Source of the DNA: Chitinophaga chungangae
GTDB taxonomy: Bacteria > Bacteroidota > Bacteroidia > Chitinophagales > Chitinophagaceae
Reading direction: 5' to 3'
Assembly (NCBI RefSeq): GCF_017742215.1
Contig: NZ_JAGHKP010000004.1
Location: 62,001 to 126,000, forward strand
DNA length: 64,000 nt
This document shows positions 1 to 64,000 of this stretch, in pieces. A program made the position numbers and the translations under genes. The notes under the pieces were generated by a model. The model was not told the DNA's origin and made no database searches. It saw nothing but the letters and a program-made list of their open reading frames with translations. Positions within the stretch are counted from its first letter, which is position 1, and the number at the start of each line of letters is the position of its first letter.

Positions 1-320
1 TCGATATGCCAGCCGGTATCACCGGGCTCTTCATTGGAAGGGAAACGGACGGGAAAAGTGCCCAGGCTTTGCCGTGGCGCCCAGTTGCCTTTCCCTACCA
101 GCAGATCGTAAGCCTGCTGTAGTTTCGGGGTGTTGGCCGCTTCTTTGAACTCCGGCTCGAAACGTTCGCCGATACGCACAACGGGCTGCGACCACGAAGC
201 TGGATCGTGTTTATCGAGCCCGGCGGCCTGCCAGAGAATATCCTGCGCGCGCAATGCCAGTTCGCGTGGAAATGCCTGTTCGATCTTGACGAAGCCGTTG
301 CGGGTAAATTCCTGGAGCAT
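1..320 (-). CDS. Phytanoyl-CoA dioxygenase-like protein, N-terminal part
   Basis: The gene starts at the ATG complementary to 318-320 and runs off the left edge, so only about 106 codons are present. The peptide begins MLQEFTRNGFVKIEQAFP, the usual opening of phytanoyl-CoA dioxygenase (PhyH) family proteins, in which a new-residue swap from 'GF..i' leads into the jelly roll. The last visible residues are GDTGWHI followed by a codon starting GA, which fits the HxD half of the Fe(II)-binding facial triad. Family members are Fe(II)/2-oxoglutarate oxygenases that hydroxylate small molecules. The substrate cannot be told. The gene is divergent from the SDR gene at 428, with about 107 bases between the two starts. 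Confidence 0.7.
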   Translation of the reverse strand, partial: MLQEFTRNGFVKIEQAFPRELALRAQDILWQAAGLDKHDPASWSQPVVRIGERFEPEFKEAANTPKLQQAYDLLVGKGNWAPRQSLGTFPVRFPSNEEPGDTGWHI

Positions 321-427
321 GGTTTGAAGGTTTGGGTGAAAGAAGAAAAAATACACAAAATGCCTGACATTTGTCGTTAATACCCCCATTCCGCTGACAG
401 GTTTATGCGGAACTTTATCTGAAAAAA

Positions 428-1216
428 ATGGAGCTGAACAACAAAGTAGCCGTGGTATACGGCGGTGGCGGCGCATTGGGCGGCGCGGCGGCGGAAGCCT
501 TTGCTGCGGCGGGCGCACGTGTATATCTCGCGGGCCGCACACCTTCAAAACTGGACGCAGTGGCCGGACGCATCCGCCAATCGGGCGGCTTTGCGGAAAC
601 CGCCGTGGTAGACGCGCTCGATGCAAAGGCGGTAGACGCGCATCTTGCGGAAATCGTCGCCCGCGAAGGCCGGCTGGATATTTCCTTCAACGCGGTGGGC
701 GTGTACCATGTGCAGGGCGTTCCGATGGCGGAGCTGACGCCCGAAGAGTTCGAATGGCCGGTGCTGACGTATGCGCGCACGAATTTCATCACCGCTACCG
801 CCGCCGCGAGAGTGATGGCGCCGCGCCGTTCAGGCGTGCTATTTTCCCTCACCACGCCCGGTTCGCAACTGTACACGGCGCTGGCGAGCGGCTTCGGCGT
901 GTCTAACGCCACGGTGGAGAACCTGAGCCTGAAATTGGCCGGGGAGCTTGCCCCGCAAGGCATCCGCGTGATCTGCCTGCGGCCGGACGCCATCCCGGAA
1001 ACCCTGCAAAAAGGCTCGCACGCCAGGGAAGTGTTCGGTTTGCGCGCCAGCCAGGCGGGAAAAAAGCTGGAAGAACTGTTTGAAGAAAAACCGCCCCTCG
1101 GCAGAAATTCTTCGTTGAGCGATGTAGGCAACGCCGCCGTATTTTACGCTTCGGAAAAGGCAGGCGCCATCACGGGCGTGGTGGTGAACCTTACCTGCGG
1201 CGGCGTACCGGGTTGA
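428..1216 (+). CDS. SDR-family protein with altered catalytic motif
   Basis: A 262-residue Rossmann-fold protein of the short-chain dehydrogenase/reductase family. The nucleotide-binding loop near the N-terminus reads YGGGGALGGA in place of the usual TGxxxGxG, and the helix after the active site (LAGELAPQGIRV) aligns well with classical SDRs. The catalytic YxxxK is replaced: the aligned residues are F156 and N160 (FGVSN), and the usual PG after the IRV strand is RPD. Classical SDR chemistry needs the Tyr and Lys, so the protein may be a binding or regulatory paralogue or use a different mechanism. It stands alone, divergent from the dioxygenase-like gene. Confidence 0.8.
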   Translation: MELNNKVAVVYGGGGALGGAAAEAFAAAGARVYLAGRTPSKLDAVAGRIRQSGGFAETAVVDALDAKAVDAHLAEIVAREGRLDISFNAVGVYHVQGVPMAELTPEEFEWPVLTYARTNFITATAAARVMAPRRSGVLFSLTTPGSQLYTALASGFGVSNATVENLSLKLAGELAPQGIRVICLRPDAIPETLQKGSHAREVFGLRASQAGKKLEELFEEKPPLGRNSSLSDVGNAAVFYASEKAGAITGVVVNLTCGGVPG

Positions 1217-1267
1217 GCGGTTTGCGAAAACCGGCCGCGGGTGTTATATTGAGTGAAAATTCCTCCT

Positions 1268-2185
1268 ATGAAGTTTGTATGCATTTGGATGCTGCTTTTG
1301 TTTCCCGTTTTTGTTTTTGCCCAATTACCCTCAAAGCCGGGCACCATGCTTTGGAAAATTACCGCGCCTAACGGCAACGTGTCTTTCATGATGGGTACCA
1401 ATCACAGCTACGGCGGTACTTTTATCGATACGCTGCCCAAAGTGATGGCGGCCATCCACGCGGCGGAATACGTAGTGCTGGAAAGCCTGCCCGATCAACA
1501 GCAAAACGAAATGCCTTCGTTCACCGGTAAAACGCCCTTTTCAAAATTGTTCTCGCCGGCAGATTACCGGATGATGGATTCCGTACTGGCCGCTTATGGC
1601 ATGGACCCGCTGCATGAGCTCGACAGCGTGCATTTCCCGCCGCACCTGCTGGCCGCGCATCTCGTGGGCAGACTGATGGGCGAAAAAGACGACCGCATGA
1701 AAGCGGAAGACGAATCCGTGGATTCCCACGTGCTGCATCTGGCGCAGCAGCACCATACTTCGCTGATCGGGCTGGACAGCGGGTTTACCGTGCGCGAAGG
1801 CATCCTGCAGTTCGGGCTTACCGAGCAGGAATGGGCGGACAATATCACGAAACTCTTCAGGGAAAAGATCTCCGGCAATGAAAGAACAGAACTGGACGAA
1901 GGAAGTTACGGCGCGCTGCAGCATGATTATCAATTCAACATACACCCACCATTCGGGCCCGGCAGCGATCACCATCACCTGTTGGTAGAAAGAAACGCGC
2001 ACTGGATGAAATCGCTTCCAAAGATCCTGCGGGAAAAAAGGAGCTTCGTTGCGGTGGGTATCTCGCATCTTTCCTATAAAAACGGCCTACTGATGGAACT
2101 GAAAAAGCAGGGGTTCAAAGTAGAGCCGGTGAACGTCGTTCCCAAAGAAAAATTCAAACCCGATCTCCAGGTAACAAAACAATAA
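1268..2185 (+). CDS. TraB/GumN family exported protein
   Basis: The product is about 305 residues and opens with a signal peptide (MKFVCIWMLLLFPVFVFAQ). The mature part has the TraB/PrgY/GumN hallmarks: a GTNH motif shortly after the N-terminus, a following VVLES strand, and a C-terminal HLSYKNGLLMELKKQGF segment matching the family's GxxHxxGxxGxxxLLxxxG pattern. The family resembles Tiki-type metallopeptidases, but most bacterial members are uncharacterised. The ATG at 1268 is preferred because it puts the signal peptide at the very N-terminus; an in-frame GTG at 1253 would add five residues. Likely periplasmic. It is about 50 bases behind the SDR gene, possibly co-transcribed. Confidence 0.8.
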   Translation: MKFVCIWMLLLFPVFVFAQLPSKPGTMLWKITAPNGNVSFMMGTNHSYGGTFIDTLPKVMAAIHAAEYVVLESLPDQQQNEMPSFTGKTPFSKLFSPADYRMMDSVLAAYGMDPLHELDSVHFPPHLLAAHLVGRLMGEKDDRMKAEDESVDSHVLHLAQQHHTSLIGLDSGFTVREGILQFGLTEQEWADNITKLFREKISGNERTELDEGSYGALQHDYQFNIHPPFGPGSDHHHLLVERNAHWMKSLPKILREKRSFVAVGISHLSYKNGLLMELKKQGFKVEPVNVVPKEKFKPDLQVTKQ

Positions 2186-2417
2186 TCCGGTTCTATAACG
2201 GCAATCCATACACGTTTGTAATATCTTTCAAACTCATTTGTGGTAAGGGTTTTCAGCGAACAAAAGTTGATTTGTTGCTGTTGGTTCATGCGTCATCCAA
2301 ACTCATAAAATTGCCGGCCAACATGTTTTGTCCTGCCAAAATGATCGTTCGTCCTTAAATCGATTCTTTTGGTAGCAGGAACGTTCATTGAGTGCGCCAG
2401 CTTCATATTTTTGGTGT

Positions 2418-3167
2418 ATGTACGAATCCTTACCGTTATCCGTTCACCTGCGGGGCGCCTGTTGGCCGCCGTTTGTCACAATCGAGTATGCGGGATGTTA
2501 CGTGATGTTGCTGGCCACTGCTTATTACGGCTGGCGGTTCTTCAGCGTGCGGAAAGAACGGAAACGGAAGAAGGCGCAGCAGGAAATGCGGGAAGAAAAA
2601 CGCAGTGCCGATGTTTCTTTCCTTCGCGCGCAGCTCAACCCGCATTTCATTTTTAATTCGCTCAATTTTATTTACTGCACGGTGGAGCCATACTCCATCA
2701 AAGCGGCGGACGCCGTGGTGAAACTGTCTGAGCTGATGCAGTACACCCTCCGCGAAAGCGGGGACGGGTGTATTTGCCTGGAGGAAGAGGTGAAATACAT
2801 CCGCAACTATATCCATCTTATTTCCCTCCGGTACGAACCGGATTATTATGTGCTGTTCGAGGTGATGGGCGATGTGAAGTCCGTGCGCATACCCACCATG
2901 CTGCTGATCCCTTTCGTGGAAAACGCGGTGAAACACGGCATTGTGTACAACCGGGCGAACCCTGTGAAAATATGGCTCGACGTTACCGGTTCCGTGCTTA
3001 CGTTCAATACGGTCAATCTTACCAGCAACCAGCTCAAGCCCTGGCATAGCGGCGTTGGCATAGGAAATGTGCGCAGGCGGCTGGATTTGCTATACCCCAA
3101 AAGGTATTCCCTGCGCATCGAAGAATGCGGCCAGATCTTTACTGTCGTTTTAATCATATTTCTATAA
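2418..3167 (+). CDS. LytS-type sensor histidine kinase (short)
   Basis: A His_kinase-family (PF06580) protein of about 249 residues. It has one predicted membrane helix near the N-terminus (EYAGCYVMLLATAYYGW), a basic linker, the phosphoacceptor motif LNPHFIFNSLN, then the ATP-binding N box (PFVENAVKHG) and a glycine-rich GVGIGNVRRRL segment. LytS kinases usually carry several membrane helices or a sensor domain; here the input region is almost absent, so it may sense through a partner or the membrane. The ATG at 2418 is chosen; a TTG at 2388 would add ten residues. It is followed after 9 bases by its likely partner LytTR regulator. Confidence 0.85.
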   Translation: MYESLPLSVHLRGACWPPFVTIEYAGCYVMLLATAYYGWRFFSVRKERKRKKAQQEMREEKRSADVSFLRAQLNPHFIFNSLNFIYCTVEPYSIKAADAVVKLSELMQYTLRESGDGCICLEEEVKYIRNYIHLISLRYEPDYYVLFEVMGDVKSVRIPTMLLIPFVENAVKHGIVYNRANPVKIWLDVTGSVLTFNTVNLTSNQLKPWHSGVGIGNVRRRLDLLYPKRYSLRIEECGQIFTVVLIIFL

Positions 3168-3176
3168 AAAGCAATT

Positions 3177-3902
3177 ATGAGAGTACCCCCAACCATGCAA
3201 CCCGCCCCGATTTCCTGTATTATCGTAGACGATGAGGCCTTTGCCGGGAATACGATCGCGCGGATGATCAACAAGATCCCGTTTCTTGATCTGAAAGGAA
3301 CTTTTACCAGTCCGCTGGAAGCGCTTGCGCTGGTGAATTCCGGCGGCGTGGAGCTCGTGTTCCTCGATATTCATATGGCGGAGCTGAGCGGACTGGAATT
3401 TATGAACATTACAAGGTCCCGCTGCAGGATCATCATTATCAGCGGTTATCCCGATTATGCTTTGCAGGGTTACGAATATGAAGTGATCGATTACCTGATG
3501 AAGCCGGTTACGTTCGAAAAATTGCTGACCGCCGCAGACAAGGCGGTGCGGCTGCTGAGGGGAAAAAACGCGGAGGTGTTTTCGCCGGTGATCTACCTGC
3601 GTTCGGACAATAAGATCGTGGGGGTAATACTTTCAAAAATATTGTACGTGGAAGCGCGGCGCAATAAATTGTTCGTGCACCTGGAAGACGGGCTGGTTAC
3701 GACCTATACCACGCTGCAATCAATAGAGAAACGGCTGCCGGGGGAATTTTTCGTAAAGGTGCACCGTTCGTTTATCGTGTCGCTCACGCGGATCAGCACG
3801 GCGGATTCCGATAACGTTTATATCGGCAACGCGAAGATCCCCATCGGGCAGACCTTCCGGGGCGGATTTTTTGAAAGATTGCAGGGCAAGCCGCGGGTGT
3901 GA
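3177..3902 (+). CDS. LytTR-family response regulator
   Basis: A 241-residue response regulator. The receiver domain (about residues 12-125) has the acidic pocket VDDE, the phosphoacceptor Asp at about residue 64 in VFLDIHM, the Ser of ISGYPDYAL and the conserved Lys of LMKP at about 109. The C-terminal LytTR DNA-binding domain (about 140-238) has the characteristic ILYVEARRNK and FVKVHRSFIVSL blocks. Such proteins bind direct repeats in promoters once phosphorylated by a LytS-type kinase; the kinase is encoded immediately upstream. The start could also be the ATG at 3195. A strong terminator follows. Target genes are not evident. Confidence 0.9.
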   Translation: MRVPPTMQPAPISCIIVDDEAFAGNTIARMINKIPFLDLKGTFTSPLEALALVNSGGVELVFLDIHMAELSGLEFMNITRSRCRIIIISGYPDYALQGYEYEVIDYLMKPVTFEKLLTAADKAVRLLRGKNAEVFSPVIYLRSDNKIVGVILSKILYVEARRNKLFVHLEDGLVTTYTTLQSIEKRLPGEFFVKVHRSFIVSLTRISTADSDNVYIGNAKIPIGQTFRGGFFERLQGKPRV

Positions 3903-3991
3903 TCGTAACTCACTCATATTGATTGATTTATTTTCAGAAATTTTATTTTACTTTGTTAAAAGTTGTAAAATTTCCATTTGTAGTATTCCGT

Positions 3992-4017
3992 GCCCGGTTG
4001 TCCAGCCGGGCTTTTTT
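3992..4017 (+). terminator. Rho-independent terminator after the LytS/LytTR pair
   Basis: A perfect 6-bp stem, GCCCGG (3992-3997) with CCGGGC (4006-4011), an 8-base loop and six T residues. It closes the two-component operon. Confidence 0.8.
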
Positions 4018-4062
4018 ATGCCCGGAATGTCGTAAATTCATAAGGAATTAACCCCAGGCCTC

Positions 4063-5223
4063 ATGCAACAAACGCAAACCCCGGCTGCCGCTCCCGCCGG
4101 CAAATCCTCTTCGTTTTTTCCGCAGCAAGGGAAAGGGAATTTTTTCACGCCTGCGCCGCCCATGATACAACGCGCTACAGCAGATTGTAACGACGATGAA
4201 AGGCTGACGGTGGATAGTGCCGTATCCGAAGCGTTCAGCATGATCACCCGGGCCATCAGTATCATGGATACCGTTCCGCTGCCGCCGGGCGTGAACGATG
4301 CGCTGTTCCTCTCTTTCAGGGATACCAGCGGGCCCACGCGCAACAATGTGCGCCGCCGGCTCGACATCGTACGCAACAATATCCGCACCGCCACCTACCA
4401 GTGCGTCAGCTCGGGAGAAGATGGCTTCGGCCGCTGCACCAGCAGAAGCGGGAAAACCCGCGCCGCATATACGCTGCACGAAGGAGAAGGCGCCAATACG
4501 GTGTATGTCGACAATATCATGATCTGTTTTCCCGCATTTACCACCAAATCGTTGGCGGAACGGGCGGGCACCATTATTCATGAAGTAGCACATTATTATC
4601 TCGGGGTAGACGATACGGGTTATTTCCACGACAACTGCGTGGAATCGGTACGCCCCGTGGCGGCGACAGACGAAGCGCATGAAGATTCGGGAACGGAAGG
4701 CGATGCGCCGGCCACGCGGCTGTTCAACGCAGACAGTTACTCCTGTTTCGTACATTTCCTCACCGCGATGCCGCCCGCCGATATGGCCAGCCGGGCGGCA
4801 GGTTACCGCGGCGAAAACCTCAGCATCGGCGCGCCGGACGGCACCACGATCTACACGCAAACCACTTTCCAGGAAGATCCTATTTTTAACATCGAAGGCA
4901 TACCCGATATGGAAGGCAACCAGTATCACGCCAGCGGCATGCGTTTCAAATGGGTGCTGCATGCGGGTGGTACTAATTTCAGGATGATGTCGCGCAACGA
5001 CGCGGCCGCCTCGCACCTCTTCGACCGCGATAATACACAGGCTTTCGTAAGTAATACCGTACGCGGCATCCTGGAAGACAGAGGGGTTACTTCCGGCGAA
5101 GTGGTATGCACCGTAATGCTGCCGCCGCAGAATATCGCCGGCAATACCGGCCAGGTTACGATCGAACGGCGGCTGCCGGTGACCATCGCCCGCGGCATGG
5201 ACCCCTTCAATGCGCCGATCTAG
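4063..5223 (+). CDS. Predicted zinc metallopeptidase with injection-system cargo-like N-terminus
   Basis: A 386-residue protein without a signal peptide. The first 40 residues are low complexity (Ala/Pro/Gln) with two FF-containing segments (SSSFFPQQGKGNFF) and end in MIQRA. This style is known from DUF4157 and other proteins linked to Bacteroidota extracellular contractile injection systems (eCIS). Residues 173-177 are HEVAH, a zinc-binding HExxH, and about 45 residues later comes FNADSYSCF, with D224 placed like the third ligand of aspzincin (M35/deuterolysin-like) peptidases. A catalytic peptidase is therefore likely. There are several cysteines in the middle. No eCIS structural genes are visible in this window, so cargo status is inferred. 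Confidence 0.65.
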   Translation: MQQTQTPAAAPAGKSSSFFPQQGKGNFFTPAPPMIQRATADCNDDERLTVDSAVSEAFSMITRAISIMDTVPLPPGVNDALFLSFRDTSGPTRNNVRRRLDIVRNNIRTATYQCVSSGEDGFGRCTSRSGKTRAAYTLHEGEGANTVYVDNIMICFPAFTTKSLAERAGTIIHEVAHYYLGVDDTGYFHDNCVESVRPVAATDEAHEDSGTEGDAPATRLFNADSYSCFVHFLTAMPPADMASRAAGYRGENLSIGAPDGTTIYTQTTFQEDPIFNIEGIPDMEGNQYHASGMRFKWVLHAGGTNFRMMSRNDAAASHLFDRDNTQAFVSNTVRGILEDRGVTSGEVVCTVMLPPQNIAGNTGQVTIERRLPVTIARGMDPFNAPI

Positions 5224-5315
5224 CTGTGGAATTACCTCCCCGCCATACAACCGACCTCCGGCGCAAAGCCCGCTGCTGTTGCTGTTTTCGCATTCCGGCA
5301 CAGATTATGATCCCT

Positions 5316-5320
5316 GGAGG
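5316..5320 (+). promoter_or_regulatory. Shine-Dalgarno-like site for the small lipoprotein
   Basis: GGAGG lies 12 bases upstream of the ATG at 5333. Clear Shine-Dalgarno sites are unusual among the genes of this window, and this one supports the short reading of the small lipoprotein gene over a longer in-frame extension starting at 5210. Confidence 0.4.
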
Positions 5321-5332
5321 GAAAAGGATGTT

Positions 5333-5497
5333 ATGAAGAACGCAATGTTTTTTCTCTTCGCGATACTGGCGGTTACCCTGAGCAGCTGTGAACTGGTGGA
5401 AGGTATTTTTAAAGCCGGGGAATGGACCGGGCTGCTGCTGGTGGCAGTGGTGCTGGGCCTCATCATATGGCTGATCTCACGCGGGAGGAAAGGTTAG
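5333..5497 (+). CDS. Small lipoprotein with one membrane helix
   Basis: A 54-residue protein: a lipoprotein signal with lipobox LSSC, a short linker (ELVEGIFKAGEWTG) and a second hydrophobic helix (LLLVAVVLGLIIWLI) ending in RGRKG. Proteins of this exact layout are common in Bacteroidota and are often listed as phosphatidate cytidylyltransferase, a name with no support from the sequence. Function is unknown; it is probably inner-membrane bound. Its stop codon overlaps by 4 bases the stop of the convergent Kelch regulator gene. Confidence 0.7.
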   Translation: MKNAMFFLFAILAVTLSSCELVEGIFKAGEWTGLLLVAVVLGLIIWLISRGRKG

Positions 5498-8001
5498 CCC
5501 TGCTGCGAGATCTCCTTGAACGAACGGCCGAACTCCTGGCCGTAACTTTCCTTGTATTCTTTCGCGAATTTCTGGTAAGCTTCCTGGGCTATGCCGTGCC
5601 TGCCAAGAAGGATAAGGCTGCGGCAGCGGTAAGCGAGCGCTTCTTCGTTCAGCGCGTCGAACAGGAAGATGGCGTGCGTGAGGCGCAGCACCAGTTCCGC
5701 TTCTGCATGAAGGTCTGCCGTGGAAATATATTGCAGGAACAGGTCGATCACCTGCCCTGAGATGTCTGATTTGATATCGTCCAGCCATTCGTATTGCACC
5801 GTTTTGAGGAAAGCGCCGCGGTTCACCACGGCCAGCAGCTCCTGGATAAACGGCCGCGACGCGGCATTTTTCTGCGCGCAAAGCTGCGCGAAATACGCAT
5901 AATCCACTTTCACGGAATGGTTCAGCACTTCCAGTTTCCATTTCCCCGATTCTTTCCCCATATGCCACTCGCCAGCCTTTTCGAGAATCGCTTTCAGCTT
6001 CACGATGTTCACCGAATAATTGTTCCGCGCGTCTTTTTGCGGTTTGTCGTTCCACAGGATGTCGAACAGCTGTTCAGACGAAATGCCTTTGCCGTCTTTG
6101 TAAGTATGTATCAGCACGAGCAGGAATAATTCCTTCAGCAGCGGCGTAAATAATTTCGTAATGTCGTTCCCTTCCCTGTCGAATGCTTCGAACTGCCCGA
6201 ACAGGAATACCGCCGAACGTTCCGGTTCTTCCTGCACTGGCTCCGGCAGGGGTACTGGCGCCTGCCCGCCGGTTGGGGGAACCTGGGCCGCTTTGCCGCG
6301 GCGTTTGCGGCGCACCAGCAGCATCGCGATGAGCAATAAGCCGGGCAAAACCGCCCACCATGCGCCGAAACCCTTTTTTAGCGCAGCTGCGGCAGGCACG
6401 AGCGCGTTGGGCGGGAAGTCCAGCGTGTAAACCCTTATCTGGCAAGTATTTTCCTTCGCATTGTACAAAGTAACCGCTACCAGTTTTTTGCTGACGGGAC
6501 AATAATACAGATCTGCGAAGGAACGGATATCATAAAACGAATACGGGATGGAATCGCCCATCAGCTGGTATTCCGGCGCGGAAAGCGAGCCTTTGATCAG
6601 CTGCAGCGAAGAATTGAATTTGTCCGTCGGGTAAATGAGCGTGTAAAAATCGCGCGAGGCCGTGTCTATCACCAGGCTGTTCGCAAAACAGAACTGCCGT
6701 GCGGGCTCGGGGAACTTCCATACGGTGCGGAACGTACGGTCGCGCACGCTGTAAGCGTTCAGTTCGTAATTGTATTTCGGGTTTACGGACTGGTCGCCGG
6801 TGTTGCTGCCGTAACCACCGAGGATGAACGCCGTGTCTCCCCCCGCATTAAGGCCCAGCGCGGCGAGGTAACGGGGCATGAAATGTTCGCCTTTCACAGG
6901 CACCGTTTCCCAGGTTTGCGTCGGGAAGTGATACCGCTGGACGAGATTTTTATACCGCAGCTGGCCGTAACCGCCCAGTATATATAAAGAGGTATCGAGC
7001 TGGCTGACGAATTTGTTGGCCTGCCAGTACTCGGTAAGCTCGGTATAAGTGAACTGGTCGTTCCAGCGCCTGGCCGCGGTATCGTAGCGGCGCACTTTTT
7101 TTTCGTCGATCAGCACGTTGTAGATCTGCCGGCGCACGGGATCGTAAATGGACTGGTTGCCGTCCGGCAGCAGGGTATGGCCGGAAGAAAGCGCATCGCC
7201 GCGCACCTGCATATCCCTGAAGGTAAGCCTGAACGTGGAATCGGCGGTAATAATATATAATACTTCCTTTTGCTGGTCGAACGCGATACTAGGCGTGCCC
7301 GCCGTTTCGATGGTGTGGGTGTGCGCCCAGTTCTGGTGTTTGGGTTTGAGCCAGACGGGATTGCGCACCGCCGCCGTGTCTTTCCCTTCAGTATCGTCCG
7401 CCGAGGCGCCCTGGCTTTCGGAGAGCGGGAAAAAATGTTCCAGCCCGCCGTTCTGCACGATGCGCACGTCTTTGATGTTCATCGGCGGCAGGTCCAGCGT
7501 TTGGTGGCCTTCGAAATTGGTGGCGCCGAAATAGATATGCGCACAGGTATTTTCCCGGATGGCGAGCTTGCCCCGGCAAACGGGATTGTTTTTATTGTAA
7601 AACACGGCCTCGCCGGCTTTCGGGTCGAAACTGATGCGGATATTATTCCAGCCGCGGTACAACTGAAGGGTATCGATCCGGAACTCCCCCGTCACTTTTT
7701 CGCCGATCACGCAGTGGAATACACCGAGCCGCTGGTTATATACAAGGTCTATATTCTGATGGTCTGTGGTGATCACCCGCACGATATACCCGAAATAGGT
7801 CTCCATATTCGGTCTGAACTCCAGGTCGAAACTCAGGTCGGTTTGTTCGCGCAGGCATACGGGCCCCCCGGGGGTCAGGTGAAGGGATGTCCTTTTTTCC
7901 GGCACCACCTCATGACTGGAAAACCCAAGTCCGTGCGATTGACCAAATATAATATGACTGTAAACAAGGGTCCAGCAGATAAAAAATAGATGTTTCCCCA
8001 T
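5494..8001 (-). CDS. Membrane-anchored Kelch-repeat / winged-helix regulator
   Basis: An 835-residue protein. A signal peptide is followed by a LamG-like jelly roll (about 35-190), then Kelch-type propeller blades (about 235-530; LYILGGYG and AFILGGYG repeats), one membrane helix (about 546-563) with a following basic stop-transfer, a proline-rich linker, a winged-helix domain of OmpR/SARP type (about 597-690) and a helical BTAD-like region to the end. This arrangement places the sensor in the periplasm and the DNA-binding domain in the cytoplasm, a one-component transmembrane regulator. It is divergent from the SusC/SusD operon at 8305 and is its likely regulator, with the shared intergenic region holding two inverted repeats. 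Confidence 0.75.
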   Translation of the reverse strand: MGKHLFFICWTLVYSHIIFGQSHGLGFSSHEVVPEKRTSLHLTPGGPVCLREQTDLSFDLEFRPNMETYFGYIVRVITTDHQNIDLVYNQRLGVFHCVIGEKVTGEFRIDTLQLYRGWNNIRISFDPKAGEAVFYNKNNPVCRGKLAIRENTCAHIYFGATNFEGHQTLDLPPMNIKDVRIVQNGGLEHFFPLSESQGASADDTEGKDTAAVRNPVWLKPKHQNWAHTHTIETAGTPSIAFDQQKEVLYIITADSTFRLTFRDMQVRGDALSSGHTLLPDGNQSIYDPVRRQIYNVLIDEKKVRRYDTAARRWNDQFTYTELTEYWQANKFVSQLDTSLYILGGYGQLRYKNLVQRYHFPTQTWETVPVKGEHFMPRYLAALGLNAGGDTAFILGGYGSNTGDQSVNPKYNYELNAYSVRDRTFRTVWKFPEPARQFCFANSLVIDTASRDFYTLIYPTDKFNSSLQLIKGSLSAPEYQLMGDSIPYSFYDIRSFADLYYCPVSKKLVAVTLYNAKENTCQIRVYTLDFPPNALVPAAAALKKGFGAWWAVLPGLLLIAMLLVRRKRRGKAAQVPPTGGQAPVPLPEPVQEEPERSAVFLFGQFEAFDREGNDITKLFTPLLKELFLLVLIHTYKDGKGISSEQLFDILWNDKPQKDARNNYSVNIVKLKAILEKAGEWHMGKESGKWKLEVLNHSVKVDYAYFAQLCAQKNAASRPFIQELLAVVNRGAFLKTVQYEWLDDIKSDISGQVIDLFLQYISTADLHAEAELVLRLTHAIFLFDALNEEALAYRCRSLILLGRHGIAQEAYQKFAKEYKESYGQEFGRSFKEISQQG

Positions 8002-8144
8002 CGGAGGCCTAAAATGCTTTTGATAATAATAACCGGTCCTTTTGGATGATCAGTTCCGTACTTTCATTCGTGAAATGCGATTTTTAAGATAAGCATATTT
8101 TGGAAAGTTTCGGCACAAATTTCTACAATTCTTTCTTCGTGCAT

Positions 8145-8169
8145 ATTGATAATCAATCAATTTATCAAT
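8145..8169. promoter_or_regulatory. Inverted repeat, candidate operator
   Basis: ATTGATAA (8145-8152) and TTATCAAT (8162-8169) form a perfect 8-bp inverted repeat with a 9-base spacer that itself reads TCAATCAAT. The placement between divergent genes suggests an operator for the adjacent regulator. Confidence 0.4.
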
Positions 8170-8200
8170 AATTAAAAATTAATTCGGCTATTAACGCTTT

Positions 8201-8220
8201 CATTAATCGATTTATTAATG
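8201..8220. promoter_or_regulatory. Second inverted repeat, candidate operator
   Basis: CATTAAT (8201-8207) and ATTAATG (8214-8220) are perfectly symmetric around 6 bases. It lies 85 bases before the susC start, in the 5' leader or over the promoter. Confidence 0.4.
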
Positions 8221-8304
8221 CCTGCCGGGTTACTTGCATCCATATTCTCGAACCAATTCTCGAATACCACGTTTCAACCAGATTCTGCATTCCTTTTCTA
8301 CTCC

Positions 8305-11300
8305 ATGAAAAAAATCGTTATGAAGAAAATCTATCACTTTTTGGTGCTGTGTTGCCTGCTCCCGCTGTTCGCGGCAGCCCAGCAGAAAACCATTACGGGA
8401 AAGGTTACCGATGAGCGGGACGGCGCAGACCTCCCCGGGGTAACCGTCTTCACCGTAGACGCAGCCGGCAAAAGAACAGGCGTAACCACCAACACCAAAG
8501 GCGAATATTCGCTGAATGTGCCCGCCGGAGCAACCACCATCACATTTACCTATGTGGGCATGACCACCGCCGTTGAACAGATCAATGGCAGAAGTACAAT
8601 AAACGTACGATTGACACCTGCAGATGAGCAGCTGTCTGGCGTGGTGGTGGTAGGTTACGGCACGAAGCGCAAAGAAACGCTCACCGGCGCCGTAAGCAAT
8701 ATCACCAACAAGGAGATCCAGACGGTGGCCAACATCAGCATCGCGCAAAAACTCCAGGGTAAAGTGGCCGGCCTGCAGATCAGGCAGCTCGGCGGCGAGC
8801 CCGGCACGTTCGACAACAGCATCAACATCAGGGGCTTCGGCACGCCGCTGTTCGTAATCGACGGTATCGTGCGGGACGGGGCCGGCGAATTCCAACGCCT
8901 CAATGCAGACGACATCGAAAGCATTTCCTTCCTGAAAGACGCCACCGCCGCGATCTACGGTCTGCGCGCAGCCAATGGCGTAGTGATCGTGACCACCAAA
9001 AAAGGCACTAAAGGAAAAACGTCTTTCAGCTACAACGGCATGGTCGGTTTCCAGAAACCGACGGACGTGCCGAGAATGGCGACCGCCAGCGAGTGGATGC
9101 AAATGCGGAACGATGCGGACGTATTGGGAGGAAAAGGCACGCCATTCCTCACCAAAGACGAGCTCCAGAAATGGATCGACGGCGCGCCGGGATATGGCAG
9201 CACCGACTGGTACAGCGAAACCATGAAAAAACAGGCCATGCAGCAACAGCATAACCTGTCTGCCACCGGCGGCAACGACAAGACCCAGTACTTCGTGAGC
9301 TTCGCTTATGCAAACGAAGAAGGTTTGCTCAAGACCAACGATATGGGCTACGACCGTTTTAACCTGCGCACCAACCTCACCACCGAGCTGCACAAGAACC
9401 TGAAGCTCGAAGTGCTGATCGGCGGACGCTGGGACAAAAGGGAAACGCCGGGCGAGAACTTCTTCAACATCTTCAAAGGCACCCGCGTAACGCTGCCTAC
9501 CGAAACGGTGTATGCCAACAACAATCCTTTATATCCCTTCAACGTAAGCCCTTCCACGCAGAACCCGGTAGTGCTGTCTGACAGGGATATCACCGGTTAC
9601 AACGAATCCGTTACGAAAAATATCCAATCCACCGTCGCGCTGAACTACACCGTGCCTTTCGTACAGGGTCTGAGCCTTCGCGGCGTGGCCGGTTACGATC
9701 TGAACGTGTATACCAATAAAGACGTGCAGAAACCTTACAAACTCTATAATTATGTGAACGGGGAATATGTGGCCGCTCCGCAACGCGTAGGCGCCGCAAC
9801 GATCTCCAACAACTACAGCAATGGCGCCCGCCTTACCATGCAGGGGCAGGTCAATTACCAGCGCCAGTTTGCAAACGTGCACAATGTGTCTGCCACGCTC
9901 GTTATGGAAACGCAACAATGGTGGGGGCGTGATGCCTGGCTAAGGAGGACCTACGATTTTTATACCATGGACCAGATCGACAGGGCCAGCAATGCCAAAA
10001 TGGAAAACTCCGGTAATGAGAACCGCACGGCTATGATCGGGTATCTTGGCCGGTTCAGTTACGATTATAAATCCAAATACCTGTTGGAGTTCGCATTCAG
10101 GGAAGACGGCAACTATGCTTATCATCCGTCTAACCGATGGGACTTCTACCCGGTGGTGTCCGCAGGCTGGAGAATATCCGAAGAACCTTTCATGAAAGAA
10201 CGCGTACCGGTGATCTCCAACCTGAAATTCGACGCCTCTTACGGTATTCTCGGTCAGGATGCGGCCGCGCCCTTCCAGTACATCGTCGGTTACAACCTCT
10301 CCGGCGGCGGACAATACGAGTTTGCCAACGGCGCCCTCACCACCGGCGCGGCTTCACCCAACATCGTGAACGAACAGCTGACCTGGACCCGTTCCAAAAC
10401 GCTGAACATCGGCATGGACCTGGGATTGTGGAAAAATAAACTGACGCTTGAAGCAGACGTTTACCGCCGCGATATGGAAGGTTTGCCCGCCTACCGCAAC
10501 CTGACGCTGCCCAATACCTTCGGCGCTTCCCTGCCGCAGGAAAACCTGAACTCCGCGCGGATCAAAGGGATTGAGCTAACCGTCGGCCACAACAACAACA
10601 TCGGCGATTTCCATTACGGCATTTCCGGCAACTTCAACTTCTTCCGCAGCATGAACCTGTACGTGGAAAGAAGCAAAGACCTGAACAGCTGGGAACGCTG
10701 GAGGAACGCGAACGATTACCGCAACAACGACTGGGTATGGTCTTTCATCGGCGACGGCCAGTTCCAGAATATGGACGAAGTATACACGCATGCGCTGCAG
10801 AACGGCGACCAGGGCAACCGCCGCGAACTGCCCGGCGACTACCGCATTCTGGATGCCAACAACGACGGTGTGATCAACGACCTGGATATGGTGGCGCAGA
10901 ACTTCGGCGCCAATGGCAACAACAACGACCTGAACCCCGCCGGCAAAGCGCCACGCATCAACTACGGCCTGAGCCTGAACGCATCCTGGAAAGGATTTGA
11001 CCTGAACATGCTGTTCCAGGGCGCCGCCATGTATACCGTGAGGTTCCAGGAAGTGTATGCGGAAGTGATGGCCTTCAGGGGCAATACGCCAGCTTATTTC
11101 TTCGACCGCTGGCATAAAGCCGACCCTTATGATCCAAACAGCGAATGGATCGCCGGCAAATGGCCCGCTTCCCGCTTCAACTTCGATGTGGGCAGGATGT
11201 ATACCGAAACCGATACCTGGAGGAAAGACGCTTCTTATCTCAGGCTGAAGAGCGCGGAACTGGGCTACACCATTGCGCCGGGATTGTACAACCGTTCCGG

Positions 11301-11463
11301 CATCAGCAAGATCCGCGTGTATGCGAACGGTTTTAATCTCTTTACCATTGCAGACAGCTTTGTGAAACCCTTCGACCCGGAAAGGCTGGAAGGCTTGTTC
11401 AACGCAGGTTTCAACTATCCGCTGATGCGCGCTTTCAACTTTGGTGTTAACGTTAATTTCTAA
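8305..11463 (+). CDS. SusC/RagA-family TonB-linked outer membrane protein
   Basis: The product of about 1,052 residues has a signal peptide (MKKIYHFLVLCCLLPLFAAAQ within the first 26 residues), an N-terminal carboxypeptidase-regulatory-like domain (ITGKVTDERDGADLPGVTV), a plug domain with the SusC signatures VVVGYGTKRKETLTGAV and SINIRG, and a large beta-barrel ending in an aromatic residue (FGVNVNF). It imports oligosaccharides across the outer membrane together with the SusD lipoprotein encoded 4 bases downstream. The starts at 8305 and 8320 are both possible; 8218 is unlikely. Cargo is probably the glycan cut by the two GH99/GH71-like enzymes of the same operon. Confidence 0.93.
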   Translation: MKKIVMKKIYHFLVLCCLLPLFAAAQQKTITGKVTDERDGADLPGVTVFTVDAAGKRTGVTTNTKGEYSLNVPAGATTITFTYVGMTTAVEQINGRSTINVRLTPADEQLSGVVVVGYGTKRKETLTGAVSNITNKEIQTVANISIAQKLQGKVAGLQIRQLGGEPGTFDNSINIRGFGTPLFVIDGIVRDGAGEFQRLNADDIESISFLKDATAAIYGLRAANGVVIVTTKKGTKGKTSFSYNGMVGFQKPTDVPRMATASEWMQMRNDADVLGGKGTPFLTKDELQKWIDGAPGYGSTDWYSETMKKQAMQQQHNLSATGGNDKTQYFVSFAYANEEGLLKTNDMGYDRFNLRTNLTTELHKNLKLEVLIGGRWDKRETPGENFFNIFKGTRVTLPTETVYANNNPLYPFNVSPSTQNPVVLSDRDITGYNESVTKNIQSTVALNYTVPFVQGLSLRGVAGYDLNVYTNKDVQKPYKLYNYVNGEYVAAPQRVGAATISNNYSNGARLTMQGQVNYQRQFANVHNVSATLVMETQQWWGRDAWLRRTYDFYTMDQIDRASNAKMENSGNENRTAMIGYLGRFSYDYKSKYLLEFAFREDGNYAYHPSNRWDFYPVVSAGWRISEEPFMKERVPVISNLKFDASYGILGQDAAAPFQYIVGYNLSGGGQYEFANGALTTGAASPNIVNEQLTWTRSKTLNIGMDLGLWKNKLTLEADVYRRDMEGLPAYRNLTLPNTFGASLPQENLNSARIKGIELTVGHNNNIGDFHYGISGNFNFFRSMNLYVERSKDLNSWERWRNANDYRNNDWVWSFIGDGQFQNMDEVYTHALQNGDQGNRRELPGDYRILDANNDGVINDLDMVAQNFGANGNNNDLNPAGKAPRINYGLSLNASWKGFDLNMLFQGAAMYTVRFQEVYAEVMAFRGNTPAYFFDRWHKADPYDPNSEWIAGKWPASRFNFDVGRMYTETDTWRKDASYLRLKSAELGYTIAPGLYNRSGISKIRVYANGFNLFTIADSFVKPFDPERLEGLFNAGFNYPLMRAFNFGVNVNF

Positions 11464-11467
11464 GAAA

Positions 11468-13345
11468 ATGAAAAAGTTATTCGTAATATTCTTAACAGGC
11501 ATGCTGTTCAGCTGCCAGGGTATCCTGGACATAAAGCCTACCGACAAGATCCCGGCGGAAGTGCTGTTCGGCGATCCGGAAGGCGTGAAGATCTACATGG
11601 CGAACCTGTATTACCAGCTGCCGATCGAAGACTTCGCCTATTTCAGGGCCGGATTTAACCAGAACGGAGGAGACCCCAACAACGGCGGCTTCAGCGCGGC
11701 CATGCTGACGGAAGAAGCCATGCACACCGAGTTCGGCGACTTCTTCGGCGACGGCGATTTTCAATGGTGGGACCAGGGTTATAAACTCATCAGGGACGTG
11801 AACCTGCTGATAGACGCGATCCCCGCGCTGGACATTCTGGAAGAGGAAAAAAGTGCGCTGACCGGCGAGAGCAATTTCATCAAAGCGTTTGCATATTTTG
11901 CGCTGGCCAAACGTTACGGCGGCGTACCGCTGATCAAGGCCACGCAGAAATACGAAGGCAGCGCCGAACCTTTGAAAGTGCCGCGCAGCACGGAAAAAGA
12001 AACCTGGGACTATGTGCTCGAACTGTGCGATGTGGCCGCTACCAACCTCGGAACGGCCAAAGGCCGCAGGGCGAACAAATACACCGCGCTGGCGCTCAAA
12101 TCCCGCGCCGCGCTGCACGCCGCTTCTCTCGCGAAATTCGGCTCCCGCGCCACGGTGAGCGGCGATGCCGTAACGCAGAAACTCGTAGGCCTTGAAGCAT
12201 CCGCCGCGGCAGGGTATTACGCAGCCTGCATCCAGGCGAGCCAGGCGATCATTACCGATGGCGCGTATTCCCTGTTCCGGCCCAATCCCGCCACCCCGGC
12301 GGAAGCTGCGGAAAACTACCGCCTGTTGTTCCAGAACCCGAACGACGCACCGGATGAAGTAATTCTCATCAAAGGATATAATCTTCCCGGCGCCAACCTC
12401 GGTCATAACTACGACATCTGGTACCAGCCCGCGCAGGTGGCCAACGGATGGCCCCACCCCGGGAGGATGAACCCCACGCTGGAAATGGTGGACCTGTATG
12501 AAAGTTATGCCGCGCCGGGCCAGAGCGCTCCCGTTGTAACTACTGTAGACGGCAATGTAACGGATTACGGCGGCTACGATCCTTCGAAAAACTACCTCCG
12601 GTTCGATACGCCGAACGAGATCTTCAAAGACAAAGACGCCCGCCTGTGGGGTACGGCCATTCTGCCCGGCACCACCTGGAAAGGCACCAATATCGTGATC
12701 CAGGCGGGATATGTAAAGCCCGACGGTCAGGCGGTGATCCGCATCAAAGACCAGATCACCGTAGGCGCCAATACCTACTACACTTATGGCGCGCCGAGCA
12801 CCACGATGTATTCAGGCTTTGACACTTACGGCGGAAACAACACCCGTACCGGTTTCTCTTTCAAAAAATTCATGAATCAAAACAGCCCGATCGTTCCCGG
12901 GTGGAACCAAAGCACGACGGACTGGGCGGAATTCAGGTACGCGGAAGTGCTGCTGAACTTTGCCGAAGCAGTTGTGGAAAGCGGCACCGGCGATGCAACC
13001 GCCGCCGCCAAAGCGCTGAACGACATCCGCCGCCGCGCGGGCCATACGGTGAACATCCCGCTCACGGCAGACAATGTGCAGCGTGAAAGAAGAGTGGAGC
13101 TGGCGTTCGAAAACAAACGGTTCTGGGACCTCATCCGCAGAAGGGAATATCATACCGTGTTCAACAACCGGGTGATGCACACCCTGCTGCCGCTGCAGGA
13201 CCTCCGCGCGCTGCCCGCCACCAAATACATTTTCGTACGGGTGCAGGTGCCGAATTCCAATCCGCGCACATTCGAGCTCAAAGCCTATTACCGCTCCATT
13301 CCCGGCATCGGCGCCAATGGCCTTGTACAGAACCCGCAGTATTAA
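11468..13345 (+). CDS. SusD/RagB-family glycan-binding lipoprotein
   Basis: About 625 residues. The lipobox is MLFSC, followed by the SusD opening GILDIKPTDKIPAE. The body is the TPR-rich SusD fold with typical C-terminal blocks EFRYAEVLLNFAEAV and RRVELAFENKRFWDLIRR. It sits at the outer membrane surface as the lid of the SusC channel and binds the incoming glycan. Translationally close to susC (4 bases). The start at 11468 is chosen because it puts the lipoprotein signal at the N-terminus; an upstream in-frame start at 11441 lies inside susC. Confidence 0.93.
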   Translation: MKKLFVIFLTGMLFSCQGILDIKPTDKIPAEVLFGDPEGVKIYMANLYYQLPIEDFAYFRAGFNQNGGDPNNGGFSAAMLTEEAMHTEFGDFFGDGDFQWWDQGYKLIRDVNLLIDAIPALDILEEEKSALTGESNFIKAFAYFALAKRYGGVPLIKATQKYEGSAEPLKVPRSTEKETWDYVLELCDVAATNLGTAKGRRANKYTALALKSRAALHAASLAKFGSRATVSGDAVTQKLVGLEASAAAGYYAACIQASQAIITDGAYSLFRPNPATPAEAAENYRLLFQNPNDAPDEVILIKGYNLPGANLGHNYDIWYQPAQVANGWPHPGRMNPTLEMVDLYESYAAPGQSAPVVTTVDGNVTDYGGYDPSKNYLRFDTPNEIFKDKDARLWGTAILPGTTWKGTNIVIQAGYVKPDGQAVIRIKDQITVGANTYYTYGAPSTTMYSGFDTYGGNNTRTGFSFKKFMNQNSPIVPGWNQSTTDWAEFRYAEVLLNFAEAVVESGTGDATAAAKALNDIRRRAGHTVNIPLTADNVQRERRVELAFENKRFWDLIRRREYHTVFNNRVMHTLLPLQDLRALPATKYIFVRVQVPNSNPRTFELKAYYRSIPGIGANGLVQNPQY

Positions 13346-13363
13346 GATTCAAAAAAGAACAGT

Positions 13364-14050
13364 ATGAAACGTTTACAATATTTATTCCTTCTTCTTGCAG
13401 CGATCCTTTTCGGCGCATGTGAAAAAGACAACTTCGACGGGCCTACCGCGGGCCTTTCCGGGAGACTGATCGACGCCGATACGAAAGAACTTCTTCAGCA
13501 GGACATCGTCCGCGGTTCCACCATCGAGATCGTGGAACATGGTTACGATCCCGTGCGCCCGCAATACCTCATCGTTAAAAACGACGGCACGTACGAAAAC
13601 AGCATGCTTTTCGAAAACATGTACACCGTTCGCCCCGTGCGCGGCAACTTCGTCACGCCCGAGCCGATCGACATCAGGATCTCCGGCAAAACCGTGCAGG
13701 ATTTCAACGTAACGCCTTACCTGCGCATCCAGGACCTGAATATCAGCAAACAGGGCAACCTGGTGGTGGCCACTTTCCGCCTGCAGCAGAACGTGATCGG
13801 CAACGTGCAGAAGATCGGCATTTACGTGGATAAAGACCCGCGCGTGGGCGAACCGATGCGCCTGGGCCAGAAAGAGCAAACGCTCAACGCCGCGGCGGAC
13901 CCTAACACCGTGTACCGCCTGGAATATAATCCCGATGAGTTCAAAGCGCAGATGCCGCTCGGAAAATCATATTATTTCCGCGTAGGCGCGCTGATGTCGC
14001 TCACCGAAGCCAAACCCAATTACGCACCGACCGTTAAACTGGATATCTGA
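13364..14050 (+). CDS. DUF3823-like lipoprotein of the SusCD locus
   Basis: A 228-residue lipoprotein (lipobox LFGAC). The opening CEKDNFDGPTAGLSGRLIDADT and a prealbumin-like N-terminal half, followed by a second beta domain, match the DUF3823 family that commonly follows susD in Bacteroidota. It is probably surface exposed and glycan binding, filling the position of SusE/SusF. It is 18 bases behind susD and 2 bases ahead of the first glycosidase gene, so is part of the same operon. Confidence 0.75.
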   Translation: MKRLQYLFLLLAAILFGACEKDNFDGPTAGLSGRLIDADTKELLQQDIVRGSTIEIVEHGYDPVRPQYLIVKNDGTYENSMLFENMYTVRPVRGNFVTPEPIDIRISGKTVQDFNVTPYLRIQDLNISKQGNLVVATFRLQQNVIGNVQKIGIYVDKDPRVGEPMRLGQKEQTLNAAADPNTVYRLEYNPDEFKAQMPLGKSYYFRVGALMSLTEAKPNYAPTVKLDI

Positions 14051-14052
14051 TC

Positions 14053-15390
14053 ATGAAAAAAGTTTGTTTGATCCTGGCGGCAGTAGTGCTGGCAGCGGGC
14101 ATCAGCTGCTCCAAAAAAAGCACCGGCGGCAACCCGCCGCCCACGCCCGATCCGCCTGAAGTGCCGGAAGCCGTCTACGACGAAACCGGTTGCCTGTACA
14201 CAAGCTACAAAGGCCTGGTGATGGCCGGTTACCAGGGATGGTTCGCCGCAGAAGGCGACGCTTCCGAAAGAGGCTGGTACCATTACCGCAACGGCAACTG
14301 CGGCGGGTTTATGCCCGGCTGCGCCGCGGTGGACTTCTGGCCGGACATGACGGAATACACGAAAAAATATCCTTCGCCCTTTTCTTTTGCCGATGGCGGC
14401 AACGCGCCGCTGTACAGTCCGTACGACGAAGAAACCGTCGATCTCCATTTCAAATGGATGAAAGATTACGGCATAGACGGCGTGTTCATGCAGCGTTTTG
14501 TAGTGGAGATCAAAAATGAGAACGCAAAAGGCAAACGTCATTTTAACAAAGTGCTCGAAAACGCGCTGAAAGCTGCTAAAAAATATTCCCGCGCCATCTG
14601 CGTGATGTACGACCTCAGCGGTTGTACATCCGCCGATGTGGCGTACCTGGAGCAGGACTGGGAAGAACTGCAGCGCACTTTCTCCCTCTTCGACAACAAA
14701 ACCAATCCCACCTACCTGCGGCACAACAAAAAACCGCTGGTCGTGATCTGGGGCGTTGGTTTTAACGACAACCGCAAATACACGATCGCAGACGCCGATC
14801 AGCTGGTGACCAGGCTGAAAGGCCCCAGCAAAAAAGTGTCCGTAATGCTCGGCGTGCCGTATTACTGGCGCACGATGCGCAACGACACGGAAAATTCCCC
14901 CGCGCTGCATGCCCTCATCAAAAAAAGCGACATCATTATGCCATGGGCCGTGGGCCGTTATGGAAACGACAACTACGCCAACGTAGCGGGCGCCGAGCTG
15001 GCGGGCGACATCCAATGGTGCAACAACAACAAGGTGGATTATGTGCCGCTGGCTTTCCCCGGCTTCAGCTGGGGCAACCTGCGCAACGATCCTTCGTTGT
15101 ACAATTCCATCCCGCGCATGAAAGGGGAATTCCTCTGGAAGCAGGTGGCCGGCGCGAAAATGTCCGGCGCCAAATCGCTTTACCTCGCCATGTTCGACGA
15201 GATAGACGAAGGCACCGCGCTGTTTAAATGCGCCCGTCAGAACGAAGTGCCGCTCAACGGCAATGGGGGAAGGCAGTTCGTCGGCATAGAAAACGATCTT
15301 CCCAGCGACCATTACCTCTGGCTCTCGGGCCAGGCCGCCAAATGGTTTCACGGCGAAAGCGGCTACAGCGCAACGCTTCCTGTCCGGTAA
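14053..15390 (+). CDS. GH99/GH71-like glycoside hydrolase, lipoprotein
   Basis: A 445-residue lipoprotein (lipobox GISC) with a Pro-rich linker (PPPTPDPPEVPE) and a single catalytic domain. Blocks such as LVMAGYQGWF, VDLHFKWMKDYGIDGVFMQRF, VVIWGVGF and YLAMFDEIDEGTALF are those of the GH71/GH99-like TIM-barrel group, which includes endo-alpha-mannanases and alpha-1,3-glucanases. The acidic pair in MFDEIDEG is the probable catalytic region. The lipid anchor suggests a cell-surface enzyme that makes the first cut before SusCD import. Substrate is not certain; an alpha-mannan or alpha-glucan is inferred from the family. Confidence 0.8.
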   Translation: MKKVCLILAAVVLAAGISCSKKSTGGNPPPTPDPPEVPEAVYDETGCLYTSYKGLVMAGYQGWFAAEGDASERGWYHYRNGNCGGFMPGCAAVDFWPDMTEYTKKYPSPFSFADGGNAPLYSPYDEETVDLHFKWMKDYGIDGVFMQRFVVEIKNENAKGKRHFNKVLENALKAAKKYSRAICVMYDLSGCTSADVAYLEQDWEELQRTFSLFDNKTNPTYLRHNKKPLVVIWGVGFNDNRKYTIADADQLVTRLKGPSKKVSVMLGVPYYWRTMRNDTENSPALHALIKKSDIIMPWAVGRYGNDNYANVAGAELAGDIQWCNNNKVDYVPLAFPGFSWGNLRNDPSLYNSIPRMKGEFLWKQVAGAKMSGAKSLYLAMFDEIDEGTALFKCARQNEVPLNGNGGRQFVGIENDLPSDHYLWLSGQAAKWFHGESGYSATLPVR

Positions 15391-15407
15391 GTTTTAAAAT
15401 CATCAGC

Positions 15408-16673
15408 ATGAAAAAAGGAATCATCGCATTATTGTTACTGATCAGCGTACAGGTTTCCGGACAGCGCAAACACAGTAAACAAACCAGCTATCCCGCTTAC
15501 AACGGCCTCATCATGGCCGGTTACCAGGGCTGGTTCAGGGCGGAAGGAGACGGCACCAACGCGCGGCGTTTCGCTTACGGCAACGAAGAACGAAGCGGCA
15601 TCGACTTGTGGCCGGACGTTTCCGAATACGCCAAAACCTACGCCACGCCCTGGAAACTGGCGAACGGGGAAAATGCAAGGTTCTTCAGTTCCTACGACAA
15701 AAGCACCGTAGACCTGCATTTCAAATGGATGGAAGAATACAACGTCGACGGCGTTTTTATGCAGCGTTTTTTCAGCAATGCGCGCGGCAGGGATTCCGTT
15801 TCGTCCGTGATCCTCAAAAACGCTTTCGCCGCCGCTTCCAGGCATAACCGCGCCATCGCGGTGATGTACGACCTTTCCGGCCTGCGTGCCAGCGGGGAAG
15901 ACTGTTCCGCCCTGATCGAAGACTGGAAATACCTGGTAGACCAGCTGAAAGTGACGGACCAGCCCGGCAAAAAAACGTACCTGCACCACAACGGCAAACC
16001 GGTAGTGGCTATCTGGGGCGTGGGTTTCCCGGACAGGCCGTACAATATCAGGAACATCGGGCTGGAAAGGCTGATCGATTTTCTGAAGAACGACCCCGTG
16101 TACGGCGGATGCGCCGTGATGCTGGGTGTGCCAACGGCCTGGCGTACGCTCAACGCAGACTGTCTTAACGATCCGTATCTGCATACGCTCATCCGTCAGT
16201 CGGATATTGTGCTGCCATGGGCCGTGCAGCGTTATTCGCCTTTGCTGCACAACGATATGGACCGGTTCCGGGACAATACGGTGGATGATATCAACTGGTG
16301 CAGGGAAAACAACGTGGCATACGTGCCCTGCGTATATCCCGGTTTCAGCTGGCATAACCTGAGCCGTTATGAATTCCCCGACGACGTGAAGCCCGTAGGC
16401 TCCATTCCCCGCCAGGGCGGCCGGTTCTACTGGCAGATGCTTTCCACCGCGCTCAACGCCGGCGCCAGCATGCTGTACGTAGCGATGTTCGACGAAGTGA
16501 ACGAAGCCACCGCTATCTTTAAAGGCAGCGACAATCCGCCGGTGAGCAAAGTGACTTCTTTTATCGACATGGACGGCAAGCCATCCGATCATTATCTCTG
16601 GCTTACGGGCCAGGCGGCTCGGATGTTGCGGCATGAAATTCCGTTGACGTTCAAAATGCCCGAAAGAAAATAA
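15408..16673 (+). CDS. GH99/GH71-like glycoside hydrolase, secreted paralogue
   Basis: About 421 residues, a tandem paralogue of the preceding enzyme: it repeats MAGYQGWF, STVDLHFKWMEEY, DGVFMQRF, AIWGVGF and VAMFDEVNEATAIF. It has a type I signal peptide (MKKGIIALLLLISVQVSGQ) instead of a lipobox and lacks the Pro-rich linker, so it is probably periplasmic and acts on fragments after import. The start at 15408 is chosen since it gives the signal peptide; a longer in-frame reading would overlap the upstream gene by about 160 bases. Last gene of the SusCD operon, 17 bases behind the first paralogue. Confidence 0.8.
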   Translation: MKKGIIALLLLISVQVSGQRKHSKQTSYPAYNGLIMAGYQGWFRAEGDGTNARRFAYGNEERSGIDLWPDVSEYAKTYATPWKLANGENARFFSSYDKSTVDLHFKWMEEYNVDGVFMQRFFSNARGRDSVSSVILKNAFAAASRHNRAIAVMYDLSGLRASGEDCSALIEDWKYLVDQLKVTDQPGKKTYLHHNGKPVVAIWGVGFPDRPYNIRNIGLERLIDFLKNDPVYGGCAVMLGVPTAWRTLNADCLNDPYLHTLIRQSDIVLPWAVQRYSPLLHNDMDRFRDNTVDDINWCRENNVAYVPCVYPGFSWHNLSRYEFPDDVKPVGSIPRQGGRFYWQMLSTALNAGASMLYVAMFDEVNEATAIFKGSDNPPVSKVTSFIDMDGKPSDHYLWLTGQAARMLRHEIPLTFKMPERK

Positions 16674-16723
16674 TAATTCCGGCGCGCCCCGGGCGGGGTG
16701 GCCTTGATCGTTTCATTACCCGC

Positions 16724-16760
16724 AAACAGGCCAGGAGCAAGAGGTTCCGGGCCTGTTTCT
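16724..16760 (+). terminator. Terminator of the SusCD operon
   Basis: AAACAGGCC (16724-16732) pairs perfectly with GGCCTGTTT (16750-16758) across a 17-base loop, with T-rich sequence at the 3' arm. Confidence 0.65.
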
Positions 16761-16807
16761 GTTTGTGGACGAATAGTGTAAATTAGCATGGTACAAACCT
16801 TTCGATT

Positions 16808-17152
16808 ATGGCAGCTAACGAAACCCTGCTTCTCCGTGTACGGGAAAATTTTGCCGCTACGCCGCATATGGTGGAGGAAAAGAAAATGTTCGGCGGCATC
16901 TGTTTTATGGTGAACGACAAAATGTGCGTCGGTGTAAAGTCCGACGGGCTGATGGTGCGTTTCGACCCGGAAGAAACGGATGCACTGGTGGAAATGGAAG
17001 GAACGGAGATCATGGTGATGGGCAGCCGCGAAATGAAAGGATACATGTATGTGGCGGAAGAAGTGTTGCGCACGAAAAAGCAGCTTGATTTCTGGCTGAA
17101 CAAAGCGCTGGCGTTTAACAAACACGCGAAATCATCGAAAAAGAAACAATGA
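16808..17152 (+). CDS. TfoX N-terminal domain protein
   Basis: A 114-residue single-domain protein of the TfoX/Sxy N-terminal family: EEKKMFGGICFMVNDKMCVGVKSDGLMVRF and a GYMYVAEE block match the family. In gamma-proteobacteria full-length TfoX controls competence; the short stand-alone version found in many other bacteria has no established role. The last residues are a Lys/Ser tail. Its stop codon overlaps the start of the next lipoprotein gene by 4 bases (ATGA), so the two are probably translated together. Confidence 0.8.
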   Translation: MAANETLLLRVRENFAATPHMVEEKKMFGGICFMVNDKMCVGVKSDGLMVRFDPEETDALVEMEGTEIMVMGSREMKGYMYVAEEVLRTKKQLDFWLNKALAFNKHAKSSKKKQ

Positions 17153-17805
17153 AACGTTTAATTATCCCTATGATCCTGTGCCTGGCGGCGTGCCAGCAAA
17201 CAAAAACCGCTTCCCCGAACGATTCCATACAAGCCCCGGTACCGGATTCGCTGATCTTTACGCCACCCGTAGCGCAGGCGGAGAATATATTTTCGGACAC
17301 CGTTTTTACGACCGGTGATTTTAACGGGGATGGAACTATCGATACTGCTTATTCAACGCTGTACGAACAGGCGGCAGGTGAGGACTGGCAGGCCCGATAC
17401 AGGGTCCGTTTTTTCTCCCGCGCCCTGCCCGACATGCCGGACATATTCGGGAGAACACGACTCGTAAACGAGGGCGACCTGGATGGCGACGGGCGCGATG
17501 AGCTTTCTACTTTCAATGAGCCTTTGCATGGATGCATTTATAACCTCAACGTTTGGTCGTTCATAAATGGTTCCTGGGAACCATTCGCCGGCCCCCTGCT
17601 GGTGCCCACATCCTGCGATGCCGTATCAGATAAAGACCTGGAGGCACGTATCTGGAAGGAGAATGATACGGTATTTATCTGGGAAATGGATTTGAACGAC
17701 GAAAATTCTGTGCTGATCAAAAAGCCGCTCGGCTTTACCAGCGACGGAAGGCTCCCCGGCATGGCGGCGCCCACGGCGCTTCGTGAAGCCCATTCACAGA
17801 AATAA
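17149..17805 (+). CDS. Lipoprotein with FG-GAP/VCBS-like calcium-binding repeats
   Basis: A 218-residue lipoprotein (lipobox LAAC). It contains two DxNGDG/DxDGDG loops, GDFNGDGTIDTAYS and GDLDGDGRDELS, typical of FG-GAP or VCBS-type repeats that bind Ca2+. There is no catalytic motif. Function unknown; probably exposed on the outer or inner membrane in the periplasm. Coupled to the TfoX-like gene by a 4-base overlap and followed after 30 bases by the WG-repeat gene. Confidence 0.6.
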   Translation: MKRLIIPMILCLAACQQTKTASPNDSIQAPVPDSLIFTPPVAQAENIFSDTVFTTGDFNGDGTIDTAYSTLYEQAAGEDWQARYRVRFFSRALPDMPDIFGRTRLVNEGDLDGDGRDELSTFNEPLHGCIYNLNVWSFINGSWEPFAGPLLVPTSCDAVSDKDLEARIWKENDTVFIWEMDLNDENSVLIKKPLGFTSDGRLPGMAAPTALREAHSQK

Positions 17806-17835
17806 GGTACAGTTTTTGTTCTTCCCGGCCTGTAA

Positions 17836-19170
17836 ATGATACCTTGGCTGGCAAAATCGGGCCTTTATGGCTATGCGGACGCAGGGGGGAAGCTCGTCAT
17901 TCCCCCGCAGTACACCCATGCCATGCCCTTCCGCGGCGAATTTGCCGTGATGGCGCAGGAAGGGGGCTTTGGCGTTATCAACGCGGAGGGCGCGCCAGTT
18001 GTAGGCCCGGAGCATCCTTTCATCCACCTCACATTTCCCCGGCCCTTTTCCCTGGCTTTTATTAAAAAAGAATACAATGCCTGGTGGCGGTTACCGCGCT
18101 GGAAAGTGCTTCCCGGCCTCAACCTGCTGGGCACCCGCCGCGGAGGCCGGCTGCTGGAAACCAAAGTGCCGCGCGCCCGCTGGGAAGTGCTGGCGCTCCC
18201 GGGCATGGAAAAACTCCAGCAATTTTATTCTGCAGACGAGCGCAGTACCCGCAACGGCCAAATGCCGGAAGGCGTGCGCCTGCTCACTTCCGGGGAGCAC
18301 CTGCTGCTGCGCCAGGAACTTTACAACGCAGGCGGCGAACGCTGCTCCGGCGGTATTTTCGGGCAGCTGACCGACGGTACTTTCCTGCAATACCGCAAAG
18401 GCTGGTACCGCCGTGTGAACCAGGCAGGCAACCCCCTCGACGCCGTCCGTTATTACAAAAAAGATCATCTCCTGTTCGGCGGAAAAACCATCCCGCAGCA
18501 GGAAGCGCCATACCAGCGCATCGCCGCGCCGGTGTTCCAGTCCACCAACGGCGAAGTGTTCCTTTTCCCGGATTTTTCCAAACCTTTCCCGCCGTCCATC
18601 GAGCCATACCCGCAGGTGGGCGAAGTGCAGTACGTAGCCCTGATCGGCGCGCTGCAGGACACGGAGCATTTCTTCGTGCTGGCCACCACCGGCAAAAGCG
18701 AAGAAAGAAGGCTGCTGGTGCTGAACAAAAACGGCCAGTGGAACAAACTGGTGGAGCCGCGCCCCGGTTTCGACCTGATGCTGCGCAACGGCGCCCTGCT
18801 TTTCTCCCAGGGAAATACGAAAGGAGTGATGGACGCGGGGCTGGAATTTCACCTCTTCCCCCTGCAATACCCCGAAGCCCTCAGCGAAACGCTGTACGCC
18901 GGGAAAGACAACAGGAGCGGCAAATACGGCGTTTTTGACATCATGGAGCAGGACTGGAAAATAACGCCGGCCTACAGTTACATCGGCCCCTGCCTGGCTC
19001 CCGGCATCGTGCCCTATTGCGCGGATAACCTGTATGGCCTGCTGGAACTGGATACCGGCCGGCACATCACCCCGCCGCTGTACGACAGCATCGGTAAAAA
19101 CGGCGAAGTGGCCCAGAAAAATCAGCGTTTTTATATCGATATTTATACCGGCCTGGAATACCGGGACTAA
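17836..19170 (+). CDS. WG-repeat protein
   Basis: A 444-residue protein with WG-type repeats at both ends: SGLYGYADAGGKLVIPPQY, GGFGVINAEGAPVV, SGKYGVFDIMEQDWKITPAY and NLYGLLELDTGRHITPPLY. The middle is more divergent. There is no signal peptide, so it is probably cytoplasmic. WG proteins are abundant in Bacteroidota and their roles are mostly unknown. It lies between a repeat lipoprotein and an alpha/beta hydrolase in the same direction, with short gaps (30 and 15 bases). Confidence 0.7.
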   Translation: MIPWLAKSGLYGYADAGGKLVIPPQYTHAMPFRGEFAVMAQEGGFGVINAEGAPVVGPEHPFIHLTFPRPFSLAFIKKEYNAWWRLPRWKVLPGLNLLGTRRGGRLLETKVPRARWEVLALPGMEKLQQFYSADERSTRNGQMPEGVRLLTSGEHLLLRQELYNAGGERCSGGIFGQLTDGTFLQYRKGWYRRVNQAGNPLDAVRYYKKDHLLFGGKTIPQQEAPYQRIAAPVFQSTNGEVFLFPDFSKPFPPSIEPYPQVGEVQYVALIGALQDTEHFFVLATTGKSEERRLLVLNKNGQWNKLVEPRPGFDLMLRNGALLFSQGNTKGVMDAGLEFHLFPLQYPEALSETLYAGKDNRSGKYGVFDIMEQDWKITPAYSYIGPCLAPGIVPYCADNLYGLLELDTGRHITPPLYDSIGKNGEVAQKNQRFYIDIYTGLEYRD

Positions 19171-19185
19171 ATTTTTCTTTATCCC

Positions 19186-20127
19186 ATGCAGCTTTCGAAA
19201 ACACTCAGGCGTACCGGCCGGACGTTGCTGATCTTCTTCCTGGCTTTGAACGCGTTCGCCTGTTTTCACGCCTATAAATTCACCCATTTCACCACAGACG
19301 ACGTACAACGTACCAACCCTGGCAGGCTCGGCGTGCTGGGTAAACTGAAAGTGGTAGTGGCCGGTGTGGACAATCCCCGCCCGGTGAACCGCCGCACGCC
19401 CGGCCGCAGCTACCAGACGGTCCGCCTCCAGAGCCGCGTGCCGCTGGAAGCCTGGATGATCCGCGTACCGGGCGCAAAAGGCACGGTGGCGCTGTTTCAC
19501 GGCTATGGCGCCGCCAAATCGCGCATGCTGGAACGGGCGGAAGTGCTGCTCGGGCAGGGATACAACACTTTGCTGGTGGATTTTACAGGCTCCGGCGGTT
19601 CCGGCGGCAATTCCACCACCATCGGCTACAAAGAAGCGCGCGACGTAAAAGCCGCCTGGGATTACCTGGCCGGCCACGGCGAACAAAATATTTACCTGCT
19701 GGGCACTTCACTGGGCGCGGCCGCCGTTTTGAAAGCCCTGAAAGATTATTCCATCCAACCGAAAGGCATTATTCTCGAAGCGCCTTTCAGCACCCTGTAC
19801 GAGGCCACCTGCGCGAGGTTCAGAGCCGTAAACGCGCCCGCGTTCCCGATGGCGGGCCTGGTCGTGTTCTGGGGAGGCGTTATCAACGGGTTCTGGGGCT
19901 TCGGCCATAAACCGGTGGAAGACGCCAAATACGCCCGGGTACCGGTTTTGCTCATTTACGGGGAAAAAGACGGAAGAGTGGCGCGGAAGGAGATAGACGA
20001 CATTTACCATAACCTGCCTGGCCCCAAAAAGCTCGTCACTTTCCCGGAGGCAGGCCACGTTAATTACCTTTCTCAATACAGCCGCGAATGGACGGCCGCG
20101 GTCGCGGAATTTATAAAGGCACAATAA
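19186..20127 (+). CDS. Alpha/beta hydrolase
   Basis: A 313-residue hydrolase with an N-terminal membrane anchor or signal (TLLIFFLALNAFACF). The fold markers are the oxyanion-loop FHGYG, the nucleophile elbow GTSLGAA, the acid strand VPVLLIYGEKDGRV and the terminal His in FPEAGHVNY, which complete a Ser-Asp-His triad. Likely an esterase or similar enzyme in the periplasm; substrate unknown. It is the last gene of the run that starts at 16808 and is followed directly by a terminator. Confidence 0.8.
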   Translation: MQLSKTLRRTGRTLLIFFLALNAFACFHAYKFTHFTTDDVQRTNPGRLGVLGKLKVVVAGVDNPRPVNRRTPGRSYQTVRLQSRVPLEAWMIRVPGAKGTVALFHGYGAAKSRMLERAEVLLGQGYNTLLVDFTGSGGSGGNSTTIGYKEARDVKAAWDYLAGHGEQNIYLLGTSLGAAAVLKALKDYSIQPKGIILEAPFSTLYEATCARFRAVNAPAFPMAGLVVFWGGVINGFWGFGHKPVEDAKYARVPVLLIYGEKDGRVARKEIDDIYHNLPGPKKLVTFPEAGHVNYLSQYSREWTAAVAEFIKAQ

Positions 20128-20154
20128 AAGCCAGTGCTTCCGGCGCTGGCTTTT
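20126..20154 (+). terminator. Terminator overlapping the hydrolase stop codon
   Basis: AAAAGCCAG (20126-20134) pairs with CTGGCTTTT (20146-20154). The A-rich and T-rich arms would serve in both directions. Confidence 0.75.
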
Positions 20155-20440
20155 GAACAAATGTCTCAAGTCTAATTTGGGGAACGGATTCTGTCAGATC
20201 ATAGTTTGTCTTAGCTAAATTGAAGAACCAATAGCAAGTTCTTCGTTTTCAGTTAAATATGTAACATTACCAGTTAATCGGAGTCGGGGGCCTTCCGGCC
20301 GTTTTCCAAAGCGCCCGGCTTTCAGCCTTGCCTCGCACCTTGTATGCCAAATATGATTATTCTTCCGGAATCAACGTTGTATGAACCGGGGGCTAAAATT
20401 GTACGAACTGAAAAAAGTCAGTGGGGAGAGGGAATTTGAA
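20155..20440. other. Intergenic region, no gene seen
   Basis: About 290 bases between the hydrolase and the convergent AraC-type gene. It contains one perfect inverted repeat, GAAGAAC (20222-20228) and GTTCTTC (20238-20244). I see no convincing gene or RNA. Confidence 0.4.
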
Positions 20441-21430
20441 TTACCGGTGTTTTTCCCGGAATTCCTCGGGGGTGAGCCCGTGTTTCCCGCGGATCAGGCG
20501 CACCAGGTGAGAGGCGTCCGTCAGGTTGGCGTGGGCGGCGATTTCCCATATCAGCTCATTGGTATTCAATAACCTGTACTCGGCTTCCTCCAGCCGCACA
20601 TGGGTAATGTACTGGCGCACGTTTTTACCGTACACTTCCTTGAACTGTTTGTTCAGCGCGTCTTTATGGGTGCCGGCCTTTCGGGCGATAAACGCGGTGT
20701 CGATGTCTTCGGTGAGATTGCATTGTATGAAATCGCAGGCGTCCAGCACCGTTTTGGGAACTTCGTGCCGGTCCATCAGCAGGTTAAAATAGTGCGCGGT
20801 GAGCAGCATCACCTGTCCGTGCAGGTACGGCTCGAACATGGCGGGGGCCTGCCGGTACGAGCCCATGGCCTGTATAATGTCGCGGGCGGTGTTGCCCAGC
20901 GGGATGAGATTTTTCTGTTCGCCTTCCTGTTCTCCCCTCAACTGCTTTTCCACCAATGGTTTGTATGCTTCGTATTTGTTCCCGAAATATTGCATGAAAG
21001 AAGGCGAGAACGAGATATAGACGGCCGTGTAATGCGCCGGGGCGAATTCGGCCCGGTTAAACGCCATTGGCGGCACGTAATAAAACGCGAATTTTTTTTC
21101 TGGCAGCATCAGTTTTTCGGCGGAGCCCTGCAGCTCGCAGGGAATGTTGCCGTTGATGCCGGTATACAGCGCCAGCAACGGGTCCCTGGTGATGGGATAA
21201 AGGAATGTATGCTCTTTGATATCGAAATTCAGCCAGCCCACGATCCAGTCGTCTGTACGCAGCTCCTGCTTGAAGAACGCGCCGAAAGGCCCTTCCGTGG
21301 TATGTACAACGGTTCCGGGTATACGATATTTGCTGTAAGGTTCGGGTAATTTGTCAGAAATGGTAACGCGCTGCTTCATGAGGTCGGGCACCTCGAAATT
21401 CATAATAGCGGGACGGTCCACTGCATGCAT
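20441..21430 (-). CDS. AraC-family transcriptional regulator
   Basis: A 329-residue regulator (303 to 320 if a later ATG such as that at 21403 is used). The C-terminal hundred residues form the AraC-type double helix-turn-helix: FIARKAGTHKDALNKQFKEV for the first and ELIWEIAAHANLTDASHLVRLIRGKHGLTPEEFR for the second, with the usual ending. The N-terminal part is a beta-rich effector domain without a specific match that I recognise. Target genes are not evident; the neighbour upstream is a divergent Crp/Fnr-family gene. Confidence 0.85.
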   Translation of the reverse strand: MHAVDRPAIMNFEVPDLMKQRVTISDKLPEPYSKYRIPGTVVHTTEGPFGAFFKQELRTDDWIVGWLNFDIKEHTFLYPITRDPLLALYTGINGNIPCELQGSAEKLMLPEKKFAFYYVPPMAFNRAEFAPAHYTAVYISFSPSFMQYFGNKYEAYKPLVEKQLRGEQEGEQKNLIPLGNTARDIIQAMGSYRQAPAMFEPYLHGQVMLLTAHYFNLLMDRHEVPKTVLDACDFIQCNLTEDIDTAFIARKAGTHKDALNKQFKEVYGKNVRQYITHVRLEEAEYRLLNTNELIWEIAAHANLTDASHLVRLIRGKHGLTPEEFREKHR

Positions 21431-21571
21431 AGGATACTGGATTTGGCTGAAAAACTGGTAATGTAATATTACGGTATTTTCCGCAACAAAATCCTTATTT
21501 TCCTTCCCTGTTCAGCGCCACCTGATACGCCCCGGTAGTAAACTTTCTTAAAAATTACAACCCCGGTTGAA

Positions 21572-21579
21572 TATTTTTG
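21572..21579 (+). promoter_or_regulatory. Bacteroidota -7 element before the Crp/Fnr gene
   Basis: TATTTTTG fits TAnnTTTG, 24 bases before the chosen ATG at 21603. No good -33 TTG is seen at the usual distance. Confidence 0.3.
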
Positions 21580-21602
21580 TTTCTATTGAAAAACAGGTCA
21601 TT

Positions 21603-22178
21603 ATGTTGTCAACTTTGGCGGCTCATATCCGGAGGTTTGTGACATTGTCTGATGAAGAGGAACAGATCCTGGCCGAATATATCGAAATCCGCGACGTGAA
21701 AAAGAAAGACTTCCTGTTGAAGGAAGGGCAGGTATGCCAGGGGAATTATTTTGTGATCAAAGGTTTATGCCGTGCTTATTTTGAAACGGAGCGCGATGGC
21801 GACCAGACCTCTCATTTCGCGATCGAAACCTGGTGGATCACCGATTATATCAGCCTCGAATCGCATAAACCATCGGGCTTCAACATCCAGGCGGTGGAAA
21901 ACACCACGTACGCCGTGCTGTACCGCGATACGCAGGATAAACTGTTCGCGGCCGTTCCGCAACTGGAAAGATATTTCCGCATTATTCTCCAAAGAACGGT
22001 GGCAGCTGCGCACATGCGCGTGAAATACCTCTTTACGAAATCGGCGGAAGAACGCATCGATCATTTTACCGCGTTGTTCCCGGAATTCGTGCAGCGGGTG
22101 CCGCAATACATGATGGCGTCGTACCTGGGCTTCAGCCCGGAATTTTTCAGCAAGATACGCGCACGGAAAAAGGCCTGA
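21603..22178 (+). CDS. Crp/Fnr-family transcriptional regulator
   Basis: A protein of about 191 residues with an N-terminal cyclic-nucleotide-binding-like domain (KDFLLKEGQVCQGNYFVIKG) and a C-terminal winged helix (MMASYLGFSPEFFSKIRARKK). It belongs to the short Crp/Fnr-like regulators common in Bacteroidota; the ligand is unknown and the cAMP-binding phosphate cassette is not obvious. The ATG at 21603 is preferred over a TTG at 21567. It is followed, after a palindrome, by the AhpD-like gene, which is a plausible target. Confidence 0.8.
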   Translation: MLSTLAAHIRRFVTLSDEEEQILAEYIEIRDVKKKDFLLKEGQVCQGNYFVIKGLCRAYFETERDGDQTSHFAIETWWITDYISLESHKPSGFNIQAVENTTYAVLYRDTQDKLFAAVPQLERYFRIILQRTVAAAHMRVKYLFTKSAEERIDHFTALFPEFVQRVPQYMMASYLGFSPEFFSKIRARKKA

Positions 22179-22182
22179 CATT

Positions 22183-22200
22183 TCTTGAACCAGTTCAAGA
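22183..22200. promoter_or_regulatory. Palindrome between Crp/Fnr and AhpD-like genes
   Basis: TCTTGAA (22183-22189), four bases, TTCAAGA (22194-22200), then TTTTG. It begins 5 bases after the crp-like stop. It could be a weak terminator or an operator for the downstream gene. Confidence 0.4.
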
Positions 22201-22251
22201 TTTTGAGGGGCGTCTCCGCCGGACATTTGTGTTGTAAAAAAACGAAACACG

Positions 22252-22692
22252 ATGTCTGAAAGGATCAAAATTTGGAACGCCGCCCCCGCCGGGTACAAAG
22301 CGATGGGCGCATTGGAAGCTTACCTGCCCACCACGCGCATCAGCCCCCTGCATCACGAACTGATCCGCATACGCGCGTCGCAGATCAACGGTTGCGCTTA
22401 TTGCGTAGACAAACATTCGAAAGATGCCCGCAAACACGGGGAAACCGAACAGCGCCTCTATGCGATAGCCGTTTGGCGCGAAACGCCGTTCTTTACCGAA
22501 GAAGAAAGAACGATACTGGCCATCACCGAAGAAGTAACGCTCATACATCAGCGTGTATCAGATGAAACGTACGCCAAAGCCGCGGAATTGTTCGACGAGG
22601 AATACCTGGCGCAGGTGATCATGGCCGCCATCATCATCAACGCCTGGAACAGGATCGGGGTGTATACGCACATGCAGCCGGCGAAAGAATAA
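22252..22692 (+). CDS. AhpD-like carboxymuconolactone decarboxylase family protein
   Basis: A 146-residue protein with the AhpD-type active site: C48-A-Y-C51 followed by H55 (CAYCVDKHSKDARKHGE). Members with CxxC and this His act as alkylhydroperoxidase-like thiol enzymes. Small helical cytoplasmic protein. It follows the Crp/Fnr gene in the same direction, a pairing that suggests control by that regulator, possibly in an oxidative or electrophile stress response (inference). Confidence 0.85.
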   Translation: MSERIKIWNAAPAGYKAMGALEAYLPTTRISPLHHELIRIRASQINGCAYCVDKHSKDARKHGETEQRLYAIAVWRETPFFTEEERTILAITEEVTLIHQRVSDETYAKAAELFDEEYLAQVIMAAIIINAWNRIGVYTHMQPAKE

Positions 22693-22902
22693 TGTTTGAT
22701 AGGATATTAACCGATTCAACGGCCGATCAACTCCGTCTCTCGTGCGTCTGCTCTGCGGCTCTCCTGGCTGTTTCCCGGTTTTTTGCAGGTTATTCCCCGG
22801 CTGTTCCGGGGCAAAATACCATCATGATGACCGGCACGGCGCGCCGGACAAAGGGCTCGGAAGTTGGCGAAAATTGCCTTATCTTTCTGTAAACCCTTTT
22901 TT

Positions 22903-23757
22903 ATGGACCAGCGTATCATCCACCTCTTCGACGAGTATACACATAAGCCGCTCACCCGCGACGTATTCCTCAAACGCCTCGTACAGCTTACCGGTACCAT
23001 GGCCGCGGCCATGACCATTCTCCCGCTTCTCGAATCCAATTATGCGTATGGCGCCATGCCGCCGCTGGAGCCGGGTTTGAAGGAAGAAGAAGTAACCTGG
23101 CCGGGGGATAACGTTACCATGAAAGGTTATCTCGTGCGGCCGGAAGAAGACCGCAAACGCGGCGGCGTTGTAGCGATCCACGAAAACCGCGGGCTTACCC
23201 CGCATATCAAAGACGTGACGCGCCGCGCGGCAAAAGCGGGATACATCGCCCTGGGCGTAGACGCATTGTCTGTTTTCGGCGGCACGCCCGCCAACGAAGA
23301 CGAAGGGCGCACGCTCATCGGTAAGCTGGACAAAACACAGAACCTTCAGAATTATCTCAAAGGGCTCGTTTACCTGCGCAGCCGGCCAGACAGTAACGGC
23401 AAAACCGGATGCGTTGGTTTTTGCTGGGGCGGCTCCATGGCCAACCAGCTGGCGGTGAACGATCCGCAGTTAAATGCGGCCGTAGCCTTTTATGGCGGCC
23501 AGCCCGATGCGGCGGACGTTCCGAAGATCAAAGCGCAGGTGCAGCTGCATTACGCCGGGCTCGACGAGCGCATCAACGCGGGCATTCCGGCGTACGAAGC
23601 CGCGCTGAAAGCCGCGGGCGTGAAATACCAGCTGTTCATGTATGAAGGCCAACAGCATGCTTTTCATAACGATTCGTCTGCCGCGCGTTACAACGCGGAA
23701 GCGGCAAAACTGGCCTGGAGCAGAACGCTGGAGTTGTTTAAAGAAACCCTGGGATAA
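22903..23757 (+). CDS. Dienelactone hydrolase family protein, exported
   Basis: About 284 residues. An N-terminal segment (TRDVFLKRLVQLTGTMAAAMTILPLL) looks like a Tat-like or uncleaved signal but lacks twin arginines. The catalytic domain has the DLH features: Glu in IHENRG, nucleophile Cys in GFCWGG, Asp in AGLDERI and His in QQHAF. The family hydrolyses dienelactones and related esters. The start at 22903 is chosen; an in-frame ATG-like start at 22864 would add 13 residues. No chlorocatechol pathway genes are nearby, so the substrate is open. Confidence 0.85.
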   Translation: MDQRIIHLFDEYTHKPLTRDVFLKRLVQLTGTMAAAMTILPLLESNYAYGAMPPLEPGLKEEEVTWPGDNVTMKGYLVRPEEDRKRGGVVAIHENRGLTPHIKDVTRRAAKAGYIALGVDALSVFGGTPANEDEGRTLIGKLDKTQNLQNYLKGLVYLRSRPDSNGKTGCVGFCWGGSMANQLAVNDPQLNAAVAFYGGQPDAADVPKIKAQVQLHYAGLDERINAGIPAYEAALKAAGVKYQLFMYEGQQHAFHNDSSAARYNAEAAKLAWSRTLELFKETLG

Positions 23758-23788
23758 AAAATATCGTGAACACACAAAATACCGGCGG

Positions 23789-23813
23789 CTGGGGAAACTC
23801 AGCTGTTTTTTTA
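23789..23813 (+). terminator. Possible terminator after the DLH gene
   Basis: A short imperfect stem (GGCTG with CAGCT, one wobble pair) followed by seven T residues, between two convergent genes. Confidence 0.35.
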
Positions 23814-23829
23814 TGCCCGGGAATAAAGA

Positions 23830-24318
23830 TCAGGCAAGCGCCCACTTTTTCCGGTACCATTCCCGCGTAAGCAGCACAATAGGCAAACCCACGCAGGCCA
23901 TGTGAATGAGCCAGCCAATAACAGCGCCGGAAAGGCTGAACTGCGACGGCGGTACGGACGTGAGCGGAACGATCACGAGGTTCATCATCACCCATACAAA
24001 AAGCCCGTACAGGCAGCCGGTGAGCCATTTGTTGCCCTGCAGCAGTTTCGTTCGCGGATATACGAAAAAGAACAACGCGCTCCAGCCCAGCGCAACGAGA
24101 AAATGGAGAAACACGCCGAGCCAGATGGCCGAACTTTCCCGGAAAGCCTGCATGCCCATAACAGAAGTGGAAATGTACTGGAAAACCCTTTCGGGAGAAA
24201 CGCCGTTCCTGGCGTAAGCGCCGATAACCGCCGCGGCGCCATCCAGCAGCCAAACGGTACATCCAATCATCAGTACGGCACGCAGCGGATGCGCCGTACG
24301 CTCTTGTATTGATACCAT
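23830..24318 (-). CDS. Four-helix membrane protein of unknown function
   Basis: The ATG complementary to 24316-24318 gives a protein of about 162 residues with four predicted membrane helices (AVLMIGCTVWLLDGAAAVIG, LGVFLHFLVALGWSALFFF, CLYGLFVWVMMNLVIV and GAVIGWLIHMACVGLPIVLL). The layout is like small Bacteroidota membrane proteins sometimes grouped with YagU-type proteins, but I cannot assign a family. A longer in-frame reading to 24411 is possible but adds a polar extension. Convergent with the DLH gene, divergent from the ArsR gene. Confidence 0.55.
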   Translation of the reverse strand: MVSIQERTAHPLRAVLMIGCTVWLLDGAAAVIGAYARNGVSPERVFQYISTSVMGMQAFRESSAIWLGVFLHFLVALGWSALFFFVYPRTKLLQGNKWLTGCLYGLFVWVMMNLVIVPLTSVPPSQFSLSGAVIGWLIHMACVGLPIVLLTREWYRKKWALA

Positions 24319-24528
24319 AAGAAGTAATTGTTGGACAAAAAGATTTAGATTTTGGTCGATGACCGGATGACCTATACAATTTAACCCTTTCCCCCTGATT
24401 AGAAACCGCACTTTTATAAATGCTTAATAATTAATTTTCATCAATGTGTATATTTCACTATTCCAATAGACTATTTCGAAAATAAACATTTTCTTGAAAA
24501 ATTAATTTTTCGGTGGTAATTTCAGGAT

Positions 24529-25125
24529 ATGAAAGCGCAAAATCTCATCCAGGATACACATACCGCTGCGGCCATGATGCATCCGCTGCGCATGCGCATA
24601 CTCGAACAGCTTCGCGAGCCGAATTCTGCGGCCGGTCTTTCCCGCCTGCTGAACATGCCGCGTCAGCAGCTCAATTACCACCTCCGCGAGCTGGAGAAAA
24701 ACGAACTGATAGAACTGGTGGAAGAACGGAAAAAAGGCAACTGCACCGAACGGATCGTGCGCGCTACGTCCCGCTCGTACATGGTGCTGCTTAATTCCGG
24801 CGGCGTGGAGGCGGATGAGATCGGCGATAAATTTTCTTCTTCCTACCTTCTTCACACGGCCGGCCGCATGATGCAGGATGTAGCCGCCATGCAGTCCGGC
24901 GCGCACAGGGCCAAAAAGAAACTCGCCACTTTTACCCTGGAAACCGAAGTGCGGTTTGCGGACCCTTCGCAGCTGCAGGCTTTTACCGACGAAATGGCAC
25001 AAACCATCGCGAGGCTTGCGATGAAATATCATCAGCCGGGCAACGCGCACGCAAGGCCTTACCAGTTCCGCCTTTTTGCCCATCCTTCCAAAAAACAGGA
25101 CCATGAAAAAAGAAACGAAAGCTGA
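24529..25125 (+). CDS. ArsR-type winged-helix regulator
   Basis: A 198-residue protein. Residues about 12-85 form an ArsR/HTH_20-type winged helix (MMHPLRMRILEQL, MPRQQLNYHLRELEKNELIEL). The rest is a helical/beta extension without a known motif. It overlaps the next gene by 23 bases, and two SRPBCC (AHSA1-like) proteins follow. ArsR-SRPBCC pairs are frequent; the regulator usually controls the neighbouring lipid-binding-fold proteins. The inducer is unknown. Confidence 0.8.
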   Translation: MKAQNLIQDTHTAAAMMHPLRMRILEQLREPNSAAGLSRLLNMPRQQLNYHLRELEKNELIELVEERKKGNCTERIVRATSRSYMVLLNSGGVEADEIGDKFSSSYLLHTAGRMMQDVAAMQSGAHRAKKKLATFTLETEVRFADPSQLQAFTDEMAQTIARLAMKYHQPGNAHARPYQFRLFAHPSKKQDHEKRNES

Positions 25126-25891
25126 CCGGTCGGTCGACATCACCCGCAGCATCCATTCCCCTGTAAAAGCCGTATGGAAAGCCCTTACGGATGCCAAAGA
25201 GCTGGAACGCTGGTTCCCGCTGAAAGCAAACGTTACCGGCGGCGAAATACAGCTGTCGTGGGGAGACGATGTGAACTGGCACATGGAAATAGAAGAAGTG
25301 AAGGAAGAAGAATACCTGCGGCTGGGTTACGGCGAATCGCATCACCGCATCTTGTCCGCAGTGCCGCGGCGGCTGGCGGTGGAATTTTTCCTGCAGGGCG
25401 AAGAGGATGTTACCACGCTGCGCATCGTGCACAACGGCTTTGGCGGAGACGAAAGCTGGGACGAAATGTACGACGGCGTGCGCCGCGGCTGGGGAACGGA
25501 ATCGCTGGCGCTGAAACATTACCTGGAAAATCACGCCGGCAAAGACAGGATCGTAGCGTTTGCAAGCATTTCGTCCGCCGGACCTTTTGAGCAACTATGG
25601 AACAAACTGTTCGGCAACCGCCTGAAAACCGCCGGCGACCATTATACGATCGATACGCCTGTGGGAGAAACGTACGAAGGCAGGCTGTTGTTTTACAACC
25701 CGCCGCAAGACCTGCTGGGCACGATGGAAAATTTTCATGATGCGCTGTTCCGCCTTTCCATCGAAAGGTTTTCGCCCGGCGGGGATATATTTATCTGGAT
25801 ATGGATCGCCGCCTACGGCGTAGCGGAAGAAAAGATGAAGGAGTTGGAAAAACAATGGCAGGAAAAACTCAACGCGATATACCATGTATAG
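25103..25891 (+). CDS. SRPBCC (AHSA1-like) protein, two-domain
   Basis: About 262 residues. The first half has the AHSA1/SRPBCC pattern: ITRSIHSPVKAVWKALTDAKELERWFP, then WGDDVNWHMEIEEV and LRIVHNGFGG with a following amphipathic helix. The second half continues with a similar but weaker beta/helix arrangement, so this may be a tandem of two such folds. SRPBCC domains bind hydrophobic ligands. Its start overlaps the ArsR gene by 23 bases, and its end overlaps the next gene by 8, so the three are translated as a unit. Confidence 0.75.
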   Translation: MKKETKADRSVDITRSIHSPVKAVWKALTDAKELERWFPLKANVTGGEIQLSWGDDVNWHMEIEEVKEEEYLRLGYGESHHRILSAVPRRLAVEFFLQGEEDVTTLRIVHNGFGGDESWDEMYDGVRRGWGTESLALKHYLENHAGKDRIVAFASISSAGPFEQLWNKLFGNRLKTAGDHYTIDTPVGETYEGRLLFYNPPQDLLGTMENFHDALFRLSIERFSPGGDIFIWIWIAAYGVAEEKMKELEKQWQEKLNAIYHV

Positions 25892-26312
25892 CATCGACCA
25901 TATCCAGTACATTCGCGGGCATATCGGCGCCGTGTACGAAGCGCTGACCACCGAAAAAGGCCTTGGCGCCGTGTGGACCGAAAAGCTCGTCGTAAAACCG
26001 GAGGCCGGTTTTGTCAACGAATTTGATTTCAACGACAACTACGATACAAAATTCAAAAACATAGCATTGGCGAAACCCACGCACATTCTCTGGGAATGTG
26101 TGCAGTCCGATCCCGAGTGGGTTGGCACCACTGTATCGTTCGACCTGGAACAGCGGAAAGATATGGTGGCTGTTACGCTGCGCCACATGGGCTGGCGGGA
26201 GTTGACGGAATTTTTCCGTTTCTGCAACTACAACTGGGGCCAATTTCTTTACAGCCTGAAATCATATCTTGAAACCGGCAAGGGGCAGCCTTACCAGCAG
26301 CGTCAGTTCTGA
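25884..26312 (+). CDS. SRPBCC-fold protein
   Basis: A 142-residue protein with the same fold family as the preceding gene (IDHIQYIRGHIGAVYEALTTEKGLGAVWT, then WECVQSDPEWVGTTVSFDL, and a long C-terminal helix). It overlaps the upstream gene by 8 bases and overlaps the 3' end of the convergent phosphatase gene by 10 bases. Probably a small ligand-binding or stress-related protein. Confidence 0.75.
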   Translation: MYSIDHIQYIRGHIGAVYEALTTEKGLGAVWTEKLVVKPEAGFVNEFDFNDNYDTKFKNIALAKPTHILWECVQSDPEWVGTTVSFDLEQRKDMVAVTLRHMGWRELTEFFRFCNYNWGQFLYSLKSYLETGKGQPYQQRQF

Positions 26313-28117
26313 TAGCGGCGTATCACCCGCATGATCTTATCAAACAGCTCCGTGTTTTCGTACACGCCCCTGAAATCCATGGAGTGCGGCCCGTACGCGA
26401 ACACGGGCACCATAATGGCCGTATGGTCTGATGTGCTGAAAGCCCCGTCTACATACCCTTTTTTGATATCCCCGTCCAGCAGGCTGAGGCCGCCGGTTTC
26501 GTGGTCGGCGGTTACGATCACGAGCGTTTCGCCGTTGCTGTCCGCAAACCGGAGGGCTTCGCCGATCAGCCGGTCGAAGTCGAGCATTTCCATGGTGAGG
26601 TAAGGCACGGAGTTGGCGTGGCCGCCGTAGTCGATCTGCGCGCCTTCTTCCATCAGGAAAAATCCTTTTTTATTGCCCGCCAAAGCGCTGGTGGCTTTGC
26701 GGAACGAGCGCAGGAGAAAATCGCCGCGGCCTTTCTGCATGCTGAGGCCCGCGCTGTCTGCCAGCACGATAAATTTTCCGCCGCGAATGGTGTCGAGCGC
26801 GGAGAGACTGGTGGAAAAGCGGTAGCCTTTCTGCTGCAGCTGTTCGCGAAGCGGCAGAAAATGTTTGCCGCCCGCGCCGATGAGGATGCTCACGGGGCTT
26901 TGCAGGAAATCTTTCGCGATGGCGGCGTAGTTGCTTCTTTCCCTGTTATGCCCGTAAAACGCGCCGGGCGTGGCGTCTGTGATGTTTCCCGAGCTGATGA
27001 GCGCGCTTTGCATGCCGAGGGGCGCAATGAGGTCGGGAATGCTTTGTAATGGCGCATCCACCGGGTCTACGCCTACGGAACGGTTATGCGTTTTTTTACC
27101 GGAGGCCATGGCGGTGCCGCCTGCGGCGGAATCGGTAATGTAGTTGCTGAAAGACGCGGTTTTGGAAAAACCGATGTTCAGCAGCCTGAACAGGTTCAGC
27201 GCGCCGAAGTTGCCGGTGTATCCCGCGTAGATCTGCGCCAGCCCCATGCCGTCGCCGATAAGCAGGATCACGTTTTTTACCTTCGATTGTTTGTCGTTGT
27301 TTTTATAGCTGGGCATATACACCGCATGCGGCGCGGCGCCCTGGTACTGGGCCTGCACGCGGGTGCGGAGATAATCGGCCAGTGCGTCTACCTTATCGGT
27401 ATTGATATAATCCACGCCGAGATTGATCATGGTTTTCCAGGCGTTCACTTCGTCCGGCGTGGCCCAGAAGCGGAACTTTTTAGACATGCCATGCACTTTG
27501 TTCAGCACGGCTTGTACTTTCTGCATGTCTTCCTGCACCAGGTAACCTTTGCCGTTCCATTGGGTGTAGCTGCGGAAGTTGTCGCTGAACAGCGGGATGC
27601 GTTCCAGCTGTTCGGCGGTATAATTTTGATGGGGCAGCCCGTCGAACAGGATCCATGCGGGATAATTTTTCCAGAGGGAAGCGTCGGGGCGGCTGCCGCT
27701 GATCACGATCTGCACTTTGGGGTTGGAAGTGATCTCCGGGTATTTTTCAAGTTGCTGGATAAGCGCCTGCATAGTGGGCACGCCGCTGGTTTTGAAATCG
27801 ATCAGCAGTTGCACGCCCTGTTTCATTTCGCCGAACACGCCTTTTTTTTCGCGGATCTTTCGCAGCAGCGGCTCCAGGTAAAGGGAGCGGAGCGTTTTGC
27901 CGCTGTCTATTTCCGAAGCGGTATGCGCCACGTACAGCTCGCCGTTGCGCTCGAACACGTCGGCCTCGATGGAGCCGAAGTTGCGGGCGAACGCGGCCTC
28001 GAAAGGCGCGGCCTGGAGATAATCGTTGTGGGAATGCGCGTTGGCGCTGGTATACTGTGCCTGTGCGGGAACGGCGAAGCAGCAGAGCAGCAGGAGGTTT
28101 CGCAGTAAAGTGTTCAT
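26303..28117 (-). CDS. GDPD-like phosphodiesterase fused to alkaline phosphatase
   Basis: A protein of about 604 residues with a signal peptide (MNTLLRNLLLLCCFAVPAQA). Residues about 24-255 are a PLC-like phosphodiesterase domain of GDPD/AIM6 type, with AHSHNDY, SIEADVF and LYVAHT carrying the metal and catalytic residues. Residues about 280-604 are a complete alkaline phosphatase: LLIGDGMG (D289), catalytic S330 in TDSAAGGTA, MEEGAQIDYGGHAN, TADHETGG and TSDHT. The enzyme could cut phosphodiesters and release phosphate from the product in the periplasm. The ATG at 28115-28117 is chosen for the signal peptide; the longer frame to 28186 is not needed. Confidence 0.85.
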   Translation of the reverse strand: MNTLLRNLLLLCCFAVPAQAQYTSANAHSHNDYLQAAPFEAAFARNFGSIEADVFERNGELYVAHTASEIDSGKTLRSLYLEPLLRKIREKKGVFGEMKQGVQLLIDFKTSGVPTMQALIQQLEKYPEITSNPKVQIVISGSRPDASLWKNYPAWILFDGLPHQNYTAEQLERIPLFSDNFRSYTQWNGKGYLVQEDMQKVQAVLNKVHGMSKKFRFWATPDEVNAWKTMINLGVDYINTDKVDALADYLRTRVQAQYQGAAPHAVYMPSYKNNDKQSKVKNVILLIGDGMGLAQIYAGYTGNFGALNLFRLLNIGFSKTASFSNYITDSAAGGTAMASGKKTHNRSVGVDPVDAPLQSIPDLIAPLGMQSALISSGNITDATPGAFYGHNRERSNYAAIAKDFLQSPVSILIGAGGKHFLPLREQLQQKGYRFSTSLSALDTIRGGKFIVLADSAGLSMQKGRGDFLLRSFRKATSALAGNKKGFFLMEEGAQIDYGGHANSVPYLTMEMLDFDRLIGEALRFADSNGETLVIVTADHETGGLSLLDGDIKKGYVDGAFSTSDHTAIMVPVFAYGPHSMDFRGVYENTELFDKIMRVIRRYQN

Positions 28118-28212
28118 ATGGGCTAAAATAGCGAACTCCGGCAATAATGGGTTGTATAACGCGGATATATTTTCGTTAACAAACAAGCGGTGTTGAGGAA
28201 TGTGCCGTTAAC

Positions 28213-28248
28213 AAAAAAAAGCATGCCGGGCGGTGAGGCCCGGCATGC
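28213..28248 (-). terminator. Terminator of dnaA
   Basis: An 11-bp perfect stem, GCATGCCGGGC (28221-28231) with GCCCGGCATGC (28238-28248) and a 6-base loop; read leftward it is followed by eight T residues (AAAAAAAA at 28213-28220 on the plus strand). Confidence 0.85.
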
Positions 28249-28278
28249 GGAAATTATTTTGCAGAGGTTGCGGTTGGG

Positions 28279-29712
28279 TTACATTGCTGCAAGTTGCACT
28301 TTTTGTTGCAGCTCGATCACGCTGTCGCGGAAACTGTTGTCGGTGTCCATGAGGTCTTTCACGGTCTGGCAGGAGTGGATCACGGTAGTGTGGTCTCTTC
28401 CGCCGAAATGTTCGCCGATGGTCTTGAGCGAGTTTTTGGTGAAGCTTTTGGCCAGGTACATGGTGATCTGGCGGGCCTGCACGATCTCGCGTTTGCGAGT
28501 TTTCTGCAACAATTTGTCGTAGGCCACGTCAAAATATTCGCAGACCATTTTCTGGATGCTTTCGATGGTGATCTCTTTGGAGGAGGTTTTTACGAAAGAC
28601 TTCAGTACGCGTTTCGCCAGTTCGAGGTCAATTTCTTTCCTGTTGAGGGACGATTGCGCCAGCAGGGAAATAAGCGCGCCTTCCAGTTCGCGTACGTTGC
28701 TCTGGATGTTATAGGCTACGTATTTCACGACTTCTTTGGGCATTTCGAGGCCGTCGTTGCGCATCTTCATTTCAAGGATCTCCATGCGCGTTTCGAAGTC
28801 GGGCAAACCAACATCGGCGCTGAGGCCCCAGCGGAAGCGGCTCAGGAGCCTTTCCTGCACGCCGTCCAGGTCTTTGGGCGGTTTGTCTGACGTAAGGATC
28901 AGCTGTTTGCCGCTTTGGTGCAAATGGTTGAAGATGGCGAAAAACGCGTCCTGCGATTTTTCGGCGCGGGCGAAGAACTGTATATCGTCTACGATCAGCA
29001 CGTCTATCAGCTGGTAGAAGTGAATGAAATCGTTGATGATATTATTTTTCGAATGATCGATGAACTGGTTGATGAACTTTTCGGCGCTGACGTACAGCAC
29101 GGCCTTGTTAGGGGCCTGCCTTTTCACTTCATTGCCGATGGCCTGCGCCAGGTGCGTTTTGCCGAGGCCTACGCCGCCGTAGATCACGAGCGGATTGAAG
29201 GAGGTGCCGCCGGGTTTGTCGGACACGGTTTTGCCCGCCCTGCGCGCCACGCGGTTGCAATCGCCTTCAATAAAGGATTCAAAGGTGTAATTGTGATTCA
29301 GCTGTGAATCGATCTGCACGCGTTTGATGCCCGGGATCACAAACGGGTTCTTCACCGGGTTTTGTATCGTTAACGGGAAATCAACTTCACTATCCTTCTG
29401 AGGTTTGGTGAACTGCGTTGGCATATTCACGGTTTTAGGGTGCTGATGTGGAGTGCCATTCTCGACTACGATCCGGTATTCCAGTCTTGCTTCTTTACCT
29501 AATTCCCGCTTGATGGTTTTCCCTAACAGGCCCACATAATGTTCTTCAAGATATTCGTAGAAAAACTGGCTCGGTACCTGGATGGTTAAAACATTGTTCT
29601 CAAGCTTGACGGGTTTTATCGGTTCAAACCATGTTTTAAATGGCTGCCATTCCACAATATCCCTGATTATATTCAGACACCTTTCCCAAACTTGTTCGCA
29701 AGTTTTATTCAT
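28279..29712 (-). CDS. dnaA: Chromosomal replication initiator DnaA
   Basis: A 477-residue DnaA, the AAA+ protein that binds origin DnaA boxes and opens the duplex. Domain I is seen at the N-terminus (ERCLNIIRDIVEWQPFKTWF), a short linker follows, then the ATPase domain with Walker A GGVGLGKTH (about 179-187) and Walker B LIVDDIQFF (about 239-246), and finally domain IV with the DnaA signature GGRDHTTVIHSC that contacts the box. Full length and all key residues present. The gene has a strong terminator and a long AT-rich upstream region. Confidence 0.97.
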   Translation of the reverse strand: MNKTCEQVWERCLNIIRDIVEWQPFKTWFEPIKPVKLENNVLTIQVPSQFFYEYLEEHYVGLLGKTIKRELGKEARLEYRIVVENGTPHQHPKTVNMPTQFTKPQKDSEVDFPLTIQNPVKNPFVIPGIKRVQIDSQLNHNYTFESFIEGDCNRVARRAGKTVSDKPGGTSFNPLVIYGGVGLGKTHLAQAIGNEVKRQAPNKAVLYVSAEKFINQFIDHSKNNIINDFIHFYQLIDVLIVDDIQFFARAEKSQDAFFAIFNHLHQSGKQLILTSDKPPKDLDGVQERLLSRFRWGLSADVGLPDFETRMEILEMKMRNDGLEMPKEVVKYVAYNIQSNVRELEGALISLLAQSSLNRKEIDLELAKRVLKSFVKTSSKEITIESIQKMVCEYFDVAYDKLLQKTRKREIVQARQITMYLAKSFTKNSLKTIGEHFGGRDHTTVIHSCQTVKDLMDTDNSFRDSVIELQQKVQLAAM

Positions 29713-30220
29713 TTAATAAAAAATAATTAAGTCGTGTTATTAATTTGGGTGTTCTCGAATACAAATTCTTCAATGCGGGCAGTTGAAGAACTTTTTTGAC
29801 AGGACGACGAATATCTGTAGAAAATGTTGAAAAAAAAAATTTATCTGGCCTTGTTTTATTTCCAACAATTACAGAATGTTCTCACCCTGTTTATTCAAGT
29901 TTTATCGGCTAAAACACCCGTTTAGCCTGCAATTTCGTTACAACGAAAAGTGTTAAACCGTACAAGCATGATTAACAGGTAATTTGTAAAAGTGTTTACT
30001 CGTTTACATAAAATTACCGGCATAACTGGTAAAATACCATTGCCTGATTCGCCTATCATTTCGTAAACCCGGGGGATACTCAGTGGGCTCTTGTGTGATT
30101 CACTTTTTTAGGTAACTGCTTTCTCGTTATTCTCAAATTCCATGCAAATTTATGATATGGTTTGAAATAATTGCGAATAACTTGTGCAAAAGTAATTAAG
30201 CGGCACTGTACTGAAAAACT
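29713..30220. other. AT-rich region upstream of dnaA with clustered palindromes
   Basis: About 510 bases without a gene. I find no exact DnaA box (TTWTNCACA); the nearest is TTTTCAACA read on the minus strand near 29825. The stretch 29933-30039 holds four perfect dyads: TTTCGTT-AC-AACGAAA (29933-29948), GGTAATTT (29978-29985) with AAATTACC (30011-30018), GTAAA-AGTG-TTTAC (29986-29999) nested inside the former, and TGGTA-AAA-TACCA (30027-30039). These could serve in dnaA control, or in origin function, but the origin is not established here. Confidence 0.45.
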
Positions 30221-30228
30221 TATCTTTG
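30221..30228 (+). promoter_or_regulatory. Bacteroidota -7 element before the DUF3127 gene
   Basis: TATCTTTG fits TAnnTTTG exactly, 28 bases before the ATG at 30257. No good -33 TTG is seen. Confidence 0.4.
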
Positions 30229-30256
30229 GCGGAATTGAAATTTTAAATTTGTTTTT

Positions 30257-30661
30257 ATGAGTTTTGAAATTACCGGAAAGCTGGTAGTGAAGTACAATAC
30301 GGTTCAGCGCAGCGAATCATTCAAGACCCGTGAGTTCGTGATCGAGAAGTCTGATGATATCAACGGCCGTGTGATCACCAACTATATCAAATTCCAGTCT
30401 GTGCAGGACCGTACCAGCATTGTGGACCGTCACAATGAAGGGGAAATGGTTAAAGTTTATTTTAATATAAAAGGCACGCGTTGGGAAAAAGATGGTAAAG
30501 TGAACTATATCACCAACCTCGATGCATGGCGCATGGAAAGCATGATGCAGGCCCAGCCCGGCGCAGACCGCATGCCCGACTACAACACCTCGCAGGAAGC
30601 CCCCTTCTCCCAGGGCGGCGGCAATAGCAACAGCAACAGCGGGGACGATCTGCCCTTCTAG
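30257..30661 (+). CDS. DUF3127 protein with SSB-like acidic C-terminal tip
   Basis: A 134-residue protein. Residues 1-95 match the DUF3127 family (FEITGKLVVKYNTVQRSESFKTREFVIE, then NYIKFQSVQDRTS and VKVYFNIKGTRWEKDGKVNYITNL), probably an OB-like beta fold. A glycine/asparagine-rich linker follows, and the chain ends in DDLPF. That tail is the same kind of acidic tip used by bacterial single-stranded DNA-binding protein to recruit repair and replication enzymes. It may thus bind nucleic acid or SSB partners, but it is not the canonical SSB. Monocistronic, with its own promoter element and terminator. Confidence 0.8.
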   Translation: MSFEITGKLVVKYNTVQRSESFKTREFVIEKSDDINGRVITNYIKFQSVQDRTSIVDRHNEGEMVKVYFNIKGTRWEKDGKVNYITNLDAWRMESMMQAQPGADRMPDYNTSQEAPFSQGGGNSNSNSGDDLPF

Positions 30662-30684
30662 TCACTGGTCAATCTTATTATACC

Positions 30685-30711
30685 GCAAAGGCCCCGCGAG
30701 GGGCCTTTTGC
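30685..30711 (+). terminator. Terminator of the DUF3127 gene
   Basis: GCAAAGGCCCC (30685-30695), a 4-base loop, and GGGGCCTTTTGC (30700-30711). Confidence 0.8.
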
Positions 30712-30760
30712 CATTTATGCCTATCTTCGCGGCAGTTTTAGGATAAATACCTAACCGCGC

Positions 30761-32320
30761 ATGATACAACAGATCTCTCTTAAACTGCTCCCGCAGGAAG
30801 CCGGCCACCACAAGGCCGTTGTAAAACACGCCGCCGCTTCCCTCGGCGTGAAACCCGCAGACGTTACCGGGTTTAATCTTATCAAACGTTCCATAGACGC
30901 GCGATCGCGGCAGGCATATTTTGTGCTCACGCTGGAAGTGTTTGTCAATGAGCCTTTCCGCCAACGCGTTTCGCCCGCCTTCCGCTACGACCCCGTTACA
31001 CCCGGAGCGGAAAAGGTGATCGTGATAGGAGCCGGGCCCGCAGGGCTTTTCGCCGCATTGCGACTGATAGAGCTCGGCCTGAAGCCCATCGTGCTCGAAA
31101 GAGGGAAAGACGTGCGCGCACGCCGCCGCGACCTCGCCGCCCTCAATAAAACCGGCATCGTAAACCCCGAATCCAATTACTGCTTCGGCGAAGGCGGCGC
31201 CGGCACCTACTCAGACGGCAAACTTTACACCCGCTCCAACAAAAGAGGAAATATCAACCGCATCCTCCACATCTTTCAGCAATTCGGGGCAGACGAAAAT
31301 ATTCTCACCGACGCGCATCCCCACATCGGCACCAACAAACTCCCGCACATCATCACCGCCATGCGCGAACAGGTGATCCAAAGCGGGGGAGAGGTGATCT
31401 TCGAACAAAAGGTCACGGATTTTCTTGTGCGCGACGGCCAGGTCACCGGCGTAACCACCGCCGGGGGAGACAGGTGGGACGCCAAACATGTCATTCTCGC
31501 CACCGGTCATTCCGCCCGCGACATCTTTCAGCTCCTGCATGATAAACATATTCTGATAGAAGCAAAACCTTTCGCGCTCGGCGTGCGCATCGAACACCCG
31601 CAGTCGCTGATAGACAGCGCCCAGTACCATTGCAGCCTGCGCGGCGATTACCTGCCGCCCGCCAGCTACAGTCTCGTGGAACAGGTGGAAGGCCGCGGCG
31701 TGTTCTCCTTCTGCATGTGCCCCGGCGGCATCATCGCGCCCGCAGCCACTTCGCCCGGCGAGCTGGTGGTGAACGGCTGGAGCCCTTCCAAACGCAATAA
31801 CCCTTACGCTAATTCGGGCATGGTGGTAACGGTGGACGAAAGCGACTTCGCTCCCTTCGCCGCCGAAGGCAGTCTCGCCGCGATGTATTTCCAGCAGTCG
31901 GTTGAAAAAGACGCCTACAACGCAGGCGGCGGCGGCTTTGTAGCGCCCGCGCAACGTATGACGGATTTCGTGAAAGGACGGTCTTCCTCCACGCTGCCCG
32001 ACTGCTCCTACATTCCCGGCCTCAACAGCGTGAACCTCCGCGAAGTATTGCCTGCCGCCGTACATACCCGTCTCGGCGAAGCATTTAAAGTCTTCGGTAA
32101 AAAGATGCGCGGCTATTACACGGAAGACGCGGTGCTGGTAGCCACCGAATCGCGCACCTCTTCGCCCGTGCGCATCCCCCGGGAAGACGCCACGCTCATG
32201 CATCCCCAGGTGAAAGGACTGTACCCCTGCGGCGAAGGCGCCGGTTATGCCGGCGGCATCGTATCCGCCGCGATGGACGGGGAACGCGTAGCGGAAGCTA
32301 TCGCGGGCGTTCGTATATAG
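30761..32320 (+). CDS. FAD-dependent dehydrogenase of the COG2509 type
   Basis: A 519-residue flavoprotein. After an N-terminal alpha/beta domain of about 80 residues comes the FAD-binding motif VIVIGAGPAGLFAAL, the adjacent LERGKDVRARRRD, the CFGEGGAGTYSDGKLYTR block and the closing GLYPCGEGAGYAGGIVSAAMDG. This combination is that of the uncharacterised FAD-dependent dehydrogenases (COG2509), for which a physiological substrate is not established. Full length. Monocistronic, likely cytoplasmic. Confidence 0.85.
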   Translation: MIQQISLKLLPQEAGHHKAVVKHAAASLGVKPADVTGFNLIKRSIDARSRQAYFVLTLEVFVNEPFRQRVSPAFRYDPVTPGAEKVIVIGAGPAGLFAALRLIELGLKPIVLERGKDVRARRRDLAALNKTGIVNPESNYCFGEGGAGTYSDGKLYTRSNKRGNINRILHIFQQFGADENILTDAHPHIGTNKLPHIITAMREQVIQSGGEVIFEQKVTDFLVRDGQVTGVTTAGGDRWDAKHVILATGHSARDIFQLLHDKHILIEAKPFALGVRIEHPQSLIDSAQYHCSLRGDYLPPASYSLVEQVEGRGVFSFCMCPGGIIAPAATSPGELVVNGWSPSKRNNPYANSGMVVTVDESDFAPFAAEGSLAAMYFQQSVEKDAYNAGGGGFVAPAQRMTDFVKGRSSSTLPDCSYIPGLNSVNLREVLPAAVHTRLGEAFKVFGKKMRGYYTEDAVLVATESRTSSPVRIPREDATLMHPQVKGLYPCGEGAGYAGGIVSAAMDGERVAEAIAGVRI

Positions 32321-32413
32321 CAACGGGCTGTTTGTGTATTATTAAGAAAATTCCATATGAATTCCTTGGCCCCGTTGGGGAGAACCTGTAATTTAACATC
32401 GTCAATCAATGTT

Positions 32414-33331
32414 ATGAACGTACTGGACCTGCAACATCTCAAGAAGCATTATGCCACCCACAAAGCCGTGGACGATATCAGTTTCTCCATTCCCAAAGGC
32501 AGCATATTCGGTCTGCTCGGCCCGAACGGTGCGGGAAAAACCACGCTGCTGCGCATGATCACAGGCATCTTTTACCCCGATGCGGGCGAGATATTTTTTG
32601 ACGGAAAAAAGTTCGACCCGAGGGAAGACGTGCAATACATCGGCTATATGCCCGAAGAGCGCGGTTTGTATAAAAAAATGAAAGTAGGCGAGCAGGTGCT
32701 TTACCTCGCACAGCTGAAAGGCCTCGGCAGGAAAGACGCGCAAAACAAGATCGATTACTGGTTCAATAAATTCGACATCACCACCTGGGCCAATAAAAAG
32801 ATCGAAGAGCTGAGCAAAGGCATGCAGCAAAAAGTGCAGTTCATCTCCACCGTCATGCACCATCCTAAACTGCTGATACTGGACGAGCCCTTCTCCGGCC
32901 TCGACCCGATCAATTCCAAACTGATACAGGACGAGATCTTCGAAATGGCGAAAAACGGCACCACCATTATATTTTCCACCCACCGTATGGAGCAGGTGGA
33001 AGAGATCTGCGACCACATCGTGCTGGTGAACAAAGGCCGCAAAATACTCGACGGGCCGGTGAAACAGATCAAGCAGGACTTCAAGCAGCACCTGTTCTAC
33101 ATCAGCCTCGAACAGCAGCCCAATCCCGCGCAGATGGCCACCCATCATTTCTCCATCGTTCAGAACCACGACAAGGCCTATACCGTCAAGCTGAACGAGT
33201 TCAGCCAGACGAACGATATTTTATCCCACTTCATTCACCATGGCATCCAGGTGAATTATTTCAGGGAAATACTCCCCACCATCAACGAAGTTTTCATCTC
33301 GCAGGTGAGAATGACGGACATGGCGAATTAA
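32414..33331 (+). CDS. ABC-2 type transporter ATP-binding protein (NatA-like)
   Basis: About 305 residues. Walker A is GLLGPNGAGKTTLL, the signature region is ELSKGMQQKVQF, Walker B is LLILDEPFSGLDP and the switch His is in FSTHRMEQ; a C-terminal regulatory region follows. It powers the export complex formed with the membrane protein encoded 52 bases downstream. Such pairs resemble NatAB Na+ exporters, but the substrate is not given by sequence. The ATG at 32414 is chosen; a 19-residue in-frame extension to 32357 is not typical of the family. Confidence 0.9.
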   Translation: MNVLDLQHLKKHYATHKAVDDISFSIPKGSIFGLLGPNGAGKTTLLRMITGIFYPDAGEIFFDGKKFDPREDVQYIGYMPEERGLYKKMKVGEQVLYLAQLKGLGRKDAQNKIDYWFNKFDITTWANKKIEELSKGMQQKVQFISTVMHHPKLLILDEPFSGLDPINSKLIQDEIFEMAKNGTTIIFSTHRMEQVEEICDHIVLVNKGRKILDGPVKQIKQDFKQHLFYISLEQQPNPAQMATHHFSIVQNHDKAYTVKLNEFSQTNDILSHFIHHGIQVNYFREILPTINEVFISQVRMTDMAN

Positions 33332-33383
33332 AAAGTGCCTTGAGATATTACACGCATACAAACAGCAACTAATTCATGCAACC

Positions 33384-34691
33384 ATGAGCAAGATCTGGAT
33401 CATTATCAAAAGGGAATACCTGACCCGCGTAAAGAAAAAATCCTTTATCCTCACCACGCTGCTGCTGCCGCTGTTCTTCGTGGCCATGATGGTAGTGCCC
33501 GCCCTGGTGATGAGCAGCGGGGATAGCGGGAAAGTGGCCGTGGTAGACGAAAGCGGGCTGTTCGAAGGCAAATTGTCCGACGAAGGGGACGTACATTATA
33601 AATTCGTGCAGGCGGATATCGATACATTCAAAAACTCTTATCTCAGCCAGGGTTATACCGGTTTGCTGCACATTCCCAAAATGGACGTGACCAGGCCTCC
33701 AAGCATTATCTATTACAGCCGGGGACAAATGGGCATCTCGCTCAAATCTTCCATGGAGAAAAAAGTGGAGAATATTATTGAAGATAAACGCATGGAACTG
33801 GCCGGCATCGATAAATCGAAACTGGAAGACATCCGCGTGGATATCGACATCGTGAACCTCGCCGGCAAAGAAGGCCGCAAGGGCAGCGCCCTACAGGCTT
33901 ACGCCATCGGCTGGGGCTCCGGTTTCCTGATCTACATTATCCTGCTCGTGTTCGGCATGATGGTGATGCGCGGGGTGATGGAAGAAAAAATGAACCGCAT
34001 CGCGGAAGTGGTGATCTCCAGCGTAAAACCTTTCCAGCTGATGATGGGCAAAATTATCGGCATCGCCTGTGTGGGCCTTACGCAATTCCTGATATGGATC
34101 GTGCTGATCGTGGGACTGTACTGGATCACGGTATTAATGATCGGCCCCGAAATGCTGAGCAACAATGCCATGGCAAACTCACCCAGCATGGCCGCGAACA
34201 GCGATGCCACCAAACAGGCGGTGGCTGAAATGGTAAGATCGGTAGGCAGCGTCAACTGGCCGTTCATTATTTTCTGTTTCGTGTTCTATTTCCTGGGCGG
34301 GTACCTGTTTTATGCGGCGCTGTTTGCGGCAGTGGGCAGTTTGGTGAACGAAGACCCCAACGATGCGCAGTCGCTGACCTTTCCGATCACCCTGCCGGTG
34401 ATCATTTCCATCATCATCATGATGTCTGCAGTCGCCAAGCCTAACAGCGCGGTGGCGGTGTGGGGAAGCATCATCCCGTTTTCCTCGCCGATCGTGATGA
34501 TGGCGCGCATACCCTATGGCGTGCCGGGCACCGTGCCGTACTGGCAGCTGGGCCTGTCGATGGTCTTGCTGATCGCCGGTTTTATCGGCACCACCTGGGT
34601 GGCGGCGAAAATTTACCGCACGGGCATTTTGCTCTACGGCAAAAAAGTAACGCTGAAAGAAGTGGGGAAATGGCTGGTGAGAAAAAGTTGA
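33384..34691 (+). CDS. ABC-2 type transporter permease (NatB-like)
   Basis: A 435-residue ABC-2 permease. The first helix follows IIIKREYLTRVKKKSFI, the usual start of this group, then a large extracytoplasmic domain (about 45-180) and five further helices. VMEEKMNRIAEVVISSVKPFQLMMGKIIG is the family-defining cytoplasmic segment. It forms the channel with the preceding ATPase. NatB-type export of Na+ or a toxic compound is likely by family, not shown. Confidence 0.9.
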   Translation: MSKIWIIIKREYLTRVKKKSFILTTLLLPLFFVAMMVVPALVMSSGDSGKVAVVDESGLFEGKLSDEGDVHYKFVQADIDTFKNSYLSQGYTGLLHIPKMDVTRPPSIIYYSRGQMGISLKSSMEKKVENIIEDKRMELAGIDKSKLEDIRVDIDIVNLAGKEGRKGSALQAYAIGWGSGFLIYIILLVFGMMVMRGVMEEKMNRIAEVVISSVKPFQLMMGKIIGIACVGLTQFLIWIVLIVGLYWITVLMIGPEMLSNNAMANSPSMAANSDATKQAVAEMVRSVGSVNWPFIIFCFVFYFLGGYLFYAALFAAVGSLVNEDPNDAQSLTFPITLPVIISIIIMMSAVAKPNSAVAVWGSIIPFSSPIVMMARIPYGVPGTVPYWQLGLSMVLLIAGFIGTTWVAAKIYRTGILLYGKKVTLKEVGKWLVRKS

Positions 34692-34714
34692 TGTTTTGAA
34701 AGAAGAATACCAGG

Positions 34715-34749
34715 AAACCTGCAATGGCTATGGCCGTTGCAGGTTTTTT
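34715..34749 (+). terminator. Terminator of the NatAB-like pair
   Basis: AAACCTGCAATGGC (34715-34728) pairs with GCCGTTGCAGGTTT (34733-34746), followed by more T residues. Confidence 0.8.
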
Positions 34750-34767
34750 CTTTGGAAGGGAAAATGT

Positions 34768-35718
34768 TTATAAAGTCCCGAGCCTTTTGGCGATGGCGGT
34801 AAATTCTTCCCAGATATCCCGCAGCACGTCTGCCGCGGGCTTTATGCCGCTGATAAGCGCGCTCACCTGCCCGATCTCCAGTTCGCCTTCCGCAAGGTCT
34901 CCTTCGAACATGCCGCGTTTGGAACGGCCGCGGCCCAAAAGAACATTCAGCTCTTCCCGGCTGGCGCCTTCCTGTTCGGCCTTCTGCACTGCTTCAAAAA
35001 ATGCGTTGCGCAGCAGGCGCACGGGCGTAAGCTGTTTCAACGATAACATGGTATCGCCTTCGCCGGCTTTTATGACCGCTTCTTTAAACGAGGGATGAGA
35101 CGATGCTTCGGGCGTCGCCACAAAACGACTGCCCACCTGCACGCCCGAGGCGCCCAGCGCAAAAGCCGCTGCCATGGCCCTTCCCGAACCGATGCCGCCG
35201 GCCGCTATCACGGGTATCTTCACCGCGTCCGCCACCGCGGGTACCAGTACCATCGTGGTGGTCTCTTCGCGGCCGTTGTGCCCGCCCGCTTCAAAACCTT
35301 CCGCCACAACCGCGTCTACGCCCGCTTCCTGGCTTTTTACCGCGAACTTCGAACTGGATACGACATGCACGACGGTAACACCTTTTTCTTTGAGCACGGG
35401 CGTCCAGGTTTTGGGATTGCCCGCGGAAGTGAACACTACTTTCACGCCTTCGGAAAGAATGATGTCGATATGTTTTTCTATATCGGGGTAAAGCAAGGGC
35501 ACGTTCACGCCGAAAGTTCGGTTGGTAGCCTCTTTGCACTTGCGGATGTGCTCACGCAGCTGGTCCGGGTACATACTGCCCGAGCCGATGAGGCCCAGCC
35601 CGCCCGCATTGGCGACGGCACTGGCCAGCCGCCAGCCACTGGCCCATATCATGCCGGCCTGCACGATGGGATAGTCGGTGTTGAATAATGCCGTAATGGG
35701 ATTGCTGAATGCCGCCAT
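34768..35718 (-). CDS. Nitronate monooxygenase / FabK-like flavoprotein
   Basis: A 316-residue TIM-barrel flavoprotein of the 2-nitropropane dioxygenase group. Markers are PIVQAGMIWASGWRLASAVANAGGLGLIGSGS at the N-terminus, EGFEAGGHNG with the His near the flavin, and IPVIAAGGIGSGRAMAAAFALGASGVQVGSRF for phosphate binding. These enzymes oxidise nitronates; the close FabK group reduces enoyl-ACP, and the two cannot be fully separated by eye. Convergent with the ABC operon and 45 bases downstream of the nucleotidyltransferase gene. Confidence 0.85.
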   Translation of the reverse strand: MAAFSNPITALFNTDYPIVQAGMIWASGWRLASAVANAGGLGLIGSGSMYPDQLREHIRKCKEATNRTFGVNVPLLYPDIEKHIDIILSEGVKVVFTSAGNPKTWTPVLKEKGVTVVHVVSSSKFAVKSQEAGVDAVVAEGFEAGGHNGREETTTMVLVPAVADAVKIPVIAAGGIGSGRAMAAAFALGASGVQVGSRFVATPEASSHPSFKEAVIKAGEGDTMLSLKQLTPVRLLRNAFFEAVQKAEQEGASREELNVLLGRGRSKRGMFEGDLAEGELEIGQVSALISGIKPAADVLRDIWEEFTAIAKRLGTL

Positions 35719-35763
35719 GTGTTGCGTGATTGGTTACAGGGAGGCAATTTAACGATAAAACGG

Positions 35764-36756
35764 TTAGCCCAGGTCTATCTCCGTGTTATCGCCGATGTTG
35801 AGGCTTTGGCTGAGCCCGCGGATGTTGGCGTCGCTGCCGATGAGGGATGATTTTAATACCACTTCGTAGAGGTTGCTGAACGAGCCGATGATGGAATCTT
35901 TGACGATGGAATAACTGATCACCGTGTTGTCGCCGATGGCCACATTGGGCCCGATGATGCTGTTTTTGATGTTGCAGCCTTCGCCGATGCTCACGGGCGG
36001 GATGATGATCGTGTTTTCGTAGGGCAGCACCGGGTTGGTGGCCAGTTTATATTTTTTGAGAAGGATGGCGTTGGTCTCCAGCAGGGTTTCCTTGCGGCCG
36101 CAGTCGAACCAGTTGTTCACTTTAAACGCATCGAACCGCACGCCATGACGGATCATGCATTCCAGCGCGTCGGTGAGCTGGAACTCGTCGTGCGAGCGCA
36201 CCTGCTGTTTGATATTATCTTCCAGGCATTGGTACAGCTGTTCGGTTTCCCTGATCTTGTACATGCCCACCAGCGCCAGGTTCGACTTCGGTATCTGCGG
36301 TTTTTCCACCACCCGCGTGATCGTGCTCTGATCGTTGATCTCGGCCACGCCGAAATTCCGCGGATCGTCTACCTTCTTCACGCCCAGCACCGAATGTGCC
36401 GAGGCGATCACTTCCCTGAAATCCGTTTCCACGATGGTGTCGCCCAATACGATCAGGATCTCGTCGCCGGCCACTACCTCGCGCGTCAGCAAAATGGCGT
36501 GGCCCGTGCCTTCGCGCGAATTCTGCTGCACAAAGTGCATGGTAAGGTCAGGATATTTTTTTTCAACGTAATGCTGGATCTTTTCGCCAAGATAACCCAC
36601 CACGAACACGAACTCGCGGATGCCGGCCTCTACCAGCTGGTCCACGATAATGCTCAGGATCGTTCTGCCCGCCAGTGGAATCAAAGCTTTAGGTTGTGTA
36701 TATGTATGGGGGCGCAGTTTGGTGCCCGCGCCTGCCACTGGTATTATTGCCTTCAT
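35764..36756 (-). CDS. Sugar-1-phosphate nucleotidyltransferase with left-handed beta-helix
   Basis: About 330 residues. The N-terminal nucleotidyltransferase domain has MKAIIPVAGAGTKLRPHTYTQPKALIPLAG (nucleotide and Mg2+ binding) and VVEKPQ; the end of the domain is NNWFDCGRKETLLETN. The C-terminal part (about 245-330) is made of hexapeptide repeats (GEGCNIKNSIIGPNVAIG). It resembles long-form glucose-1-phosphate thymidylyl- or uridylyltransferases for surface polysaccharides; the exact sugar and base are open. The ATG complementary to 36754-36756 gives the canonical start; 17 residues of upstream in-frame sequence are not part of the family. Confidence 0.85.
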   Translation of the reverse strand: MKAIIPVAGAGTKLRPHTYTQPKALIPLAGRTILSIIVDQLVEAGIREFVFVVGYLGEKIQHYVEKKYPDLTMHFVQQNSREGTGHAILLTREVVAGDEILIVLGDTIVETDFREVIASAHSVLGVKKVDDPRNFGVAEINDQSTITRVVEKPQIPKSNLALVGMYKIRETEQLYQCLEDNIKQQVRSHDEFQLTDALECMIRHGVRFDAFKVNNWFDCGRKETLLETNAILLKKYKLATNPVLPYENTIIIPPVSIGEGCNIKNSIIGPNVAIGDNTVISYSIVKDSIIGSFSNLYEVVLKSSLIGSDANIRGLSQSLNIGDNTEIDLG

Positions 36757-36950
36757 GTAACGGTTTTGGAGTATAAGGTTCACTGCTTGCGATAAACCGG
36801 GACTCACTGCTTAATCGCGGGCAAATTACTGAAACAATCCTTAAAAATGAATTAGGATTTAACATTACCCGATAAGTATTAGGAATAATGACCATATCAC
36901 CAAAACGCACTTTTCATCAATTCCAAGTTTATAATTACCCGGAAGAAGAT

Positions 36951-36958
36951 TAATTTTG
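36951..36958 (+). promoter_or_regulatory. Bacteroidota -7 element before glyA
   Basis: TAATTTTG fits TAnnTTTG, 22 bases ahead of the ATG at 36980. Confidence 0.4.
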
Positions 36959-36979
36959 CGTCTTAAATTTTCCTTCACC

Positions 36980-38260
36980 ATGCAAAGAGACCAGCAGATA
37001 TTCGATATCATTGGCCAGGAACTGGAAAGACAGCGTCATGGCATTGAACTGATAGCTTCGGAGAACTTTACAAGCCTCCAGGTTATGCAGGCCATGGGCA
37101 ATGTAATGACCAACAAATACGCAGAGGGTTACCCCGGCCGCCGTTATTATGGCGGTTGCGAGGTGGTGGACCTGAGCGAGCAGCTGGCGATCGACCGCGC
37201 GAAACAGATCTTCGGCGCCGAATACGCCAACGTTCAGCCTCACTCCGGCGCACAGGCCAACGCAGCGGTGCTGCTGGCGATCCTGAACCCCGGCGACAAG
37301 ATCCTCGGCCTGGACCTCAGCATGGGCGGCCACCTTACGCACGGCTCCCCGGTTAACTTCTCCGGGAAGCTCTACCAGCCGTTCTTTTACGGCGTAAATA
37401 AAGAAACCGGCCTGGTTGAATACGACAAAATGGAGCAGGTTGCGCTCCAGGAAAAGCCGAAAGTGATCATTTGCGGCGCTTCCGCTTACAGCCGCGACTG
37501 GGATTACAAACGTATCCGTGAAATTGCGGACAAGATCGGCGCTTTCGTAATGGCAGATATTGCCCACCCCGCCGGCCTCATCGCCAAAGGGCTGCTTAAT
37601 TCCCCCTTCGCGCATTGCCATTTCGTGACCACCACCACGCACAAAACGCTCCGCGGCCCCCGCGGCGGTATGATCCTGATGGGCAAGGATTTTGAGAACC
37701 CATTCGGTCTCAAAACCCCCAAAGGCGAGATCCGCATGATGAGCAACCTGATCGATATGGCCGTGTTCCCCGGCATCCAGGGCGGCCCGCTCGAACATGT
37801 GATCGCCGCCAAAGCGGTATCTTTCTTCGAGATCCTCACCGACGACTACGATGTATACGCCCGCCAGGTGATCCGCAACGCACAGGCCATGGCCCGCGCG
37901 TACGTGGAGAAAGGTTACCAGATCATTTCCGGCGGTACAGACAATCACCTGATGCTGATCGACCTGCGCAACAAAAACATCTCCGGTAAAAAAGCCGAAC
38001 AGATCCTCGTAAAAGCAGACATCACCGTGAATAAAAACATGGTGCCGTACGACGATAAATCGCCCTTCATCACTTCCGGCATCCGCGTAGGCGTTCCTGC
38101 CATCACCACCCGCGGCCTGAAAGAAGAGCATATGCCGCAGATCGTTGACTGGATGGACAAGCTGATCATGGACGCAGACAACGAAGACCTGATCGCGAAA
38201 GTGCGTGGCGAGGTGAACGAGTTTATGAAACAATTCCCGCTCTACCCTGAGCTGAAATAA
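36980..38260 (+). CDS. glyA: Serine hydroxymethyltransferase
   Basis: About 426 residues. This PLP enzyme interconverts serine plus tetrahydrofolate and glycine plus 5,10-methylene-tetrahydrofolate, the main one-carbon source. Conserved blocks are [40 protein letters not shown] and the PLP-lysine motif [14 protein letters not shown] (K222). Full length. The ATG at 36980 agrees with the family's N-terminus; an upstream in-frame TTG at 36956 overlaps the promoter element. Monocistronic, with a strong terminator. Confidence 0.97.
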
Positions 38261-38282
38261 AAGTGTAAGAGGTTAGTAAAGA

Positions 38283-38319
38283 AAGAGGCCGTCTCAGTTG
38301 AGGCGGCCTCTTATTTTTT
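38283..38319 (+). terminator. Terminator of glyA
   Basis: AAGAGGCCGTCT (38283-38294) pairs with AGGCGGCCTCTT (38301-38312, one wobble), then ATTTTTT. Confidence 0.85.
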
Positions 38320-38346
38320 GCGAACTGCAGACAATAAAATAATATT

Positions 38347-40701
38347 TTATTTGGAAAGCGTGATCGCGGTGGATTGCTGGTTCCTGAACACGGTGGCTTT
38401 CAGCCGGCCGCGCCAGGCGTTGGGCTGATAAATGCCCAGGAAATCTTTGATGTTGTTCACTTTTTCGCCGTCGAGCTGCAGCAGCACGTCTCCCGTGCGG
38501 AAGCCCATTTTTTCCGCTTCGCTGCCCGCGGGCACGGTTACGAAATACGCGCCTTTTTCGTCTGGGAGGCCCGTGGCGGAACGTTCTCCCAATCCTTCGA
38601 TATTCTTTACCGTAGCGCCTTTCCAGCTGATGCTGGCCTGCGGCCCCGATTGCTGTGAAAACAAGGCGGGCGGCAACGGAACTGGCGCGGCTTTATCCCG
38701 CAGGCTTTGAATGCGTGTGCCGAACCCGTTCATCGGGAAATTGACGAAACCTGCTTTCAGCGCGCCACTGCCGGGTTTTACCCCGTAGTCGCCGTTTTTG
38801 AAATCGATGAATTGCGGGTCGCCGGAGAGCGAATGTGCATCTGTACCGTTGACCTGCGCGGCTTTTAATGCGGCCTCGTCGGGGAAGAAGTTGGAATCCA
38901 CTTTCTCGCCCCATTTTTTTACCTGTATCGGTTTGTAGGAAGCGGTCACGATGTTGTGCCGGAAAATATCGCCGCTGTTGAGGAACCACACATGCGGATG
39001 GAAAGAGTTGTTGAGCAAGATGTTGTTCTCCACGGTGCGGAAAAATCCTTCGCGCAGCTTGAGGCCGCCGTTGAGGCAAACGTTGTTGTAAATATGATAG
39101 TTGCCGGAACCATCGTCCAGGTCAATATCCCAGCCGTGATCGCAGCGGAAGCGGTTGTTGCGGATCACGGTGGTTTCCACCGCGTCCAGCAATACGATGT
39201 TGATGTTGGCGGTGGTGGCGCTGTCCATCGTACGACGGTTGGGATGCCAGAAACGGTCGCGGCCCCATGAGTTGAATGCGCCATGGTCGCCGGTTTCGAG
39301 CACGGTGTTGTACACTTCGTTATGTTCCAGCAAATGCCCGCCCCAGGTGCCTTCGCTGATGTTGATGCCCGCCCGCGGCAGGTCGTGGATCGTATTGTAA
39401 GCCACCCTGATTTGCGAGGACATGGAGATCTGCACGCCGGCGGATTGTTTTTCGGTTTCGCCGGTATATTGAATGAGATTGTCTGCTGCCGCACAGTCTT
39501 TTGGGTAATCGTTGTTTTTCGGGCCTTTGGTAAAATCCATTTCCGCGTACGGCACAAAGTGGTTGTATTCAAAAGCGGGGGAACGCACGGCTTCGGGATT
39601 GCCCACGAACGCGATGCCGCTGGCGCCCGCTTTGTAAATATGACAGCCGCTGATGTCTACGCGCCGGTTGTAATTATTGACGAACACGGCGTTACCGCCT
39701 GTTTCATTAAAAAAACAATGGGAGATGTCGCAATCCTCCGCGCCTTCCACCAGCACGGCGCCGCCGCGGTAGATCGTCCAGTCGCTGCGGAGCAGCGGCT
39801 CTTTTGTGAGCATGAACGTACGCACGGTGCCCGTGAACTGCAGGTCGCGCAGCGTGACATTTTTCACGGGCTTCGTTTCGGTTCCTTTGATAACGATCAG
39901 TTCGGACAGTGAGGCGTATTCTATATGGGAAGGCGGTACCTGCCCGGCCTGCGGTTTATAATACAGCATGTGTTTTTCCGCATCGAAGAACCATTCCCGC
40001 GGCGCATCCAGTTCTTCCCGGATATTTTCCACGAAACGGTGCTGCGCGTGCAGGCCCATCTGCCGGTTGTTTTGCCAGCCGCCTTCCAGCACCGCGTTGC
40101 CGGCGGAATCCACGCCGGTGATAATATAATGATAACCGCCCCATTCCGCGCGGTGCAGCGCATGCACGATGCCGCCCCGCGGATGTTTCCAGGTTTTGAT
40201 CCTTTCCGGAGAAAGCGCATCGGCGGAAGTGCCGTGATAAAAACGCGCGGTGCTGTCGTAGTTGGGATAACGCGCGAGTACCTGCGTTTCCCCGTTCATG
40301 TACAACCTGTCCATCTGCCGGACCGCAGCGGGAACCGAAGCGGCGTAAATGCCGTCAGCTCCCGCCTTCCATTTCACCTCCAACGGCCTGGCCCCGCTGA
40401 TCACCGCTTTCTGGCCGGCAAGGGCGGTGATAGTAAGCGAGCCGTCTTCCGGCGTAAGCACCAGTGTTTGTTCCGGATGATAAGTGCCGTTTTGCAGGAT
40501 GACCGTAACGGGCTGGTCCGCCCGTTGTGCCCTGAGCTGCCGCCAGCGTTGTTGCGCGGCCTGCAAAGTAGCCATGGGCTTTTCTTTGGTGCCGGGATAA
40601 TTGTCGTTGCCCGCCGGGGAAAGATAGATCTGCCTGGTTTGCGTGCGCCCCGGCGCGTGCAGCGCCAGTAACATACAACCGGTGAGTAGCCATTTTAGCA
40701 T
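38347..40701 (-). CDS. Right-handed beta-helix protein with C-terminal PDZ domain
   Basis: A 784-residue exported protein (signal MLKWLLTGCMLLALHAPGRT). It opens with the carbohydrate-active beta-helix motif IYLSPAGNDNYPGTKEKPMATLQAA, continues through parallel beta-helix coils (NVTLRDLQFTG, VDISGCHIYKAG, TVIRNNRF, YHIYNNVCLNGG, TVENNILLNN) to about residue 640, and ends in a PDZ domain (about 700-780; VPAGSEAEKMGFRTGDVLLQLDG). Proteins of this layout are related to beta-helix glycosidases such as GH120/GH141, but the exact family cannot be set by eye. It is monocistronic and separated from any SusCD pair. Confidence 0.75.
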   Translation of the reverse strand: MLKWLLTGCMLLALHAPGRTQTRQIYLSPAGNDNYPGTKEKPMATLQAAQQRWRQLRAQRADQPVTVILQNGTYHPEQTLVLTPEDGSLTITALAGQKAVISGARPLEVKWKAGADGIYAASVPAAVRQMDRLYMNGETQVLARYPNYDSTARFYHGTSADALSPERIKTWKHPRGGIVHALHRAEWGGYHYIITGVDSAGNAVLEGGWQNNRQMGLHAQHRFVENIREELDAPREWFFDAEKHMLYYKPQAGQVPPSHIEYASLSELIVIKGTETKPVKNVTLRDLQFTGTVRTFMLTKEPLLRSDWTIYRGGAVLVEGAEDCDISHCFFNETGGNAVFVNNYNRRVDISGCHIYKAGASGIAFVGNPEAVRSPAFEYNHFVPYAEMDFTKGPKNNDYPKDCAAADNLIQYTGETEKQSAGVQISMSSQIRVAYNTIHDLPRAGINISEGTWGGHLLEHNEVYNTVLETGDHGAFNSWGRDRFWHPNRRTMDSATTANINIVLLDAVETTVIRNNRFRCDHGWDIDLDDGSGNYHIYNNVCLNGGLKLREGFFRTVENNILLNNSFHPHVWFLNSGDIFRHNIVTASYKPIQVKKWGEKVDSNFFPDEAALKAAQVNGTDAHSLSGDPQFIDFKNGDYGVKPGSGALKAGFVNFPMNGFGTRIQSLRDKAAPVPLPPALFSQQSGPQASISWKGATVKNIEGLGERSATGLPDEKGAYFVTVPAGSEAEKMGFRTGDVLLQLDGEKVNNIKDFLGIYQPNAWRGRLKATVFRNQQSTAITLSK

Positions 40702-40815
40702 ATATGCATCCGTTAGTAATCACTAAGTTAACGCCATATTTCCGGGCGGATTAATAGCATTTGATCAAATACTTGCAGAAAAATTTGGAGAATAAAGAAA
40801 TTGCCGTACATTTAC

Positions 40816-40839
40816 AGTGTACTAGTTAAGTAGTGCACT
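40816..40839. promoter_or_regulatory. Candidate operator of the YtrA-type GntR regulator
   Basis: AGTGTACTA (40816-40824), 6 bases, TAGTGCACT (40831-40839): an inverted repeat with 8 of 9 matching positions, 24 bases before the first gene of the operon. The sequence ACTAGTTAA occurs twice, at 40821-40829 and 40837-40845. Regulators of this subfamily usually repress their own ABC operon by binding such dyads. Confidence 0.6.
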
Positions 40840-40862
40840 AGTTAATTTCTAACTATCAGCAT

Positions 40863-41699
40863 ATGGTATCCCTTCAACACCTTTATTTCGCCTACAACAA
40901 AGCCGTTCCCATTCTCGAGGATGTGAACCTTTCGCTCAGGCCCGGCCGCATTTACGGCCTGCTCGGCAAAAACGGCGCGGGCAAAAGCAGCCTGATGTAC
41001 AACATCTGCGGCCTCCTGTTCCCCGCTTCGGGCAGCGTCAGCGTGCTGGGGCATACGCCCGCCCTTCGCCGCCCCGCCTTCCTGCAACAGGTATGCCTGC
41101 TGCCCGAAGATTTCGAAATGCCGCCTATGCGCATCAGCGAATATCTTCGCATGTACGCGCCTTTTTATCCGCATTTCAGCCATGAAGCGTTCGAAAATTA
41201 TATGAAAGTATTTGGAATGCCCGCCCAACAATCTTTACAGGCCCTCAGCCACGGCGAGCAGAAAAAGGTGCTCATCAGTTTCACGCTGGCCACCAACGCC
41301 AAACTGATCCTGATGGACGAGCCTACCAACGGGCTGGACATTCCTTCCAAACGCCAGTTCCGCAAAGTGATCGCCGGCGGCTTGCAGGAAGACCAGTGTA
41401 TCGTGATCAGCACGCACCAGGTAAAAGACCTCGACAGCCTGATCGATGAGGTGCTGATATTGGAAGACCGGCGCATCATTCTGCAGGAAAGCGTTTCGGG
41501 CATCACGGAGAAACTCAGCTTCCGGCAGGTAATGAGCCTCGAGGAAACGGAAATGCCCGTTTACAGCGAAGGCTCGCTGAAAGGGTATGCCGTGGTGGCC
41601 GTGAACCGCAAGGCGGAACAAAGCCGCATGGACATGGAAATGTTCTTCAACGCGGTAATGACTGAAAAAGAAAAGATCCTTTCCCTGTTTCAACGATAA
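40863..41699 (+). CDS. ABC transporter ATP-binding protein
   Basis: A 278-residue ATPase. Walker A is GLLGKNGAGKSSLM, the signature region is ALSHGEQKKVLI, Walker B is LILMDEPTNGLDIP, and the switch His is in ISTHQVKDL. It resembles the ATPases of YtrA-regulated transporters. It is the first gene of a four-gene operon (spacings 10, 17 and 12 bases) with a membrane protein and a GntR regulator. Substrate unknown; members of this type are often induced by cell envelope-active compounds. Confidence 0.9.
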   Translation: MVSLQHLYFAYNKAVPILEDVNLSLRPGRIYGLLGKNGAGKSSLMYNICGLLFPASGSVSVLGHTPALRRPAFLQQVCLLPEDFEMPPMRISEYLRMYAPFYPHFSHEAFENYMKVFGMPAQQSLQALSHGEQKKVLISFTLATNAKLILMDEPTNGLDIPSKRQFRKVIAGGLQEDQCIVISTHQVKDLDSLIDEVLILEDRRIILQESVSGITEKLSFRQVMSLEETEMPVYSEGSLKGYAVVAVNRKAEQSRMDMEMFFNAVMTEKEKILSLFQR

Positions 41700-41709
41700 A
41701 TCCTTTGCC

Positions 41710-42525
41710 ATGCATTTCTCCTTCCACCGTTTTATCCTGTTATTAAGAATGCAGTTTGCCGTCAACCGCCGCATGTATCTGCTGGGCGCCGCGGCAATTG
41801 CCGGGCTGCTGCTCGTGTACATGCTCTTCCGCGCAGCCAACGCTACCTTCGGCTTCGAGTTCGACATACAGGAAGAAAACTTCGAGCTTTCACTTTGTTT
41901 CCTTTCCCTCGTGTTCGGCACAATGATCTTCCGGCAGTTCGGTGCTAAAACCCGCAGGGTGCAGGCGCTGATGCTCCCTGTGTCCGCTCTCGAAAGATTC
42001 GCCGTGGCTTTCCTGATGGTGTTCATTGTATTCCCTGCCACTTATTCGGGCATTTATGTTTTGTGTTGCGCGGTCACTAACCTGGCGGACGCGCATTTGT
42101 TCGGACATCCCAACCAGCTGTACGTTTTTAACGGCGATAGCGAAGTGATGACGCTGAAGATCCTTTACCTGATACTGCCGGTGGTGCTGCTCAGCGCGAT
42201 CTGGTTCAGAAAGCTCACCTTTGTAAAAACCGTTGTGATGCTGTGTTTGCCGGTGCTCGTATTTTCATTTTTCAACAGCGCGCTTGGGAAATTGGTGGTA
42301 AATAGCGGCTCTCCGGCCAATTCCGGCGGCGCCAAATATGTTTTCTGGAACGCGATGCCTTTTGAATCTTTTGCCGTGGCGACCACCGGTCGGCCGGGAA
42401 TGGAAACGGTGTACAACGTGTTCCTCCCTGCCGGCCAGCAATGGATATTCACGCTGTTTGCGGCTCTGATCCCCCTTTTATTTCTTTACCTGGCTTATCT
42501 CAAATTGCGCGAACAGGAGCTGTAA
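41710..42525 (+). CDS. ABC transporter membrane protein
   Basis: A 271-residue protein with six predicted membrane helices (MYLLGAAAIAGLLLVYMLF, LSLCFLSLVFGTMIF, FAVAFLMVFIVFPATYSGIYV, ILYLILPVVLLSAIWF, VVMLCLPVLVFSFF and FTLFAALIPLLFLYLAYL). Given the ATPase directly upstream and the GntR gene downstream, it is the permease of this transporter. Its sequence is weakly conserved. Confidence 0.8.
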   Translation: MHFSFHRFILLLRMQFAVNRRMYLLGAAAIAGLLLVYMLFRAANATFGFEFDIQEENFELSLCFLSLVFGTMIFRQFGAKTRRVQALMLPVSALERFAVAFLMVFIVFPATYSGIYVLCCAVTNLADAHLFGHPNQLYVFNGDSEVMTLKILYLILPVVLLSAIWFRKLTFVKTVVMLCLPVLVFSFFNSALGKLVVNSGSPANSGGAKYVFWNAMPFESFAVATTGRPGMETVYNVFLPAGQQWIFTLFAALIPLLFLYLAYLKLREQEL

Positions 42526-42542
42526 CGCATCAATCCCTTTTT

Positions 42543-42920
42543 ATGGAATTTAATCAAACACAAGCCATATATCTCCAGATCGCGGATTACGTGTGCGACC
42601 AGGTGCAACTCCAGCACTGGCCGCCCGAAGGCAAGGTGCCTTCCGTGCGCGAACTGGCCGTAACGCTGGAAGTAAACCCGAACACGGTGATGCGCTCGTA
42701 CGAACATCTCCAGCAGCAGGGCGTGATCTACACGCGCCGTGGGCTCGGTTATTTCGTATGCGAAGACGCGGTGAAAAAGATTCTCTCCGTGCGCCGCGAA
42801 CAGTTTTTGCAGGAAGAGCTGCCGCTGTTCTTCCGGAAAATGTACCTGCTGGGCATAGAGCTGGATGAGCTCAAGGCCCGTTATGAAAAGTTCAAACAGC
42901 GCCAATTGAAGGCGCAATAA
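42543..42920 (+). CDS. GntR-family regulator, YtrA subfamily
   Basis: A protein of about 125 residues: a winged helix of GntR type (QIADYVCDQVQLQHWPPEGKVPSVRELAVTLEVNPNTVMRSYEHLQQQGVIYTRRGLGYFV) and a short helical C-terminal dimerisation arm, the YtrA layout. It is encoded inside the ABC operon that it probably represses. The matching inverted repeat lies upstream at 40816. The ATG at 42543 is chosen; the longer in-frame reading overlaps the permease. Confidence 0.9.
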   Translation: MEFNQTQAIYLQIADYVCDQVQLQHWPPEGKVPSVRELAVTLEVNPNTVMRSYEHLQQQGVIYTRRGLGYFVCEDAVKKILSVRREQFLQEELPLFFRKMYLLGIELDELKARYEKFKQRQLKAQ

Positions 42921-42932
42921 ACCCGACAAGCC

Positions 42933-43682
42933 ATGAAAAAGAAAAGTAACAAGATATTTTTCGCCTTTTTGATACTGCTGCCTTTGATGATGGTAGTGTT
43001 TAACCTGTTGCTGCAGGTGCAGTACGCACAGGGAAATCTTCACAAAAGAGAAAAGAAGCCGTTGCAGAATATCGAACGGCCGCTGAAACCCTTCAGCCAC
43101 CTGGTGTTCAATGGCAAGGCTGTCAACCGTTTCAGCGATAATCCTTTCGTGCACGAGATCAAACGTTTTGAACTGGAAGTAGGGCCGCAGTTCACGCCGC
43201 ACCTCTCGCTCAATGCCACGATCGATCGGTTCGTGAAAGAACGGTACAGCAACGATACGCTGTACCTGACCTATGAAGTGGACAGGCTTCGCAACCGGGA
43301 TGACCTGCTGTCGTACGACAAACGGCAACTGAAATTGTACGCCCCGTCGCTGACCTCGCTGACCGTTCGAAAAACCATGCTGGAAGCGCCTTCCATCGTG
43401 CAAAGCATTCCGCTGAAGGTACTGGCGGACGATGCGCGTAGCGTTACTTTCACCAAAATGGAACTGCCGGCGTTATCGGTTTCCAATTACGGGAGTTATG
43501 TAAACTTTTCGCGGTACATGAAAGTGGATTCGCTGTGGTATGAATCGGTGGGGCCTTCCGCGTTTTATTTTAACGTGCCGCACCGGTTCGGGAAGATCGT
43601 GCAGGGAAGGATGGATTCGGTGGCGAACGTGAACATCGCCGGGCGGCCGGAAGATATGCAGGCCTATTTAAACAGGCAATAA
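42933..43682 (+). CDS. Membrane-anchored protein of unknown function in the YtrA-type operon
   Basis: A 249-residue protein with one N-terminal membrane helix (IFFAFLILLPLMMVVFNLLLQ) and a beta-rich extracytoplasmic domain with no motif I recognise (LSYDKRQLKLYAPSLTSL, LPALSVSNYGSYVNF). The repeats of short beta strands recall DUF2807-type beta-helical domains, but this is a weak impression. Co-transcribed with the transporter (12-base gap). Confidence 0.6.
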   Translation: MKKKSNKIFFAFLILLPLMMVVFNLLLQVQYAQGNLHKREKKPLQNIERPLKPFSHLVFNGKAVNRFSDNPFVHEIKRFELEVGPQFTPHLSLNATIDRFVKERYSNDTLYLTYEVDRLRNRDDLLSYDKRQLKLYAPSLTSLTVRKTMLEAPSIVQSIPLKVLADDARSVTFTKMELPALSVSNYGSYVNFSRYMKVDSLWYESVGPSAFYFNVPHRFGKIVQGRMDSVANVNIAGRPEDMQAYLNRQ

Positions 43683-43712
43683 AAAAGTCTCACAAATACA
43701 AGAGAATGAAAA

Positions 43713-43737
43713 CGGTCCCGGCTTTTTACCGGGACCG
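43713..43737 (-). terminator. Terminator between convergent genes
   Basis: CGGTCCCGG (43713-43721) pairs perfectly with CCGGGACCG (43729-43737). It can serve the amidohydrolase gene (flanking A-run on the plus strand) and the YtrA-type operon. Confidence 0.6.
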
Positions 43738-43742
43738 CTCTG

Positions 43743-44921
43743 TTATTTGAATTGCGTGGCGAGATAAGCCATCGTGCCAGCGCCAATTTCAAGGCATTGT
43801 TCGTCTACGTCGAAGCGGGGCGTATGCACGCCGGCGGTAATGCCTTTGGCTTCGTTGCGGATGCCCAGCCTGAAGAAGCAGGCGGGGATCACTTGCGAAT
43901 AGAAGGAAAAATCTTCCGCGCCCATCCGCATTTCCGTATCGCCTACAAGGCCGGGGCCCATATATTCTTCGGCGAGGCGGCGCGCCGTGGCGGTTACTGT
44001 TTCGTTGTTATAAAGCGTGGGGTAACCCACGAGAATATCGATGTCGATCTCCGCGCCCATGGCGTGCACCAGTTCCGTGGCCTGTTTGCGGATGAGGTCG
44101 TGCGCTTTGAAACGCCATGTTTCGTCCATCGCCCTGAAAGTGCCCATCAGCTTCACTTCGCTGGGGATCACGTTTGTGGTGAAACCGCCGTTGAAAGCGC
44201 AGATGGAAAGCACGGAAGGGGAGAACGGGTCGTTGTTGCGGCTGATGATCTGCTGCAGGCTTACCACGAGGTTAGACGCGATCAGGATGGTATCGGCCGT
44301 AAGATGCGGCGCGGCGGCGTGGCCGCCTTTGCTTTTTACGGTGATGTAGATCTCGTCTGCGCTGGCCATGTACTTGCCCGCATGGAAACCGAGCTTACCC
44401 GCTTCCAGCCCGGGATGTACGTGCAGGCCGAGAATGGCCTGCGGTACGGGGTTTTCGAGCGCGCCGTCCTGGATCATGAGGCTGGCGCCGCCGGGATGTT
44501 TTTCTTCGCCCGGCTGGAACAATATTTTTACGGTGCCTTCAAATCCGTCGCGCACCTGCTGGAGTATTCTTGCCGCGCCGAGGGCCACGGTGGTATGCAC
44601 GTCGTGGCCGCAGGCATGCATTACGCCAGGATGCTGTGATTTGTAAGGAACATCGTTGGCTTCTTCGATGGGGAGGGCATCCATATCGCCGCGGAGGGCG
44701 ATCACTTTTTTGGACGGGTTTTTTCCTTCAATAACCGCCACAATGCCCGTACCCGCTACGCCTGAGCGGAAAGGTATGCCGTATTCGCCGAGCTTTTGCT
44801 GGATGAATTTAGCGGTTTCAAATTCCTTGAAAGAAAGTTCCGGGTGGGAATGGAGATGTCTTCTGCAGGAAATAAGGTCAGGTGCGTATTCACTGGCCAG
44901 GGACTTGATCCGGTTCTTCAT
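43743..44921 (-). CDS. M20-family amidohydrolase
   Basis: A 392-residue metal-dependent amidohydrolase of the M20D group (N-acyl-amino-acid or IAA-amino-acid hydrolase-like). The conserved parts are RRHLHSHPELSF, RGDMDALPI, MHACGHDVHTT and FQPGEEKHPGG with the dinuclear metal residues, the lid domain in the middle and MGAEDFSFY near the end. It probably removes acyl groups from amino acids or small peptides in the cytoplasm. It overlaps the SPOR gene by 4 bases, thus is translated with it. Confidence 0.9.
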   Translation of the reverse strand: MKNRIKSLASEYAPDLISCRRHLHSHPELSFKEFETAKFIQQKLGEYGIPFRSGVAGTGIVAVIEGKNPSKKVIALRGDMDALPIEEANDVPYKSQHPGVMHACGHDVHTTVALGAARILQQVRDGFEGTVKILFQPGEEKHPGGASLMIQDGALENPVPQAILGLHVHPGLEAGKLGFHAGKYMASADEIYITVKSKGGHAAAPHLTADTILIASNLVVSLQQIISRNNDPFSPSVLSICAFNGGFTTNVIPSEVKLMGTFRAMDETWRFKAHDLIRKQATELVHAMGAEIDIDILVGYPTLYNNETVTATARRLAEEYMGPGLVGDTEMRMGAEDFSFYSQVIPACFFRLGIRNEAKGITAGVHTPRFDVDEQCLEIGAGTMAYLATQFK

Positions 44922-45343
44922 TCTAGTTCTTTTTCCGGTGACACGTTGATGGTGGTAGGCACCACAAATACGCCGCCGCTAAACATGTTAGACAGTTTGT
45001 TGCGCAGGTCGGTGGCTTCGTCTCTTGTTTTGAAATCGCCGATGCGCACTTTAAAATAAGGGGCTTCGAAATCCACATAACTGCGGTAATCAGGATAGGC
45101 CTGCATTACCTTGGCCTTTGCGTCCAGCGCTTCGTTGCGTTTGTTGGTGGTAAGTACCTGTACGCGGAAGCCGGGCTGGTTGCGGATCGCAAGGGCGTTG
45201 ATGTAGATCTGTTTCCTGATCAGGATGTCTATCCGGCCGTCTTTCAGCACTTTAATGTTCCCGTCCTGGGGAGCACTGTCCTGCGCGCGCAGCGTGGCGG
45301 CGGAGAACAAAAAAAGCAGGAGGCAGCCTGTTCTTAACATCAT
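44918..45343 (-). CDS. SPOR-domain exported protein
   Basis: A 141-residue protein with a signal peptide (MLRTGCLLLFLFSAATLRAQ) and a C-terminal SPOR domain (GFRVQVLTTNKRNEALDAKAKVMQAYPD, then YFKVRIGDFKTRDEATDLRNKL). SPOR domains bind septal peptidoglycan stripped of stem peptides. Located between deoC (43 bases upstream) and the amidohydrolase (4-base overlap), in a likely deoC-SPOR-amidohydrolase operon. Confidence 0.85.
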   Translation of the reverse strand: MMLRTGCLLLFLFSAATLRAQDSAPQDGNIKVLKDGRIDILIRKQIYINALAIRNQPGFRVQVLTTNKRNEALDAKAKVMQAYPDYRSYVDFEAPYFKVRIGDFKTRDEATDLRNKLSNMFSGGVFVVPTTINVSPEKELE

Positions 45344-45385
45344 ATAATAAATCGTTTGATTGCAGAATTTGAAGGCGGTTCCCCA

Positions 45386-46048
45386 TTATTGCATGGCCGC
45401 CGCCTGTTTCATGATCTCTATGCTGGCGCTTGCTCCTATCCTCGTTGCCCCGGCATCGATCAATTCCTTGGCAAAAGCAAATGTACGAATCCCCCCGGAA
45501 GCCTTTATCTGAATATTGCCGGGGAGGTGTTTCCGCATCAGGGCCACCGCTTCCGCGGAAGCTCCTTTTTCGGCGTAGCCGGTGGAGGTTTTTACGAAAT
45601 CCACCCCGTAGCGGCCGTACAGTTCGCAGCATTTAATGATTTCTTCCTCCAATAATATGCCACTTTCGATAATCACTTTGATAACCCGCTGTTTATTACG
45701 CACAATGGGCATAATGGTCGCAATCTCCTTTTCCAGGTAACCCCAGTCGCCGCCGCGGATGGCGATGAGATTGGCTACCATGTCCAGCTCGTCTGCCTCG
45801 TCGATAATCGCCAGCACGCTTTCGGCCACCTTGGCCTCGATGGCGGAATACCCGAAGGGGAAGCCCGTTACGGTGGCCACTTTGGTGCCGGTGCCGCCGG
45901 TGAAGGTCTTGGCCAGCTTTACAAAGGGAGGGGGCACGCAAACGGCCGCAAAATCGTATTCCACCGCCTGCATACAGAGGGTTTTGATGTCCTCTACGGT
46001 GGTAACGGGTTTTAAGATGGTATGGTCTATGTAGCGGTTGATTTTCAT
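45386..46048 (-). CDS. deoC: Deoxyribose-phosphate aldolase
   Basis: A 220-residue class I aldolase that splits 2-deoxyribose 5-phosphate to glyceraldehyde 3-phosphate and acetaldehyde in deoxynucleoside breakdown. The Schiff-base Lys is K153 in DFVKTSTG, the second active-site Lys is K182 in IKASGGIRT, and the N-terminus has YIDHTILKP. Complete. First gene of the run leading to the SPOR and amidohydrolase genes. Confidence 0.95.
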   Translation of the reverse strand: MKINRYIDHTILKPVTTVEDIKTLCMQAVEYDFAAVCVPPPFVKLAKTFTGGTGTKVATVTGFPFGYSAIEAKVAESVLAIIDEADELDMVANLIAIRGGDWGYLEKEIATIMPIVRNKQRVIKVIIESGILLEEEIIKCCELYGRYGVDFVKTSTGYAEKGASAEAVALMRKHLPGNIQIKASGGIRTFAFAKELIDAGATRIGASASIEIMKQAAAMQ

Positions 46049-46072
46049 GGCAGACGGTTTAGCCTGAAAGGA

Positions 46073-46109
46073 TAACGGAGTTACGCAGGCTGCCCCGGTA
46101 ACTCCGTTA
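46073..46109 (-). terminator. Hairpin between secA and deoC
   Basis: TAACGGAGTTAC (46073-46084) and GTAACTCCGTTA (46098-46109) form a perfect 12-bp stem with a 13-base loop. It probably ends secA transcription, although the T-run on the minus strand is weak. Confidence 0.6.
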
Positions 46110-46133
46110 GAATGAATTGGTGTGAATATTTTC

Positions 46134-49100
46134 TTATTGGTCTTTACCGTGACAGTTCTTGAATTTTTTGCCGCTTCCGCAAGGGCAGGGATCGTTTCTG
46201 CCTACTTTCGGGCCAACGCGCACGGGCTCGGGTTTGTGTTCTTCAGCCGTAGCGGGGCCGTATTCTTCCCTGCGGGGAGCTGCCGCGCCGCCGTTCTCGT
46301 CAAATTCCTGGTGCGTGGCGCGCATGCGGCTCATATCGGTCTTTTCCTCGCGGCCTTCGGTGATCTCGGTGCTTTCGCCCTGCTGGCCGGGGATGCCGCA
46401 TTTGCAGAGGAACGATACGATTTCCTTGCTGGTATCCGCGCTCATTTGTTTGAACAGTTCAAACGCTTCGAATTTGTAGATCAGCAGCGGGTCTTTCTGT
46501 TCGTACACGGCGCTTTGCACGGATTGTTTCAGGTCGTCCATCGCGCGGAGGTGCTCCTTCCAGGCTTCGTCTATCAAAGCCAGGGTGATGCTGCGCTCCA
46601 GCGCGGCCACGGTTTCTTTTCCGCCCGTTTCCACCACTTTTTTCAGCGGCGCCAGCACATTGATGCCTTTTTTGCCGTCTGTGAAAGGAATGGATATGTT
46701 TTCGATATGATGGCCCTGCTCTTCGTAGATCTTTTTGATCACGGGGAAAGTGCCGGCCGTCATCTCGCCTGTTCTGCGGTGATAATTGTGAACGGCTTCC
46801 GCATAGAGTTTTTCAGCCAGCTCCTGCACGTTGGATTTCTGCAGCTCTTCTGCGGTGATGGAAGTATCCACGGCGAAGTTCATGATCGCTTCGAGCTTGA
46901 ACGCTTCGTGGTCGCCGGATTCGCGGTGAACGGCCACGAGCGATTCGGCTACTTCGTAGAATGAATTGTCTATGTCGATGGCGAGGCGTTCGCCAAACAG
47001 GGCGTGATTACGTTTGGAGTAGATCACGGTGCGCTGTTTGTTCATCACGTCGTCGTATTCCAGCAGGCGTTTACGGATGCCGAAGTTATTTTCTTCCACT
47101 TTTTTCTGCGCCCGTTCGATGGAGCGGGTGATCATGCTGTGCTGGATCACTTCGCCTTCTTTGTAACCCATGCGGTCCATGAGGGAAGCGATGCGTTCGG
47201 AGCCGAACATACGCATCAGGTCGTCTTCCAGCGACACGAAGAACTGTGAAGTACCGGGGTCGCCCTGGCGGCCGGCGCGGCCGCGCAACTGGCGGTCTAC
47301 ACGGCGGCTTTCGTGGCGTTCGGTGCCGATAATGGCAAGACCGCCGGCTTCTTTCACGCCGGGGCCGAGCTTGATGTCCGTACCGCGGCCGGCCATGTTG
47401 GTGGCGATGGTCACGGCGCCGGGCAGGCCGGCTTCGGCAACGATCTGCGCTTCACGGGCGTGCTGTTTCGCGTTCAGTACGTTGTGTGTTACTTTTTCGA
47501 AGGTCAGCATTTTGCCCAGCAGCTCGGATACCTCTACGGAAGTGGTACCCACCAGCACGGGGCGGCCCGCGGCTTGCAGGCTCTTGATCTCTTCGATCAC
47601 CGCCTTGTATTTGTCGCGTTTGGTTTTGTATACGAGGTCTTCGGCATCTTTACGCACGATCGGCAGGTTGGTCGGGATGGTCACCACGTCCAGTTTGTAG
47701 ATCTCCCAGAACTCGCCCGCTTCCGTGGTAGCGGTACCGGTCATACCGGCGAGTTTGTGGTACATCCTGAAATAGTTCTGCAAAGTAATGGTGGCGAAAG
47801 TTTGCGTGGCCGCTTCCACTTTCACGTTTTCTTTTGCTTCGATCGCCTGGTGCAGACCGTCGGAATAACGGCGGCCTTCGAGGATACGGCCCGTCTGTTC
47901 GTCCACGATCTTCACTTTGCCGTCCATTACTACGTACTCCACGTCTTTATCGAAAAGCGTGTAAGCTTTGAGCAGCTGTTGCACGGAGTGGATGCGCTCG
48001 GATTTGATGGCAAAGTCCTGCAGCAGCTGGTCTTTGCGTTGCAGCCTTTCTTCCGCGCTGAGGTCGAGCTTTTCCAGCTCGGCTATTTCGGAACCTACGT
48101 CGGGCATGAGGAAGAAGTTGGGGTCTTCGCCGGCGCCGGTGATGAGGGCGATGCCTTTTTCGGTAAGGTCTACGCTGTTGTTTTTTTCTTCGATGTGGAA
48201 ATACAGGCCGTCGTCTACTTTATGCATTTCGCGCTGTTGGTCGGCGATGTAATAGTTCTCCGCTTTTTGCTGGAGCACTTTCATGCCGGGCTCGCTGAGG
48301 TATTTAATGAGGGCGCTGTTTTTGGGAAGACCGCGGTATGCGCGCATCAGGGCGAGGCCGCCGGTTTTCGGGTCGTCTTTCCCTTCCGCGATGAGTTTTT
48401 TGGCTTCCTGGAGGCTGGCGTTCACCACTTTCCGCTGCTCTTCCACCAGCCGCTGGATGCGGGGTTTCAGGGCGTGGAATTCCTGCTCGTCGCCGCGCGG
48501 GATGGGACCGGAAATAATGAGCGGGGTACGCGCATCGTCGATCAATACGCTGTCCACCTCATCCACCATGGCGAAGTGGTGTTTGCGCTGCACCATTTCT
48601 TCGGGGCTGTGCACCATATTGTCGCGCAGGTAATCGAAACCGAATTCGTTATTGGTACCGTAGGTAATGTCTGCTTTGTAGGCTTCGCGGCGTTCGAAGG
48701 AGTTGGGCTGGTGTTTGTCGATGCAATCCACCGTAATGCCGAGGAACTCGAACAGGGGGCCGTTCCATTCGCTGTCGCGGCGGGCGAGGTAATCGTTTAC
48801 CGTAACGATATGCACGCCTTCGCCGGCCAGTGCGTTCAGGTAAGCGGGCAGGGTGGACACGAGGGTTTTACCTTCACCCGTCGCCATTTCGGAGATCTTC
48901 CCCTGGTGCAGGGCCGTACCGCCGATCAGCTGCACGTCGTAATGCACCATGTTCCAGGTTACTTCGGTGCCGCCCGCGATCCAGGTATTTTTCCAGGTCA
49001 CTTTGTCACCTTCGATGGACACATAATCGCGTTTTACGGCCAGCTGGCGGTCAAGGTCGGTGGCTTTGGCAGTGATACTGCTGTTCTCTTTCAGTCTTCT

Positions 49101-49454
49101 CGATGTTTCCTTCACCACGGCGAATGCTTCGGGAAGGATCACCTGCAATATTTCTTCGATCTTTTTATCGCGGTCTTTGACCAGTTTGTCGATCTCGTGG
49201 TAAGTGAGGTCTTTGGCGTTTACGTCTTCCTGCGCTTCAGCATTTGCTTTTTTATCGGCAATTTCCTTGTCTATATCGGCCAGATGGGCTTTTATACGGG
49301 CCCGGAAGTCCTGCGTTTTGCTGCGCAGCTCGTCGATGGTAAGGGATGACAGTTTTTCGAACTCCTCGTTAATCTGCTTCACAACGGGGAGGATGAGCTT
49401 GATGTCGCGCTCTGATTTATTTCCTCCGAAAAGCTTTGTTAAAAAACCTAGCAT
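46134..49454 (-). CDS. secA: Protein translocase ATPase SecA
   Basis: A protein of about 1,106 residues, the motor of Sec export that pushes preproteins through SecYEG. It has Walker [10 protein letters not shown], the DEVD of [45 protein letters not shown] and [12 protein letters not shown] helicase motifs, and the zinc-binding SEC-C tail [17 protein letters not shown]. It is longer than the E. coli protein (901), as usual in Bacteroidota, because of insertions. The ATG complementary to 49452-49454 ([13 protein letters not shown]) is the standard start; in-frame sequence continues to 49511 without need. Confidence 0.97.
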
Positions 49455-49511
49455 GTTAAAATTTTCGATTTCAAAAGATAAAATACCTTGTAGCGGGTGA
49501 AATATAGTCAA

Positions 49512-49933
49512 ATATTACGCCCGGCCGCAAGGTTGTGCCAAGGTGGCAGGAAATTCCTTCCCTGTTTTCCGAGGCTCGTAAAATTAGGGATTTTTAAGGG
49601 GATCAGCCAGTTAAATGCGGGAATTACCTAAATCCGCCCCGGTTTTGAAGGAAATAAAATGCAGGTCTGCCAGCCGGCCTCCCATGAAAAATAATTGTCT
49701 TATCAACACGAATTGTATATTGTGGTTTTTACGGGCCGGCATCTTTTGGCGGGTGCGGTGGGTAAAAAGCCGTTCATCAAAAAAATTAGGGTGAAAATGC
49801 AGGACAGAAGCGGACCGGTAAAATATTCAGTAATCCGGCGGCTGTTCATCAAGAAAAGATGAAAATATGTCAATACTTTTTATAAATTTAAAGGTTTTAA
49901 ATACGCTATTGAATTTTTTATAAAATCACGTCT
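49512..49933. other. Intergenic region between secA and the MFS gene
   Basis: About 420 bases, AT-rich near the MFS start. It must contain both divergent promoters, but I see no clear TAnnTTTG element. The sequence GTTCATCAA occurs twice (about 49772 and 49844). No gene or structured RNA was recognised. Confidence 0.4.
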
Positions 49934-51172
49934 ATGAAGCAGATACAGCCAAAAAAACTTTTTTACACCAGCTGTCTTTCATTAATTGTCACCGCCATGA
50001 CCTTCGCCATCCGCGCAAGGATCATGTCGTTATGGGGAACCGATTTCACGCTCAGCAACGAGCAGGTCGGCATTATTGCCGGCACTGCCTTCTGGGGCTT
50101 TACACTTGCCCAGATCATCGGCGGCCCGCTCGTGGACGTTGTGGGCATGAAGAAGATATTGTATGTCGCCTTCTTCGGCCATATTGCCGGGGTGGTGCTT
50201 ACCATCTTCTCCCTGAGCTTCTGGCCGCTGTTCCTCGGCACCCTGCTGATCGGCATCGCCAACGGCAGTGTTGAAGCGGCCTGCAACCCGCTGGTAGCCA
50301 CCATTTATTCCGGTGAAAAGACCAAGATGCTGAACCGTTTTCACATGTGGTTCCCCGGTGGGAACGTGATCGGCGGCCTGGTAGCCTATTTTATGATAGA
50401 CCAGCTGGCACTGAGCTGGCAATGGCTCATGGGCATCCTCCTGGTTCCCATCGCGCTGTACGGCTACTTTTTTTCCTCCGCTAAATTCCCCGAAACAGAA
50501 AGGGTAAGTTCCGGCGTTTCCTACGGCGATATGCTGAAGGCCTGCGTAGGCCCGCTGTTCATATTTATGGTGCTTTGCATGTTCCTCACCGCCGCCACCG
50601 AGCTGGGCACCAGCCAATGGATCGATACGCTGCTGAAACAGGTAGGCGTTTCCGCTATCCTGGTGTTCGTGTTCATCAACGGCATTATGGCCATCGGCCG
50701 CCTCTTTGCTGGCCCCGTGGTGCATAGGCTGAACCCCGCCGGCATGCTGCTGTTCTCCGCCATCTTCGCTGCTATCGGCCTGTACTGGCTGAGCAACGCA
50801 TCCGGTTATGTTACTTTCGCGGCTGCATTTGTATTTGCTATCGGCGTATGTTATTTCTGGCCTACCATGCTGGGTTTTGTATCCGAATATATTCCCAAGA
50901 CCGGCGCCATCGGCCTCAACATCATGGGCGGCGCAGGCATGCTGAGCGTGGCCGTGATCCTGCCTTTCATGGGCAACTGGTACGACAATAACAAAGCAAA
51001 GGCTCTCCAGGCCGGTGCCGATGCCGCTACTGCGGAGCTGCAGGCAGGCAGGGACACGCTCACCACCGTGATGATCATGCCCATCATCCTTATCGTGGCC
51101 TTCGCGATCCTTTTCTTCGTGTACAGGAACAAAAGCAAGGTGAACCTGCACGCAGAAACACAAACCGCATAA
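49934..51172 (+). CDS. MFS transporter (sugar-type)
   Basis: A 412-residue major facilitator with about twelve membrane helices. The conserved loop is GGPLVDVVGMKKIL between helices 2 and 3, with GIANGSVEAACNPLVATIY following and a central cytoplasmic loop near residue 190. The form is like the transporters that head Gfo/Idh-isomerase clusters in Bacteroidota and import sugars or oxidised sugars across the inner membrane. First gene of the operon that runs to 59009. The gap to the next gene is 31 bases. Confidence 0.85.
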   Translation: MKQIQPKKLFYTSCLSLIVTAMTFAIRARIMSLWGTDFTLSNEQVGIIAGTAFWGFTLAQIIGGPLVDVVGMKKILYVAFFGHIAGVVLTIFSLSFWPLFLGTLLIGIANGSVEAACNPLVATIYSGEKTKMLNRFHMWFPGGNVIGGLVAYFMIDQLALSWQWLMGILLVPIALYGYFFSSAKFPETERVSSGVSYGDMLKACVGPLFIFMVLCMFLTAATELGTSQWIDTLLKQVGVSAILVFVFINGIMAIGRLFAGPVVHRLNPAGMLLFSAIFAAIGLYWLSNASGYVTFAAAFVFAIGVCYFWPTMLGFVSEYIPKTGAIGLNIMGGAGMLSVAVILPFMGNWYDNNKAKALQAGADAATAELQAGRDTLTTVMIMPIILIVAFAILFFVYRNKSKVNLHAETQTA

Positions 51173-51203
51173 TCAAGTAATCATATCGAAATCAAATTAT
51201 AGT

Positions 51204-52367
51204 ATGGACAGGAAACTTAGAATGGGAATGATCGGAGGCGGAAAAGACGCCTTCATTGGGGCCATCCACCGCATCGCCGCCAATATGGACGGCCTGATCG
51301 AACTGAAAGCCGGGGCGCTGAGCATCAACCCCGAAATAGCGCAGGATTCCGGCCGCTCGCTGTTCCTGGAGAGCGACCGCATTTATACCGACTTCAAAAC
51401 CATGCTGGAAAATGAAGCCAAAATGCCTGCGGACAAAAGACTGGACTTCATCACCATCGTGACGCCGAACTTCGCGCATTTCGAGCCGGCTATGATGGCG
51501 CTGGACAAAGGTTTCCACGTAGTGATCGAAAAACCGATCACCTTTACGCTGGACGAAGCCAAACAACTGAAAGCAAAAGTGGAGCAGACCGGTCTTACCC
51601 TGCTGCTTACACATACATACACCGGTTACCCGATGGTGAAACAGGCCCGCCAGATGGTGAAAAACGGCGTGCTCGGCAAGATCCGCAAGGTTTGGGTGGA
51701 ATACCCGCAGGGCTGGCTCAGCAAGCTCAGCGAGCGCGAAGGCAACGCCCAGGCGGCCTGGCGCACAGACCCCAAACGTTCCGGTAAAAGCGGCTGTATG
51801 GGAGACATCGGCACACACGCCGCCAATCTCGCCGAATACATCACCGGCCAGCAGATCGATAAACTTTGTGCAGACCTGAACGTAATGGTGGAAGGCCGCA
51901 TGCTCGACGACGACGGCGCCGTGCTGCTGCGTTTCAACCAGGGCGCCGCAGGCGTGCTGATGGCGTCGCAGGTAGCGGCGGGTGAGGAAAACGCGCTGAA
52001 GATCCGCGTGTACGGCGAAAAAGGCGGTTTGGAATGGGCGCAGCAGGAGCCTAATACCCTGCTGGTGAAATGGCTGGACAAACCCACGGAAATTCTCCGC
52101 GCGGGCGGCGGAAACCCGCACCTGAGCAGCTATGCCACGCACAACTGCCGCACGCCGGGCGGTCACCCCGAAGGTTACCTCGAAGCGTTCGGCAACCTGT
52201 ACCGCAATTTCGCGCTCACGCTTACCGCTAAAATAGACGGGGCACAGCCCGCGCCCGAAGCGCTCGACTTCCCGTCTGTAGACGACGGCATCCGCGGCAT
52301 GGCATTTATCGATATGGTGGTGAAATCTTCCGCCAGTACCGAAAAATGGACGAAATTCGAAATTTAA
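51204..52367 (+). CDS. Gfo/Idh/MocA-family oxidoreductase
   Basis: A 387-residue NAD(P)-dependent oxidoreductase. The dinucleotide fold starts MGMIGGGKDAFIGAIHR, the EKP motif is VVIEKPITFTL (about 109-111), and GDIGTHAANLAEY holds the catalytic Asp/His. Members oxidise or reduce sugar hydroxyls, often at C3. In this setting it probably makes or uses 3-keto sugars, with the TIM-barrel isomerase and the DUF1080 enzyme. No signal peptide, so cytoplasmic. Confidence 0.9.
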   Translation: MDRKLRMGMIGGGKDAFIGAIHRIAANMDGLIELKAGALSINPEIAQDSGRSLFLESDRIYTDFKTMLENEAKMPADKRLDFITIVTPNFAHFEPAMMALDKGFHVVIEKPITFTLDEAKQLKAKVEQTGLTLLLTHTYTGYPMVKQARQMVKNGVLGKIRKVWVEYPQGWLSKLSEREGNAQAAWRTDPKRSGKSGCMGDIGTHAANLAEYITGQQIDKLCADLNVMVEGRMLDDDGAVLLRFNQGAAGVLMASQVAAGEENALKIRVYGEKGGLEWAQQEPNTLLVKWLDKPTEILRAGGGNPHLSSYATHNCRTPGGHPEGYLEAFGNLYRNFALTLTAKIDGAQPAPEALDFPSVDDGIRGMAFIDMVVKSSASTEKWTKFEI

Positions 52368-52425
52368 CAAGCCGTTTTCTCTGAATTAACGGATATTGGA
52401 TTTTTAACCGGATAAGGAAGAGAGC

Positions 52426-52449
52426 AAAAATCAAAGTGTACAAATGAAA
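52426..52449 (+). repeat. 24-bp direct repeat, copy 1
   Basis: An exact 24-base repeat of the sequence at 52473-52496 (AAAAATCAAAGTGTACAAAT followed by GAAA). It carries an ATG at 52444. Confidence 0.9.
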
Positions 52450-52494
52450 TCGCAGATTCCATTTGGCCTTTTAAAAATCAAAGTGTACAAATGA
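52444..52494 (+). CDS. Possible 16-residue upstream reading frame
   Basis: The ATG in the first copy of the 24-bp repeat opens a frame, MKSQIPFGLLKIKVYK, that ends with a TGA overlapping the isomerase ATG (ATGA at 52491-52494). If translated it would couple to the isomerase gene. No other support for expression. Confidence 0.3.
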   Translation: MKSQIPFGLLKIKVYK

Positions 52495-52496
52495 AA
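52473..52496 (+). repeat. 24-bp direct repeat, copy 2, containing the isomerase start
   Basis: Second exact copy, 47 bases from the first; it includes the ATG (52491) of the isomerase gene. The duplication therefore copied the start region of this gene. Confidence 0.9.
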
Positions 52497-53543
52497 ACGA
52501 TAAAGGGGCCCGGTATTTTCTTGGCGCAGTTCCTCGACGATAAAGCGCCTTTCAACAGCCTGGAGAGCATATGCAAATGGGCCAAAGACCTTGGCTTCGT
52601 GGGCGTGCAAATCCCCACCTGGGACGCGCGCGTGATAGACCTGAAAAAAGCGGCCGAAAGCAAAACCTACGCGGATGAGATCAAAGGCATCGTGAATGAT
52701 GCGGGGCTGGAGATCACCGAGCTGAGCACGCACCTGCAGGGCCAGCTGGTAGCGGTGAATTCCGCCTTCGGCGAACTGTTCGACGGCTTTGCTCCCAAAG
52801 AATTGCGCGGCAATAACAAAGCCCGCACCGAATGGGCCGTGCAGCAGCTGATGTACGCCGCCAAAGCCAGTCGCAACCTGGGGCTGAACGCGCACGCCAC
52901 TTTCAGCGGCGCGCTGATGTGGCATACCTTTTACGCCTGGCCGCAACGCCCGGCGGGATTGGTGGAAGCCGGTTTCAAAGAACTGGCCGCCCGCTGGCTG
53001 CCCATCCTCAATGAAATGGACGCCAACGGCGTAGACCTTTGTTACGAGATCCATCCCGGCGAAGACCTGCACGACGGCGCCAGCTACGAACGTTTCCTGG
53101 AAGCTGCCGGAAATCATGCGCGGGCCTGCCTGCTGTATGATCCCAGTCATTTTGTATTGCAGTGCCTTGATTACCTTGCGTATATCGACATCTATCACGA
53201 AAGGATCAAAATGTTCCATGTGAAAGATGCGGAATTTAATCCCACCGGCCGTTCCGGCGTATACGGCGGTTACCAGGGCTGGGTGGAAAGGCCCGGCAGG
53301 TTCCGCTCGCTGGGCGACGGACAGGTGGATTTTAAAGCCGTGTTCAGCAAACTGACGCAATACGATTATGCAGGATGGGCTGTGCTGGAATGGGAGTGTG
53401 CGCTGAAGCACCCGGAAGACGGTGCAAGGGAAGGCGCGCCTTTCATTAAAGACCACATCATCCGCGTAACCGAAAAAGCATTCGACGATTTTGCGGGAAC
53501 GGGGGCAGACGATAACCTGAACAAACGTATCCTCGGAATTTAG
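52491..53543 (+). CDS. Sugar phosphate isomerase/epimerase-type TIM barrel
   Basis: A 350-residue xylose-isomerase-like (AP_endonuc_2) TIM barrel. Metal-binding residues can be followed through YEIHPGED (Glu), LYDPSHF (Asp), MFHVKDAE (His) and LEWECAL (Glu). Such proteins sit beside Gfo/Idh/MocA oxidoreductases throughout Bacteroidota and act as isomerases, epimerases or lyases on keto sugars. The gap to the preceding oxidoreductase is 123 bases and contains the repeated start region. Cytoplasmic. Confidence 0.85.
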   Translation: MKTIKGPGIFLAQFLDDKAPFNSLESICKWAKDLGFVGVQIPTWDARVIDLKKAAESKTYADEIKGIVNDAGLEITELSTHLQGQLVAVNSAFGELFDGFAPKELRGNNKARTEWAVQQLMYAAKASRNLGLNAHATFSGALMWHTFYAWPQRPAGLVEAGFKELAARWLPILNEMDANGVDLCYEIHPGEDLHDGASYERFLEAAGNHARACLLYDPSHFVLQCLDYLAYIDIYHERIKMFHVKDAEFNPTGRSGVYGGYQGWVERPGRFRSLGDGQVDFKAVFSKLTQYDYAGWAVLEWECALKHPEDGAREGAPFIKDHIIRVTEKAFDDFAGTGADDNLNKRILGI

Positions 53544-53609
53544 CGCCGCGGATATCGGGCGACCAATAGGCTAAAACGATTTTTCTCAATTATAAAAACT
53601 CGGTAAACG

Positions 53610-54020
53610 ATGAAAAAAACAATGTGGATGCCGGTATGCATGAGCGCGGTACTCCTTATGGCTGCATGCGGCGGCGGTGGTGAAAAGAAAGAAGAGGGAA
53701 GTTCATCTTCAACGGAAACAACAACGCCCGCACCGGCGGCCGATAACTCGATGGTACAAGACGTAACCGGTAAAGGTAAAGAACTGATGGCCGCACAGGA
53801 TTGCGCGACCTGTCATAAAGAAACCGAAAAAGTGATCGGCCCTTCTTTCAAGGAAGTAGCGGCTAAATATCCTAACACGCCTGAGAACGTTTCCACGCTG
53901 GCAGACAAGATCATCAAAGGCGGTTCCGGCAACTGGGGCGAAGTGCCCATGGCGCCGCACGCAGCGATCTCAAAATCCGACGCGGAAGAAATGGTGAAAT
54001 ACATTCTCACCGTGAAATAA
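53610..54020 (+). CDS. Cytochrome c lipoprotein
   Basis: A 136-residue class I cytochrome c. Signal with lipobox MAAC (Cys20), a Ser/Thr/Pro-rich linker, then CATCH (haem; C65, C68, H69), IGPSFKEVA, and the axial Met in VPMAPH. It is a membrane-bound periplasmic electron carrier. The haem domain is clearly similar to the cytochrome module in the large fusion protein of the same operon, so it may take electrons from that protein or its substrate oxidation. Confidence 0.9.
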   Translation: MKKTMWMPVCMSAVLLMAACGGGGEKKEEGSSSSTETTTPAPAADNSMVQDVTGKGKELMAAQDCATCHKETEKVIGPSFKEVAAKYPNTPENVSTLADKIIKGGSGNWGEVPMAPHAAISKSDAEEMVKYILTVK

Positions 54021-54048
54021 AAATTCATCCTTTAAACAACCTTTTTTT

Positions 54049-54768
54049 ATGAAACGTTTACTCGCTTCCACGTTGCTGCTGGGCCTGCTTGCCGGCTCAA
54101 CGGTTACATACGCGCAGGGCCCTTCCCTGACCGCGAAAGAGAAAAAAGCAGGCTGGAAACTCCTGTTCGACGGTAAAACCACCGCCGGCTGGCGCGGTTA
54201 CCTCAAGCAGGACGTGCCCGGCGCATGGAAAGTGCAGGACGGCGCGCTGTACCTGGACACCGATGCCAAAAAAGGCGGTGCTTCCGGTGGCGACCTCATC
54301 ACCGAAGGCGAATACGAAAACTACGAACTGGAACTGCAATGGAAGATCGGCGAAGGCGGCAACAGCGGCATCATTTTCGGTGTTCACGAAGACCCGAAAT
54401 TCAAAGCCACTTACGCTACCGGTCCTGAAATGCAGGTGCTCGACGATGCCAAACACCCCGACGGCAAGATCAAAAAACACAACTCCGGCGACCTGTACGA
54501 CCTGATCGCGGCTTCCGCCAACTACTCCAAACCCGTAGGAGAGTGGAACACCGCCAAGATCATCAAAAAAGACGGCAAGCTCACCCTCATCTTCAACGGC
54601 CACAAAACCGCTGAAACGACCATGGGCACCGCGGAATGGGCTTCGCTGGTAGGCAGCAGCAAATTCAAGACCTGGGAAGGCTTCGGCAAATATCCCAAAG
54701 GCCATATTGCGCTGCAGGACCACGGCGATAAAGTGTGGTACCGGAATATCAAGATCAGAGAACTGTAA
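54049..54768 (+). CDS. DUF1080 (3-keto-disaccharide hydrolase-type) protein
   Basis: A 239-residue exported protein (signal MKRLLASTLLLGLLAGSTVTYAQ). The jelly-roll domain carries WKLLFDGKTTAGWRGY, WKVQDGALYLD, DLITEGEYENYELELQWKIG, GNSGIIFGVHED and ALQDHGDKVWYRNIKIREL, the classical DUF1080 blocks. The family is known to include enzymes that cleave 3-keto-glycosides. This fits the oxidoreductase and isomerase in the same operon. Periplasmic. Confidence 0.88.
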   Translation: MKRLLASTLLLGLLAGSTVTYAQGPSLTAKEKKAGWKLLFDGKTTAGWRGYLKQDVPGAWKVQDGALYLDTDAKKGGASGGDLITEGEYENYELELQWKIGEGGNSGIIFGVHEDPKFKATYATGPEMQVLDDAKHPDGKIKKHNSGDLYDLIAASANYSKPVGEWNTAKIIKKDGKLTLIFNGHKTAETTMGTAEWASLVGSSKFKTWEGFGKYPKGHIALQDHGDKVWYRNIKIREL

Positions 54769-54775
54769 TTGACCT

Positions 54776-55501
54776 ATGCGCAGCAAAAAATACCTCCTGT
54801 TCCTGCTGGTGATACTGGTGGCGGGCTCCTCCTTTAAAAAGGCAAAACCCAGGCTGCTGGTTTTCAGCAAAACCGCGGGTTTCCGCCACGATTGTATCCC
54901 GGTGGCCAAACTGGCCATGATACAACTGGGCGCAGATAACGGGTTCGACGTGGACACCACCGAAGACGCATCGGTCTTCAACACGAAGAACCTCAAACGT
55001 TACAAAGCCGTGATGTTCCTCAACACCACCGGCAACGTGCTGGACGACGCACAGCAAAGCGCCATGGAATCGTACATCAAAAAAGGCGGCGGTTACATCG
55101 GCGTGCATGCGGCAACGGATACGGAGTACGACTGGCCCTGGTACAACCAGCTGGTAGGCGCTTATTTTCTCAGTCACCCCAACCAGCAAACCGCCACGTT
55201 GCAGGTCGTGAACAGGGAACACCCTGCCACGAAACACCTGGATGCAAGCTGGGTGAGGAGAGACGAGTGGTACAATTTTAAAAGCATCGTACCCGGTCTG
55301 AACGTACTGATCAAAATAGATGAAAGTTCCTACCAGGGCGGGAAAAACGGGAACGATCACCCGATGAGCTGGTACCGGGAATTCGACGGCGGCCGCACGT
55401 TTTACACGGAACTGGGCCATACCAAAGAATCCTACAGGGAAGAAGCCTTCCTGAAACATGTGCTCGGAGGGATTGAATATGTAACCGGTTTGAAAAGATG
55501 A
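54776..55501 (+). CDS. ThuA-domain protein
   Basis: A 241-residue exported ThuA-like protein. The domain has RLLVFSKTAGFRHD, VMFLNTTGNVLDD, GGGYIGVHAATDTEYDWPWY and HPMSWYREFDGGRTFYTELGH. ThuA folds resemble class I glutamine amidotransferases, and ThuA of rhizobia is involved in trehalose use through 3-keto-trehalose. The gene is 7 bases behind the DUF1080 gene. It is a clear paralogue of the N-terminal domain of the next protein. No lipobox is seen. Confidence 0.85.
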   Translation: MRSKKYLLFLLVILVAGSSFKKAKPRLLVFSKTAGFRHDCIPVAKLAMIQLGADNGFDVDTTEDASVFNTKNLKRYKAVMFLNTTGNVLDDAQQSAMESYIKKGGGYIGVHAATDTEYDWPWYNQLVGAYFLSHPNQQTATLQVVNREHPATKHLDASWVRRDEWYNFKSIVPGLNVLIKIDESSYQGGKNGNDHPMSWYREFDGGRTFYTELGHTKESYREEAFLKHVLGGIEYVTGLKR

Positions 55502-55527
55502 CCGCAGGGACAAACAACATATTATCA

Positions 55528-55557
55528 CGTAGAGACGCAGGCAACTGCGTCTCTACG
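55528..55557. repeat. 13-bp palindromic hairpin, REP-like
   Basis: CGTAGAGACGCAG (55528-55540), 4 bases, CTGCGTCTCTACG (55545-55557): a perfect 13-bp stem, followed by CACTTTT. It is in the 91-base gap between the ThuA gene and the fusion gene. Palindromes with the core GTAGAGACGC are known as dispersed elements in several bacterial genomes. It could also be a partial terminator. Confidence 0.6.
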
Positions 55558-55592
55558 CACTTTTATACCACCACGTTTACATTACAAACAAG

Positions 55593-58500
55593 ATGTACTC
55601 AATGAGAAATTCTTTATTACTGCTGATCCTGGCTGTGACTGCCCTTGGTATTACGAGCTGCTCCAAAACCCGGCCCGGCAAGCCGAAGGTGCTGGTGTTC
55701 TCCAAAACCGAAGGATTCCGTCATGCCTCTATACCTGCCGGCATTAAAGCGATCCAGCAATTGGGCGCCGAAAACGGTTTTGAAGTGGACACGACTGAAA
55801 ACGCCGCGCGTTTTACGGAAGATTCCCTGTCGCAATATTCCGCCATCATCTTCCTGAACACTACCGGCGATGTGCTCGACAATCGCCAGGAAGCCGACTT
55901 TGAACGTTACATCCAGGCGGGCGGCGGTTACGTGGGCATCCACTCCGCCACCGATACCGAATACGGCTGGCCCTGGTACGGCAAGCTCGCGGGCGCTTAT
56001 TTCAACGACCATCCCGCCGGCACCGCTAAGGCAAAATTGACCGTAACGGACAAAAATCACCCGTCTACCGCCGAAATCCCCGACAACTGGGAGCATACGG
56101 ACGAATGGTATAATTTCAAAAATGTGAACACCGATACCAAAGTGCTGATGAAAGTAGACGAGAAATCGTACAAAGGCGGCACGATGGGAGACGATCACAG
56201 GATCAGCTGGTACCATGAGTACGACGGCGGTCGCGCCTGGTATACCGAACTGGGTCACACCGAAGAATCTTACACAGAACCTACGTACCTCAAACATATT
56301 CTCGGCGGCATTCAATACGCCATCGGCAAAAACCGTGTGCTGGATTATGCCAACGCAAAAACGCAGCGCGTGCCCGACGAAGACCGCTTCACCAAACAAA
56401 TGCTCACCAGCGGCGAGTTCTTCGAGCCTACGGAAATGGCCATCCTGCCTAATCTCGACATCCTGGTGGCGCAGCGCCGCGGCGAAATACTGCTTTACAG
56501 CGAAGCCCGCAAAAACCTTACGCAGGTGGGTTTCCTGAACGTGTATCACAAGACAGACATCAAAGGCGTGAACGCGGAAGAAGGCCTGCTGGGCCTTGCC
56601 GCCGATCCGAACTTCGCGAAGAACAATTACATCTACCTGTTTTATTCGCCCGCGGATACTTCCGTGAACAGGCTGAGCCGTTTTACGTTCAAAGACAATA
56701 AAGTGATCCCTGAAAGCGAAAAGATCATTCTCCAGTTCTATTCCCAGCGCCAGATCTGCTGCCATACCGGCGGTTCCATCGCATTCGGCGGAGACGGGCT
56801 GCTGTACCTTTCCACCGGCGACAACACCACGCCCTTCGACGAGCCTAACCAGCCCTACACCAGCAAAGGTTATGGCCCTACGGACGACCGCCCGGGGCAC
56901 CTGCAGTACGACGGCCGCAGAACTTCCTCCAACACCAACGACCTGCGCGGAAAAATTATCCGCATTCGTGTGAAAGAAGACGCGACGTACGAAATTCCTG
57001 AAGGCAACCTTTTCAAACAGACCGATAAAACAAGAGCGGAGATCTATGCCATGGGCACCCGCAACCCTTACCGCATTTCGGTGGACCGTAAAACCAATTA
57101 CGTGTATTGGGGCGAAGTAGGCCCGGATGCATCCAACAACGATTCGCTGCGCGGCCCGCGCGGTTACGACGAAGTGAACCAGGCGAAAAAAGCAGGTTAC
57201 TTCGGTTACCCGCTGTTCATCGCCAACAACCAGCCTTACCGCGCTTTCGATTATGAAACCGGCGTGTCTGGCCCGGCTTACGATCCCGCCAAACCCGTCA
57301 ATAATTCCCGCAACAATACCGGTCTTACCGAGCTTCCCCCGGCACAGTCCGCATTTATCTGGTACCCGTACGCCAAGTCTGAAGAATTCCCGCTCGTGGG
57401 CGCCGGCGGCCGCAATGCCGAAGCGGGCCCGGTGTATTACAGCGAGTTTTACCCGAAAGAGACCCGTTTCCCGGAATATTACAACGGCAAACTGTTCATC
57501 TACGACTGGATACGCGGCTGGATCATGGCCGTGACCATGGATAAGGACGGCAATTACCAGAAAATGGAACGTTTCATGCCATCCACCAAATTCAATGCCC
57601 CGATCGATATGGAAATGGGGCCGGACGGAAGGTTGTATGTGCTGGAATACGGCAACGGATGGTTCAGCAAAAACGCCGATGCCGGTCTTTCGCGCATCGA
57701 TTATAACGGCGGCAACCGCGCGCCGAAAGCCACGCTGAAAGTAGACAAACTCACCGGCGGCCTTCCCTTCAAAGTGAAGCTGGAGGCTGAAGGAGCGGTA
57801 GATCCCGATGGCGACCAGATCACTTACGTATGGAACTTCGGCAACGGCAACAAGCTGGAAACCAAAGAGCCGCATGCGGAATACACCTTCTCCACCGCGG
57901 GCGAATACCCTGTATTCGTAGATGTGACCGACGATAAAGGCGCCACTTCACGCACAAAAATGATCAACGTTTACGCCGGTAACGAAACGCCGGAAGTGAA
58001 GATCGATATCCTGGGCAACCAGCAATTCTACTTCCCCGGCAAACCGGTGCGTTACGAAGTGAACGTGACGGACAAGGAAGACGGCAGCACCGGCGCCGGC
58101 ACGCTGGACGCAGCCAATCTCTACATCAAGGGCGTGTATATGGAAGGAAGGGATAAAGCCGCCATGAGCCAGGGCCACCAGGTAATTTCCGGGGCGATCG
58201 CGGGCAAGAACATCATGGAAACCTCCGATTGTAAGACCTGCCATAAACCGAACGAAAAATCCATCGGCCCGAGCTTTATGCAGGTAGCCGGGAAATACAA
58301 AGCCGACCCGAAATCGCCTGAATATCTCGCGGAGAAGATCATCAAAGGCGGCGGCGGCGTTTGGGGCGAAACTGCGATGAGCGCCCATCCGAACATTTCC
58401 AATTCCGAAGCCAAACAGATCGTGGAATACATCTTCTCCCTCGCCGGCGGCGAAAAACAGGAACCGAGCCTGCCCGCCACCGGAACGGTAGACCCGACGA

Positions 58501-59009
58501 TGGGCCAGGAGCTGAAAGACAGGGGCGTGCTGTACCTGATGGCTTCCTACACCGATAAAGGCGGAAAAGGCATCCGCCCGATCACGGGCACGGCCAGTGC
58601 CGAGCTGCGCAACCCGCGGTTCCAGGCGGGCAGTTACGCGAAGGCGGACGCTGCGGCCACGGTAGAGATCAACGGCAAAAAACTGCTGATCCCCACGGCG
58701 AATTCATGGGCTTCTTACCGTGAAATGGACCTGACGGACGTAACCGGGCTGGAACTGAGTTATTTCGTGCAGGAAGTGCCGCAGTACGGTTATACCGTTT
58801 CCGTTCACCTCGACGGTCAGGCCGGCCAGCAACTGGGAAGCGCCAGCATTGGCGCGGGCGCCGCGGCGGGCAAGCCGAATACGGCCACGATCTCTTTCCC
58901 GGCGGTGAACGACGGGAAAAAACATACGCTGTACCTGGTATTCAAAGCGGCGGACCCGGCTGAGAAACTGCCGGTAGGCCTGGATGTGGTGCGGCTTTTG
59001 GCCAAATAA
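55593..59009 (+). CDS. ThuA - sugar dehydrogenase propeller - PKD - cytochrome c fusion lipoprotein
   Basis: A 1,138-residue lipoprotein (lipobox ITSC). Domain order: ThuA (about 25-250; KVLVFSKTEGFRH, GGGYVGIHSATDTEYGWPWY), a glucose/sorbosone-dehydrogenase-type six-bladed propeller (about 265-700; RGEILLYS, EEGLLGLAADPNF, CCHTGGSIAFGGDGLLYLSTGD, RNPYRISVD), a PKD domain (about 707-790; DPDGDQITYVWNFGNG), cytochrome c (CKTCH with C880), and a C-terminal beta-sandwich of CBM6-like type (about 976-1138). The protein could oxidise a sugar with a quinone-type cofactor and pass electrons to the attached haem. Start at 55593 or 55602. Last gene of the operon. Confidence 0.88.
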   Translation: MYSMRNSLLLLILAVTALGITSCSKTRPGKPKVLVFSKTEGFRHASIPAGIKAIQQLGAENGFEVDTTENAARFTEDSLSQYSAIIFLNTTGDVLDNRQEADFERYIQAGGGYVGIHSATDTEYGWPWYGKLAGAYFNDHPAGTAKAKLTVTDKNHPSTAEIPDNWEHTDEWYNFKNVNTDTKVLMKVDEKSYKGGTMGDDHRISWYHEYDGGRAWYTELGHTEESYTEPTYLKHILGGIQYAIGKNRVLDYANAKTQRVPDEDRFTKQMLTSGEFFEPTEMAILPNLDILVAQRRGEILLYSEARKNLTQVGFLNVYHKTDIKGVNAEEGLLGLAADPNFAKNNYIYLFYSPADTSVNRLSRFTFKDNKVIPESEKIILQFYSQRQICCHTGGSIAFGGDGLLYLSTGDNTTPFDEPNQPYTSKGYGPTDDRPGHLQYDGRRTSSNTNDLRGKIIRIRVKEDATYEIPEGNLFKQTDKTRAEIYAMGTRNPYRISVDRKTNYVYWGEVGPDASNNDSLRGPRGYDEVNQAKKAGYFGYPLFIANNQPYRAFDYETGVSGPAYDPAKPVNNSRNNTGLTELPPAQSAFIWYPYAKSEEFPLVGAGGRNAEAGPVYYSEFYPKETRFPEYYNGKLFIYDWIRGWIMAVTMDKDGNYQKMERFMPSTKFNAPIDMEMGPDGRLYVLEYGNGWFSKNADAGLSRIDYNGGNRAPKATLKVDKLTGGLPFKVKLEAEGAVDPDGDQITYVWNFGNGNKLETKEPHAEYTFSTAGEYPVFVDVTDDKGATSRTKMINVYAGNETPEVKIDILGNQQFYFPGKPVRYEVNVTDKEDGSTGAGTLDAANLYIKGVYMEGRDKAAMSQGHQVISGAIAGKNIMETSDCKTCHKPNEKSIGPSFMQVAGKYKADPKSPEYLAEKIIKGGGGVWGETAMSAHPNISNSEAKQIVEYIFSLAGGEKQEPSLPATGTVDPTMGQELKDRGVLYLMASYTDKGGKGIRPITGTASAELRNPRFQAGSYAKADAAATVEINGKKLLIPTANSWASYREMDLTDVTGLELSYFVQEVPQYGYTVSVHLDGQAGQQLGSASIGAGAAAGKPNTATISFPAVNDGKKHTLYLVFKAADPAEKLPVGLDVVRLLAK

Positions 59010-59033
59010 CACCCGTTAGTACGATATTTTCCT

Positions 59034-59069
59034 GGAAGGAAGGGCCGGATGGTCCTTCCTTCCTTTTTT
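59034..59069 (+). terminator. Terminator of the 3-keto-sugar operon
   Basis: GGAAGGAAGG (59034-59043) pairs with CCTTCCTTCC (59054-59063), followed by six T residues. Confidence 0.85.
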
Positions 59070-59271
59070 GGGAAATATAAACGATAATAGTGATACGCTG
59101 ATTGTACCCCGGGGGAGCAGACAAGGTGTGGTTATCATATCATTGGCAGAATGGAATTCTATTCAGGAAACATTACGCCTTTTAAAGTCTGATGAGAACC
59201 GGGCTCGGTTAACTGAAGCGCTTAAACGCGCTGATGACGGTATCAAGGAAGATCATGAATTAATTGACTGA
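59068..59271 (+). pseudogene. Remnant of a Phd/YefM-type antitoxin
   Basis: The frame reads NDNSDTLIVPRGSRQGVVII, then SLAEWNSIQETLRLLKS and a charged tail, the middle and end of a Phd/YefM antitoxin. The N-terminal DNA-binding part (about 20 residues, with the usual start and SxxR helix) is missing: the frame has no ATG and abuts the preceding terminator. No toxin gene (YoeB or Txe type) follows. I read it as a decayed antitoxin gene; translation from a TTG at 59068 is possible but unlikely to give a working repressor. Confidence 0.6.
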
Positions 59272-59319
59272 AAGAAATGAATTTATCCTGGGGCCCTCGG
59301 GGTGGGAGGATGAATAAAT

Positions 59320-59349
59320 CAAAAGGCCGCCTTTACCGGCAGCCTTTTG
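59320..59349. terminator. Hairpin between antitoxin remnant and membrane protein
   Basis: CAAAAGGCCGCC (59320-59331) with GGCAGCCTTTTG (59338-59349), one mismatch. A/T-rich outer arms allow either direction; it probably ends the convergent membrane protein gene. Confidence 0.6.
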
Positions 59350-59376
59350 AATTTGAATAAGTTATGACCGAAACGA

Positions 59377-59784
59377 TCAGCCGATCTTCATCATCTTTTT
59401 ACGCATCTTTTTCGCGCGTTTCTGGCTGATATACACAAAGTTCACCAGCAGCACGACGATAATGATAAAAAGGCCGAAAAACTCCCTGGTATCTTCGATC
59501 CAGGGGGTGGAAGCTTTCATGGCGCCGGCGATATTCTCGGCATGATGCTCGGTGGCCCAGCTAAGCACCCCGTCTTTCGCGAAAAAAAGAGATACGGCAT
59601 ACCCCAGGCAGGCCACGATGCCAAAAAGGTACCATCCTTTGTAATAATTGCCGGCGGCAGCAAGTCCGCAGAAAACGGCCCCGTAAAGATAGATCGGCAT
59701 CCAGATGTAAGGGTCCGGATCGTTCCACTGGAGCGCGGCAAATAACACAAACAGCACGGCAAAAACTACGTTGAATATTTTCAT
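59377..59784 (-). CDS. TMEM220-like small membrane protein
   Basis: A 135-residue protein with four predicted membrane helices. The N-terminal segment MKIFNVVFAVLFVLFAALQWNDPDPYIW contains the LQWNDPDP motif of the transmembrane family 220. A basic C-terminus (KRAKKMRKKMMK) should be cytoplasmic. Function unknown. Confidence 0.75.
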   Translation of the reverse strand: MKIFNVVFAVLFVLFAALQWNDPDPYIWMPIYLYGAVFCGLAAAGNYYKGWYLFGIVACLGYAVSLFFAKDGVLSWATEHHAENIAGAMKASTPWIEDTREFFGLFIIIVVLLVNFVYISQKRAKKMRKKMMKIG

Positions 59785-60160
59785 GTCATTAATATGAAAT
59801 AATGTTGGCTAAATTGATTAAACTTACGGAAAATCCGGCATACATAGTGCCGGAATCGTTCCCGAAAAAAAAAGTGGCCAAGATGTTTGTGGTTGTTAAA
59901 TAAATGTTATAATTTTAGAACATAAGGAACAACAAAATTGTTTTAAACCATTGCATGAATAAAAAATCTACGCTGACTCGTCAACCCGAATAAATTTTTT
60001 TGTCTTTATAAATTCCACTTTGAATCAGGCACTTTATTCCAGAAAAGTGCCGCTTGAAAAGACAGCCAGCTTGATTACCACTTCTTGCAAAATCGTTTTT
60101 CCAAAGGGAATGTTAAAATTTTGACACTTTGGGGTGAGCGCCGAACGATTTTTAATCCTT
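59785..60160. other. Intergenic region ahead of the ebo leader
   Basis: About 375 bases between the divergent membrane protein and the ebo leader. No coding frame of substance and no recognisable element; AT-rich in 59880-60010. Confidence 0.4.
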
Positions 60161-60167
60161 ATATTGC

Positions 60168-60318
60168 ACAAAGAAAGCTGCCTGATAAACGGCACGGCTT
60201 TTGAAATATTAACCCTGAAAACGACATTGGGGACCGCATCCCCTGAAGAATATCCTGGTTACTAATCAGGTTTTAGAATGGCGGAAGGAGAGGCACTAGT
60301 TGCCTCTCTTTTATTTTT
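60168..60318 (+). ncRNA. Structured leader or small RNA ahead of the ebo cluster
   Basis: About 150 bases with several stems: AAAGC...GCC with GGC...GCTTT (about 60174-60202), GGGG-ACCGCAT-CCCC (about 60228-60243), CCTG with CAGG around GTTACTAAT, and a strong terminator at 60288-60318. The ebo genes start about 85 bases after the terminator. It may be an independent small RNA or an attenuator or riboswitch-like leader. It does not match a known RNA class by eye. Ends are approximate. Confidence 0.4.
60288..60318 (+). terminator. Strong terminator in front of eboA
   Basis: GAGAGGCA (60288-60295), loop CTAGT, TGCCTCTC (60301-60308), then TTTTATTTTT. A textbook intrinsic terminator without a gene directly upstream on the same strand for more than 1 kb (only the antitoxin remnant). 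Confidence 0.85.
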
Positions 60319-60403
60319 AACCCGCCCCTGAAACCCGCGTCCCGCAGCCCCCGGAAAAAAATATCCCTTCCCCGCGATGCCTGAAATTCATTATTTTAGC
60401 CCC

Positions 60404-61282
60404 ATGGGATACGCATTTAACAGGGAATCGGTTTCGGGAACGTTATACCAGGTGCTCCTTAGCAATATTTCAGAAAAAGGCCAACATTGGATTTCAGATA
60501 AACTCCGCACATGGCAGGCCCAGCGCGCTATGCAAGCCTTCAATCTTGCTTTTACCGCCGCCCCCCGCTTTCTCGGCAGAGATGCCGTTAACGTAACCGG
60601 CGAACAGGCCGCGGTATTACTGCCTTTCCGGCTGGAAGAGTATACCGCAGACCGGCTTTTCAGGGTATGGTGGCTCATGCAGCTGCAGGAAGACGATCAG
60701 AAAATTTACGTTCAGTCGATAGAGAACCTCTTCCATGCCGCGGAAATGAACGAACTGGTGGCGCTGTACGGCGCCCTGCCGCTGCTGGCTTTTCCCGAAG
60801 CCTGGAAAATGCGCACTGCCGAAGGCATCCGCTCCAACATCGGCGTGGTACTGGAAGCCATTATGCTCCACAATCCGTATCCGGCGCAGTATTTAGACGA
60901 ACCGGCGTGGAACCAGCTCGTTATGAAAGCGTTTTTCACGGAAAAACCCGTGCAGCATATCGTAGGGATCGACGAACGTGCAAACGCTTCACTGGCAAGG
61001 ATTCTCACAGACTTCGCGCACGAGCGCTGGGCCGCGGGAAGAACCGTGCACCCGCTCATCTGGCGCATGGTGGCGCCGTTCATCCATGAAGGCAATTTTG
61101 AAGACATCAAAAGGATCTGGTTCTCCGAGCAGCACGCCGAACGGGAAGCAGCCGCGCTCGCCTGCGCCGCGTCTGCCTGGCAGCCCGCCAAAGACCTGCT
61201 CGCCACCCGGCCTGACCTGCAATCGGACATTGCCGCCGGAACGCTTACCTGGAGCACCGTTGCCAGTCGTGTAAATGGCTAA
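60404..61282 (+). CDS. eboA: EboA-domain protein
   Basis: A helical protein of about 292 residues with the EboA features: LFRVWWLMQL, the hydrophobic ALYGALPLLAFPE and the conserved LHNPYPAQYLDEPAWNQLV followed by HIVGIDERANASLARIL and DFAHERWAAGR. The role of EboA is unknown; it is essential in no known reaction, but the ebo cluster in cyanobacteria is needed to get a scytonemin precursor to the periplasm. First gene of the cluster, followed by the eboB-like gene after 63 bases. An in-frame ATG at 60377 would add nine residues. Confidence 0.8.
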   Translation: MGYAFNRESVSGTLYQVLLSNISEKGQHWISDKLRTWQAQRAMQAFNLAFTAAPRFLGRDAVNVTGEQAAVLLPFRLEEYTADRLFRVWWLMQLQEDDQKIYVQSIENLFHAAEMNELVALYGALPLLAFPEAWKMRTAEGIRSNIGVVLEAIMLHNPYPAQYLDEPAWNQLVMKAFFTEKPVQHIVGIDERANASLARILTDFAHERWAAGRTVHPLIWRMVAPFIHEGNFEDIKRIWFSEQHAEREAAALACAASAWQPAKDLLATRPDLQSDIAAGTLTWSTVASRVNG

Positions 61283-61345
61283 TTGATGTTATTGGCCGGT
61301 GCGCCCTTTATTCTTAATTTAAACCCAATTGTAATTTATATTCAT

Positions 61346-62332
61346 ATGTGTTGTAGTGCTCAGCTGACGGAAAAGGACCTTGTACCCCAATCGCATAACC
61401 CGGCTTACCTGGAGGCCATCAAAGGGATGCGTTTTTTTGACCCGCATGTACACATGACTTCGCGGACCACAGACGATTATCAGGCCATGGCAGACGCCGG
61501 GGTGGCCGCCATTATCGAACCGGCCTTCTGGCTCGGGCAGCCGCGCACCGGCGTGGATACTTTCCGGGATTATTACAGCAGCCTCGTGGGCTGGGAGCGT
61601 TTCCGCTCTTCTCAATTCGGCATTAAACATTATTGCACCATCGGCCTCAATTCCAAAGAAGCGAACAATGAAGCGCTCAGCGAACAGGTGATGGAAATCC
61701 TCCCGCTTTTCATTTACAAAGAAGGCGTGGTAGGCGTAGGCGAGATCGGCTTCGACGACCAGACCGCATTGGAAGAAAAATATTACCGCGCGCAGCTGCT
61801 GCTCGCAAAGGAAGCAGGGCTGCCCGTGCAGATCCACACGCCGCACCGCGATAAAAAACAAGGCACCCAGCGGAGTATGGACATCGCCATCGAAATGGGG
61901 CTCGACCCGCATATGGTGATCGTGGACCACAACAACGAAGAGACCGTGAAAGAAGTGCTGGACCGCGGTTTCTGGGCCGCCTTCACCATCTATCCCTTTA
62001 CCAAGATGGGAAATGAAAGAATGGTCGAAGTGGTGAAACAATACGGTACGGAACGTATCATGGTGAACTCCGCGGCAGACTGGGGCATCAGTGATCCGCT
62101 CGCAGTGCCAAAAACCGCCGCGCTGATGTTGGAACGCGGCATTTCAAAGCCCGATGTGGAGCTTGTTACATATCGCAACGCCATCACCGCATTCGCGCAA
62201 AGCGGCCAGCTCAACGAAAAGGATTTCGAACAACCCGCCGAAATAGACCAGAGCCTGAAATACAACGGCAGCACGGTTTTGCGCGGCGGCCAGCAACCCA
62301 GGCCCAATAAACAATCCACGATCATACGGTAA
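61346..62332 (+). CDS. eboB: EboB-like TatD-family metal hydrolase
   Basis: About 328 residues. Metal-binding residues of the TatD group are visible: H34 and H36 in FDPHVHM, E58 in IIEPAFW, E133 in VGEIGFDD, H164 and H167 in IHTPHRD, H195 in IVDHNN, and the Asp of NSAADWG. It is longer than TatD nucleases (about 260) by N- and C-terminal extensions typical of EboB. The substrate is unknown. The ATG at 61346 is chosen; the longer in-frame start at 61283 begins in the eboA stop region. Confidence 0.85.
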   Translation: MCCSAQLTEKDLVPQSHNPAYLEAIKGMRFFDPHVHMTSRTTDDYQAMADAGVAAIIEPAFWLGQPRTGVDTFRDYYSSLVGWERFRSSQFGIKHYCTIGLNSKEANNEALSEQVMEILPLFIYKEGVVGVGEIGFDDQTALEEKYYRAQLLLAKEAGLPVQIHTPHRDKKQGTQRSMDIAIEMGLDPHMVIVDHNNEETVKEVLDRGFWAAFTIYPFTKMGNERMVEVVKQYGTERIMVNSAADWGISDPLAVPKTAALMLERGISKPDVELVTYRNAITAFAQSGQLNEKDFEQPAEIDQSLKYNGSTVLRGGQQPRPNKQSTIIR

Positions 62333-62376
62333 CATTTTTTTCCATTGCTTTATTGTATTGAAAACCTGACTAACAC

Positions 62377-63279
62377 GTGAACTATATCTTCAGCAAACTG
62401 ACCGGCTACCTGCGACTGATGCGCCCCGCCAATATACTGACGGCCATAACCGACATCATGGCGGGCATTGCCATTGCGGGTTTTCTCGCGCACGGGCTCG
62501 CCGACGTTCAGGCTGTATTACAGGTAATTTGTCTTGCCATCGCCACCATCGGCCTTTACGGCGGCGGCGTGGTGTTCAACGATATTTTCGACGCAGCGCT
62601 CGACCGCGTGGAGCGGCCCGAGCGCCCCATTCCTTCCGGCATCATTTCCAAAACGGAAGCGGTGGTGTTGGGCGTATATCTTTTGCTGCTGGGCGTGCTG
62701 GCGGCTTTTACCGTGGGAGAAATTTCCGGTTTTATCGCCATCGCCATCGCCATCGCGGCATTGGTGTACGACAAATGGGGGAAACATCACAAGCTGCTGG
62801 GGCCTTTCAACATGGGGCTTTGCCGTGGGCTCAACTTGCTGCTCGGCATCAGCATCCTGCCCGAATCGCTGCCCCAATACGGATGGCTGGCGCTTGTTCC
62901 CATCCTGTACATCGCTTCCATCACCATGATCTCCCGCGATGAAGTGCATGGCGGAAAAAAACAGACGCTGATGCTGGCCGCGGGCGGTTACGGCATCGTA
63001 TGCGCGCTGATCTTCTGGCAGGGTTATATGAAAGGGGAAACGCTGAAAGTAAGTTTTTACCTCGCGGTGCTATTATACCTGATCCTCACCCCGCTGATCA
63101 AAGCCATGAAAGCGCCCACAGGGCCAAATATCGGCAAGGCGGTAAAAGGCGGCATCATCGGGTTGATAGCGATGAACGCCGCATGGGTGGCCGCTTTCGC
63201 GGTTACGCCCTATCCGCTCGCGGTGCTGGCTTTTCTGCCCCTGTCTATCCTTCTTTCGAAGGCCTTTTCCGTTACCTGA
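62377..63279 (+). CDS. eboC: EboC-like UbiA-family prenyltransferase
   Basis: A 300-residue membrane protein starting with GTG. It has eight or nine predicted helices. The prenyl-diphosphate/Mg2+ motif is NDIFDAALDRVERPERPIPSG (N68, D69, D72, D76) and the second loop has SRDEVHGGKK. UbiA-family enzymes transfer a prenyl group to an acceptor. In the ebo cluster the product is unknown, perhaps a prenylated carrier or lipid. 44 bases behind eboB. Confidence 0.88.
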   Translation: MNYIFSKLTGYLRLMRPANILTAITDIMAGIAIAGFLAHGLADVQAVLQVICLAIATIGLYGGGVVFNDIFDAALDRVERPERPIPSGIISKTEAVVLGVYLLLLGVLAAFTVGEISGFIAIAIAIAALVYDKWGKHHKLLGPFNMGLCRGLNLLLGISILPESLPQYGWLALVPILYIASITMISRDEVHGGKKQTLMLAAGGYGIVCALIFWQGYMKGETLKVSFYLAVLLYLILTPLIKAMKAPTGPNIGKAVKGGIIGLIAMNAAWVAAFAVTPYPLAVLAFLPLSILLSKAFSVT

Positions 63280-63432
63280 GCCACTTATCCCTTTGTTTTT
63301 AAGGAAGATGCGCACATGGTTGCCATACCAACTATTTATGCCCGGAATGCATCGCCCCCGCTGTAAAAAATCACAGCCGGTAATGCTCTTTTTTGTACAT
63401 TTATCCTCTTAAAAATTCCCCGGGAACCGGGC

Positions 63433-63437
63433 AGGAG
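63433..63437 (+). promoter_or_regulatory. Shine-Dalgarno site of eboD
   Basis: AGGAG 7 bases before the ATG at 63445, an unusually good site for this genome. It supports the start chosen for eboD. Confidence 0.55.
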
Positions 63438-63444
63438 ACTAGCT

Positions 63445-64000
63445 ATGTCGTACATTCAAAATTCTTTCAGCGTACAGTTCGAATACAAGGTTTTCTTTAC
63501 GGAACATTTATTTGACCCAGCCAATCCCGAATTTGCGGGTTTCCTGGATTCGCGCGCTGAAAAAGGCATCCGGAAAAAATTGCTTTTTATCGTAGACGAT
63601 GGGGTGACCAAAGAGCATCAAACATTGCAGGAGCAGATCACCGCTTATTGCGGCAACCTGGAGGGCTACGAACTGGTGCAGGATATTATCGTGGTGCCCG
63701 GAGGAGAGGCTTCCAAAAACGATCTGCAATTATTTTACTGGCTTGTAAATGAGATAGACCAGCACGCCATCGACCGTCATTCTTACGTGGTCGGCATCGG
63801 CGGCGGCTCCGTGCTGGACCTCGTGGGATATGTGGCGGCGGTGAGCCACCGCGGCATCAAACACATCCGCATACCCACCACCGTACTGTCGCAGAACGAT
63901 TCCGGCGTGGGCGTGAAAAACGGCATCAATTACCACGGCAAAAAGAATTTCCTCGGCACTTTCGCGCCGCCCGCGGCCGTGTTCAACGACGCGCATTTTC
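63445..64000 (+). CDS. eboD: EboD-like 3-dehydroquinate synthase homologue, N-terminal part
   Basis: The first 185 codons of a protein cut off by the right edge. It opens MSYIQNSFSVQFEYKVFFTE and carries the DHQ synthase-like blocks VVPGGEASKN, YVVGIGGGSVLDLVGYVAA (NAD and metal-binding region), IPTTVLSQNDSGVGVKNGIN and a following KKNFLG. EboD proteins keep the sugar-phosphate cyclase fold but are separate from the shikimate enzyme AroB; the cyclised product in this route is unknown. A 165-base gap separates it from eboC. eboE and eboF are expected downstream. Confidence 0.85.
   Translation, partial: MSYIQNSFSVQFEYKVFFTEHLFDPANPEFAGFLDSRAEKGIRKKLLFIVDDGVTKEHQTLQEQITAYCGNLEGYELVQDIIVVPGGEASKNDLQLFYWLVNEIDQHAIDRHSYVVGIGGGSVLDLVGYVAAVSHRGIKHIRIPTTVLSQNDSGVGVKNGINYHGKKNFLGTFAPPAAVFNDAHF

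Follow-up and report, generated by a model that had tools for sequence, protein, structure and literature searches.

The window analysed here, a 64,000-nt stretch of the Chitinophaga chungangae genome (contig C9, 62001-126000), closes within a complete ebo operon of six genes, of the ABCDEF type. As the preliminary description of this DNA had claimed, four consecutive genes on the + strand (60377-64000) follow the order eboA-eboB-eboC-eboD, with eboD running off the end; the cluster start that it had placed at 60168 has to be corrected, as this position lies in the region upstream of eboA. The window holds eboA (60377-61282), coding for an EboA-domain protein of 301 aa, eboB (61346-62332) for a TatD-like metal enzyme of the amidohydrolase fold (328 aa), eboC (62377-63279, GTG start) for a UbiA-like prenyltransferase of 300 aa and the first part of eboD (63445-64000) for a predicted sugar phosphate cyclase of 384 aa. 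Although the mechanical ORF of eboB already opens at TTG 61283, the alignment with relatives sets in at ATG 61346, which is therefore the likely start. The end of eboD and two further genes were read from the adjoining stretch: in window-equivalent positions, eboD extends to 64599 (L002:5445-6599) and is followed on the same strand by eboE (64642-65850; L002:6642-7850), encoding a TIM-barrel enzyme, and eboF (65902-67272; L002:7902-9272), whose product belongs to the nucleotide pyrophosphatase/phosphodiesterase family. Both genes had been proposed as the ones to look for past 64000. Thus, eboA to eboF stand in order on one strand, the arrangement that defines the ABCDEF type known from Bacteroidota, and nothing in the window's operon departs from that type. 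Upstream of eboA, at 60235-60318 on the + strand, lies a conserved RNA-like element composed of a hairpin, an invariant 24-nt core (60271-60294) and a terminator-like hairpin with a T run. Rfam yielded no match in 50000-64000 up to E = 1, and the element may be part of the ebo operon or independent of it.

The contig scan for ebo loci returned at least 80 loci; of those listed, all but one (L136, titled Williamsia) carry Bacteroidota titles. All 35 fully retrieved loci of the family (26 from the same genus and nine from other genera) show the order A-B-C-D-E-F on one strand, which excludes a chance arrangement, and B-C-D-E-F and D-E-F are what remains in two further loci truncated at the end of a contig. 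The operon marker EboE was detected in 39 of 39 Chitinophaga genomes, in 11 of 191 other genomes of the family and in none of 23 genomes of other families. Chitinophaga, with the marker kept in every sampled genome, is therefore a good genus in which to seek the ebo product. Two-component genes are inserted between eboC and eboD in 10 of the 26 same-genus loci, with none in the window's operon. A Gfo/Idh gene is found downstream of eboF in 16 of these 26 loci (inverted in one), and a match in only one of the nine other-genus loci (L066; 32% identical, opposite strand); we rejected it as a part of the ebo system and read it as synteny. Upstream of eboA, the window contains genes labelled by eye as Gfo/Idh, sugar isomerase, cytochrome c, DUF1080 and ThuA, the gene at 55593 being the one covered by a scan. 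Such sugar-oxidation genes also flank ebo by annotation in Haladaptatus (L202) and Ketogulonicigenium (L197), and by sequence matches in Gemmatirosa (L192). A link between sugar oxidation and ebo was nevertheless rejected in favour of local synteny, as a search of the other retrieved loci gave only sporadic matches outside Chitinophaga, and inside the genus the upstream position is occupied by other genes.

At the protein level, family membership is, like gene content and order, a matter of direct observation, and EboB, EboC, EboD and EboE have conserved predicted catalytic residues. EboC matches the model "UbiA-like protein EboC" (NF035940) with 390.8 bits (cut-off 250), and the motif N-D-x-x-D-x-x-x-D (N68, D69, D72, D76), already seen in the preliminary description, is kept in 105/105 distinct relatives. 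The TatD-like character of EboB also held up: the protein scores 63.9 bits against Pfam TatD_DNase (cut-off 27), and six TatD-type residues (H34, H36, E133, H164, H195, D245), which on the basis of the TatD literature we take to be metal ligands, occur in 117/117 distinct relatives, both motif counts referring to relatives that pass length filters. Its 39.4 bits against the TatD subfamily model TIGR00010 lie below the cut-off of 206, so that EboB does not classify as a TatD DNase, and the nearest PDB match is AF_1765 (3guw). EboE reaches its curated equivalog model with 484.6 bits (cut-off 250), and has no sequence relative in PDB beyond a chance-level match (E = 0.029). For EboA, the domain model NF035938 is exceeded (174.8 bits, cut-off 50), whereas the stricter NCBIfam "EboA family" model NF035937 is not (217.6 bits, cut-off 320); no Pfam family matches up to E = 0.1, and an alignment query found no relative of known structure in PDB apart from a single chance-level match (E = 0.47). 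The profile search turned up no ebo-specific NCBIfam model for EboB or EboF.

EboD was described beforehand as resembling 3-dehydroquinate (DHQ) synthase, and indeed its top profile is NF004852 (570.7 bits, cut-off 333), which NCBI names "3-dehydroquinate synthase". The suggested comparison of the four proteins with EboA to EboD profiles bore out the EboA domain and EboC, with the stricter EboA family model scoring below its cut-off. Against the aroB equivalog model, EboD reaches about 223.3-223.6 bits and does not classify as AroB (cut-off 305), whereas a separate AroB is encoded elsewhere in the genome (C1:633384-634292; 331.2 bits). Relative to this AroB, EboD shows three changes, K to H242, R to S258 and N to D262, and both H242 and D262 are present in 106/106 distinct EboD proteins. 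EboD shares its superfamily with the sugar phosphate cyclases ValA (4p53) and DHQ synthase; H265 and H269, presumably the zinc-site histidines, are common to EboD and AroB, while D262 matches ValA. The low aroB score, the separate AroB and the residue changes together set EboD apart from AroB, and its sequence identifies it as a predicted sugar phosphate cyclase that is not the DHQ synthase of this genome.

EboF matches Pfam Phosphodiest (PF01663) across the whole profile with 212.1 bits (cut-off 23) and belongs to the same sequence family as the nucleotide pyrophosphatase/phosphodiesterases and phosphonoacetate hydrolase (2gsn, 1ei6). It keeps one aspartate, a threonine at the nucleophile position and the last histidine, all of which would fit an ordinary zinc phosphodiesterase in which motif changes are neutral. 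However, Q200, E239 and Y240 replace the presumed metal ligands H, D and H in 129/129 distinct proteins, where we take the ligand and nucleophile roles from the literature on nucleotide pyrophosphatases, and the full two-metal ligand set is thus absent. Invariant changes of this kind do not look like drift. Moreover, E and Y recur in four of four haloarchaeal EboF proteins, in contrast to three ordinary relatives that retain H, D and H (a fourth, L183, has neither motif). We therefore regard an ordinary EboF as improbable, and the altered site is a warning against the phosphodiesterase label. Section 3.4.3 of PMC5133447 and the passage of the Discussion of PMC6282210 considered here do not mention this ligand change.

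A new clue to the function of the operon comes from other lineages, in which EboD is exchanged for inositol-3-phosphate synthase (MIPS). In a hand tally of three tables, 51 plasmid records with eboF had an adjoining eboD in 15 cases, MIPS in 32, both in none and neither in four; 28 of the 51 are similar Streptomyces records, which dominate the sample. MIPS matches occurred in 44 plasmid records, 32 of them with EboF alongside, and a direct search found an EboD match in none of eight MIPS-type loci. The exchange is drawn from the plasmid collection, in which cyanobacteria are represented by one plasmid (L208, with eboB and eboD). In the EboB tree, the starred branches force at least two exchanges, and Deinococcus (EboD type) pairs with Gemmatirosa (MIPS type) with a support of 100/100. 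Four lysines of Archaeoglobus MIPS, which we assume to be catalytic, have counterparts in the alignment that are kept in 8/8 MIPS-type loci. All eight also contain a xylose-isomerase-like gene matching that of Streptomyces or Halocatena, two of the eight having themselves supplied these queries, whereas none was found within the searched stretch of seven EboD-type plasmid loci and eight Bacteroidota loci. This contrast between the cluster types is not absolute, since our window itself holds a sugar-isomerase-like gene (52491-53543), which precedes eboA by about 7 kb and lies beyond the stretch covered by the isomerase search. Since EboD and MIPS never occur together beside eboF in these records, and the exchange happened at least twice, the EboD slot looks like a slot for a cyclitol-making enzyme.

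Taken together, the best explanation, to which we assign a probability of roughly 0.6, is that the ebo operon makes a prenylated cyclitol, which would serve as a lipid of the membrane, as a carrier or as a cofactor. EboD would close a sugar phosphate into a ring with several hydroxyl groups, EboE together with EboB may tailor this cyclitol, and EboC would attach the prenyl chain in the inner membrane. EboA could be a fast-evolving partner, replaced by EboG in some bacteria, that helps in assembly or regulation, and EboF, with its pyrophosphatase fold and altered metal site, might act in an unusual manner on an intermediate that bears a phosphate, or merely bind it. The cyclitol step is suggested by the clusters of other lineages, which have MIPS, an unrelated enzyme also making a cyclitol, instead of EboD. 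A product with cyclitol and prenyl parts had already been proposed for this locus and appears strengthened by this replacement; the observation behind it is confirmed, and the overall interpretation is supported. A prenylated cyclitol is, by inference, the best-supported product, although the NCBIfam name of the EboD family, the position of Nostoc punctiforme eboD outside the cluster proper (PMC6282210) and the in vitro farnesylation of quinoline acids by Maribacter EboC, with no cyclitol acceptor described in the part of that report considered here (PMC9235831), speak against it. The sections of the ebo literature consulted name no product. A more far-reaching version, which we advance tentatively and with the odds somewhat against it, is that bacterial, plastid and haloarchaeal clusters (the last in the MIPS form) all make one class of prenylated cyclitol lipids, the ring being formed by EboD or by MIPS together with the xylose-isomerase-like enzyme. 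EboD would then act on a hexose phosphate, for example glucose 6-phosphate, and not on sedoheptulose 7-phosphate, and the rebuilt, non-zinc-type site of EboF would serve another reaction on the lipid.

The in vitro data could also mean that EboC prenylates an aromatic, quinoline-like acceptor, with EboD feeding a shikimate-type ring into a prenylated aromatic metabolite. Ubi-297, itself an EboC, farnesylates 8-hydroxyquinoline-2-carboxylic acid, as do homologues from two other genera (PMC9235831), and the family name given by NF004852 would agree with such a route. We consider it quite improbable, as a separate AroB is encoded in the genome, at a locus where an AroA-like ORF can also be read by eye, three AroB residues are changed in EboD, and MIPS occupies the EboD slot in other clusters, inositol not being aromatic. 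The product released by MIPS is an alcohol that carries phosphate, and that of sugar phosphate cyclases a ketone without phosphate, so that the end products of the two cluster types may differ. A common chassis (EboB, EboC, EboE-like, EboF) would then serve different prenylated compounds, and the exchange would be a change of product. The extra isomerase of MIPS-type loci is in line with this, as are the Streptomyces EboC, which falls into another NCBIfam family (SCO3242, 376 bits, cut-off 260, versus 125.7 bits against the EboC model, cut-off 250), and haloarchaeal EboF, only 33-36% identical to that of Chitinophaga. In contrast, bacterial EboF (45-57% identity to the Chitinophaga protein) and EboB stay similar across both types, and the isomerase is an enzyme that might be required to reach an intermediate shared by both types; we consider a change of product rather unlikely. 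It is finally conceivable, though we lean against it, that ebo is a transport accessory, its product serving only to move some other metabolite through the inner membrane, as has been suggested for the scytonemin monomer. Nostoc punctiforme lacking any of the studied ebo genes, eboD not being among them, keeps the monomer in the cytoplasm, and the EDB cluster of Pseudomonas fluorescens includes a full ebo cluster (PMC6282210). The ORFs around the 35 complete loci argue against it: the largest shared groups span 17 loci, all of the same genus, and no cargo gene recurring across genera is seen, which leaves a cargo specific to each genus possible. Such transport would concern the use of the product and is compatible with the cyclitol chemistry.

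Named in 2016, the ebo operon occurs in a range of bacteria and in plastids, and a sunscreen pathway of a cyanobacterium requires it. The exchange of EboD for MIPS opens it to direct tests, namely of the sugar phosphate used by EboD, of MIPS plus isomerase as a substitute and of an inositol-type prenyl lipid. Within the open-licence literature searched, no paper contained both "EboA" and "inositol", and "inositol" was absent from the ebo papers searched; both the cyclase exchange and the EboF ligand change go beyond the ebo descriptions in the published sections considered. Among the known systems, the Ubi-297 prenyltransferases are the EboC proteins of marine flavobacteria and are likewise encoded within an ebo cluster; the Maribacter enzyme farnesylated six of 14 aromatic acceptors in vitro, and the acceptors described for Ubi-297 in the part of that report considered here are only aromatic (PMC9235831). 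The Nostoc punctiforme cluster, on which export of the scytonemin monomer depends, has the eboA, B, C, E and F families in common with the Chitinophaga operon, but there eboD stands apart and the cluster serves the scytonemin operon (PMC6282210). The closest match is the ABCDEF-type operon described for eustigmatophyte plastids, Bacteroidota and Cyanobacteria, with which the operon of our window agrees in its six genes, their order, strand and family assignment (PMC5133447).

The final 3.6 kb of the window carry eboA (60377-61282), eboB (61346-62332), eboC (62377-63279, GTG start) and the 5' part of eboD (from 63445, first 556 bases), all on the plus strand, which bears out the gene run proposed in the preliminary description. 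Extension past position 64000 into the adjoining stretch (L002), the check suggested in that description, gave the hoped-for result: it completed eboD and added eboE (402 aa, after a 42-base gap) and eboF (456 aa, after a 51-base gap). The operon is ordinary, complete and well conserved. The host genome (6.04 Mb, 14 contigs) has its nearest named relatives in Chitinophaga, and its EboB shares 98% identity with that of C. barathri. In NCBIfam, the EboA domain model (174.8 bits, cut-off 50) and the EboC model (390.8, cut-off 250) were passed, but EboA stayed below the stricter EboA family model (217.6, cut-off 320), EboB reached no model at cut-off, and EboD reached NF004852, named 3-dehydroquinate synthase (570.7, cut-off 333). 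EboE passed its model (484.6, cut-off 250). EboF likewise had no NCBIfam match at cut-off; EboB passes Pfam TatD_DNase and EboF passes Pfam Phosphodiest.

Within this genus the ebo operon belongs to the core gene set, but around the genus its occurrence is patchy. EboE exceeded the cut-off in 36 of 36 same-genus genomes, including the host, and in none of 23 genomes of other families; a wider family draw gave 3/3 further same-genus genomes and 11/191 others (10 of 100 other genera). The order ABCDEF was kept in all 35 fully fetched loci. Scanning named genomes with EboB confirmed at least 582 relatives, and among the 80 loci listed, 69 match all six genes in the stretch covered, while 11 are without some there. 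The eboC-eboD spacing is a plain 165-base gap in the window. In 10 of 26 same-genus loci (L043, L046, L054, L055, L057, L058, L061, L072, L074, L076) the operon is split at this place, because a response regulator and/or histidine kinase is inserted on the opposite strand.

Just upstream of eboA, an RNA-like element (60235-60318) is built from one hairpin, a core of 24 bases that never varies and a second, terminator-like hairpin. The host genome has one copy, Rfam gave no match at E up to 1, and the element is exact in 22 and recognisable in 25 of the 26 same-genus loci. Within the family genomes searched it is genus-specific (4/4 same-genus versus 0/191 others). Rows differ mostly in the loops and flanks; in the stem, one position is either G or A opposite T. 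The 146-base stretch containing the element folds better than shuffles (z = -3.66). Two loci (L084, L106) have it at a distance of about 5 kb from eboA on the upstream side, so the element may be a small RNA in its own right.

In the window, 55593-59009 encodes one 1138-aa protein with ThuA, glucose/sorbosone dehydrogenase, PKD and cytochrome c domains, in a run with look-alikes of Gfo/Idh, sugar isomerase, DUF1080 and a second ThuA. Beginning 247 bases 3' of eboF (L002:9520-10854) is a Gfo/Idh oxidoreductase gene whose product looks, by eye, to start with a Tat-like sequence; 16 of 26 same-genus loci have such a gene close to this position, one of them in inverted orientation. Ketogulonicigenium has two Gfo/Idh genes directly upstream of eboD, and alphaproteobacterial plasmid clusters (L193, L197) adjoin PQQ-type or other dehydrogenases. 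In Aureibacter (L190, 859-3919), Mycetohabitans (L195, 33-3115) and Gloeothece (L208, 11846-15127), two genes adjoin ebo genes as a pair: one for an uncharacterised protein of roughly 590-680 aa, the other for a ferritin-like protein (PF12902 in Aureibacter). The pair may point to a metabolite served by ebo.

EboF was compared with the bacterial NPP 2gsn and three ordinary relatives from the phylum search. It keeps T44 (the nucleophile position), D196 and H416, and has Q200, E239 and Y240 where these proteins have H, D and H, positions which we take to be part of the NPP two-metal site. Because of these replacements, EboF appears to lack the two-metal site of its annotated family, the ligand roles being presumed. 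Neither motif is present in a fourth relative (L183, 209 bits). Among 129 distinct full-length EboF (119 from Bacteroidota, Aureibacter included, and 10 together from Deinococcota, Pseudomonadota, Actinomycetota and Gemmatimonadota), T44, D196, Q200, E239, Y240, D284, H285 and H416 are invariant, and position 8 varies: D (104 proteins), N (20), L (four) or C (one). EboF may be an enzyme with another metal, an enzyme of another reaction, or a binding protein. The portions of the ebo literature available describe EboF as a hydrolase of phosphate substrates or as a homologue of pyrophosphatases and leave the changed residues unmentioned.

It is very unlikely that EboD is the housekeeping DHQ synthase, since the genome has a separate AroB (331.2 bits, aroB cut-off 305), EboD itself stays under this cut-off (223.3 bits), and the residues differ. 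The AroB locus also holds an ORF resembling AroA (by eye). In the alignment, H265 and H269 are common to both proteins, but K, R and N of AroB are replaced by H242, S258 and D262, respectively, in EboD; H242 and D262 are kept in 106/106 distinct EboD, and position 258 holds S (72 proteins), A (33) or N (one). Valiolone synthase (ValA), the best PDB match by a hair (164.3 versus 164.0 bits), likewise has D at the position of D262, which adds to this argument. A tree-based argument to the same effect appears in PMC5133447.

EboD and inositol-3-phosphate synthase (MIPS), which are unrelated but each form a carbocycle from a sugar phosphate, occur as alternatives in the same conserved cluster. A tblastn search with EboF matched 51 of 72,556 plasmid records: EboD (at least 47% identity) lies beside EboF in 15 and MIPS (query from a Streptomyces cluster) within about 6 kb in 32, and none has both, as tallied by hand across three tables, the EboD table holding the best 60 of 116 records, so that a low-scoring EboD at another place in a record may have escaped. 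The four records with neither nearby comprise two from Streptomyces (L204, L205) matching eboB, eboE and eboF only, one of these with a transposase-like ORF (by eye), a locus cut by the start of its record, and Haladaptatus. Direct search of eight fetched MIPS-type loci (L192, L196, L198, L199, L200, L201, L203, L207) found no EboD. MIPS-type clusters occur in Actinomycetota (Streptomyces, Embleya, Nonomuraea), Gemmatimonadota (Gemmatirosa) and haloarchaea (Halocatena, Natronococcus, Halobaculum). The two MIPS-type proteins scanned pass both Pfam MIPS domains, and four lysines aligned with those of Archaeoglobus MIPS are kept in 8/8. Twelve MIPS records are without EboF; the one inspected (Halomarina) includes no ebo gene among its annotated neighbours.

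A xylose-isomerase-like gene with a match to that of Streptomyces or Halocatena is present in all eight MIPS-type loci, two of which supplied these queries; within the stretch searched, none of seven EboD-type plasmid loci and none of eight Bacteroidota loci has one. Exceptions are Ketogulonicigenium (EboD type), with a different isomerase adjoining the cluster, and the window, whose isomerase-like gene (52491-53543) lies beyond the searched stretch. The haloarchaeal plasmid clusters (L200, L201, L203) comprise TatD, two xylose-isomerase-like genes, UbiA, MIPS and an EboF-like gene; neither eboA nor eboE has a match in them at E up to 0.001. The Halocatena TatD protein is 43% identical to the window's EboB, its UbiA protein scores best with the EboC model (178.2 bits, under the cut-off of 250), and haloarchaeal EboF keeps E and Y in 4/4, the Q position being L in three of these and Q in the other. 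In the EboB tree (24 rows, 22 labelled), Deinococcus (EboD) and Gemmatirosa (MIPS) are sisters with 100/100 support, and in both clusters a small gene taken as EboG replaces EboA. As the remaining MIPS and EboD rows are placed elsewhere, the starred branches force at least two cyclase changes.

MIPS acts on glucose 6-phosphate, and its presence in the EboD slot makes this compound a candidate EboD substrate next to sedoheptulose 7-phosphate. It is less likely, though plausible, that EboD-type and MIPS-type clusters make different products. Across the family, the EboD/MIPS position is likely a cyclitol-maker's slot, which two unrelated enzymes fill. Given this alternation of unrelated carbocycle-forming enzymes, the simplest account is that the cyclase step would make the ring, to which EboC would then attach a prenyl chain. 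This supports the isoprenoid-cyclitol product proposed for ebo in PMC5133447, whose accessible part does not contain this line of evidence. A comparable arrangement exists in Streptomyces coelicolor, where SCO3242 (transferase) and SCO3243 (MIPS), listed among the CDA genes in an excerpt of PMC3610822, form the same pair as in the MIPS-type clusters.
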